Source: a virus. Taken from it: a DNA stretch of 31,090 nucleotides. Shown one piece after another: positions 1-31,090 of this stretch. The notes below the pieces were generated by a model. The model had not been told where the DNA came from and did not search any database. It saw only the letters and a program-made list of their open reading frames with translations. The first letter of the stretch is position 1; each line of letters opens with the position of its first letter. Both the position numbers and the translations under genes were made by a program. The stretch is taken from positions 1-31,090 of the IMG/VR virus record IMGVR_UViG_3300042455_000551. One strand, 5' to 3'.

Positions 1-8
1 TCCGATCT
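1..8. other. Probable sequencing-adapter remnant
   Basis: The window starts TCCGATCT and then enters sequence identical to the right end. If the genome is circular, these 8 positions should read ACGTCGGA, as at 30957-30964. TCCGATCT is the 3' end of the standard Illumina adapter (known fact), so these bases are most likely untrimmed adapter. They break the gene that crosses the joint. Confidence 0.85.
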
Positions 9-134
9 CCACACGAACGGTGGTAGGCGATCTCGGCTTGCAGTGCGTCGACAAGTCGATCGAGATGAGCGATGCGTCGGCGACAGACCTCGAGAGTTTC
101 GATGCTGTCGCTGAGCACCTCGCGATCAATCTCT
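9..134. repeat. Terminal direct repeat, left copy (contig circularity)
   Basis: Bases 9-134 are identical to 30965-31090 (126 bp, read by eye). The repeat lies inside one gene that continues smoothly across the joint, so it is best explained as assembly overlap of a circular or circularly permuted molecule with a unit length of about 30,956 bp. A true short terminal repeat is less likely because it would cut a gene in two. Confidence 0.9.
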
Positions 135-193
135 GCAGCCAGGAACTCTTCGAGCAGTCGTGCTTTCATGCGGTCGATCTGGTGTTCGTTCAC
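9..193 (-). CDS. Small coiled-coil protein, 5' part (gene crosses the contig joint)
   Basis: Starts at a GTG (193-191) that overlaps the TGA of the resolvase gene as GTGA. Joined to 30955-30964 on the other side of the circular joint it encodes 64 residues ending ...RSCGPT. The protein is almost entirely charged heptad-like helix (LLEEFLAAEIDREVLSDSIE region and a later LDRLVDALQAEI segment), so a coiled coil is likely. No family is recognised. It lies between the Holliday resolvase and WhiB genes in the early unit. As written, the first 8 window bases give a false 3' end. Confidence 0.7.
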
Positions 194-543
194 GGTTTCT
201 CTCCGATCATTGCCATGAGGGTCGTGAAGGCTTCGCCTGTCATGGCGACATACCAATCAGCAGGGCTGGTCTTGCGTGTGCGCTTGAACCACACAACGCC
301 GAAGCGGCGACCGGCGTTGCCTGCCTGGTCGTTCGCTCGATCAATCCAGTGCGACAGTTGGCCGGCGTAGCTCGAGTAGTTCTTCACATCGATGCTCGGC
401 CACTCGATGATCGGCACAAACAGATCGCCACGATCGTCAGTTGCGCCGGCAGGGATACGTTGCGCGCGCACGCCAAGGGTTGCGAGGTACTCGACCACGG
501 CACGCTCAGCGTCTGAGCCCTTGCGTTTCTGTGGGTTAGTCAC
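190..543 (-). CDS. Hjc-like Holliday junction resolvase (PD-(D/E)XK nuclease)
   Basis: A 117-residue protein with the archaeal-Hjc/phage resolvase pattern: basic N-terminus, Glu13 in the first helix (DAERAVVEYL), Asp40 in the RGD turn, and Asp52-x-Lys54 in IDVKNY. These are the metal-binding and catalytic residues of the PD-(D/E)XK fold. Such enzymes cut four-way junctions, and phages use them to resolve recombination and replication intermediates before packaging. I chose the GTG at 543 because it overlaps the stop of the preceding 30-residue gene as GTGA. The longer frame running to 684 would only add residues antisense to nothing and out of frame with two credible small genes. It sits with the excisionase-like and nuclease genes of the early unit. 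Confidence 0.8.
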   Translation of the reverse strand: MTNPQKRKGSDAERAVVEYLATLGVRAQRIPAGATDDRGDLFVPIIEWPSIDVKNYSSYAGQLSHWIDRANDQAGNAGRRFGVVWFKRTRKTSPADWYVAMTGEAFTTLMAMIGEKP

Positions 544-632
544 AGCACGCCGCCACTGATCAGCCAGACCCAAAGCATCACCATGAAGACGATGCAGAAA
601 ACTGCGACCATTGCGAGCCAGTCGGACTTCAT
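540..632 (-). CDS. 30-residue single-span membrane peptide
   Basis: A very short frame, ATG at 632 to TGA at 540, encodes a peptide that begins MKSDWLAMVAV and continues as one uninterrupted hydrophobic segment (about residues 5-25, rich in V, F, M, W, L). Its ATG overlaps the stop of the upstream membrane gene (ATGA), and its TGA overlaps the GTG of the resolvase (GTGA). This perfect chain of overlaps is the main reason to accept such a short gene. The function is unknown. A single short span next to a two-span membrane protein suggests a membrane partner pair, but that is inference. Confidence 0.6.
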   Translation of the reverse strand: MKSDWLAMVAVFCIVFMVMLWVWLISGGVL

Positions 633-808
633 CGCTTAACCGGCCATGCAAAGATGCCGACCGCTGCAGCTGCACACAATGCAACCAAGGCGATCATCGG
701 GCCAAGAAGATCAGACTGCGCGATTGCTTCGACTGGTGTCGGCAGCAATGCAAAGCCGACGACGAGTGCGCTGAACTGCAGCGCCTGTTTCAACGTCGCG
801 CGCTTCAC
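629..808 (-). CDS. Two-span small membrane protein
   Basis: A 59-residue protein starting at a GTG (808) that overlaps the preceding TGA as GTGA. Two hydrophobic segments are visible, roughly residues 10-30 (LQFSALVVGFALLPTPVEA) and 37-56 (GPMIALVALCAAAAVGIFAW), separated by a short polar turn. The tail is basic (PVKR). No family is recognised. It is in the early unit close to the excisionase-like gene and far from the lysis genes, so it is not an obvious holin. A superinfection-exclusion or membrane-signalling role is possible but unsupported. Confidence 0.65.
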   Translation of the reverse strand: MKRATLKQALQFSALVVGFALLPTPVEAIAQSDLLGPMIALVALCAAAAVGIFAWPVKR

Positions 809-954
809 GCTGCACCGTCCGGCGTTGACGCAGTCCAAGCGTGTGTTGGGTGAGTCAGGTGTGCGCAAGTGTGGCGACGGATTTCATCGAGTCGTTGTTC
901 GGCGGTGCCGAATGCTGCGATGAGTCCGCATCGAGGACAGCGAACGATCGTCAT
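805..954 (-). CDS. Small zinc-finger-like protein
   Basis: A 49-residue protein starting MTIVRCPRCGLIAAFG, with an N-terminal CPRC knuckle followed about 20 residues later by an H-T-C-x-H cluster. This spacing fits a single zinc-binding finger. The ATG at 954 overlaps the stop of the excisionase-like gene (ATGA). The last 12 residues are proline- and alanine-rich and probably disordered. Small one-finger proteins of this kind are common in actinophage early regions. The target is unknown, and DNA, RNA or protein binding are all possible. Confidence 0.65.
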   Translation of the reverse strand: MTIVRCPRCGLIAAFGTAEQRLDEIRRHTCAHLTHPTHAWTASTPDGAA

Positions 955-1166
955 GCCGCACGCTCTGGCGTGGTGGTGTGGCGGCCGATCCACTTATCAA
1001 TGGCGACGATGTCGAAGCGAAGCCGACGATCGATGCGCGTGACGGGGATGCGGTTCTGCTTGACCAGCTCGTAGATCGTGTCCTTCGACAGCCCGGTGTA
1101 TTCGACCAGCCAGGGAAGGTCACGAAGTCGCCCGAGTTGGCCCGATTCGTTGGTGAGTGGCTCCAT
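951..1166 (-). CDS. Excisionase-like MerR-type HTH protein
   Basis: A 71-residue protein with a single winged-HTH of the excisionase/HTH_17 type: LPWLVEYTGLSKDTIYELVKQN is the helix-turn-helix, and the following RIPVTRIDRRLRFDIVAIDKWI segment is the wing and final helix. Proteins of this family act as recombination directionality factors, or as Cro-like regulators in actinophages. As the first gene of the leftward early unit, divergent from the repressor, it could do either job. It has no clear ribosome-binding site. A promoter placed so that transcription starts at about the ATG suggests a leaderless message. Its end overlaps the next gene by 4 bases. Confidence 0.75.
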   Translation of the reverse strand: MEPLTNESGQLGRLRDLPWLVEYTGLSKDTIYELVKQNRIPVTRIDRRLRFDIVAIDKWIGRHTTTPERAA

Positions 1167-1174
1167 GCCGCTGC

Positions 1175-1204
1175 ACCGTACTGCTCACCTATTTAGCATG
1201 TCAA
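1175..1204 (-). promoter_or_regulatory. Early leftward promoter, probably leaderless
   Basis: On the minus strand, TTGACA (1204-1199) is followed after 18 bases by TACGGT (1180-1175). Only 8 bases then remain before the ATG at 1166, which puts the expected transcription start at or next to the start codon. The -35 is a perfect consensus and the -10 is weak. Leaderless messages are common in actinobacteria (known), which also explains the missing Shine-Dalgarno sequence. Confidence 0.55.
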
Positions 1205-1329
1205 GCATTTAGATTTTGAAATGATTTAGGGCGGCAGGTTGTCTTTCTATTTGCGACTGCTTAGGGTGATAAGTAGGGCAAGCCAGTAGGGGCCAAGCCG
1301 GTCACGCTTGCTCTAGATTTAGGGCAGCA
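1191..1329. promoter_or_regulatory. Repeated ATTTAG-type sites, candidate repressor operators
   Basis: The divergent control region is AT-richer than its surroundings and has ATTTAG at 1191, 1207, 1224 and 1317. Two of these extend to a shared 14-mer, GATTTAGGGCRGCA, at 1223-1236 and 1316-1329. The first three are spaced 16-17 bases apart over the early promoter side. The last overlaps a possible repressor -10 (TAGATT, 1314-1319) and its start region. This layout suits a repressor that shuts both promoters. Binding itself is inference. Confidence 0.5.
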
Positions 1330-1331
1330 CT

Positions 1332-1706
1332 ATGGCACGACAGACGAACACCACCGACGAGCAGCGCAAAGCATTCTCGGTCGCTCTTAAGGCAGCGATG
1401 GCAGCTGCGGGCGTCGAGTCTGCAGCGCAACTTCATAGGCGCGCGCTTGTGGCTGGCATAGATAAGACCTCTAGCGCTGTCGGTCACTGGACGACCGGCT
1501 ACTCAGAACCTGCTCGACCCGAAGTTCTGATCCTCGAGCAGATTTGCGAAGTTGAGCCAGGGCATCTCTCACGCCACCTGGGCTGGGTTCCCGTCGGCAT
1601 CAGTGAAGAGACCACGATTGAGCAGATGATCTTGGCTGACCGGGATCTCACCGACGCCAACAAAGCCACGCTGCTCGGACTCATTGAGATGCTGCGGCGC
1701 TCGTAG
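1332..1706 (+). CDS. Immunity repressor-like HTH protein
   Basis: The only convincing plus-strand gene, 124 residues. The N-terminal half resembles a Cro/CI-type DNA-binding domain: an Ala-rich first helix (FSVALKAAMAAAGV), then ESAAQLHRRALV and a recognition-like segment SSAVGHWTTGYSEPARPEVL, followed by LILEQICEVEPGHL. The C-terminal 45 residues form a short helical region, with no LexA-type protease. It diverges from the excisionase-like gene across repeated candidate operators, which is the usual position of the lysogeny repressor. AGGG 7 bases upstream of the ATG could serve as a ribosome-binding site. Family assignment is by pattern only. Confidence 0.75.
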   Translation: MARQTNTTDEQRKAFSVALKAAMAAAGVESAAQLHRRALVAGIDKTSSAVGHWTTGYSEPARPEVLILEQICEVEPGHLSRHLGWVPVGISEETTIEQMILADRDLTDANKATLLGLIEMLRRS

Positions 1707-1892
1707 TAAGCCGCCGACAATTCGCAGCTGCTCAACTACTGCGCTGCACAGTGCTGGATCATCGCCAGCGATGTGAGCAGCACACACGAAAGCCGTGAAC
1801 CATTGGCTTTTTGTGTAGTCGTCGCTCATGGCGTCGAAACTAGCGAGCCCCTCTGACAGACCGATTTCGGGGGGGGTGATTGCATTCGCCAT
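1569..1892 (-). CDS. Hypothetical protein whose 3' part is antisense to the repressor gene
   Basis: A 107-residue frame starting MANAITPPEIGL at 1892. The first 60 residues look like real protein (SFDAMSDDYTKSQWFTAFVCAAHIAGDD, then an amphipathic helix). The last 46 residues are encoded opposite the end of the repressor gene. It fills the space between integrase and repressor, downstream of integrase on the same strand. GACGGCGG upstream could be a ribosome-binding site. If real, convergent transcription through the repressor tail would be expected. No family is recognised, and it may instead be a chance frame. Confidence 0.4.
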   Translation of the reverse strand: MANAITPPEIGLSEGLASFDAMSDDYTKSQWFTAFVCAAHIAGDDPALCSAVVEQLRIVGGLLRAPQHLNESEQRGFVGVGEIPVSQDHLLNRGLFTDADGNPAQVA

Positions 1893-1973
1893 TTCGACCG
1901 CCGTCCGAATAACAATTCTCCGCTAAGTGTCTGCAACCTAACCGTGACCGATGTCACGCGCAAGCGGTGGCAC

Positions 1974-3068
1974 CTATTTCGCAGACCGCAGGTCGTCAAG
2001 GTCGCCAGCCAGTTCGGCATCCATGCCAGCCATGAGGTGGCCGTAGCGATCCATCGTGATCGCGATCGAGGCGTGGCCAAGCCGCTGCTGGATCGCCTTC
2101 GGGTGAGCGCCAGCATTGATTGCCAGCGCCACAGAGGTGTGGCGAAGATCGTGAAAGCGGGGCATGTTGACGAAGGCTGGCTTGTAGTTCCTGATGACCT
2201 GCTCCCCCATGCCGGCGGCGTAGCAGGCTGGATACCAGATGTTGCGTCGGAAGCTCTGAGAGATCGGGTTGCCGAATGACGAGGTGAAGATCAGGTCGCT
2301 CGGCTTCGGGCCGGTGAACTGGTCAAGGTGTGCTTGCAGTTCGATCGCCACCGACTCAGGCAGCACGATCGTGCGCCGGCCAGCCGCAGTTTTCGGGTCT
2401 TCTCTCAGCCATTGTTTGTTGAGAAACATCAGCTGCCCGGCGACCGTTATGCGCGCGCCTTGGACATCCATGCGACGCAGACCGACAAGTTCAGACCAGC
2501 GCAAGCCGCCATAGGCAGCGACCAAGACGAGGCACTTGTAGCGCTCGGGAATGGCAGCGGCGATTCCTTCGATCTGCTCAACGGTGAAGGTCTCCATGTC
2601 TCGTCGAGGGATGCGTGGCGCTTTGACTTTGTCGACGACATTCTTCGCAGCGATCCCCTGGTCGACTGCCCAGTTAAGCATCGTGGCAAGGGTCCGATGA
2701 TGACGACGAACGCTCGAGGGCGCGAGACGTTTCAACTCTTGAGCAAGCCATCGCTGCACTGCCGGCGGCGTAAGCGCTGAGACTTTGAGATCGCCGAAGG
2801 TCGGCAAGATGTAGCGGTTCAGATCGCGCTGGTATGTCCAGAGGGTGCCAGGAGACAGATGGATCGATGCGTCGATCCACTGCTCAGCCAATTCGGCGAC
2901 CGAGATCGAGCCGTCGTAAGAAGTCCGCAGGCCGCGCTTGATGTCAGTGGTGACAGAGGCGAGATAGGCGGTGGCTTGCTTCTTGGTCTCGAAAGACTTG
3001 GCCCGCTGAGCGCCGTTCTCGTCTCGCCAACGTGCTCTCCACTTGCCTCGATAGTTGTCGACTGCCAC
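1974..3068 (-). CDS. int: Tyrosine integrase
   Basis: A 364-residue site-specific recombinase. The N-terminal 50 residues form an arm-binding domain (NYRGKWRARWRDENG, typical of AP2-like/three-strand DNA binding), followed by a SAM-like core-binding domain (about 55-150) and the catalytic domain. Visible catalytic residues are Arg190 (GGLRWSEL), Lys226, His306 and Arg309 (HDLRH), His332 (LGH) and the nucleophile Tyr342 (DRYGH). I chose the GTG at 3068 over the longer frame to 3131 because AAAGGG lies 5 bases upstream, and the extra residues would be encoded by the tandem GGTACAC integrase-binding repeats. It inserts the phage at a tRNA-like site just upstream and may repress its own promoter by binding those repeats. 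Confidence 0.95.
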   Translation of the reverse strand: MAVDNYRGKWRARWRDENGAQRAKSFETKKQATAYLASVTTDIKRGLRTSYDGSISVAELAEQWIDASIHLSPGTLWTYQRDLNRYILPTFGDLKVSALTPPAVQRWLAQELKRLAPSSVRRHHRTLATMLNWAVDQGIAAKNVVDKVKAPRIPRRDMETFTVEQIEGIAAAIPERYKCLVLVAAYGGLRWSELVGLRRMDVQGARITVAGQLMFLNKQWLREDPKTAAGRRTIVLPESVAIELQAHLDQFTGPKPSDLIFTSSFGNPISQSFRRNIWYPACYAAGMGEQVIRNYKPAFVNMPRFHDLRHTSVALAINAGAHPKAIQQRLGHASIAITMDRYGHLMAGMDAELAGDLDDLRSAK

Positions 3069-3091
3069 GTCTCGCCCTTTCAGATCCCTAG

Positions 3092-3114
3092 CGGTACACA
3101 TTACGGTACACATT
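3092..3114. other. Integrase arm-type sites, tandem pair next to int
   Basis: CGGTACACATT occurs at 3092-3102 and again at 3104-3114, a 12-base period. The same GGTACAC core recurs in pairs on the other side of the attP core. The pair lies just upstream of the integrase start, so integrase binding here could autoregulate int. The role as arm sites is inferred from position, pairing and known attP design. Confidence 0.7.
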
Positions 3115-3117
3115 TGG

Positions 3118-3142
3118 GGCCCGATTCGCACCGATTCGGGCC
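3118..3142. repeat. Short inverted repeat in the int upstream region
   Basis: GGCCCGA (3118-3124) and TCGGGCC (3136-3142) form an inverted repeat, and CGATTCG is also directly repeated inside it. It lies between the tandem arm sites and the attP core, so it could be a regulator or accessory-factor site. No function can be assigned. Confidence 0.35.
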
Positions 3143-3199
3143 AGTTGCGGCCATTGCGTCAGTTTGTGACGACGTTGGGAAACTGTTCAGAAAACCAAC

Positions 3200-3227
3200 A
3201 AAAACCCCGCTTTTTTGCAGGGTTTTT
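3200..3227. terminator. Hairpin terminator beside the attP core
   Basis: AAAAACCC-x-GC, loop TTTTTT, GC-x-GGGTTTTT: a stem of 10 pairs with one mismatch and A/T tracts on both flanks, so it can work in both directions. On the minus strand it follows the tRNA 3' end directly, so it could supply a terminator to the tRNA after integration and shield int from read-through. Confidence 0.75.
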
Positions 3228-3232
3228 GATAG

Positions 3233-3290
3233 TGCCCGGAGCGGGATTTGAACCCGCAAGAAGTTGCCTCCCGGGGGGTTTAAGCGCCCT
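3233..3290 (-). other. attP: attP core: 3' half of a tRNA-Leu(TAA)
   Basis: On the minus strand this reads as the 3' half of a class II tRNA. It has the anticodon loop CTTAAAC (3284-3278, anticodon TAA), the 3' anticodon stem CCCCC, a long variable arm with stem GGAG/CTTC and loop GCAA, a T-arm GCGGG-TTCAAAT-CCCGC (3257-3241), an acceptor strand TCCGGGC (3240-3234) and the discriminator A. There is no matching 5' half (GCCCGGA is absent), and the 5' anticodon stem no longer pairs fully. This is what a phage attachment core restoring a host tRNA-Leu gene looks like. Crossover is likely in or near the anticodon loop. Confidence 0.85.
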
Positions 3291-3327
3291 CTACACGTTC
3301 AAGGGGCACATGGGATTAGAGGCCCCC

Positions 3328-3368
3328 GGTACACCATTTGGTACACGAAAAAGGCCGATTTGTGTACC
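3328..3368. other. Integrase arm-type sites, second cluster
   Basis: GGTACAC at 3328-3334 and 3340-3346 repeats the 12-base spacing of the int-side pair, and an inverted copy GTGTACC lies at 3362-3368. It sits about 45 bases from the tRNA-like core on the side away from int, as expected for the opposite P arm. Confidence 0.7.
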
Positions 3369-3386
3369 AGAAAAAACCCTAGCGAG

Positions 3387-3459
3387 ACCCCTCGGCTTTG
3401 TTCATTGCGAGACTAACTGGCACTTGGCGATTGAGCTGCGACGATTTAGGCCGAGGGGT
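3387..3459. repeat. 10-bp inverted repeat in the attP arm
   Basis: ACCCCTCGGC (3387-3396) and GCCGAGGGGT (3450-3459) are perfect inverted copies separated by 53 bases, with CTAG just outside both. The wide spacing argues against a terminator. It could be a binding pair for an excisionase or host factor, or chance. Confidence 0.3.
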
Positions 3460-3519
3460 TTCTAGACAACCATCACTTGCATCTACGCCCAACGCACGCA
3501 AGGCATCGCAGGTGCTGCT

Positions 3520-3536
3520 GGTACACGTCGGTACAC
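3520..3536. other. Integrase arm-type sites, distal pair
   Basis: GGTACAC at 3520-3526 and 3530-3536, here with a 10-base period. With the other clusters this gives seven copies of the motif between 3092 and 3536, and I did not notice this concentration elsewhere. The remaining sequence from 3537 to 3753 holds only the terminator at 3611-3652 and nothing else I can support. Confidence 0.6.
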
Positions 3537-3610
3537 ATCGCGCGATTGGCCCCTGTGTGGCCCGTAGAGCGCCTGCCAAGATCGTCGCCGGTAGTTGCGC
3601 CACAACGCAG

Positions 3611-3652
3611 AAGATCCCCCGCCGTGGCCTATTGGCACTAGCGGGGGATCTT
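3611..3652. terminator. Bidirectional terminator ending the late unit
   Basis: AAGATCCCCCGC (3611-3622) and GCGGGGGATCTT (3641-3652) form a perfect 12-bp stem with an 18-base loop. It lies about 100 bases downstream of the holin stop on the minus strand and before the attP region, so it most likely ends late transcription. The T tract is short. Confidence 0.75.
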
Positions 3653-3753
3653 CGCAGACCGGCTCAGTTAGGTGTTGCGGGCTCAGCCCTTGAAGGTCTG
3701 ATCGCTTCCATTCGCCGCAGCAGGGGACGGCGTGATCGAGCCGGGGATCTTGC

Positions 3754-4020
3754 TCAGAGAATCTCTGAGCCTGGAGGGATGGTGGCGTTCACTGGCAGCG
3801 TGAGCAGCGAGGTGCTGCCCTTGTCGCCGATGCCAGCCGAAGCGATCGAGCTCAGAAGACTGAGCACGCCAGCGGTGGCGGCGGTGCCGGCGATGGCTTG
3901 CCAATCGGCGGTGAACCAATCGAAGGTGGTCGCAGCCAAGACGGCGATGAGCGCCTGGGCGACTGTCTTGATCGCGCGCTCGGCGGCTGACTTCCAGAAG
4001 GTTGCGGTGAACATGGTCAT
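3754..4020 (-). CDS. r1t-type holin
   Basis: An 88-residue membrane protein. The N-terminus MTMFTATFWKSAAERAIKTVAQ has the FW-x4-ER-x-IKT-x-AQ signature of the r1t holin family (known family pattern). It is followed by two hydrophobic segments, about residues 20-36 and 40-63. The C-terminal tail is polar, ending in a proline-containing segment. Holins gather in the inner membrane and open it at a set time so that the endolysin can reach the wall. The ATG at 4020 overlaps the preceding stop (ATGA), with CAGGAG just upstream. It is the last gene of the late unit, five genes after the endolysin, rather than directly beside it as is usual. Confidence 0.88.
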   Translation of the reverse strand: MTMFTATFWKSAAERAIKTVAQALIAVLAATTFDWFTADWQAIAGTAATAGVLSLLSSIASAGIGDKGSTSLLTLPVNATIPPGSEIL

Positions 4021-4559
4021 GGCTCCTGTGTTGATTGGGTGAGAACGGTGAAGGGTTCGCAGACCGATGTGGAATGCAGAGCTGCTGAATAGAGCGCCAT
4101 CTGCACTCGAGCTTCGGGGTCACCACTGGTCGAGGCCAGCGAACCGAGGGCGAAGTGATCGCCGCAGCCGATGGCTTCGTAGCCAAGGGCAGAGCGGCCG
4201 ACGTGGTAGTCCTCGTCGATGCAGTAGAGAGCGCCCCGATAGCCGACCAGGAACACTCCCCCGCTGTCTTCGTTGTCGCTGCTCTTGGCGAAGCCTCCCT
4301 GGTGGAAGAGCTTGCGGCAGGCGTCGACGAAGACGGTGCAGAGGTGCGTCATGTCGTCATCGGTGATTTGCTTAGGCACCTTGAGTCGGTACTGCAGCAG
4401 CTGGCCCATGCGGAACGAATCGCAGTAGCCGATCAGATACTCACCAACGGTGAAGACCTTGGGGTCGGTGTAGCGGGTGATGCGAGTGTCTTCGACTGCA
4501 GCGGCGTCGCCGCCGATGATGACGGTGCCGTCATGCTCAAGGCCGACGATGCAGGTCAC
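4017..4559 (-). CDS. Proteasome/HslV-like Ntn hydrolase
   Basis: A 180-residue protein starting at GTG 4559, which overlaps the previous TGA. After removal of Met1 the new N-terminus is Thr1 (TCIVGLEHDG). Asp17 (GGDAA) and Lys33 (DPKVF) then fall at exactly the numbers of the catalytic Asp17 and Lys33 of proteasome beta subunits. Further along, AIGCGDHFALGSL at about 128-140 matches the HslV/proteasome GSG loop, but with Cys131 replacing the usual Ser. The fold and an N-terminal threonine nucleophile are therefore likely, and the substrate is unknown. HslV partners with an unfoldase, and none is encoded here. It sits directly before the holin, in a place more typical of lysis or host-takeover genes than of protein quality control. 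Self-processing or peptidase activity is inference. Confidence 0.8.
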   Translation of the reverse strand: MTCIVGLEHDGTVIIGGDAAAVEDTRITRYTDPKVFTVGEYLIGYCDSFRMGQLLQYRLKVPKQITDDDMTHLCTVFVDACRKLFHQGGFAKSSDNEDSGGVFLVGYRGALYCIDEDYHVGRSALGYEAIGCGDHFALGSLASTSGDPEARVQMALYSAALHSTSVCEPFTVLTQSTQEP

Positions 4560-4798
4560 GACTCACGCTTCCAGAGGTAGGCGTTGCGAAGGTGCACGAC
4601 CATCCACACGCAGGCGAGGACGGTAAAGGCGGGCCGCGGTTGAGGTCCGAGCGTTGAGTAGACGAGAAAAGGCACGCCGGTCAGTGATGCGGTCAGGCAC
4701 CAGCCCCACCAGATGCGACGCTCGATGACGAGCGCGTAGACGCCGAGGCCAGCCAGATCGCAAGCGAGAATTAGCCACGTCCAGACCTGCTCACTCAT
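4556..4798 (-). CDS. Small membrane protein with three hydrophobic segments
   Basis: An 80-residue protein starting MSEQVWTWLILACDLAGLG. Hydrophobic segments are at about 5-24, 28-50 and 58-72, the last rich in V and W, with a basic tail (WKRES). The ATG at 4798 lies 8 bases inside the preceding DUF6378-like gene, and its TGA overlaps the GTG of the Ntn hydrolase. Small membrane proteins close to the holin can be second holins or antiholins. That role is possible here from position, but no family is recognised. Confidence 0.7.
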   Translation of the reverse strand: MSEQVWTWLILACDLAGLGVYALVIERRIWWGWCLTASLTGVPFLVYSTLGPQPRPAFTVLACVWMVVHLRNAYLWKRES

Positions 4799-5153
4799 CG
4801 TCGAGTTCGTCGAGGAAAGCGACTAGCGAGTCTTCCATTGCTTCGTCGCTGGCGTCAGCCCAGACGGCGTAGAGGCAGTCTGCGTAGCCGGCGAGGTCGA
4901 CGATCGAGTCACGCACCATGTCAGCGGTGAACTGCTGATCGAGTGCGTTGCCGATGCGCGAGAGCTTGACGCTCAGCATGAAGGCGACTGCCTCAGGCAC
5001 GCTGAGAGTGACGCCAGTGATCGCTTCAAAGATCTCAGCGGTGCGGCCGTAGTCCACGCTTGGGTGGTTATAGAGCGCACCTCGTGGCCCGTGGCAAAGT
5101 GCGTTGGCTTCGGCGGTGACAGAGTCCCAGAGCGGTCCTGGCTGAGTGTCCAC
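4791..5153 (-). CDS. DUF6378-like phage protein
   Basis: A 120-residue soluble protein. The run ALCHGPRGALYNHPSVDYGRT, followed by AEIFEAITG, VAFMLSVKLSRI and DSIVDLAGYADCLYAV, matches my memory of the DUF6378 pattern (HGxRGxxYxHPxxDFxRTAxIWxAILG...KLSR...DxxxDxAGYAxxxxxV) seen in many actinophages. The conserved His, Asp and Tyr residues suggest metal or nucleotide binding similar to MazG-type folds, but no activity is established to my knowledge. The start is GTG at 5153 with AGGAGG 5 bases upstream, the clearest ribosome-binding site in this part of the window. The acidic tail ends LDELDDE. Confidence 0.75.
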   Translation of the reverse strand: MDTQPGPLWDSVTAEANALCHGPRGALYNHPSVDYGRTAEIFEAITGVTLSVPEAVAFMLSVKLSRIGNALDQQFTADMVRDSIVDLAGYADCLYAVWADASDEAMEDSLVAFLDELDDE

Positions 5154-5175
5154 GATTGCCTCCTGCGGGCGGTGG

Positions 5176-5988
5176 TCAGTAGATGTGAGAGGTGAACTTG
5201 GCGAGGCTGACGCCTTCGTAGCGACGGCACAGATAGTCGAGGCTGACGAACATGGGGTCGTAGCTGCCGTCTTCGACCTGGTGCTTGACGATCACGCCAC
5301 GCCAGTGAGCGTTGCCTTGCGGCCCCTTGTAATCCTCGTCATGCAGATAGCAAGCGCCGGCGATGAGTCCGTGATGGCTTCGACCGGCGACGAACCTGAT
5401 GGCGTAGTCGAGTGTCTGCTGGTGGCCCATTGTGAAGGTGTGGCCGATCTGCTTGAGTCGACCTGCCGCTGCGCCGCCCAATGGGCGGCCACTCATCGGC
5501 TGGACATACACATGGCAGTAGCCGACACCATCGATGAACACTGGCTCGAGGTAGCGATGCACCTGCCAGCCGTGCGCTTCGTAGTTGAGATCGTCGGTAG
5601 AGATGAGGCCGTGCAGCTTGGGGTCATCGTTCGTTGCCCGGTTGATGCGGTCCTCATGGTTGCCGAGCGTCAGATGCAGCTCGGGCTTGTAGAGCTTGTC
5701 TTTCACCTTGCGCTGGTGATCGTTGAAGCGCTCAAGCGGTGCGCACAGAATGTCGAAGGCTTCGTTGGCTGCTTCGATGTCATCGTTGTAGCGGCGACCC
5801 TCGAAGGATCGCTTGCCGATGTCGTAACTGCTGAGGCTTGGCATGTCGGCATGGTCGCCAAGGTGCACCACTACGTCGGGCTTGCGCTCGATTATGTAGG
5901 CACCGATCCACTCGAGGTGGGCAGTCGGGACTCCTGGCTTGGCTTGCGTGTCAGGAATGACTAGGTGCGTGCGCGTTGAATCAGACAT
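5176..5988 (-). CDS. Calcineurin-like metallophosphoesterase
   Basis: A 270-residue enzyme with the ordered metallophosphoesterase motifs: LVIPDTQ near residue 13 (first metal-binding Asp), VVHLGDHADM (GD motif), LTLGNHED (GNH motif) and later the His-containing MGHQQ and HHGLIAGACYLHDEDY stretches. The family hydrolyses phosphomono- or diesters with two metal ions. Phage versions are common but their substrates are mostly unknown. I start it at ATG 5988 (MSDSTRTHLVIPDTQ) because the longer frame only adds residues overlapping the coiled-coil membrane gene. It lies between the endolysin and holin genes. A role in nucleotide or DNA metabolism, or in tail-lysis modification, is open. Confidence 0.85.
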   Translation of the reverse strand: MSDSTRTHLVIPDTQAKPGVPTAHLEWIGAYIIERKPDVVVHLGDHADMPSLSSYDIGKRSFEGRRYNDDIEAANEAFDILCAPLERFNDHQRKVKDKLYKPELHLTLGNHEDRINRATNDDPKLHGLISTDDLNYEAHGWQVHRYLEPVFIDGVGYCHVYVQPMSGRPLGGAAAGRLKQIGHTFTMGHQQTLDYAIRFVAGRSHHGLIAGACYLHDEDYKGPQGNAHWRGVIVKHQVEDGSYDPMFVSLDYLCRRYEGVSLAKFTSHIY

Positions 5989-6016
5989 GCAGTCGCCCGT
6001 CTGTGGAGGGAAAGAA

Positions 6017-6346
6017 CTACCAGCGACGCTTGCCCCGATGGTGCACAGCCTCATGGCGGTGCAGCTCGTCGGTGACAGCGTCGAAGCGTGCGTCGACCTT
6101 GGCGTCGACGGCACGAACATCGCCGCCGATCTGTTTCACGTCGCCGATCAGTTCGTCGAAGCGTTCGTTGTTTGAGCGCAGATTCTGGTCGTGCTGGTCA
6201 CGGTTCTCGGTGCGCAGTCTTACGACCTGCACGACGAGTGTGGTGATGGCACCGAGCACAAGCGTGATGCCGGTGAGGATTGCGACCCACTCGGCAGCGC
6301 CGAAGCCGGGACTGTCGCTGATGGCCGTCGAGGCTTGGGCGAGCAT
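6017..6346 (-). CDS. Membrane-anchored coiled-coil protein (DUF2746-like)
   Basis: A 109-residue protein. One strong transmembrane segment at about residues 18-42 (EWVAILTGITLVLGAITTLVVQVV) is followed by a basic stop-transfer stretch and about 55 residues of heptad-rich helix (DQHDQNLRSNNERFDELIGDV region onward). The tail is histidine- and arginine-rich. The plan resembles DUF2746 proteins found near the lysis genes of mycobacteriophages, which may assist lysis. The start is ATG 6346, four bases after the endolysin stop. A GTG at 6385 in the same frame would overlap the endolysin by 35 bases. Confidence 0.7.
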   Translation of the reverse strand: MLAQASTAISDSPGFGAAEWVAILTGITLVLGAITTLVVQVVRLRTENRDQHDQNLRSNNERFDELIGDVKQIGGDVRAVDAKVDARFDAVTDELHRHEAVHHRGKRRW

Positions 6347-6350
6347 GGCA

Positions 6351-7217
6351 CTAACTGCGACCGGCGTTGATATCTGACCAAGCACTCCAGCCGCCGCCAG
6401 GGGTGATCTGATGCGATTGCCAGAGACCGCCAGCAGCGGTGACTGTTACTCGCAAGCGACCGTCGCTGAGCTTCTCGGCAAAGAGGTTTGAGCCGGCGAT
6501 GCCGCCCATGACTTCGACCCATGGCCCAACCTTGCCGCCAGGCTTTGAGGCCCAAGCGTGGACCGCTTGACCGCCAGAGGTAAGAGCGAACCATTCCTCG
6601 CGGCCGTCGGTGTTGATGAGTTTGAACATGTCAGCCTCGCTAGATTCGGTGGGCGTTGGTGCCGGTGGGGTTGGTTGGCCGACGATCGCTTCGACAAGAA
6701 GCTGATCGAGAGCTGCACGATCGGGATGGCGTGACCATGCGTCGGAGCGATCCCAGGGTTGGACATCGCCGTGGCAGAACAGACCGGGACGGTTGAGAGC
6801 GTCGGTGCCGATCCATTGAGCGTTCGCTGCTGGATCGATTCCGAGGAATCCCCACAGGGCACGGATGGCTTCGCCTGCTCGAGCGATCATTGCTTGGGTG
6901 TTGGCATCGTCGGGGCTGAGATCAGCGCTGCGACCGGCGAGACAGATGTGCCAGGTGCGCGAGTTGTAGCCAGAGGCGGCGACGCTGAAGGTGGTGAAGC
7001 TAGGCGGAACTAGCACGACCGTTTCTTCGCTGTCGACGATGCAGGCATAGGAGCCGGGATCGCTGCGTCGAGCAATGAAGCCGGCAAGGTTGCGCGCGCT
7101 GCCTGGTCCGGTCGGACCCTCAGAGGTGTGCACGCCGATCGCATAGGTCGGCGTTGCGTTCCTTGAGGGATAGAACTGCGGCGACGCCGGTGGATTGTCG
7201 AGCAGGTAGTAGCCCAT
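6351..7217 (-). CDS. lysA: Endolysin: N-acetylmuramoyl-L-alanine amidase with C-terminal wall-binding-like domain
   Basis: A 288-residue protein. Residues 1-165 form an amidase_2/PGRP-like domain with candidate zinc ligands His30 (AIGVHTSEG) and His149 (LFCHGDV); His90 is also nearby. This class cuts the bond between muramic acid and L-Ala. A Pro/Thr-rich linker (about 170-186) leads to a C-terminal domain with repeated Trp/Gly motifs (EEWFALTSGGQ, GGLWQSHQITPGGGWSAW), resembling sugar-binding propeller-blade repeats. There is no signal peptide, so export depends on the holin. The ATG at 7217 overlaps the tail gene stop as TGATG. The separate placement of the holin five genes later is unusual. 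Confidence 0.9.
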   Translation of the reverse strand: MGYYLLDNPPASPQFYPSRNATPTYAIGVHTSEGPTGPGSARNLAGFIARRSDPGSYACIVDSEETVVLVPPSFTTFSVAASGYNSRTWHICLAGRSADLSPDDANTQAMIARAGEAIRALWGFLGIDPAANAQWIGTDALNRPGLFCHGDVQPWDRSDAWSRHPDRAALDQLLVEAIVGQPTPPAPTPTESSEADMFKLINTDGREEWFALTSGGQAVHAWASKPGGKVGPWVEVMGGIAGSNLFAEKLSDGRLRVTVTAAGGLWQSHQITPGGGWSAWSDINAGRS

Positions 7218-7852
7218 CAGCCCGGTGCGCCGGATGGGCCGATGTCTTCGACGGTCATGTTGACGTTTTCGAGTGTGGAGATTTGTGCGGAAACACCAGC
7301 AGTGCGAGCCAGTGTGAGAAGGATTGTGTAACTGCCAGCGGCGATTGCCCGAGAACCCATCACATGAACATTTAGTTTTGTCTGACCAGTACCGAAAACA
7401 ATGTTTCCACTCCACCAAACCGTTCCAGTGGTGCTGTTCTCGCGAATACGCATTGTGTAACTATCGCCGGCAGTTGCGGTGATTGTTGTTGAGATGCTGA
7501 CCCGGTAGAACCGATTGGCGAGAGCAGTGAAAGAGCTACTTGTAAAGACTGCCGTTTCAGTTGTGCCGGACGTGGACGTGCCGGGTCCGGTTCCTTGCGC
7601 CCTAACCATCAGACCCCACGGAGCGTTCCAGCCTGGGCCCTTACGCCAGTTCGTTCCGTTGTAGGTGTAGAGACCCTCGTCGGCGTCGTTGCTGCCGATG
7701 TAGGCAACCATGCCGTCTTCGGGTTCGGTGAGCGCAGTGTCGCGTGCGGTCGTCGTCGCGAAATACATGACGCCCTGCTCCATCAGGTAGTTGTTGACAT
7801 CTGATGCAGTTAGTACCGCGCCAGCGGTGAATGCTTTGTAGCCAGAACCCAT
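7217..7852 (-). CDS. Minor tail / receptor-binding tip protein
   Basis: A 211-residue protein. Its N-terminal segment MGSGYKAFTAGAVLTASDVNNYLM, followed by RDTALTEPEDGMVAYI and LYTYNGTNWRKG, is the pattern that many actinophage tail-fibre proteins use to introduce a distal domain. The rest is Thr/Ser/Gly-rich beta structure without cysteines, as expected for a trimeric fibre or a carbohydrate-binding tip. It is the last structural gene before the endolysin, the usual place of the host-range determinant. AGGAGG lies 8 bases before the ATG. Its codon use is slightly AT-richer than its neighbours, which is common for exchangeable tip genes. Confidence 0.75.
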   Translation of the reverse strand: MGSGYKAFTAGAVLTASDVNNYLMEQGVMYFATTTARDTALTEPEDGMVAYIGSNDADEGLYTYNGTNWRKGPGWNAPWGLMVRAQGTGPGTSTSGTTETAVFTSSSFTALANRFYRVSISTTITATAGDSYTMRIRENSTTGTVWWSGNIVFGTGQTKLNVHVMGSRAIAAGSYTILLTLARTAGVSAQISTLENVNMTVEDIGPSGAPG

Positions 7853-7867
7853 TGCGGTGTCCTCCTG

Positions 7868-9361
7868 CTAGTAGGCGAGCTTGTTTTGATTCAAGACGCC
7901 GAAGTTGGTGTTGTCGAGAATGAAGAAGCCGGTGTAGAACGTGGCGCTCGAAAGGCCGAACGTGGTGCTCCAGTTGCCGGGCGTAATTGTGTGGCCGACC
8001 GATTCCACAAAGCAGTCGCGCTCGACAGCATCGCCGCCGCCAGGCACTGCGAACTTCACCGTCACACGATCGCGAATCTTGCGTGAAAGCAGATCGGGAT
8101 AGAGGGTGGACGGGTTGCCCTGCGGTGCGAACCGAATCTCTTCCGGTCGCAGCTCAGGGTTCGCATACTGCGAAGCCAAGAACAGGGCAAGATCCTTTGC
8201 TTCGTTCTGTCCGTAGGAAGTGTCAGTGCCCACTGTCGAAACGATCGGCACTTCGATTGCGAGGGTGCGTGCACCGTAAAGCGAGATTGATTCAGCGTTT
8301 GAGACGATGACGGTGGTGCCGGTCAGAGTCCTGCCGTTGACTGCGTTCGTCACGGTTCGGTCAATCTTGACGATGTTGTAGATCAAAGAGTCGTCATAAA
8401 CAATGGAAGTGCCGACAAACTTCTTGCCCTCTGCGTCGGTGGTGTCGTACACCGACTGCACGTTGATTGAGCGATCGTCAGAGATGATGGCGTCACGGTC
8501 GGCGAAGACGAGCGTGCCATCATCGTCGACATAGATGACGCCAGAGTCTGCAGCTGCTGCTTCTTGCAGCATCTCAATCGGGGTCTTTGTTGCATCTTGC
8601 GGGGCAAGGAATGTGGTGCCTTCGTCGATGTCGCGCAGATTGTCGGGCCAGCTGATCGCATTGAGAATCGTTTCAATGCGAAGCCCTGGCAGATCGGTGC
8701 CAGTTCCAATGATCGGTGTCGTTGTGACACCGCCCGAAACTTTGATACCGCCAGTTGTTCCTGTGCCAGTGACGTCAATCGAAGAGGGGCCCAAGCCGCC
8801 GCCGTCTGAAGGCTGTGAGATACCGATGTCGAAAGTGGTCGTGGCGCTTGACGAGATGCTTGCCGATGAGGGCAAGCCGCCGATGATTGTCGACAGTGGC
8901 TTGAAAGCATCAGAGCAAGAGATCGTGGCAGTGGCGTCGCCGATGCCAGCGTCTGAGTAGTCAAAGGTCCATGAGTCAATGAAGCCACGAAAGATTGAGT
9001 AGGTGGTGCCGTCCCAGGTCGCACGAACTACGACCGGGATCGAGGGCACGACGCCAGTGACGCCGACGGTGGCGTTGTAGTACGGGCTGGCCGTGTTGGT
9101 TGGGTCGAATGATCGGTCGCGATTGTCCAGCGTGATCGTTGCCGTGCCAGTGCCGAAACGCTCAAGCGCTCGACGCCGGCCACGGTTCGTGGTGATCGAT
9201 CGCACCGATGTGGAGATGTCGTAGAAGAACGCACCGTCGCCGAGGGTGCCAGTGTCAAGACCAGGGTCGGTGACATCAAGAACCAGTCGCGTGCCAGTGT
9301 TCGCACCCACGACCGAAGGTGCGAACAGCACCTCAAGCGTTGGCATGTTGGCGAGGCTCAT
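7868..9361 (-). CDS. Minor tail protein (tail tip/hub)
   Basis: A 497-residue protein following the tape measure. The stretch SITTNRGRRRALERFGTGTATITLDNRDRSFDP is a widely shared actinophage minor tail motif (R-x3-L-x-R-F-x-x-GTA-x-x-x-LDNRDRxFDP). A distal region with DDDGTLVFADRDAI resembles the fold found in gp27/Dit-Tal type hub proteins. It probably links the tube end to the tip. The ATG at 9361 overlaps the tape measure stop (ATGA). Short spacing (about 15 bases) separates it from the next tail gene. Confidence 0.82.
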   Translation of the reverse strand: MSLANMPTLEVLFAPSVVGANTGTRLVLDVTDPGLDTGTLGDGAFFYDISTSVRSITTNRGRRRALERFGTGTATITLDNRDRSFDPTNTASPYYNATVGVTGVVPSIPVVVRATWDGTTYSIFRGFIDSWTFDYSDAGIGDATATISCSDAFKPLSTIIGGLPSSASISSSATTTFDIGISQPSDGGGLGPSSIDVTGTGTTGGIKVSGGVTTTPIIGTGTDLPGLRIETILNAISWPDNLRDIDEGTTFLAPQDATKTPIEMLQEAAAADSGVIYVDDDGTLVFADRDAIISDDRSINVQSVYDTTDAEGKKFVGTSIVYDDSLIYNIVKIDRTVTNAVNGRTLTGTTVIVSNAESISLYGARTLAIEVPIVSTVGTDTSYGQNEAKDLALFLASQYANPELRPEEIRFAPQGNPSTLYPDLLSRKIRDRVTVKFAVPGGGDAVERDCFVESVGHTITPGNWSTTFGLSSATFYTGFFILDNTNFGVLNQNKLAY

Positions 9362-11553
9362 GGCACAAGTACCGTTGCGCCTCGACGACTAGCGCGCGCG
9401 ATGGCATCGATCACGATGCGCTCGATGGCGTCGGGATCTCCTGCGACGGTGTTGATCGTGACGTTGATTGCAGGACCGCCGCCCAGACCTTTGCCGCTGA
9501 ACAGTGCCTTTTGCTGCTGAGGGTTCAGGATCATCTCGTTGTCGTGCAGCACAGCGAGACCAGAGCCGCCACCCATGCCGGCGTTGAAGATGCCGCCTGC
9601 CTCAAAGCGCGGCAACTTGGGGGCGCTGATGGTGTTGCCGCCGATGACTGGCACCCAGCCAGGGACAGACCAAGACAACTTGCCGACGGTGTTGTTCCAG
9701 GCGTCTGAGATGAAGTTGAAGGCAGTCTTGAAAGGGCCGCTGATTGCGTCGGCGATGTTGGTGAAGACGCTGCCGATGATGTCCTTGGCGGTCTGGAAGA
9801 ATCCCCAGACCGTTGCGATGCCGTTGATGATGTTGAAGAACGCGCCCTTGATGATGTTCCATGCGGTGTTGATTGCGCCAGAGATGGCGTCCCACACGAC
9901 CTGCACTACCTTCCACAAAAGTTGCAGGTATGGGATGAGAATGTTTTGGATGTACCAGTAGATCTTGTCCCAGATCGGTTTGATGACATTGTTCCAAGCG
10001 AACAGGACAACGGCCATGATGATCTCGAACGCTTTTTTGTAAATGTTGAACAGCAAGGTCACATAGGGGATGAGAATGTTTTGGATGTACCAGTAGATCT
10101 TGTCCCAGATCGGTTTGATGACATTGTCCCAAGCAAAGCTAGTGACGGCTTGAATCTTTGACCAGACGTTTTCCCAGTTGGCTTGGAGCCACTTGATGAT
10201 TGCAACCATCGCAACGATCGGCAGGATAATTGGCCCGCCGAGGATGGCGATGATTGCTGCGTAGGCTTTGTGGTCCATGATCCATTTGAAGACCTGGTCC
10301 CAGTTGCGCCAGAGATAGATCGCCGCAGCGACCATCGCTCCGATGGCGACGCCGATCGCGATGAACGGTGCAGCTGCAGCAACAGTCGCAGCGATAGCGG
10401 CGAGCATTGAGACCGTGTAGGCGGTGAGCACGATGATCATGATGCCGCCGAGCACGCCGGCGACGACCACCATCATGTCTTTGTGTTCTTCCATGAACTT
10501 GGTGAGCTCGTCGACCTTGGGACCGAGCTGGTCCATGACCTCGCCGATCTTGTTGAACACTTTGGTGGCGATGGGTTCGATGGCCAAGAACACGCGGTTC
10601 TTGAGCATGGTCAGTTTCTCGGCGAAGTCTTGAGTGTCTGCACTTGCGCCGAGGATGGTTTCGCCGCCGCCTGCGATGGCTGCGGTCATGTCTTCATACG
10701 AGAGCTTGCCTTCACGAATGAGGGCTGCAAGTTTCGGGCCAGCCTTTGCGCCGAACACGTCGAGCGCAATGCCTGCGCCAGCAACGTCGCTAGGTGCGCC
10801 CTTGATTGCGTTGAAGGTTTCGCTGAAGACGCTCGAGGCGTCTTTGCCTTGCTTGGCTGCAGTAGCCAGGGACTTCGACAGCGCTGGCATCACGTCGCCA
10901 GCGTCCACGCCAGCCTTGGCGAGTGTGGCGAGGAAGCCTGCGGACTGGTCGAAAGAGAGACCAACTTCACGCAGAACTACGCCGGCTCCACTCATGGTGC
11001 CGGCAAGTTCCGCGACCGACACGCCAGAGGCTTGCGAGGCACGGAAGAGGAGATCGAGTTTGCCCGATTGATCTGCAGCACCGACGCCGAAGTTGTTGAA
11101 CACGTCGGTGACTGCTGTGAGGTTGCCACCGAGATCGGTGCCGGTCATGCGTGACAGCTCAAGCACCTGGCTAGAGAGTGTCTGCAGAGGTGCGCCGGTG
11201 AGGCCGAGCTTCTGTGAGAAGACGGTGATGGCTTTGCCAGCATCGCCGAACGATGCAGGCACTGTGCCGGCGACCGCTTTCATGTCGGCTTGCAGTGCCT
11301 CAAGTGCCGGACCGGTTGCGCCGGTGCCGATGCGAATGTTGTCGAAGGCTTCGTCGAATTGTGAGCCGACTTCAAAGAGTCCGACAGCCACGGCGGAAGC
11401 GCCAGCAAGCATGCCGAGACTGGCAGCCGCTGCGCCCTTCATGATCTTCTGAGAAGCTGATGAAGTTGAGCCGGCGAGTTTGTCTAGCTCTTTGCGAGCC
11501 TTGTCGATTCCAGCGTCGTTGAACTTTGAGACGACATCAATAAACACCGACAC
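9358..11553 (-). CDS. Tail tape measure protein
   Basis: A 731-residue protein, the longest gene in the tail module, directly after the chaperone and connector-type genes. The N-terminal third is Ala/Gly-rich helical (phage-minor-tail/TP901 type: FDEAFDNIRIGTGATGPALEAL, VTDVFNNFGVGAADQ). The middle (about 360-420) has long hydrophobic stretches (MVVVAGVLGGIMIIVLTAYTV, then an Ala-rich run), and the region 450-580 has Trp-rich repeats of the type WDNVIKPIWDKIYWYIQN. The C-terminus carries GGxFxAGxGGGSGLAVLHDNEMILNP, a common tape measure ending. It sets tail length and helps DNA passage. At about 1.5 Angstrom per residue, 731 residues suggests a tail near 110 nm. Confidence 0.93.
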   Translation of the reverse strand: MSVFIDVVSKFNDAGIDKARKELDKLAGSTSSASQKIMKGAAAASLGMLAGASAVAVGLFEVGSQFDEAFDNIRIGTGATGPALEALQADMKAVAGTVPASFGDAGKAITVFSQKLGLTGAPLQTLSSQVLELSRMTGTDLGGNLTAVTDVFNNFGVGAADQSGKLDLLFRASQASGVSVAELAGTMSGAGVVLREVGLSFDQSAGFLATLAKAGVDAGDVMPALSKSLATAAKQGKDASSVFSETFNAIKGAPSDVAGAGIALDVFGAKAGPKLAALIREGKLSYEDMTAAIAGGGETILGASADTQDFAEKLTMLKNRVFLAIEPIATKVFNKIGEVMDQLGPKVDELTKFMEEHKDMMVVVAGVLGGIMIIVLTAYTVSMLAAIAATVAAAAPFIAIGVAIGAMVAAAIYLWRNWDQVFKWIMDHKAYAAIIAILGGPIILPIVAMVAIIKWLQANWENVWSKIQAVTSFAWDNVIKPIWDKIYWYIQNILIPYVTLLFNIYKKAFEIIMAVVLFAWNNVIKPIWDKIYWYIQNILIPYLQLLWKVVQVVWDAISGAINTAWNIIKGAFFNIINGIATVWGFFQTAKDIIGSVFTNIADAISGPFKTAFNFISDAWNNTVGKLSWSVPGWVPVIGGNTISAPKLPRFEAGGIFNAGMGGGSGLAVLHDNEMILNPQQQKALFSGKGLGGGPAINVTINTVAGDPDAIERIVIDAIARASRRGATVLVP
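9932..9999. repeat. Direct repeat in tape measure gene, copy A
   Basis: A 68-bp segment that reappears at 10067-10134 with a single difference (9993 T versus 10128 C), offset 135 bp = 45 codons. Both copies encode the same WD/WN-NVIKPIWDKIYWYIQ stretch in the same frame. Confidence 0.92.
10067..10134. repeat. Direct repeat in tape measure gene, copy B
   Basis: Second copy of the 68-bp repeat, in frame with the first. The near identity at silent positions points to recent duplication or gene conversion rather than only protein-level selection. Confidence 0.92.
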
Positions 11554-11562
11554 GTCGCACTC

Positions 11563-12153
11563 CTAGGGTTCAAGGCTGTTTGAATCGAAACTGCTTTGCA
11601 GCTGCTGTTCGTAAAACTGAACAATCTGCCTAATGCTTTTGTTCGCTGTCTGCCAGCCCTTCGACTCATACCAAGCACGCCAGATAAGGCGTCGAGGTTT
11701 ACCGAGACCGGCTGCCAGCAATGAATCGCCGAGCACGTTGGTGGCTTTCTTTCGACCGGCAAGCTCAAACGCTGCAGCCGCACCGTCAAGGTTGGAGATG
11801 CGCCACGCTGCCTGCTCAGCCGAGCCGGTCTTGCGTCGTCCGCCTTGCTTGACGACGATGCCTTTACGGGCAGTGGACGGATTCCAATACGGCAGGCGCG
11901 AGGGTGAGTATCGTTCGTCGCCGTAGCGCCAGCCAGACAGCGGCTGATCGGGAACAAGAGCTCGCGCCCTATTAGCGATTGGCTGCAACACGTTGCGGAT
12001 CTCTTTATCCATTGCTCTACGAAGTTTCGGATCGAACTCCTTGAGCTCGTTCTTGAACTTGTCGTAGTTGTAAAGAGACAAGGTCAGGTCGAAACCTTGC
12101 ATGTCAATGGCGGTAGGTGCCGTCGGTGTGAGAGCACGCGGGCTCCTTGGCAT
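11563..12153 (-). CDS. HK97-gp10-like neck/tail assembly protein (tentative)
   Basis: A 196-residue protein between the tail chaperones and the tape measure. A charged helical N-terminal part (YDKFKNELKEFDPKLRRAMD, IRNVLQPIANRARALVP) followed by a basic, glycine-rich segment and an aromatic tail resembles HK97-gp10-family proteins, which help join head and tail or complete the tail. The usual place of that family is upstream of the major tail protein, so this position is slightly odd. The ATG at 12153 is supported by AAGGGG 5 bases upstream. A later Met18 is possible but lacks such a site. Confidence 0.6.
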   Translation of the reverse strand: MPRSPRALTPTAPTAIDMQGFDLTLSLYNYDKFKNELKEFDPKLRRAMDKEIRNVLQPIANRARALVPDQPLSGWRYGDERYSPSRLPYWNPSTARKGIVVKQGGRRKTGSAEQAAWRISNLDGAAAAFELAGRKKATNVLGDSLLAAGLGKPRRLIWRAWYESKGWQTANKSIRQIVQFYEQQLQSSFDSNSLEP

Positions 12154-12155
12154 TT

Positions 12156-12281
12156 CTACCCCTTCCGAGATTGTTCTTTCAGTACCGCAACGATCGCCCA
12201 GAACACGTCCGGTGGAGTGTCGAGCAGATCGTTGGGTGCGATGCTGGTGGCGACAGAGACCTGCGCCACCAGCATCGTCAT
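12156..12281 (-). CDS. Tail assembly chaperone, frameshift (T) part
   Basis: A 41-residue frame in the -1 register, overlapping the end of the G-part gene. It encodes VSVATSIAPNDLLDTPPDVFWAI..., the recognised C-terminal extension of actinophage tail chaperones (TSI-P-DLLDTPPxVFxAxVxVL). In this phage it is expected to be made mainly as a fusion: ribosomes on the G frame slip at CCCTTTA (12296-12290) and continue in this frame, giving a 132-residue GT protein spanning 12553-12156. The ATG at 12281 overlapping the G stop offers independent translation as a second possibility. Confidence 0.85.
   Translation of the reverse strand: MTMLVAQVSVATSIAPNDLLDTPPDVFWAIVAVLKEQSRKG
12240..12276 (-). promoter_or_regulatory. 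Frameshift-stimulating RNA stem-loop
   Basis: GATGCTGGTGGCG (12240-12252) and CGCCACCAGCATC (12264-12276) form a perfect 13-bp stem with an 11-base loop, inside coding sequence. In the mRNA it begins 13 bases after the slippery heptamer. Stable hairpins a short distance downstream of slippery sites promote -1 slippage (known). The spacing is slightly longer than the usual 5-9 bases. Confidence 0.85.
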
Positions 12282-12553
12282 GCTTTCTCTAAAGGGACGC
12301 GCGGCTCGTCGCCGGCTTCGATCGAGTCGATGTCGTCAAGCCATTCGTCGAATGGTTTCACGACAAGACCGGCAACGTGCGAGCCCTTCCAGGCTGCCCA
12401 GCAGAGCGCTTCGTAGGAGGCGTCCTGGCCGAACAGTTGAGTCATCGGCTTAGCGAACTGACGCTCGGCAGCCACGATGACCTTGGGGGTAACAGGGATC
12501 TCATACGGCTCGCCCTGTGCAGGAACGACCCGAAGACGCATGAGAGCAGCCAT
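12278..12553 (-). CDS. Tail assembly chaperone, G part
   Basis: A 91-residue protein between the major tail protein and the tape measure, the fixed place of the lambda G/T-type chaperone. Visible features are an N-terminal beta part (LRVVPAQGEPYEIPVTPKVIVAAERQF), a central helix (SYEALCWAAWKG) and an acidic C-terminus (DEWLDDIDSIEAGDE). It binds the tape measure during tail assembly (known role of the family). The ATG at 12553 follows the major tail protein stop by two bases. The longer in-frame extension lacks support. The slippery site lies just before its stop. Confidence 0.85.
   Translation of the reverse strand: MAALMRLRVVPAQGEPYEIPVTPKVIVAAERQFAKPMTQLFGQDASYEALCWAAWKGSHVAGLVVKPFDEWLDDIDSIEAGDEPRVPLEKA
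12290..12296 (-). promoter_or_regulatory. -1 ribosomal slippery heptamer CCCTTTA
   Basis: In the G-part frame the codons read GTC CCT TTA, so C-CCT-TTA fits X-XXY-YYZ exactly. Slippage to CCC TTT joins the G part to the T part. The G frame stops only three codons later at 12278. Confidence 0.88.
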
Positions 12554-12555
12554 GA

Positions 12556-12960
12556 CTAAGCCGTCGCCTTGGCGATGGTGCCGTCGATTGGCCAAGTGAT
12601 CGAGGCCGAGGCGAGTTCGCCGACCTGCGCATCGAGTGGCATCCATTCGGTGACAAGCGCCGAGAAGGTGTAAGACGGATTGGCGGTGCCAGTGGCGGTG
12701 CCGTTGGGCTTGACAATGACAGCAGCGGTGCTGCCGATCAGCGGATACAGCGTGGCTTCGACTGACGCAGCTGCGAAGTCTTGGTTGAAGTCGATCGCTA
12801 CTGACGAGTCAGCGAGACCGGCAACGCGACGCACGGCAGTGTTGCCGAATGTCGTGGTCTCAATTTCGGCGCGCGTTGTTGAGAGTGTCACCTTGGTGAT
12901 GTGGCTTGAGAGGTCCACGCCGCCGATGGAGACGTTGGCATTAGTGATGACGATGGCCAT
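12556..12960 (-). CDS. Major tail protein
   Basis: A 134-residue tube subunit: MAIVITNANVSIGGVDLSSHIT, followed by TRAEIETTTFGNTAVRRVAGL and FNQDFAAASVEATLYPLIG, is a well-known actinophage tail tube pattern (VxLSxTRAEIETTTFGxxAxxRVAGLxDxSVxxDFxQDF). The fold is an antiparallel beta barrel that stacks as hexameric rings. AGGAGG is present but 11 bases upstream of the ATG, a rather long spacing. It lies directly upstream of the chaperone genes as usual. Confidence 0.9.
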   Translation of the reverse strand: MAIVITNANVSIGGVDLSSHITKVTLSTTRAEIETTTFGNTAVRRVAGLADSSVAIDFNQDFAAASVEATLYPLIGSTAAVIVKPNGTATGTANPSYTFSALVTEWMPLDAQVGELASASITWPIDGTIAKATA

Positions 12961-12966
12961 GACGGC

Positions 12967-13146
12967 TTAGTCCTCCTGGGTAGATGTTGCTGGTTCGACC
13001 TTGGTGGTCTTGGACTTGGTGCTTGCGAGGTGACCAGCACCGATGAGGTGCTCGACGTCGCAACCCTCGAGGTCGTCATCGCTGACGATCTCGCCGGGTT
13101 CGTGGCCCACCACGTTGAGTGGGCCGACGATCTTGTAGGTGTTCAC
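12967..13146 (-). CDS. Small head-tail region protein
   Basis: A 59-residue frame, GTG 13146 to TAA 12967, with AGGAG just upstream of the start. The sequence VNTYKIVGPLNVVGHEPGEIV and then DLEGCDVEHLIGAGHLASTK has the VxGPLxVxGxEPGxxVxDxxLxGxDVxxLIxAGHL pattern of small actinophage proteins encoded among the connector genes. The C-terminal 20 residues are Lys/Thr-rich and probably disordered. The precise role is unknown. It fits the gap between the terminator-like protein and the major tail protein and leaves no other coding space there. Confidence 0.75.
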   Translation of the reverse strand: MNTYKIVGPLNVVGHEPGEIVSDDDLEGCDVEHLIGAGHLASTKSKTTKVEPATSTQED

Positions 13147-13154
13147 GGGGACTC

Positions 13155-13562
13155 CTATGCGTGGACGGTGACGTTGAACTCGCAGGTGAGATAAGAGGCA
13201 TCACCAAGCGAAAGAGGTCGGACGGCGATCATGTCGCCGACCTTGAGCGTTGAGCAGTTACCGCCGAGCGTCTTGTCGGCTTCGATTGCTGCACGCACTG
13301 ACTGACCGCCGGCGTAACTCATCCAGTCGTCGAGGTAGCGCTGCGCTACTCGATCACCCATGCGACCGGCAACCAGGCTGATGGTGAACTCCCATTCGGA
13401 AAGTCCGCCAGCCATCGCACGGTGGTAGGTCACCGACTGCATCTGTATGACTGCCATCGGCGGGTTCACTTGCTCGGGCAGATGATCGGCAACTCGCAGC
13501 CCTGAGATGGTTGCGAGACGAACGCCGAGTGCAGTCTGTATCGAAGAGGCGGTGCCAGCCAT
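13155..13562 (-). CDS. Tail terminator / neck protein
   Basis: A 135-residue protein directly after the gp6-like connector and joined to it by TAATG. The pattern MAGTASSIQTALGVRLATISGLRVADHLPEQVNPPMAVI, with a central GRMGDRVAQRYLDDWMSYAG helix and a beta C-terminus (LTCEFNVTVHA), resembles tail-completion proteins of actinophages. These cap the tube and form the junction with the head. Identity is judged from order and pattern, not from a database search. Confidence 0.7.
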   Translation of the reverse strand: MAGTASSIQTALGVRLATISGLRVADHLPEQVNPPMAVIQMQSVTYHRAMAGGLSEWEFTISLVAGRMGDRVAQRYLDDWMSYAGGQSVRAAIEADKTLGGNCSTLKVGDMIAVRPLSLGDASYLTCEFNVTVHA

Positions 13563-14158
13563 TAGGCGACGACCGGATTGCGATACGGGCGCAGCATGCG
13601 CTCAACATCGGGATCAATTGCGCGCACGGTGATGGCTCCGAGATCGCCGAAGCCGGCGACGCCGAGCAGCGAGTCGCCACGCTTCACGAGTCGACCAGCC
13701 AGGAGGATGCACGCCGAGGTAACTGGCGAAGGTACTGATGGCCATCCCCACTTGGCAGTGACCTGCAGGTAAGCCGGTGCGGCGGTGGTGAGAAAGTAGA
13801 ACCCGATCGAGCGAATCGACGTGATCGGTGAGCCCTTGGCCAGTGAGTTGACTGGCTCGAGCTGATACTGAGAAGCGGTGAGTGTCGTGGCGTAAGTGCC
13901 GTCACCAGCCGAGTCGGTCTTGATTACCAGGCCAGTGGTCGTGGAGATGTCGTCGACCATGACGAGATCTTCGACCGGTGGAACATAGAGCCGAGCGGTT
14001 GCTGCAGCGTCGGCATAGAAGCGACGGTCGCAGTGCTGATCGATCACTCGCGAGGCTTCGGTGATGCGTGCCTCGAGCATGGTGTCGTCGACGTTGTCAT
14101 TGATGCGCATCACGCTCTTGAGCTCAGCGAGGGTGCAGTAGCCGTTGGTGATGGCCAT
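13562..14158 (-). CDS. gp6-like head-tail connector
   Basis: A 198-residue protein starting MAITNGYCTLAELKSVMRINDNVDD, followed by RITEASRVIDQHCDRRFY. The alternation of 'YC(T)L-ELK...' and 'I-AASR-ID-CGRRF' is typical of the HK97-gp6/adaptor family that forms the ring under the portal. A beta-rich middle follows (LVIKTDSAGDGTYATTL), then a C-terminal helical region (PVTSACILLAGRLVKRGDS). It is joined by TAATG to the methyltransferase gene upstream. In most relatives it directly follows the capsid gene cluster. Here the two modification genes intervene. Confidence 0.82.
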   Translation of the reverse strand: MAITNGYCTLAELKSVMRINDNVDDTMLEARITEASRVIDQHCDRRFYADAAATARLYVPPVEDLVMVDDISTTTGLVIKTDSAGDGTYATTLTASQYQLEPVNSLAKGSPITSIRSIGFYFLTTAAPAYLQVTAKWGWPSVPSPVTSACILLAGRLVKRGDSLLGVAGFGDLGAITVRAIDPDVERMLRPYRNPVVA

Positions 14159-14685
14159 TAGATTCTCCAGACGCGGACATAGCCGCGGACGATTTCGTTA
14201 GCGCCATGCTCGGCAAGGAACCACGCAACCTCTGAGCCTTTGCCCTGGTCGTCTTCGTTGTCGTCGACTGCGACGATCGAGCCAGGGGCCAGCAGGTTGA
14301 GAGCTGCCATGAGTTCGCTGAGGTGATGAGCTGCAGCTGGCTGCGGGTTCTCAAAGTCCACATCGAACGAGTCGAGGTAGAGAAAGTCGCAATGGCCGCT
14401 GAGCGTTGGGATCACATCGAGTGAGTCGCCGACGATTGCGGTCGTTGCTTGCAGTCCGAGTTCGGCGACAAGTTCAGCACCGAGTGGATTGATGTCGATG
14501 GTGGTGACGGTGCCGCCGAGGTCGGTGGCGAGTGTGTCCCAGACGATCGTTGACTGGCCGTCGCCTGTCCAGTTGCCTAGGTCCCTGACGGTGCCGGTCT
14601 CAACGATGCGACAGCCTTCGCGCAGCAGCTCGGCGATGGTGGCGAATGCTTCGTGCCTTTTGCCGAGCCGGTCCCAGGCGATCAC
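14158..14685 (-). CDS. SAM-dependent methyltransferase (CmcI-like)
   Basis: A 175-residue Rossmann-type enzyme. Motif I is CRIVETGTVRDLGNWTGDGQ (Glu29, Gly31), motif II is VTTIDINPLGAE (acidic end of strand 2), and FLYLDSFDVDF is a motif III/IV acidic strand. The order and lengths fit small O-methyltransferase/CmcI-type enzymes acting on sugars or small molecules. The GTG at 14685 is chosen because it overlaps the glycosyltransferase stop as GTGA, and the longer frame would intrude into that gene. Being coupled to a glycosyltransferase inside the head module, it could methylate a sugar that the partner attaches. This is inference. Confidence 0.78.
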   Translation of the reverse strand: MIAWDRLGKRHEAFATIAELLREGCRIVETGTVRDLGNWTGDGQSTIVWDTLATDLGGTVTTIDINPLGAELVAELGLQATTAIVGDSLDVIPTLSGHCDFLYLDSFDVDFENPQPAAAHHLSELMAALNLLAPGSIVAVDDNEDDQGKGSEVAWFLAEHGANEIVRGYVRVWRI

Positions 14686-15962
14686 TTCGCCATCAGTTCG
14701 TCGATCTCGGCGAGCACTGGCAGCCAATACTTGTCGAAGACGATCTTGTTGTCGTAGGTCTCAGCGTGTGCTCGAGCAGCAGCCTTTCGGTCTGCGTCTC
14801 GGGCGGTGTCGTAGGCGTGCTCAAGTTCCTCGAGCACTGAATGCACCAGCGGTGTGGCGAACCATGAGGTCTGCAGTGCGTCCCAATAGGGCTGCACTGA
14901 GACGAGGTAGCCGTGACCTTCGACAAGCTCAGGCTGAGCGGTGAAGTTGGACACGATCGAGGGCACGCCACAGGCGGCGGCTTCGATGACTGGAACGCCG
15001 AACCCTTCGCCACGAGAGGCAGCAAGGTTGACATCCATCGCGCTCATCAGACCTGCCAGCACGAATGGCGGCAGACCTGCGTAGTAGGCCCACTGGTCAG
15101 TCCAGACGATGCGGTTCTCAGGGATACCGCAAGCGCCTGCAAGTTGGACGAGATCCACGCCGCCTTGTGCGCCACGTTTCTCGGTGTGCATGTAGACGTA
15201 GACATCGTCATGGCTGGCCATGAACTGGCCGAGCGCCAGCAGGTTCTCGCCCCACGCTTTGCGCATGGGTGCGATGCCCTTATTGGCAGCGACGATTCCG
15301 ACCACGAATGCGTCGTCGGGGATCTTGAGAAGTTGGCGACCTGTCGCACCGTCGACGGTTGCGCCTGGTCGGAAGACTGTGGTGTCGACGCCGTGTGGAA
15401 TGTAGCGATGGTCGACGCCGGCAGCCTCGAGCATGCGTGCGCCGAACTGCGCCATAGCGATCGGCAGCACATTGTCTCGGCGGCACCATTCGAGAACGTC
15501 TGGCGGTGCGGGCGTGTGATCGATTGGCACCCATGACGCAATGACTTTGATGTCGCTGACGTTTGCTGCCTTGTAGACCCAAGCGTCGAAGAGTGTGACT
15601 AGGGCTGTGGGTCGACTGGTTTGTTCTTGGGAGTATTTGACATGCGCGCCGACGATGTCGGCTGAGTAGGGGTGGGAGCCGGTCGGGAGGACTTCGATGC
15701 CTTCCCATTCGGTGATGAAGCCTTGCGTGCCGTAGTTGTTGGAGAGGGTGATTGGTCGGCCGGTGGCTTTGATTTGGCGCGCGACTTGCGCGGTTTGGAC
15801 GCCGTAGCCGGTGCCTGCTCCTGCGAAGTTTGAGTGCCAGCAGATTCCTGCACGGGTGTCGCCACTGACGCTTCGACTAGGTACTGCGCCAGGTACGGAG
15901 GTAACTCGACCTCTGTGTTGCGGATTACCACCCACATGTGAATTGCCCCGTCTCTTGCCCAT
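14682..15962 (-). CDS. GT-B fold glycosyltransferase (GT4-like)
   Basis: A 426-residue enzyme. From about residue 38 it reads as a GT-B protein: ICWHSNFAGAGTGYGVQ is the N-terminal acceptor-side loop, VVGIVAANKG starts the C-terminal Rossmann half, and LAASRGEGFGVPVIEAAACG is the EX7E-type donor-binding motif (EGFGVPVIE). It transfers a nucleotide-activated sugar, with the acceptor unknown. AGGAG lies 6 bases before the ATG at 15962, so I keep this start although residues 1-37 are low-complexity and unlike other glycosyltransferases. The first 340 bases overlap another plausible frame. Placement between capsid and connector points to modification of virion proteins, but host-surface modification is also possible. 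Confidence 0.88.
   Translation of the reverse strand: MGKRRGNSHVGGNPQHRGRVTSVPGAVPSRSVSGDTRAGICWHSNFAGAGTGYGVQTAQVARQIKATGRPITLSNNYGTQGFITEWEGIEVLPTGSHPYSADIVGAHVKYSQEQTSRPTALVTLFDAWVYKAANVSDIKVIASWVPIDHTPAPPDVLEWCRRDNVLPIAMAQFGARMLEAAGVDHRYIPHGVDTTVFRPGATVDGATGRQLLKIPDDAFVVGIVAANKGIAPMRKAWGENLLALGQFMASHDDVYVYMHTEKRGAQGGVDLVQLAGACGIPENRIVWTDQWAYYAGLPPFVLAGLMSAMDVNLAASRGEGFGVPVIEAAACGVPSIVSNFTAQPELVEGHGYLVSVQPYWDALQTSWFATPLVHSVLEELEHAYDTARDADRKAAARAHAETYDNKIVFDKYWLPVLAEIDELMAK
15599..15937 (-). CDS. Small head-module protein overlapping the glycosyltransferase in another frame
   Basis: A 112-residue frame, ATG 15937 to TAG 15599, in a different register from the glycosyltransferase. Residues 1-34 (MWVVIRNTEVELPPYLAQYL, then VEASVATPVQ) strongly resemble the short proteins often found just after actinophage capsid genes (hydrophobic strand, xELPxxLAxxLV, xAxPV). 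The remaining residues are K/P/S/T-rich, as in their tails. Third-position G+C is higher in the glycosyltransferase frame over the shared part, so that frame is certainly translated. This one may be a genuine overprinted gene, a gene ending by frameshift into the glycosyltransferase, or a remnant. Confidence 0.45.
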   Translation of the reverse strand: MWVVIRNTEVELPPYLAQYLVEASVATPVQESAGTQTSQEQAPATASKPRKSRAKSKPPADQSPSPTTTARKASSPNGKASKSSRPAPTPTQPTSSARMSNTPKNKPVDPQP

Positions 15963-15994
15963 GAGATGCTCCTAGCCCGTGTCCCGTGTGTGCT

Positions 15995-16046
15995 GTCTGG
16001 TTGGCCGGTGGTGGCTCGCCGGGCAACGAGCCACCACCAACCAGAC
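15995..16046. terminator. Strong hairpin downstream of the capsid gene
   Basis: GTCTGGTT-bulge-GGTGGTGGCTCG (15995-16018) pairs with CGAGCCACCACC-AACCAGAC (16027-16046): a 12-bp perfect inner stem with an 8-base loop, a 4-base bulge and an 8-bp outer stem. It has no T tract in the direction of transcription, so it is more likely an mRNA end-protecting or attenuating structure than a simple terminator. It lies between the highly expressed capsid gene and the glycosyltransferase. Confidence 0.65.
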
Positions 16047-16055
16047 AAAGCCCGT

Positions 16056-16084
16056 AAAAGGTGAGGCGTCCGATCAGGACGCGC
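16056..16084 (-). terminator. Weak terminator-like hairpin at the capsid stop
   Basis: On the minus strand GCGTCC-TGATC-GGACGC (16082-16066) spans the capsid stop codon and is followed within six bases by TTTT (16059-16056). The short stem and T tract suggest partial termination at most, acting together with the larger hairpin that follows. Confidence 0.4.
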
Positions 16085-17282
16085 CGCCCTTGTAAAACTT
16101 CACTGCGTTGGAATCGACGACCGCGCCGTCTCCACGCCAGGTGACGCGGAAGGTGATGAGGTCATTGACGAAGCCGACGCTGTCGTCGCGTGCGAAGTCG
16201 ATGCCACGAACCTGGCGGACGTAGTACGCCGATGCCATGTCGCCGAAGATGACCGACTTTGCGCCAGTTCCTGTAGCGACGACGTCTGGGTTTTCCAGAA
16301 CGGCGTAGCCGAGCAGCTGGTCAGGGGCATTATCTTGGAACGACGGTTGCCAGATGTAGCTTCCGTTGCCGTCCTTGATCTTGCGAACTGCAGCGACGGT
16401 GCTTGCGTTCATTTGGAACGAAGCGCCACGACGGCGGTAAGGAGATCCAACCGAGTAGACGAGGTCCACGAGGTTCTCGTAGGTCGGAACGCCAGCGACG
16501 CCAGTGCCACCGGTGACGGCTGAGCCGGCTCCGTTGACGATGCCGTTCGGCTGTGTGGTTCCGGTGCCGACAGTGAGGCCAGCGTTGACCGCTGTGCCCA
16601 TGCCGACTGCAGCCTGGCGGGCGACGAAGTCAAGCAGGTTGATGCCTGAGTCTTCGACAACCTCACGGCTGAGCTGGAACGTGGCGGCGTACTTGAACGC
16701 ACCAAGGGTGACGAACGCTGCGAACGTCGGGTCAGATTCCGTGATCGCTGTGCCTTCACCGATGATTGCTGGAGCGGTGTAGGTGGCGGTGCGTGGGATC
16801 TGAAGAGACTCGCCACTGTTCGTGGTGAGCATCGTAATGACGTTGCCGTCAAGCATCGGGCCTTGAATGACGAGGTGCTCAACGAGCTGATCGTAGAACG
16901 AGGTCGGCACTGGTGCGCCGGTGCTGGACTTGGTGACATCACGCTTGTCGAACGAGAACGAACGACGCTCGCCAAGGGCGATTTCACGAATGATGTCGCT
17001 GTCGTTCTTCTCGGCAGGAGCAACGGCACGAGTGCCGAAGTCAGCCGGGACGCCGAGAGCGGCGCGTGATTCGTCGATTGCACGCTCGCGTGCTTCGATG
17101 TCGATGATGTTCTTGCGACGGGCATCGAGTGCATCGATGTCGTCGTTCATGCGGGTGAACTGTTCGGCTTCTTCACCGGACAGGTCACGGTTCTCGGACG
17201 CTGCGTGATCGAGAAGAGACTTAGCTTCTTCCCAGGTACGCGCGCGCTGTTCCGAGAGGCGAGTGACGAGTTCGTCAGTCAT
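16074..17282 (-). CDS. HK97-fold major capsid protein
   Basis: A 402-residue precursor. Residues 1-100 form a charged helical scaffold-like delta domain (LSEQRARTWEEAKSLLDHAA, EEAEQFTRMNDDIDAL), as in HK97-type capsids without a separate scaffold. The mature part carries recognisable phage_capsid motifs: PTSFYDQLVEHL, SLQIPRTATYTAPAIIGEG, TFQLSREVVEDSG, GLTVGTGTTQPNGIV, SPYRRRGASFQMN and FGDMASAYYVRQVRGI. The protease encoded upstream would remove the N-terminal domain. GGAGG lies 5 bases before the ATG. Two hairpins follow the gene, and a glycosyltransferase and methyltransferase come next, making the capsid one candidate for glycosylation. Confidence 0.95.
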   Translation of the reverse strand: MTDELVTRLSEQRARTWEEAKSLLDHAASENRDLSGEEAEQFTRMNDDIDALDARRKNIIDIEARERAIDESRAALGVPADFGTRAVAPAEKNDSDIIREIALGERRSFSFDKRDVTKSSTGAPVPTSFYDQLVEHLVIQGPMLDGNVITMLTTNSGESLQIPRTATYTAPAIIGEGTAITESDPTFAAFVTLGAFKYAATFQLSREVVEDSGINLLDFVARQAAVGMGTAVNAGLTVGTGTTQPNGIVNGAGSAVTGGTGVAGVPTYENLVDLVYSVGSPYRRRGASFQMNASTVAAVRKIKDGNGSYIWQPSFQDNAPDQLLGYAVLENPDVVATGTGAKSVIFGDMASAYYVRQVRGIDFARDDSVGFVNDLITFRVTWRGDGAVVDSNAVKFYKGGAS

Positions 17283-17391
17283 GGTTGCCTCCGTGGCGGT
17301 TGGGTTGGGTTAGTGGATGCAGGTGGTGGTCAGTCGGTGGTTGCGCATGGGGGGCGCTCCGGGCGATGGCTCCGAGCTGCAGATTCGATGC

Positions 17392-18732
17392 TCAGCGCTT
17401 GGCGTTGAGCTCGAGCATGCGACGAGCAAGATCGACTGGCAGACCGTCTTCGGCTGCGTCGACTGGCTCGGCGATTTCTTCGGTGCTGCGAACTTGCGCA
17501 CCTTCTGTGGCGGGATAGGCGGGGAAGCCAGTCACCACTGAGACTTCGTGCAGGATGATCTCGCGCAGTTCGCGTGAGCTGCCATCTTCTGACCATGAGT
17601 CGCCGCCACGAGGCACCGAAAAGCCGAAGCTCATCGAGTGCACGTCGCCGCGCTGCATGAGGATTGAGAGGTCGCGACCGTAGGTGGTGTCGGGCAGTTC
17701 GGCTTCGACGTACAGACCACGATCATCTTCGCTGAGCGACAGGGTCGCCGAGCGTGTGCTTGCCAACACCTGGTCGGTGTTGTGATTCAAGAACATGCGC
17801 TTCTCGCTGTCTGATTTCAGCGAGCGACGAAACGCACCAGGGGCGATGGTCTCGATGAAGGGCAGCGGCTCCGATGGGGAGTTGAACACTGCGGCGTAAC
17901 CGGCGAACCGCATCGGCATCTCGGTGTCGGCTTCTACAGCTCGCAGCTGCAGGCCGTCGACCTCAACGGTGCGGAACTCGACATCGCGACCGCCGATGCG
18001 ACGGTGCTCGACCTCTACAGCGGTGTAGCGAACAGGGGCAGTTGCATCGGTCATGGTTTCATCCATTGGTTCAGCAACAGGTTCCTGCTCTACCTGTTGG
18101 TAATCGAGTAGTTCTTCGGCAATGATCCAGCGCTTGCAGATCCCGAGAGGATCAATATCGCCGGCGACAATGTGACATGCTCTGCCGCCTTCGTAATGAA
18201 CACAAGAGGAACAGACCAGACCTTCTTCGGCGAATGGTGAGGCTTCGACGTAGTGTGCGCCGTTCGCTCCGATGCTCTGGTCGTACTTGCCGAACATCTC
18301 GACGATGGCTTCGTCGTAGTCGTACTGAGCCATCTGTCTCGGCGCTAACGAATAGATACTTTCGTAGTCGCGCTTTTCGGTCATTGCGATCTCCATGGTT
18401 CGATCGGCAGAGTCAGCGACTAGGCGCATGATCTCTGTTGCTCGACTCCAGCCGGCGTCGCCGCCCCATAGGGCCCAGGCGATTCGACCGTTGCTGGGAT
18501 AGCCGTCCTGGTCGGGCGACCAGCCTTCGCCTTGCTTGTCGATTTCGTGGCGATCGAAGTAAGCCTTGATGCGACGCCATGTGTCGATGGGCAGGTCTTT
18601 TCGGTTGACGATGTCACGAGCACGAGCGATGCCGATGGCAGTGCCGCCTCGCCCGTATTCGCTGCGCCAGTCCAGACCACGTTGCGCTTCGTCGACCATG
18701 CCGTCGGTCGGCTGATAAGAATCCTCAGCCAT
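17392..18732 (-). CDS. HK97-type prohead protease with extra N-terminal and Cys-cluster domains
   Basis: A 446-residue multi-domain protein. Residues 13-100 (EAQRGLDWRSEYGRGGTAIG ... SNGRIAWALWGGDAGW) are an actinophage domain often fused to head proteins. Residues about 160-205 hold a cysteine cluster, Cys174, Cys177, Cys186 and Cys199 (LVCSSCVHYEGG ... GICKRW), probably binding zinc or an Fe-S centre. Residues 240-430 are the U35 prohead protease: MRFAGYAAVFNS, MFLNHNTDQVLAS (catalytic His317) and HSMSFGFSVPRG (candidate Ser366/Ser368). It cuts the capsid delta domain and itself. The ATG at 18732 overlaps the portal stop as TAATG. The gap before the capsid gene (109 bases) shows no clear signal beyond its ribosome-binding site. 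Confidence 0.88.
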   Translation of the reverse strand: MAEDSYQPTDGMVDEAQRGLDWRSEYGRGGTAIGIARARDIVNRKDLPIDTWRRIKAYFDRHEIDKQGEGWSPDQDGYPSNGRIAWALWGGDAGWSRATEIMRLVADSADRTMEIAMTEKRDYESIYSLAPRQMAQYDYDEAIVEMFGKYDQSIGANGAHYVEASPFAEEGLVCSSCVHYEGGRACHIVAGDIDPLGICKRWIIAEELLDYQQVEQEPVAEPMDETMTDATAPVRYTAVEVEHRRIGGRDVEFRTVEVDGLQLRAVEADTEMPMRFAGYAAVFNSPSEPLPFIETIAPGAFRRSLKSDSEKRMFLNHNTDQVLASTRSATLSLSEDDRGLYVEAELPDTTYGRDLSILMQRGDVHSMSFGFSVPRGGDSWSEDGSSRELREIILHEVSVVTGFPAYPATEGAQVRSTEEIAEPVDAAEDGLPVDLARRMLELNAKR

Positions 18733-19901
18733 TAGCGAATCGGTGGCTCAGCGTCGGTGCCGACTGGCGGTTGCGCTTCGCTTGTGCCTGCGACGATCGC
18801 GCCTGGCAGGACCATGACGAACTCGTCGCCGCCTGGGTAGGGCTCTTGGCCTTCACGTTCACGCGCTTCGTTGGGCGTCAAGATGCCCGACATGATTGCG
18901 CTCTGATAGGCACGGATGCGTTCGGTGGTGTTGGCACGCAGGAACGCTGAGGTGTCGAACTTGATCTCGCGAGGTGCAACCATCAGACCGCTCAGCGCCT
19001 TCTCGATGCGCACAAGCCACGGCAGCAGCGTGTAGGTGACGAAGTGCATGCCGGCCGATTCGTTGTTTTGGTAGGTCTGTGAGTCGCCGCGTGCGCCGAT
19101 CATGTAGTTCGGCACTCGGAAGATCCGCGCGATGTCGTTGATCGTCTGCTCACGAGACTCGGCGAGTTCCATGTCCTGGGCCGAGGCGGTGATTGGCTTC
19201 CACTTCATGCCGTTGGTGAGAACGGCTGGTCGACGCTTGCGGCGGTGTGAGGTTTCCCACGTTGCCTGCAGAACCTTGGCCTGGTCTGTGGTCATGTCGC
19301 CGTCGACCTCGAGCACCGACGAAGGCGTTGCGCCTTCGGAGTACCACTGATTGACGAAGCGTGCCTGGGCGAGTGCGAGGCCGATGGTGTTGCGCTGCAT
19401 CTCGATCGGTGACAGACCGACTGCAGATTGCGGCGGTGTCCACCAGCGCAAGTGCAGCATGTTGTTGAGATCGATGACGATGCCGTTCGTCGTGTAGTAC
19501 CGCTGGCGGTTGACGATAGTCACCTGCACGTTTGTGGGGTGCAGCGGTGTCAGCATGATCGGGGCGTTTGTGTTCACGTCTCGGTCGACGTAGATGTACG
19601 CGTTGCCGTGCAAGGCAAGCGAGGTCACGATCATGTGTATGAGTTCGTACTGCGTGTGCTCGGTCGAGCTGTCGATCCACTTAGGAATCGGCACTGGCTC
19701 GGTGCGGTCGCCAACGTGGCGGATGCCACGCATCGGCAGCGATGCGACAGAGTCGGCGATCAGCGACACACACGCCATGAGGGCTGTGACCTCGAGGGCG
19801 GTGGACTCGGTGATTGATTCGCCGGACCAGTTGGTCGTCGGCAGCCACACAGAGGTGCGCACGGGGTCAGGTGTCAGCGCGCGTTTTGCAAAGAGACTCA
19901 T
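18732..19901 (-). CDS. Portal protein (HK97 family)
   Basis: A 389-residue portal subunit. Typical family stretches are TALEVTALMACVSLIADSVASLP, YELIHMIVTSLALHGNAYIYVDRD, GLSPIEMQRNTIGLALAQ, WYSEGATPSSVLEV, INDIARIFRVPNYMIGA and the later ITMPWLVRIEKAL-type helix. Twelve copies form the ring through which DNA enters and leaves the head. The C-terminal 30 residues are Pro/Gly-rich (YPGGDEFVMVLPGAIV). The ATG at 19901 overlaps the stop of the small membrane gene (ATGA), and its own stop overlaps the protease start. Confidence 0.94.
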   Translation of the reverse strand: MSLFAKRALTPDPVRTSVWLPTTNWSGESITESTALEVTALMACVSLIADSVASLPMRGIRHVGDRTEPVPIPKWIDSSTEHTQYELIHMIVTSLALHGNAYIYVDRDVNTNAPIMLTPLHPTNVQVTIVNRQRYYTTNGIVIDLNNMLHLRWWTPPQSAVGLSPIEMQRNTIGLALAQARFVNQWYSEGATPSSVLEVDGDMTTDQAKVLQATWETSHRRKRRPAVLTNGMKWKPITASAQDMELAESREQTINDIARIFRVPNYMIGARGDSQTYQNNESAGMHFVTYTLLPWLVRIEKALSGLMVAPREIKFDTSAFLRANTTERIRAYQSAIMSGILTPNEAREREGQEPYPGGDEFVMVLPGAIVAGTSEAQPPVGTDAEPPIR

Positions 19902-20041
19902 CGGTTAGCCACCAAGAATGAAGCGCAGATCGCCAGCACGCCGGCGGCGATCAATGCGGCAGGGATTGAAAGCATCGCGACACCAGCCACGATGAGTGCA
20001 GCGCCGATGAGCTCGACGATGGTGGTGAGTAGTTCACTCAT
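19898..20041 (-). CDS. Small membrane protein between terminase and portal
   Basis: A 47-residue protein too short for most gene callers. ATG 20041 lies 8 bases inside the end of the large terminase gene and its TGA overlaps the portal ATG. After MSELLTTIVEL it is almost wholly hydrophobic (GAALIVAGVAMLSIPAALIAAG, then LAICASFLVANR), giving two closely spaced spans or one hairpin. Small hydrophobic proteins in this spot occur in several actinophages, but their role is unknown to me. Confidence 0.72.
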   Translation of the reverse strand: MSELLTTIVELIGAALIVAGVAMLSIPAALIAAGVLAICASFLVANR

Positions 20042-21503
20042 CAGTCATGCTCCAAGGGTCGACGATCTGCGGGGTTCCCTGCGGACGCAGCTCGGGCGCA
20101 ACGTGCGCCTGCAGTGCAAGAGTTGCGGCGACAAGTGGTGATACGTCGACGCTGTTGTCGCGTCGATGCCATGCCCACGCATCGCCGAGGTTTCGTTTCT
20201 TTGATCCAGCGACCGCAGCGTTCAGCGGCACCTGGTCAATGTGGCGCAAGCGCCCTTGAGTTGCGAGGTCGTAGAACTTGCCACATCCAGCAACCATCTG
20301 CCGTGTGCCAACTTCGACGATCTGCAAGCCAAGGTTGCGAAGATCAGAGACCAGGGAGTTCGCACCAGAGACCGGGTCGATCACGATGGTTCGATAGGTG
20401 CGCACACGATCTTCGGCGGCGAACCAGTCCAAGACCCATGAGGTGCCTGGTCGGTTGCCGATCACTTCGACATGGGCTGCGCCATCTGAGCGAGTGCCAG
20501 CGGCGCACAGTGACGCCATCGAGCGTGATGGCGTGACATCGAGAGCGATGGTCGGCTGGTCAGCGATTGCGCTCGAGGTGTCGGCGCAGGCTTTCCAGTC
20601 TTCTTCGCTGATGATCTGCCACGGTGCAGCAGCTGCTCGATCTTGGCGTTGGTTCAGATACGCGCGCCGGAACTCAGGCTCACGCATCGATTCAAAGTCA
20701 GACCGAATGGCTTCGATCGGCACGGTGATCCCAAGTGCCGGCATGCACGCACGCCAGGTATTGAGGTCGCTGATCTCAGCATCTTCGGGTGCTGACCATT
20801 CAAAGAATGCGACCGATGAGGTCTGCCCGGCCGAGGCACGGATGCGACCGTCGTCGATCTTCTCGTTGAGGTAGAGCGAGTCTTCGGTGCCGGCGGTGGA
20901 GACGATCCACAGCTGAGGCTGCGGGCGCGTCACCATTGCCGGTTTCATTGCTTGCTCAAGGCGGTCGTCGACGTAACTAAACGCTTCGTCGAGTACGCCG
21001 AGGTCAGCCTGTGCGCCGTGGCCGGCGCTTTCGGTGGTTGCCAGCAGCGACCAGAGTGAACCGTTGTCCCAGCGAATTGCTTCGCTGCCGTTGGTGCGTC
21101 GCACCTGGATGAGCTTGCCGAGCGCTGAACGCTCGAGCACGGGAACGTGTTCGTCTTCCCACTTGAGTCGTGCGTCTTTGCCGGTCTGTGCGGTGTAGAA
21201 GATTCGCTGCCGGTTCCCCATCGCTATGCAGCGGTGAGTCATCGCCGCCAGCATCAGCGTCGTCTTGCCGGACTGGCGAGGAACGGTGAGCCGAACTTCT
21301 CGATAGGCCAGTCGGCCAGTCTCTTCGTCGAGTTCGTAGGCGATGTCAGCAACGTGTCGCTGCCAAGGCATCAGAGGTGTGCCGAGAAGCTCAGCGATCT
21401 GCGCGACTTTCCCACCGAGCGTGGGGCGGTCGGTTCGTGGTGTCGACCATCGGGGCGGACAGTTCAGCAAGGAACTTGGTGAGATCGTCATCGGTGTCGC
21501 CAT
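20034..21503 (-). CDS. terL: Terminase large subunit
   Basis: About 489 residues from the chosen start (ATG 21503, with GGAAGG 8 bases upstream). The longer frame to 21596 lies wholly inside the small-subunit gene and lacks a better site. The ATPase domain shows PWQRHVADIAYEL (adenine/Q motif), LTVPRQSGKTTLML (Walker A), LGVLDEAFSYVDD (Walker B) and the coupling IVSTAGT. The nuclease domain starts near IALDVTPSRS and has acidic IVIDPVSG and the later NLGDAWAWHRRDNSVD. It cuts concatemers and drives DNA into the head. The gene overlaps terS by 113 bases and the next small membrane gene by 8. Confidence 0.94.
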   Translation of the reverse strand: MATPMTISPSSLLNCPPRWSTPRTDRPTLGGKVAQIAELLGTPLMPWQRHVADIAYELDEETGRLAYREVRLTVPRQSGKTTLMLAAMTHRCIAMGNRQRIFYTAQTGKDARLKWEDEHVPVLERSALGKLIQVRRTNGSEAIRWDNGSLWSLLATTESAGHGAQADLGVLDEAFSYVDDRLEQAMKPAMVTRPQPQLWIVSTAGTEDSLYLNEKIDDGRIRASAGQTSSVAFFEWSAPEDAEISDLNTWRACMPALGITVPIEAIRSDFESMREPEFRRAYLNQRQDRAAAAPWQIISEEDWKACADTSSAIADQPTIALDVTPSRSMASLCAAGTRSDGAAHVEVIGNRPGTSWVLDWFAAEDRVRTYRTIVIDPVSGANSLVSDLRNLGLQIVEVGTRQMVAGCGKFYDLATQGRLRHIDQVPLNAAVAGSKKRNLGDAWAWHRRDNSVDVSPLVAATLALQAHVAPELRPQGTPQIVDPWSMTDE

Positions 21504-21696
21504 TGCCGCGACCTTCCAGTTCTGACAGCGTTGCCCGTAGTTCACGCGAGATGGCAGCTGTCGCCATCCCTGCGTCGCCGTCGAGAGCTTTCGCAAGAGT
21601 CACCGCAAGGCGACCTCGAGCATCGTCGACGACAGAGATCTCGAGCTGGCGCAACGTAGAGCGCACAGCCTTTTCGTTGGGGCCTTGTGCGGCCAT
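21391..21696 (-). CDS. terS: Terminase small subunit-like protein
   Basis: A 101-residue, helix-rich protein immediately upstream of terL. The pattern NEKAVRSTLRQLEISVVDDARGRLAVTLAKALD followed by GMATAAISRELRATLSELEG is common to actinophage small terminases, which recognise the packaging site as an oligomer. ATG 21696 has GGAG 4 bases upstream. A longer frame would overlap the PrimPol gene. The C-terminal 30 residues overlap the start of terL in a different frame and look disordered (NRPPHARWESRADR), so that part may be shaped by the overlap. Confidence 0.78.
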   Translation of the reverse strand: MAAQGPNEKAVRSTLRQLEISVVDDARGRLAVTLAKALDGDAGMATAAISRELRATLSELEGRGNGDTDDDLTKFLAELSAPMVDTTNRPPHARWESRADR

Positions 21697-21706
21697 GTTG
21701 CTCCGA

Positions 21707-22267
21707 TCAGATCGGCAGCGTGCCGATCCACTCGTTGAGATCGGCGAACGCTGTCGCACATTTGCGCCAGCGCTGAGCAGTGACGGTCATGTAGCGGCCG
21801 CTGCCATAGACCTCGACGCCGCCGGCTTTGCGACCTTTGTCGATGTCGGCAAGTCCCCACACATGCAAGCCATCGCCGCTTGGCGAAACTTCGATGTAGG
21901 TGTCGGGCACGCCGGCGATGATGTCTTGCGCCCAAGGCAGAAGTCGACCACGACCGTCAAGGCAGTGATCGATGTCGACACACGCGATGCGGTCGGCATT
22001 GGTAAGCACGAAGCCGAACCCTGCGCCGATCTGCGATGCAGCTGCAGTTGCGAAGTCGCACCAGGTCGAAGGGTTCGTCGAGCTGGCGTTGTCGCCATTT
22101 GTGGTGAGCGGCACCTTCGTCGGTGAGTAGCGCACCCAGCGGTCGATGATGCGCAGCTGCTCGGCCGGAAGCGCTCGATGTGCAGCGACTCGGCAGCGGC
22201 TTGAGCAGAAGACGGTGTCGCCACGACGGACGACAGGCAACGAGCTCGAGCAGTGGGCGCAGGTCAT
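21707..22267 (-). CDS. Stand-alone PrimPol-like (archaeo-eukaryotic primase) protein with zinc knuckle
   Basis: A 186-residue protein. The N-terminal zinc finger is formed by Cys3, Cys6 (CAHC), Cys21 and Cys25. The AEP/PrimPol core is marked by Asp98 and Asp100 (CVDIDHCL), the SPSGDGLHVWG motif (His135) and the later VEVYGSGRYMTVTA strand. These are the metal- and nucleotide-binding motifs of bifunctional primase-polymerases. No helicase domain is attached. It is placed at the head of the late unit, next to terS, and is the second PrimPol in the genome. ATG 22267 fits a leaderless promoter, since no Shine-Dalgarno sequence is seen. Confidence 0.8.
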   Translation of the reverse strand: MTCAHCSSSLPVVRRGDTVFCSSRCRVAAHRALPAEQLRIIDRWVRYSPTKVPLTTNGDNASSTNPSTWCDFATAAASQIGAGFGFVLTNADRIACVDIDHCLDGRGRLLPWAQDIIAGVPDTYIEVSPSGDGLHVWGLADIDKGRKAGGVEVYGSGRYMTVTAQRWRKCATAFADLNEWIGTLPI

Positions 22268-22273
22268 GGGCAA

Positions 22274-22291
22274 AGTGTAGCCCGTAACGGG
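22274..22291 (-). promoter_or_regulatory. Candidate late promoter and palindrome before the PrimPol/terminase unit
   Basis: On the minus strand TACACT (22279-22274) sits 6 bases before the ATG at 22267, so transcription could begin at the start codon. Just upstream is the 11-base palindrome CCCGTTACGGG (22291-22281), and CGTTAC is directly repeated. No good -35 is visible, which would suit an activator-dependent late promoter. This is inference. Confidence 0.45.
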
Positions 22292-22457
22292 TAACGGCTG
22301 CACACTTCTGACGTGGGGCTATGGGACCGTTTTCCGATGCTCGGACAAACTCCGCACAGGTTGGCCCAGGAGCGCCTGCCAGTGGTTCGGCTAAGTGGTT
22401 TTGCATGAGCAGGCACAGCGCTCGAGCTGCGTGGCTGCTAGGGTGCTCTCAGTCCCA

Positions 22458-22483
22458 CCTCCCCCGGCAACGCCGTGGGGGGG
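22458..22483. other. G/C-rich hairpin in the gap upstream of the terminase unit
   Basis: CCTCCCCCGGC, loop AAC, GCCG-T-GGGGGGG: about 12 pairs with one bulged T. It lies in the 279-base gene-free stretch 22268-22546 between the HNH gene and the PrimPol/terminase genes. It may be a terminator for the HNH gene or part of a packaging site. Nothing else certain is seen in this stretch apart from G-rich runs near 22490-22545. Confidence 0.5.
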
Positions 22484-22546
22484 AATGTCAGGGGGACTAG
22501 GGGTAGTTCTGGTGCGGATCACAGAAAAACGACCCGGTACGGGGGG

Positions 22547-22804
22547 TCACCAGGCTCGAGATGTCGGCAGCGGCCGAGCGCCGGTTGGCATTCGTGCGCC
22601 GCGTGAGCTGTTGCATGACCGATGTGCTGCTGCGACGTTGTCGGGGGACTCGCCCAGGTGAGGAGCAATCGACAGCGGGATGATGTGGTCGACAGTGTCA
22701 GCACCAGGCTGACCGCAGAGCCAGCAGATGTCTGACTGCTCGAGCACTCGCAGCCGTAGCCGCTTCCATGCTCTGGTCGATCTTCCGATGTAGCGATCAG
22801 TCAT
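22547..22804 (-). CDS. HNH endonuclease near the terminase genes
   Basis: An 85-residue protein. An arginine-rich helix (STRAWKRLRLRVLEQSD) precedes the zinc-supported HNH core: CWLCGQPGADTVDHIIPLSI (CxxC and the Asp-His of the HNH motif), then DNVAAAHRSCNSSRG (second His and Cys). Actinophage HNH proteins encoded beside the terminase often assist cos cleavage during packaging (known). A start at ATG 22804 is chosen. A TTG further upstream would extend it by 8 residues. It lies just after the early-unit terminator, so it probably has its own promoter. Confidence 0.85.
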   Translation of the reverse strand: MTDRYIGRSTRAWKRLRLRVLEQSDICWLCGQPGADTVDHIIPLSIAPHLGESPDNVAAAHRSCNSSRGARMPTGARPLPTSRAW

Positions 22805-22828
22805 GTTGACTCGCAGTGTGTACGACAA

Positions 22829-22857
22829 AGGCGTCGCCGCTTGTGCGGTCGACGCCT
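22829..22857 (-). terminator. Terminator between early and late units
   Basis: AGGCGTCG-CCGC, loop TTGT, GCGG-T-CGACGCCT: 12 pairs with one bulge. On the minus strand it is followed by TTTG. It stands about 90 bases after the stop of the last early gene and just before the HNH gene, which fits a terminator for the early unit. Confidence 0.65.
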
Positions 22858-22946
22858 AGTTGACGCACAGGGTACACGCCCTATCGGGTGCAGTGCAAAC
22901 CACGCCGGTCGTGCGTTGGGTTCTGCGTTGTCCCCATGTCCCCAAC

Positions 22947-23480
22947 TCACGCAACGTCGTCGACGTTCTCAGTCAGCAGCGCGCGCCGTCGCTCAAGCAT
23001 CCAGTCGCCGCGCTCAAGTGTGGAGCGTTGCCAGTGCTTGCGACATGGATCGCACAGACCAGCACGCAGGCGATCGTTGTGCGTGCCTGAGCAGTAGGTG
23101 CTGCAGGCGACGCAGTCGCCGCCGCTTGCGGTGCGTCGTGGCTTGACGCCACCTTCGTGGTGATTGTCAGACGGTGCGCCCCATCGGGTGACGATGTCGT
23201 GCAGCACTGTTGCTTGGTTGAGCATCTGACGGGTGGTCTTGATGAGCAGCTGCAGTTCGTGGGCTGCAGGGTCGGGCTGGTCGAGGTAGCGATCGAGTCC
23301 TGGTGGATTGCCGGCAGCGTCGAGTCGTGGAGCTCCCCCGCCGCCTGTCGCTGTTGGGTAGCCAGGCTGAGCATCTCGCAGGTTGGCGAGACAGTCGCCG
23401 AGGTGGATCTGCATCGCTGAGAGTCGGGCGATGATCTCGAGGTGCTGGCGCTTCAGTTCGGGTGATGAGGTTCGGGTCAT
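22947..23480 (-). CDS. Early protein with C-terminal zinc-ribbon
   Basis: A 177-residue protein of unknown function. Residues 1-35 are a helix (ELKRQHLEIIARLSAMQIHL), the middle is Gly/Pro-rich, and a second helix (HELQLLIKTTRQMLNQATVLHDIV) leads to a cysteine-rich C-terminus (GDCVACSTYCSG ... GLCDPCRKHW), a likely zinc-binding ribbon. AGGAG lies 6 bases before the ATG. It is the last gene of the early unit, directly after the primase-helicase with a 9-base gap, so a DNA-replication accessory role is plausible. No family is recognised. Confidence 0.75.
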   Translation of the reverse strand: MTRTSSPELKRQHLEIIARLSAMQIHLGDCLANLRDAQPGYPTATGGGGAPRLDAAGNPPGLDRYLDQPDPAAHELQLLIKTTRQMLNQATVLHDIVTRWGAPSDNHHEGGVKPRRTASGGDCVACSTYCSGTHNDRLRAGLCDPCRKHWQRSTLERGDWMLERRRALLTENVDDVA

Positions 23481-23489
23481 GGTGGGCTC

Positions 23490-25652
23490 CTAGATCAGAT
23501 CGGGCAGGTCGGGATTGGGGTCGTCTTCGGGGTCTTGTTCTTGTTCTTCTTGGTGGTCCTGCCGCACTGCGCCGACTACGTCGGGCGCATCGCGCCACTT
23601 GGACTCGCTGACAGGTGCGCCACTTGGGGTGTCAACCGCGCCAGTCTGCGATCCCTTGTCCCCCTTGACCGCGCCAACCGCGCCAGTCTCAAGGGCTACC
23701 GCGCCACCGTTTTGCTGGCGCGGTACCGCGCCACCGTCGATTTCACCGCGCCGGCGCGGTTGAGACTCCACTATTTCGTCGAGGATTGAGCGGTGATCGG
23801 CCGAGTCTTTGAGCATCTTGAGCGCTTGGCAGACCAGGCGACGAGACAAGGTGCCTTTCAGCAAAGCGACCGCATGGTTCTGTGAATCGCCAGCGACGAC
23901 GCCCGCCGCTTTGAGTAGTTCCATGTTCTGAGCAGTGCCGTCGGGATAGATGGCAGCGTTGCGGTCGATCTCATAGGAGTAGCCGTCGTCGGTGGTGAGC
24001 CGCTGAATCTTCACCTCTTGGGGCACCCATGCGATGCGTGAGTGTGTGCGCTCGAGGCGCACGCCTTCGCCTTGCTTTGAGTCGGTGCGGGTGAGTCGCC
24101 AGACCAGATCCACGTCGTCGTTCTTGGCTGATGATCCTCGCTGGCCTTTGCTGGTGTCTTTGCCTGAATGGTCCGTGCGTAGGTAGGTGACGCCCTTGGC
24201 TTTCAGGGCGAGCCCTGTGTGGCGGTAGAACGCGCGCACCGTGTCGGCTGAGTCTTCGTCGCCTTCGACGGCACGACCGAACGTGTCGATAATCGCGAGC
24301 TGCGCCCCTGTCTTGTCGACGAGGCCCAAGATGGCGTTGGCACCTTCTCGAGTGTCCAGCGGTGGCAACGATGGCAACAGTGCATAGTGGAGCCGTGAGA
24401 GATCGTCGTCGGGTCCGTAGCCGAGCTCACCGAGTCGCTCGAGCAGATCGGCTTCGGTCATCTCGAAATCAAGGTAGAGAACGTCAACCTGCTCGGCTCG
24501 GCGTTGGCCAAGCACACGCCGGCCGGTGGCCACTGCTGCTGCCACTGCCAGCACGATGGTGGACTTGCCCGCCTTCGCTGGAGCGTAGAGGGCGATGGCT
24601 CTGCCCTTCGGGATGACTGGATAGGCCAGCCACTCTTCGTCGGCGTGGTCTTGGTGCCAGAACTTCTCCCAGTCGACCAGGTGTGCAAGTTCGACTCGGT
24701 CGGTCGGCGTTAGGGTCACATCGGCGGCATCGTTGTGCGTTATCTCTGTGACGCTGATGGCATCGAGCAGAGCGTTGACCGGTGCCATGTCCAGCTCATA
24801 GAGACGTGACGCAGCTGCACTGCGATCGCCCTGGTGATGACGGCAGGCGTAGTAGCCGAAGCGTGAGTAGCTGCCCTCAGGCAGCCAAGCGATCGAGCTC
24901 GAGAACACTGTCAATTGACCGCCGCCGCCGTGGCCGACTGTGGCGCTGATCCCTTCGCGCGCGTCCTTACCTGGTCGCACCCATCGCTGCTCGCCATCGG
25001 GCATGGTCTGTGCCAGTGTCCAGCCGTCGCTGCTGAGCAGCTGCGCCCATGTGGTGTGATCGTTGTATCTCGCAGCGACCGAGTCTGAATCGTTGCTCGA
25101 GGTTGAGGCTGGCGCTGGTGTTGGCTCAGCGCGCGCCGTCAGTAGTTCGATCAGCCACTTCGGTGCCGGCGCAATGATGCCGATCTCGCCGCCGTCCCAC
25201 TCATAGGGTCGACCGTTGGGGTGGATCGTTGGCGGTGCCACGCACTGGCCACCTTCGCCACGAATGTCGAGACCAGGGCCCAGCGCCGTCGATGCGTTGT
25301 TTCTAATGCTGACGCCAGTGGGCATTAGAAAGTAGCGATGCTGGCCACCTGAGCCAGTCAGCACCGTGGCCGTGTCGGGTAGTGGTCCGTACTGCAGCTC
25401 TAGGTCGGCGAGGGTTTCGTCGCCTGCCTTGTCGCCGCTCACGTCGATGTCGAGAGCGAAGATCGTGCCGCCGGTAGCGATGCCGACGCCGTGGTCTGAA
25501 TAGAGACCGGTGAACCAGTTCTCGATCGTTGGCTTGTCGGTGGTGGCGTGGTTCTGCCAGCCACTCATCGGCGGTCGCTTCTCCCCTGGCTTGATTGGCA
25601 GGACCGGCAGACCGTGCTCGGCGTAGTCAAGTGCGTGGGCGAGGGCGCTCAT
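23490..25652 (-). CDS. Bifunctional primase-polymerase / RepA-like helicase
   Basis: A 720-residue replication protein. N-terminal AEP primase-polymerase domain: PVLPIKPGEKRPPMSGWQ, then IFALDIDVSG (metal-binding Asp-x-Asp) and LTGSGGQHRYFL (His motif). The C-terminal half is a RecA/RepA-type ATPase: IALYAPAKAGKSTIVLA (Walker A), VDVLYLDFEMTEADLLERL (DFEM, typical of RepA-like helicases), LAIIDTFGRA (Walker B) and LRTDHSGKD. It would both prime and unwind phage DNA. The start is ATG 25652, overlapping the HNH stop (ATGA). The C-terminal 100 residues are low-complexity with repeated Gly-Ala-Val, encoded by a cluster of GGCGCGGT repeats. Confidence 0.9.
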   Translation of the reverse strand: MSALAHALDYAEHGLPVLPIKPGEKRPPMSGWQNHATTDKPTIENWFTGLYSDHGVGIATGGTIFALDIDVSGDKAGDETLADLELQYGPLPDTATVLTGSGGQHRYFLMPTGVSIRNNASTALGPGLDIRGEGGQCVAPPTIHPNGRPYEWDGGEIGIIAPAPKWLIELLTARAEPTPAPASTSSNDSDSVAARYNDHTTWAQLLSSDGWTLAQTMPDGEQRWVRPGKDAREGISATVGHGGGGQLTVFSSSIAWLPEGSYSRFGYYACRHHQGDRSAAASRLYELDMAPVNALLDAISVTEITHNDAADVTLTPTDRVELAHLVDWEKFWHQDHADEEWLAYPVIPKGRAIALYAPAKAGKSTIVLAVAAAVATGRRVLGQRRAEQVDVLYLDFEMTEADLLERLGELGYGPDDDLSRLHYALLPSLPPLDTREGANAILGLVDKTGAQLAIIDTFGRAVEGDEDSADTVRAFYRHTGLALKAKGVTYLRTDHSGKDTSKGQRGSSAKNDDVDLVWRLTRTDSKQGEGVRLERTHSRIAWVPQEVKIQRLTTDDGYSYEIDRNAAIYPDGTAQNMELLKAAGVVAGDSQNHAVALLKGTLSRRLVCQALKMLKDSADHRSILDEIVESQPRRRGEIDGGAVPRQQNGGAVALETGAVGAVKGDKGSQTGAVDTPSGAPVSESKWRDAPDVVGAVRQDHQEEQEQDPEDDPNPDLPDLI
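23635..23760. repeat. Cluster of eight ACCGCGCC repeats including two 16-bp palindromes
   Basis: ACCGCGCC is found directly at 23635, 23668, 23677, 23698, 23725 and 23745 and inverted at 23717 and 23753. Two pairs abut as perfect palindromes, GGCGCGGTACCGCGCC (23717-23732) and ACCGCGCCGGCGCGGT (23745-23760). Near-copies extend leftward (CGCGCCA at 23591, TGCGCCA at 23617). The cluster lies inside the primase-helicase coding region. A replication origin or regulator-binding array is the likeliest role. This is inference. Confidence 0.8.
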
Positions 25653-26242
25653 GCTGCGTCGCTCAATGGCATTGCCCACTGTGTCTTGCTTAGACGCTCG
25701 GGGGCGTAGAAAGCGAGAAGCTCAGTCGCCCATTCAATCTTGTCAACTACGCGTTGACCGCTGGGTTGCGTCTTATTCCAGAGTTCTAAGTTCTCAAGAC
25801 GGTTGTCAACGCGCACGCCGTTGATGTGGTGAACGTTTTCGTCTTTTATCAGATCGCGACCCAGGTGTTGCATCATCACGGCTCTGTGTTCCTGAATCTT
25901 GATACCTGTGCCACGAATGTTTCTAAAGATGTAGCCCTTTGCCTTGTGGCGGCCCTCGGTCAAGCCAAACATACGCAGCAGATCAAACTTTGATCCAACG
26001 GAATCAATAAACACCCGCTTGTGATGCAAGCATCGCTGGGTAACTTTGCAGAATTGGGGCCACAGGCAGTCGGGCTCAATGCATCTCAAAGCCTTGCGCG
26101 TTCGATGATGGTTTTCGCAAATCGTGTAGCCAGCACGAGTCGCTATTTGATCGCATCGCTCAAAGCAACATTTTCTATTTCCTGCGTTTCTTTGCCGTCG
26201 ATGCGTGTCACATTCATCAAGAGTGAAGCGCTCGTCACTCAT
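25649..26242 (-). CDS. HNH endonuclease, homing type
   Basis: About 197 residues. The N-terminal half is cysteine- and histidine-rich (CCFERCDQIATRAGYTICENHH, LRCIEPDCLWPQFCK) and should bind two zinc ions. The C-terminal half is a HNH_3-type nuclease: IKIQEHRAVMMQHLGR, then ENVHHINGVRVDNRLENLELW. Unlike its neighbours it is visibly richer in A+T, which suggests recent insertion as a free-standing homing endonuclease. Its ATG overlaps the previous stop as TGATG. A GTG three bases earlier is equally possible. The ends join the flanking genes perfectly, so no obvious gene was broken. Confidence 0.88.
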   Translation of the reverse strand: MSDERFTLDECDTHRRQRNAGNRKCCFERCDQIATRAGYTICENHHRTRKALRCIEPDCLWPQFCKVTQRCLHHKRVFIDSVGSKFDLLRMFGLTEGRHKAKGYIFRNIRGTGIKIQEHRAVMMQHLGRDLIKDENVHHINGVRVDNRLENLELWNKTQPSGQRVVDKIEWATELLAFYAPERLSKTQWAMPLSDAA

Positions 26243-26613
26243 CACGCCACGTCTTTCACAAGATCGTCGAGCTGCTTGATGACCTTCTTGAACGCTTTGC
26301 GCACCTTGAGTTGGTCGCGCTGCATGTCGATGAGGATCTCCCAGTCATCTTTGCTGGTCATGCGGTCGACCATGACCTCGAGCGCGCGGTTGCGTTGCTC
26401 AAGTTCTTCGATGCGTGCCAGCAGCTCGTCGATGCGGTCGGCTGATGTGTCGGCGGTGACGTTGGCCAGCGTGGTCATCATGTCGTAGCGAGCCTGCAGT
26501 TCGTAGATGGCGTCAAGTGCTCTGCCGGCATCGAGCACCATGTCTTCGGGGTGTGGCCAGAAGCGCTGCAGCTTCAGCCCGTCGATTGCCTGTTCGATCT
26601 GTTCGTTGTTCAT
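26242..26613 (-). CDS. Coiled-coil early protein
   Basis: A 123-residue protein starting MNNEQIEQAIDGLKLQRFWPH at ATG 26613, which overlaps the preceding stop (ATGA). The central part is heptad-rich (DRIDELLARIEELEQRNRALEVMVDRM) and forms a clear coiled coil. The C-terminus is Lys/Asp-rich (RKAFKKVIKQLDDLVKDVA). No catalytic motif is seen. The much longer frame upstream is out of step with the zinc/HTH gene and was rejected. The function is unknown. Oligomeric scaffolding or partner binding in replication is possible. Confidence 0.75.
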   Translation of the reverse strand: MNNEQIEQAIDGLKLQRFWPHPEDMVLDAGRALDAIYELQARYDMMTTLANVTADTSADRIDELLARIEELEQRNRALEVMVDRMTSKDDWEILIDMQRDQLKVRKAFKKVIKQLDDLVKDVA

Positions 26614-26954
26614 GCTGCAGGCTCCAGTTCGTCGCAGTAGTTCGGCCAGATGGTCATCGGGTGCAAGCCCAGGGCAACCGCTGCTCGGTCTGCGTTGTGA
26701 TCTGGGATGCCGTTGTGTTTCCAGCGGTGAATCGTTCGTGCTGGGAAGCCAGTGCGCACTGCGAGTTCGAGGTACTCGGTGGTGCCTGCTGCATCGAATA
26801 GGGGCTGCAGTGGCCAGCGCAGGAAGTGCGTCGTCGGGCCGAGATTGCCGAGCCGGTTGGCCCGCTTGTATTCGCTGTACGCGCGCCGACATGGTTCGCA
26901 CCGACACTTGTCAGTCGCATAGCGGCGGTGTGAGCCGTGAGGTCTGTAGCTCAT
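26610..26954 (-). CDS. HTH protein with CxCxxC zinc module
   Basis: A 114-residue protein. The N-terminus has a SYRPHGSHRRYATDKCRCEP-type module with Cys17, Cys19 and Cys22, followed by AYSEYKR. The same H-G-x6-GC-x-C-x2-C-x2-A-x3-YKR pattern ends the WhiB protein of this phage. Residues 55-100 form a helix-turn-helix (LELAVRTGFPARTIHRWKHNG and the following AAVALGLHPMTIW). It is a probable DNA-binding regulator. The start is ATG 26954 overlapping the previous stop by 4 bases. Its target is unknown. It could control middle or late genes. Confidence 0.8.
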   Translation of the reverse strand: MSYRPHGSHRRYATDKCRCEPCRRAYSEYKRANRLGNLGPTTHFLRWPLQPLFDAAGTTEYLELAVRTGFPARTIHRWKHNGIPDHNADRAAVALGLHPMTIWPNYCDELEPAA

Positions 26955-27145
26955 CGTGGCCGGTGCTTTGATCGCAGCGGGTAGGTGCGGTGCGGTTCTT
27001 GCCCTGGTGCGTACTCGAGCACGCTGGTGATGCCGTTCTTGTAGGTGAAGCGCAGCGTGCCGATGAGCTGACCGTCGCTACCTTCAATGGTCAGCGTTTC
27101 GGGCGGGTCGGGCAGTGCAGTCTTGCTGATCTTGATCGATGGCAT
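26951..27145 (-). CDS. Small beta-rich hypothetical protein
   Basis: A 64-residue protein, ATG 27145 (TAATG with the previous gene). The sequence alternates short strands (SIKISKTAL, ETLTIEGSDGQLIGTLRFTYKNG, SVLEYAPGQ) and ends in a basic tail (RSKHRPR). The pattern suggests one small beta sheet with a charged tail. No family or motif is recognised. Acceptance rests on frame quality and perfect packing between neighbours. Confidence 0.65.
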   Translation of the reverse strand: MPSIKISKTALPDPPETLTIEGSDGQLIGTLRFTYKNGITSVLEYAPGQEPHRTYPLRSKHRPR

Positions 27146-27345
27146 TAGATGTCCCCGTGGTGGTCGATGGTGCTGGTGTGTGTCTCAACTACTGATCGGC
27201 ATGCGTTGCAGCGGTAGGTCAGGTGGTCGCGTGTGCGGCCGTCGTGGCCGAAGTCGCTGTGCGGCAGATATCGCCAGCACTTTGCGCAGCGCTTGGTGTT
27301 GTCGGCGTCGAAAGCTGTGAGGAATGCGTCGAGAATCTCGCCCAT
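27145..27345 (-). CDS. Small zinc-ribbon protein
   Basis: A 66-residue protein starting MGEILDAFLTAFDADNTKRC. Its cysteines, CAKC ... YRCNAC, enclose LPHSDFGHDGRTRDHLT, the 'CxxC-xxx-L-x-x-F-x-x-xx-x-DG-x-xxxCxxC' ribbon found at the start of many phage HNH/endonuclease VII-type and other DNA-binding proteins. No nuclease core follows, so it may bind DNA or act as an adapter. ATG 27345 overlaps the Rpf stop as TGATG. Confidence 0.72.
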   Translation of the reverse strand: MGEILDAFLTAFDADNTKRCAKCWRYLPHSDFGHDGRTRDHLTYRCNACRSVVETHTSTIDHHGDI

Positions 27346-27878
27346 CACAGCCAGCCGTTCTTGCGCGCGCAGCCAGGCCAAGCGCGCCAGCCGGAACTAG
27401 CCAGGACTCGCTCAGCGATGTCGATCTGTTGTTCTCGGCTTGCGTCCCACGGGTGAGGTGCGAACTCTCCCCCGCCGAATGACAGCCACGTCGAGTAGCT
27501 GCGCTGGTGCATGAACTGCAGACCACCGCCGAAGCCGTTGCCAGTGTTCGCTGACCAGTTGCCGCCGGCTTCGCATTGTGCAAGTTGGTCCCAGCGAGAT
27601 CCGTCGCCTGCGTCGTAGTTCGGTGCCGTTCGTGGCGCAGCTGCTGTCGTCGTTGTCGTGATCGAGACCAGGTAGGCGTCGAGGTCGGCGAGGGCTTGGC
27701 TGGCAGCGGCGTGGAAGTCGTAGCCAGCAGCTGTCGCTGCATCGAGGGTGAGCGGTGGCGTCTGTTGTGCTTCTGCTGGTGCGCTGCAGCGTCCGAGCGC
27801 AAAGGATGCGCCGAGTAGGGCGATCACAGCGACGCATCCTGCGGCGGTTCTTCGGTGGTCAATTCGGGTTCCATCCAT
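27345..27878 (-). CDS. Secreted resuscitation-promoting factor (Rpf) domain protein
   Basis: A 177-residue exported protein. Residues 11-29 are a hydrophobic signal or anchor (AGCVAVIALLGASFALG), 30-92 an Ala/Thr-rich linker, and 94-177 a clear Rpf/transglycosylase-like domain: RWDQLAQCEAGGNWSANTGN (catalytic-type Glu103 after Cys102), FGGGLQFMHQRSYSTWLSFGG and ERVLASSGWRAWPGC. Rpf proteins of actinobacteria are muralytic enzymes that wake dormant cells (known). Unlike the endolysin it is in the early unit between small zinc proteins and carries its own export signal, so a role in infection, dormancy exit or exclusion is more likely than in final lysis. GAGGA lies 8 bases before ATG 27878. 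Confidence 0.9.
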   Translation of the reverse strand: MDGTRIDHRRTAAGCVAVIALLGASFALGRCSAPAEAQQTPPLTLDAATAAGYDFHAAASQALADLDAYLVSITTTTTAAAPRTAPNYDAGDGSRWDQLAQCEAGGNWSANTGNGFGGGLQFMHQRSYSTWLSFGGGEFAPHPWDASREQQIDIAERVLASSGWRAWPGCARKNGWL

Positions 27879-28009
27879 CGTGCTATTCCTCGGTTCTTTC
27901 TGGTGCAAGGTGCGCACAGCACGCCAAGCACTGGTCGGGGTGTCGAGTAGGCGTCTGCACAGATCGGGCAGCGCCAGTTGTTGCTCAGTGGTTGAGTGCG
28001 TGTCGCCAT
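27824..28009 (-). CDS. Small zinc-ribbon protein overlapping the Rpf start
   Basis: A 61-residue frame, ATG 28009 to TGA 27824. It has two CxxC pairs 17 residues apart (RCPICADAYSTPRP and LCAPCTRKNRG), a standard zinc ribbon, then an acidic tail (ELTTEEPPQDASL). It overlaps the preceding helical gene by 25 bases and the Rpf gene by 55, more than is usual here, yet the cysteine pattern supports real coding. No family name is assigned. Confidence 0.62.
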   Translation of the reverse strand: MATRTQPLSNNWRCPICADAYSTPRPVLGVLCAPCTRKNRGIARWMEPELTTEEPPQDASL

Positions 28010-28221
28010 GCGCTCAGCAGTTCGTTGATTGCGTCTCGCCGTTTTGGTTCCTCGGCGGCAATGTGAGCGAGGTAGTCGGCGAGTCGTTGCCCGGTGCGCC
28101 CGATGCGTGCCAGGTCGGCGATGGTCTCGATCAGTTTGCGTTCGTTGCGGTCCTTGTCCGCAGCAAGCATCTCGTCCATGCGCTCGAGCATGCGCGTGTA
28201 GGGGTCGGGGCCGTGGTGCAT
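27985..28221 (-). CDS. Small helical hypothetical protein
   Basis: A 78-residue protein, start ATG 28221 joined by TAATG to the gene before. It is highly charged and helical throughout (YTRMLERMDEMLAADKDRNE, RKLIETIADLARIGRT, then GQRLADYLAHIAAEEPKRRD). No motif is known. It could be a helical bundle or dimer. It lies in the cluster of small early genes. Confidence 0.7.
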   Translation of the reverse strand: MHHGPDPYTRMLERMDEMLAADKDRNERKLIETIADLARIGRTGQRLADYLAHIAAEEPKRRDAINELLSAWRHALNH

Positions 28222-28397
28222 TAGGCCATGCGTCCAGTGCGTAGGCCGGTAACTGATGCGATGCGCCTGAGCGCTTCGGTGGCTTCACTCGTCGACCACA
28301 GCGGCGGAGTGATGGTGATGCGCTCTGCGCCCTGGGCTACTTCGACGAAGTAGTTGCCGAGGCGGTCCTGAATGATGTTGAGGTGCGGTTCTTGCAC
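28221..28397 (-). CDS. Small hypothetical early protein
   Basis: A 58-residue frame from GTG 28397 (AAGGGG 5 bases upstream) to TAA 28221. The sequence VQEPHLNIIQDRLGNYFVEV, then RITITPPLW and TEALRRIASVTGLRTG, looks like a small alpha/beta protein. It is the first gene after a 162-base non-coding stretch with two strong hairpins. No family is recognised. Confidence 0.65.
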   Translation of the reverse strand: MQEPHLNIIQDRLGNYFVEVAQGAERITITPPLWSTSEATEALRRIASVTGLRTGRMA

Positions 28398-28416
28398 GTC
28401 GTCCCCTTGAGAGATC

Positions 28417-28460
28417 GCAGGGCATCGAGTCGCCGAGGAGGGTCAGACTCGATGCCCTGC
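28417..28460. ncRNA. Perfect 15-bp stem-loop (first of two) in early intergenic region
   Basis: GCAGGGCATCGAGTC (28417-28431) and GACTCGATGCCCTGC (28446-28460) are perfect inverted copies with a 14-base loop. In the message the structure ends about 20 bases before the start of the next gene, next to its ribosome-binding site, and no T tract follows. It may be a regulatory or stable RNA element rather than a terminator. Role unknown. Confidence 0.6.
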
Positions 28461-28486
28461 AGCTGTGGTTGGCAGGTGTGAATGTG

Positions 28487-28519
28487 GGGTCGGCGCGGCT
28501 CTTCCAGACGCGCCGACCC
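28487..28519. ncRNA. Perfect 11-bp stem-loop (second of two) in early intergenic region
   Basis: GGGTCGGCGCG (28487-28497) and CGCGCCGACCC (28509-28519) form a perfect stem with an 11-base loop. It lies 26 bases from the first hairpin and 40 bases after the stop of the SSB-like gene. Together the pair fills most of the 28398-28559 gap. Confidence 0.6.
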
Positions 28520-28559
28520 ATACGGCGCACGGCAGCACGAACTGCCTGGTGTGCCCGAT

Positions 28560-28982
28560 CTAGATGAGATCGTCGGTGACGGCGTTGGCGACGGCTGGCT
28601 TGTATTGCGCCGACCACGTCTTTGCCGGACTCATGCCCTTCGTCTTTGACGGCTCTTCGCCGGTCCACTTGATTGCAAGCGTGCCGCCGGTGAGCGTGTC
28701 GCCAGCGCTGACGCCTGCCGAGCGCAGTGCCTCTTTGACTGCGCTGAGTTGAAAGCCCTTAGCGAAGAATCGAGTCTCGTCGCCGGTGTCGGGATCGGTG
28801 CCGCTGAAGACGAACTGCCACACGGGGTCGCCGTTCGGCCAGGTCTTGAGTTCGCCTGTCACGAAGTCGGTCACCTGTCGTTTCTCAACATCGGTGATGA
28901 CGATGCGGCGCACGTCGCCGATGGCATCCCACTTTGCTGATGCTCCACCTGATCGGGTGAGTTCACTGATGATGTCTGTCAT
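28560..28982 (-). CDS. Probable single-stranded-DNA-binding-like protein
   Basis: A 140-residue protein. The pattern AKWDAIGDVRRIVITDVEKRQVTDF, TWPNGDPVWQFVFSG and TRFFAKGFQLSAVKEALRSAG, ending with an Ala/Lys-rich WSAQYKPA region, matches a small protein family often encoded beside the Cas4/RecB-like nuclease in actinophages. The alternating strands and its position suggest an OB-type ssDNA-binding role. That role is inferred and not proven for the family. ATG 28982 has AGGA 7 bases upstream. A longer frame overlaps the nuclease gene and was rejected. Confidence 0.65.
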   Translation of the reverse strand: MTDIISELTRSGGASAKWDAIGDVRRIVITDVEKRQVTDFVTGELKTWPNGDPVWQFVFSGTDPDTGDETRFFAKGFQLSAVKEALRSAGVSAGDTLTGGTLAIKWTGEEPSKTKGMSPAKTWSAQYKPAVANAVTDDLI

Positions 28983-29007
28983 GGTGCTGTCCTGCTTTCT
29001 GTGTTTG

Positions 29008-30591
29008 TTACGCAGCAATCGCTGCGTCAATGTCGCCAGTAATGCGCACGCCGTTCGACTCCCACATCGGGATGAGTGAGCCGGCATTGAGTGCACGGGC
29101 GAGGTGTCCGAGACGCATGGCCTCAGAGATGGTGAGCGTGCCGATGGCATCGCCAAGGTCGTGTCCTGGCTGAACCTCTTCGCCGATGGCGATCGAGATC
29201 AGCGCTCGAGCAAGGTCGTCGTCGGCGTGATCGGCGAAGGCGATCAGTGAGCTAGCGATGTTGAATCGGCGCTCGGTCTTCTTGCCGCCGGGGCCGGTCA
29301 TGTTGACGGGCCGGTTCGCATCCTTCGCTGCTTGCATCATTGCGCCGAGCCAGGTGCGACCTTCGACGGTGAGCTTGCGTGCGTGCTTGTTGACGCTCTG
29401 AGTCTCAGGAGTGCCGACTTCGGCACCTTCGTCGGGTGTACCACGTCGCTGTGGTGCAGCCTCGCGACGCTCAACGAGCACTTCGCCTGGCTTCGGGTCG
29501 GGAAACGCTGCGCCGACCTGTGTCTCAATCATCGCCACTGCCTGCTCGATCGGCTCGGCGAGATGGTTGGCAATTGACTTGCCACTGCCGAGCGTGGGAA
29601 TGCCTTCGGGCCATGAGTTGCGAATGAGCTGCGAGTGTCCTGCGTCGATCAGTGACTTAAGTCGACCAGTCATCCACGCGCGCCACTCGTCGTCGACGTT
29701 GCCGTCAGCGGCGGCGAGGATCTTTTCGGCTGCTGCGATTTGCTTGGTGCGTGTCACCACGTCGACCTCGACGGTGATCGGTGACAGCACCTTTGACTTG
29801 CGCATCTGTCGCACAGCAATCGCGAGCTCGAGCGCTTCAGCACCGACGGCGAGATCCAGCCAGTGAAGATCGCAGTGGCCACTGCCTGGCTGCACATGAA
29901 TGATGACGCCCTGCAGCTTTGACACCTCGGGCATCGGCTCACGGGTGTCTTCGCTGCCGTCGGCCGCTGCGCCTTGGTTGTAGAGAGCGTCGGCGTTGGC
30001 GTAGATCGACAACTGAATGGCGAAAGCCAACGCGCCGAGCAGCGATGAGCCGGTCTTGTAATCGGCGACGAAGCGCTGGCCGGTTTCGTCTTCGACCAGG
30101 AGATCGAACGTGCCGGCGATCTGGTGACGATCGTGCACGATCATGCGTTCGGAGTAGCCGTCCACAACGCGCAAGCGGGCGGACGCCAGCGCATCGTGGA
30201 CGGCTTGAATGTCGCTGCCGTAGGGGTCCGGCGCGACAAAGGTGGGGTCAATGAACGAGCGCTCGAGCATTCCGTGCACAGCAGTGCCGAGGTCACGACG
30301 TACCGTCGCTCCCCCTTGCTCAGCAGCTCGTTCGCAGATCCCGTCGAGGGCTTTCTTGTCGGTGTCGGGAGTTGTCGACACCAGAGCGACAAGGTCGGGA
30401 CGTTGCGCGAGGCCAATGGCCACCATGCGCTTGCCCCAGTTGAGCAGACCGCCCGAGTCTTCGATGCCCTTGGCGATTGTCGTCGCCCTGGTGTAGCCGA
30501 TCGGCTTAGTGCCACCTTCGGGCAGGACGACATAGCGTCCCCATCGATCACGTCGGGTCGGCAGTTGTGTGAGTTCGTCGGTTGCAGTCAT
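29008..30591 (-). CDS. RecB/Cas4-like PD-(D/E)XK exonuclease
   Basis: A 527-residue protein. The N-terminal 240 residues hold the nuclease fold: RDLGTAVHGMLERSF (motif-I His), HQIAGTFDLLVEDETG (Asp) and FVADYKTGSS (Asp-x-Lys), the arrangement of RecB/Cas4/YqaJ-type nucleases. The C-terminal half is mixed and less conserved, with helical stretches (LELAIAVRQMRKSKV, LSPITVEVDVV) and a Gly/Lys-rich area (MTGPGGKKTERRF). With the SSB-like protein and the Hjc-like resolvase it could form a recombination or end-processing module. AAAGGA lies 7 bases before ATG 30591. Confidence 0.85.
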   Translation of the reverse strand: MTATDELTQLPTRRDRWGRYVVLPEGGTKPIGYTRATTIAKGIEDSGGLLNWGKRMVAIGLAQRPDLVALVSTTPDTDKKALDGICERAAEQGGATVRRDLGTAVHGMLERSFIDPTFVAPDPYGSDIQAVHDALASARLRVVDGYSERMIVHDRHQIAGTFDLLVEDETGQRFVADYKTGSSLLGALAFAIQLSIYANADALYNQGAAADGSEDTREPMPEVSKLQGVIIHVQPGSGHCDLHWLDLAVGAEALELAIAVRQMRKSKVLSPITVEVDVVTRTKQIAAAEKILAAADGNVDDEWRAWMTGRLKSLIDAGHSQLIRNSWPEGIPTLGSGKSIANHLAEPIEQAVAMIETQVGAAFPDPKPGEVLVERREAAPQRRGTPDEGAEVGTPETQSVNKHARKLTVEGRTWLGAMMQAAKDANRPVNMTGPGGKKTERRFNIASSLIAFADHADDDLARALISIAIGEEVQPGHDLGDAIGTLTISEAMRLGHLARALNAGSLIPMWESNGVRITGDIDAAIAA

Positions 30592-30613
30592 GCCCGTGTC
30601 CTTTTGTGATTGG

Positions 30614-30958
30614 TTAGAAAGCGGCGAAGGTGTTGCGGGTCTTGCGCTTGTAATCAGCGTTCGCTTCGGTGCAGTGCTCGCATCGGCAGCCGGCTGTGTA
30701 TTTGCCGCGTGTGCCGTGCTTGGCTTTGTTCGGGATGATTTCCCGACGCTTGCGCTCTTCGGTGATCTCTTTGCCAGCGATGCCTGCCCAGATGCCGTAG
30801 CGCTCAGGGTTGCGACTGATCCACTCGAGGCAGCTGTCGATCACTGGGCAGGTCGCGCAGATTGCTTTCGCACGTTCCACGCCTTGCCAGTCGCCACGCA
30901 CTGGGAACATCACGTCGGTGAGTCCCTTGCACGCTGCTCGATCAGACCAGTGGCTCAC
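30614..30958 (-). CDS. whiB: WhiB-family regulator with C-terminal CxCxxC module
   Basis: A 114-residue protein with the four cysteines of the WhiB [4Fe-4S] cluster, Cys10, Cys34, Cys37 and Cys43 (RAACKG, AICATCPVIDSCLEW), and the following turn motif GIWAGI. WhiB proteins occur only in actinobacteria and their phages; they bind sigma factor and change transcription. The phage TM4 copy represses host whiB2 and blocks superinfection (known). After a basic linker (TEERKRREIIPNK) this one has an unusual extra module HGTRGKYTAGCRCEHC, also seen in the HTH protein of this genome. GTG 30958 is chosen because it overlaps the previous stop as GTGA. A GTG at 30970 is possible. Confidence 0.9.
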   Translation of the reverse strand: MSHWSDRAACKGLTDVMFPVRGDWQGVERAKAICATCPVIDSCLEWISRNPERYGIWAGIAGKEITEERKRREIIPNKAKHGTRGKYTAGCRCEHCTEANADYKRKTRNTFAAF

Positions 30959-31090
30959 GTCGGACCACACGAACGGTGGTAGGCGATCTCGGCTTGCAGT
31001 GCGTCGACAAGTCGATCGAGATGAGCGATGCGTCGGCGACAGACCTCGAGAGTTTCGATGCTGTCGCTGAGCACCTCGCGATCAATCTCT
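30955..31090 (-). CDS. Small coiled-coil protein, 3' part (continues across the joint)
   Basis: Same gene as the 64-residue coiled-coil protein that starts at 193. Here its reading frame runs off the right edge and ends at TGA 30955-30957, overlapping the GTG of whiB. The frame is continuous only when 31090 is joined to 135, which supports circularity. Confidence 0.7.
   Translation of the reverse strand, partial: EIDREVLSDSIETLEVCRRRIAHLDRLVDALQAEIAYHRSCGPT
30965..31090. repeat. Terminal direct repeat, right copy
   Basis: Identical to 9-134. To the left of it the sequence continues into whiB, whereas the left copy is preceded by adapter-like bases. One copy should be removed when the genome is closed. 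Confidence 0.9.

Follow-up and report, generated by a model that had tools for sequence, protein, structure and literature searches.

We analysed a stretch of viral DNA of 31,090 bp, here called the window, which is an IMG/VR virus record. It encodes an integrase, terminase, portal, S78 prohead protease, HK97-type capsid protein, tape measure protein, endolysin and holin. The gene under study runs on the minus strand from a GTG at position 4559 to a stop at 4017 and encodes 180 amino acids. The gene and its neighbours were read as follows:

3754 to 4020, minus strand: r1t-type holin (PF16945, E = 2.1e-19; phrog_443), sharing ATGA with the 3' end of the AAH gene
4017 to 4559, minus strand: AAH-type proteasome-like Ntn hydrolase (180 aa with the initiator Met; mature Thr1, Asp17 and Lys33; GCG loop)
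4556 to 4798, minus strand: hydrophobic, probably membrane protein of 80 aa (phrog_14697, E = 1e-6, unknown function), kept upstream in the clade
4791 to 5153, minus strand: DUF6378 protein, same operon as the AAH gene (PF19905, E = 1.5e-8)
5176 to 6120, minus strand: metallophosphoesterase, same operon as the AAH gene (phrog_221, E = 5e-58; true start probably near 5988)
6017 to 6385, minus strand: small hydrophobic and coiled-coil protein, weakly holin-like (phrog_920, E = 0.001; phrog_1009, E = 6.5e-5)
6351 to 7418, minus strand: endolysin with an N-acetylmuramoyl-L-alanine amidase domain (phrog_12609, E = 3e-10; PF01510 just below the cut-off)

The AAH gene overlaps its neighbours by 4 bp on both sides, with the gene of the 80-aa protein directly upstream (GTGA at the AAH start) and with the holin gene downstream; an earlier sequence-only reading had already placed it next to the holin. 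Just past the holin there is a long G+C-rich inverted repeat (positions 3609-3651), which, as read from the sequence, is possibly the end of the late operon. Between the integrase and the holin, positions 3239-3330 on the minus strand resemble the 3' end of a tRNA gene and are likely an attP core; ARAGORN detected no whole tRNA there. Genes for a glycosyltransferase and a methyltransferase (14158-15962) follow the capsid gene and precede the head-tail genes; their products may serve capsid or surface modification.

Elsewhere in the window we detected a gene for a WhiB regulator (E = 9e-16), and an Rpf-like transglycosylase domain is encoded as well (E = 3e-29). Therefore the window phage, and its clade, probably infect actinobacteria. 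When we searched for the host in an even sample of 396 genomes, drawn from the phylum to which a Frankia centre belongs, nothing matched apart from the centre itself.

Further, we examined the active site. After removal of the initiator Met, Thr1, Asp17 and Lys33 of the window protein fall exactly at proteasome beta-subunit numbers, as had been proposed, and the motif Gly43-x-x-x-Ser47-x-Arg49 is present. An in-frame stop lies one codon 5' of the GTG start, so a propeptide is ruled out. We aligned 153 distinct relatives drawn from viral contigs and bacterial genomes. Position 1 was Thr in 152 of them and Ser in one, position 17 was Asp in all 153, and position 33 was Lys in 152, the remaining row having a deletion. 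MTCIVGLE was one of the patterns used in the viral and genomic searches and could inflate conservation of the N-terminus. Fewer than half of the rows begin with it, and the rest, found through SFRMGQ-like or other patterns, keep Thr1 after the start codon; thus the search alone does not explain the conservation of Thr1. The SFRMGQ-like pattern, in turn, accounts in part for the invariance of Ser47 and Arg49. The GCG loop of the window protein aligns with the GSG loop of HslV in the profile of relatives, which bears out the proposed Ser-to-Cys correspondence. However, the central residue is Cys in 100 relatives, Ser in 43 and Ala in 7, and since Cys is the majority state, the change is not peculiar to this phage.

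Codon statistics in the close clade gave a median dN/dS of 0.125 (252 pairs), and the gene is under purifying selection there. This value and the otherwise invariant triad make it extremely improbable that the gene is a degenerate, inactive fossil carried by chance. The one contig that would fit such a view is L019 (2658-3179), a near-identical contig in which an 18-base in-frame deletion removes Lys33; it is either a natural inactivation or an assembly error. The sequence-only reading was to fall if the fold proved different or if homologues lacked Thr1 or Lys33, and apart from the L019 deletion neither was observed.

The AlphaFold model of the window protein (pLDDT 92.6, pTM 0.89) folds like a proteasome beta subunit, with helices on either side of two central beta-sheets. 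Helices H1 to H4 are present (H1 at 49-57, H2 at 69-87), there is no insertion and no S12/H5, and no C-terminal helix follows the last strand (171-174). A fold search of the PDB with this model returned 880 chains at E<=0.001, headed by BPH (beta-proteobacterial proteasome homologue), HslV and 20S subunits. The best match was BPH (E = 1.7e-11, TM 0.81), while TM was about 0.68 for HslV and about 0.7 for 20S beta. A profile of 21 relatives matched HslV (5.5e-8), BPH (9.8e-8) and bacterial 20S beta (1e-6) in the PDB. Single-sequence searches were too weak for placement, which therefore needed profile and fold searches: phmmer with the window protein alone reached only E = 0.36 against the PDB, and Pfam PF00227 (Proteasome) scored 13 bits, under its gathering cut-off of 22.4, although 6 of the 21 relatives matched it at E<0.01. 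The best phage family match was phrog_1040, 'peptidase HslV family' (E = 1.3e-18), and 205 phage records contain a relative. PADLOC assigned no defence family to the protein. Fold, profile and conservation together support the original view of a proteasome-like Ntn hydrolase.

Fuchs, Alva and Lupas described 22 new proteasome-like families in 2021; in phages, group I is represented mainly by AAH and by PPH, which has about 140 residues and lacks H2 (PMC8665760). The AAH family is thus already catalogued, which the sequence-only reading had not taken into account. The window protein fits AAH, a label that we set by the published description and taxon distribution and not by comparison with the reference sequence WP_035979212; it is not a new family. 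As in that description, the model is a compact group-I subunit with H1-H4, without S12/H5 or an insertion, and the protein has Thr1, Asp17 and Lys33, no propeptide and no unfoldase partner among the ORFs scanned. The relatives that we found (in Frankia, Actinoplanes, Streptomyces, rhizobia, myxobacteria, Paenibacillus and phages) agree with the taxon range of AAH (Actinomycetota, Rhizobiales, Bacillota, Bacteroidota and phages). The difference is that the window clade probably consists of actinobacterial phages with the gene in a fixed place beside a holin, whereas Fuchs et al. found no actinobacterial phage with AAH and reported for it no suggestive genomic context, no AAA+ partner and no function; many phages carry AAH according to their study (PMC8665760). 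We found nothing on the function of phage AAH or PPH in the literature beyond that study, and no activity data for any AAH.

PPH, HslV, 20S beta, Anbu and connectase were each rejected on a defining feature. PPH is likewise a phage-borne group-I homologue, but the window protein has 180 residues and the helix at 69-87. BPH is the closest solved fold and also has no known unfoldase, yet its identity to the window protein is 16-24%. HslV shares the profile and fold match and the corresponding loop; however, identity is 16-18%, the loop has Cys for Ser, no HslU was found among the window ORFs scanned, and no NCBIfam HslV model matched at E<=1. The name of phrog_1040 implies HslV, which these membership tests do not support. 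Anbu was excluded by the lack of its long C-terminal H5 coiled-coil helix, as the model ends after strand 171-174. The comparison with HslV, Anbu and 20S beta suggested earlier placed BPH first, followed by HslV and 20S beta. Membership of CPH, a cyanobacterial-type group, is unlikely by group size, because CPH has 27 sequences in nr90 whereas our relatives number several hundred.

Connectase shares the fold and the triad and is a ligase (PMC8665760). The window protein might by analogy be a specific Thr-dependent transpeptidase or amidase and not a degradative protease, and the very high conservation of SFRMGQ (partly a search-pattern effect) and PF suggests specificity. On the other hand, the protein keeps H1 (49-57) and H2 (69-87) and lacks the two-helix insertion between S3 and S4 that marks connectase, and its nearest folds are the ring subunits of BPH and HslV. 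Connectase itself was rejected, and we consider a ligase of this kind unlikely.

Among the window ORFs scanned, a set without some of the small ORFs, there was no unfoldase of the Clp, HslU or ARC type, in keeping with the earlier reading. The sole AAA match was AAA_25, in a primase-polymerase protein. It had also been suggested that the protein joins the host 20S proteasome or its regulators. Mixed rings or a decoy could change host protein turnover, and 20S proteasomes occur in many actinobacteria, the group to which the host probably belongs. Nevertheless, the model for bacterial 20S beta (TIGR03690) gave 12.6 bits against a cut-off of 191.9, so that membership was rejected, and in fold the protein comes nearest to BPH and HslV. 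Some phages that carry relatives infect Bacillota or Pseudomonadota, in which 20S proteasomes are generally absent. We regard such an interaction as very unlikely.

We compared the genomic settings of the relatives. An r1t holin gene lay within 500 bp after the AAH gene in 35 of 40 related contigs (about 60-99% AAH identity). The distance was 2.8 kb in L033, and we detected no r1t holin gene in four near-identical contigs. The linkage to r1t holins for which a survey had been proposed thus holds in the window clade, but it is lost beyond it. Relatives of 44-50% identity adjoin terminase, portal, DNA ligase or primase genes. The portal gene adjoins AAH in L141, L147, L148 and L168, the terminase gene in L170, and a gene for a terminase-small-subunit-like protein in L150, while in L142 the terminase large subunit stands on one side and the portal on the other. 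NAD-dependent DNA ligase adjoins AAH in five members (e.g. L151) and primase in L162. Other relatives lie in DNA-metabolism or unknown regions of large phages, and in Geobacillus virus E3 the gene stands by thymidylate synthase and DHFR. Actinomycetia phage DSL-LC01 (L180:5001-5954) encodes a 30%-identical 'ATP-dependent protease subunit' directly before a WhiB gene. In a quick tree, in which many deep forks were weak, the window clade was phage-only (32 rows, SH-aLRT 99) and lay outside the Frankia and Actinoplanes branches. Around the Actinoplanes and myxobacterial copies we detected no synteny, probably since the simple ORF caller performs poorly in high-GC DNA.

These settings bear on a dedicated lysis-regulating protease, which would process or degrade the holin, the neighbouring membrane protein or the endolysin and so set the timing of lysis. 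The 4-bp overlaps and the holin directly downstream in contigs of down to about 60% AAH identity speak for it. Processing of a lysis protein, raised by the sequence-only reading, is nevertheless not favoured, because elsewhere the gene stands by terminase, portal, DNA ligase, primase or thymidylate synthase; the distant holin of L033 and the copies in chromosomal settings and bacterial nif clusters also count against it. Holin adjacency is fixed only in the window clade, and a lysis role is possible there alone; a dedicated lysis protease we consider improbable. From the varied contexts we conclude that the AAH gene is a portable accessory gene, and that lysis is not its general business.

Three contigs carry tandem pairs of AAH-like genes (L040:5454-6576, L045:3243-4948 and L053:5444-6570), with Thr1, Asp17 and Lys33 in both copies. 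One copy of each pair is without the SFRMGQ motif, and the motifs after strand S4 differ. Judging from these sequences, a two-subunit particle (hetero-oligomer) is possible.

An AAH-like gene that is annotated as hypothetical lies between nifQ and iscA-nifS-(nifV)-nifW-fixAB in three Sinorhizobium species (S. fredii, S. americanum and S. chiapasense). On Sinorhizobium plasmids we located it at L177:8001-8546, L189:6001-6546 and L191:6001-6546, in clusters with rpoN, nifQ, iscA, nifS, nifW and fixAB. In Rhizobium tropici (L174) there is an AAH-like gene near nifH. A NifA-type TGT-N10-ACA site and a sigma-54-like -24/-12 element precede each Sinorhizobium AAH gene, and also that of Mesorhizobium amorphae. 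By mononucleotide shuffling, the chance per 350 bases is about 5% for TGT-N10-ACA and 0.15% for the relaxed sigma-54-like element. This suggests that the rhizobial AAH gene may be expressed during nitrogen fixation. Sinorhizobium and Rhizobium probes revealed no nif genes within 6 kb of the Frankia copies; therefore the nif link is rhizobial and not general. It may be new, given that Fuchs et al. reported no suggestive context.

Taken together, we estimate with a probability of about 0.6 that the window protein is a group-I homologue of the AAH kind, encoded by an accessory gene, and acts as a self-compartmentalising peptidase without an unfoldase. Host methionine aminopeptidase would remove the Met and expose Thr1, which would join Asp17 and Lys33 in an Ntn active site of the proteasome type. 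The analogy with BPH and HslV makes a closed ring peptidase of stacked subunits most likely. The same fold also gives split rings (Anbu) and monomeric ligases (connectase), which counts against a ring. As no unfoldase partner turned up among the phage ORFs scanned, the particle would probably act independently of ATP or with a host chaperone. Its substrates would by default be unfolded, damaged or short polypeptides, as has been argued for homologues without an AAA+ partner (PMC8665760). The gene would be an accessory one, found at many genomic positions in phages and some bacteria. In the window clade, where it has become a fixed, translationally coupled member of the late lysis operon, the protein would be expected to be made late in infection, and the steady proximity of a holin might point to a more specific role there than general clean-up. 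We tentatively consider, at low probability, that an unfoldase-free ring in the lysis programme degrades or matures membrane lysis proteins or clears damaged protein just before lysis.

In summary, what is new here is a probable actinobacterial phage-only clade, its fixed position in the lysis operon, the tandem pairs and the Sinorhizobium nif link. AAH proteins are widespread and have no assigned function; a clade with a holin-coupled gene offers a tractable genetic setting, and the relatives in nif clusters provide an independent functional hint. If active, the window protein would add a compact peptidase of the proteasome type for which no regulator is known. A ring serving the lysis programme, if true, would give AAH its first assigned function and would be the first case of a proteasome-like particle with a part in phage lysis.
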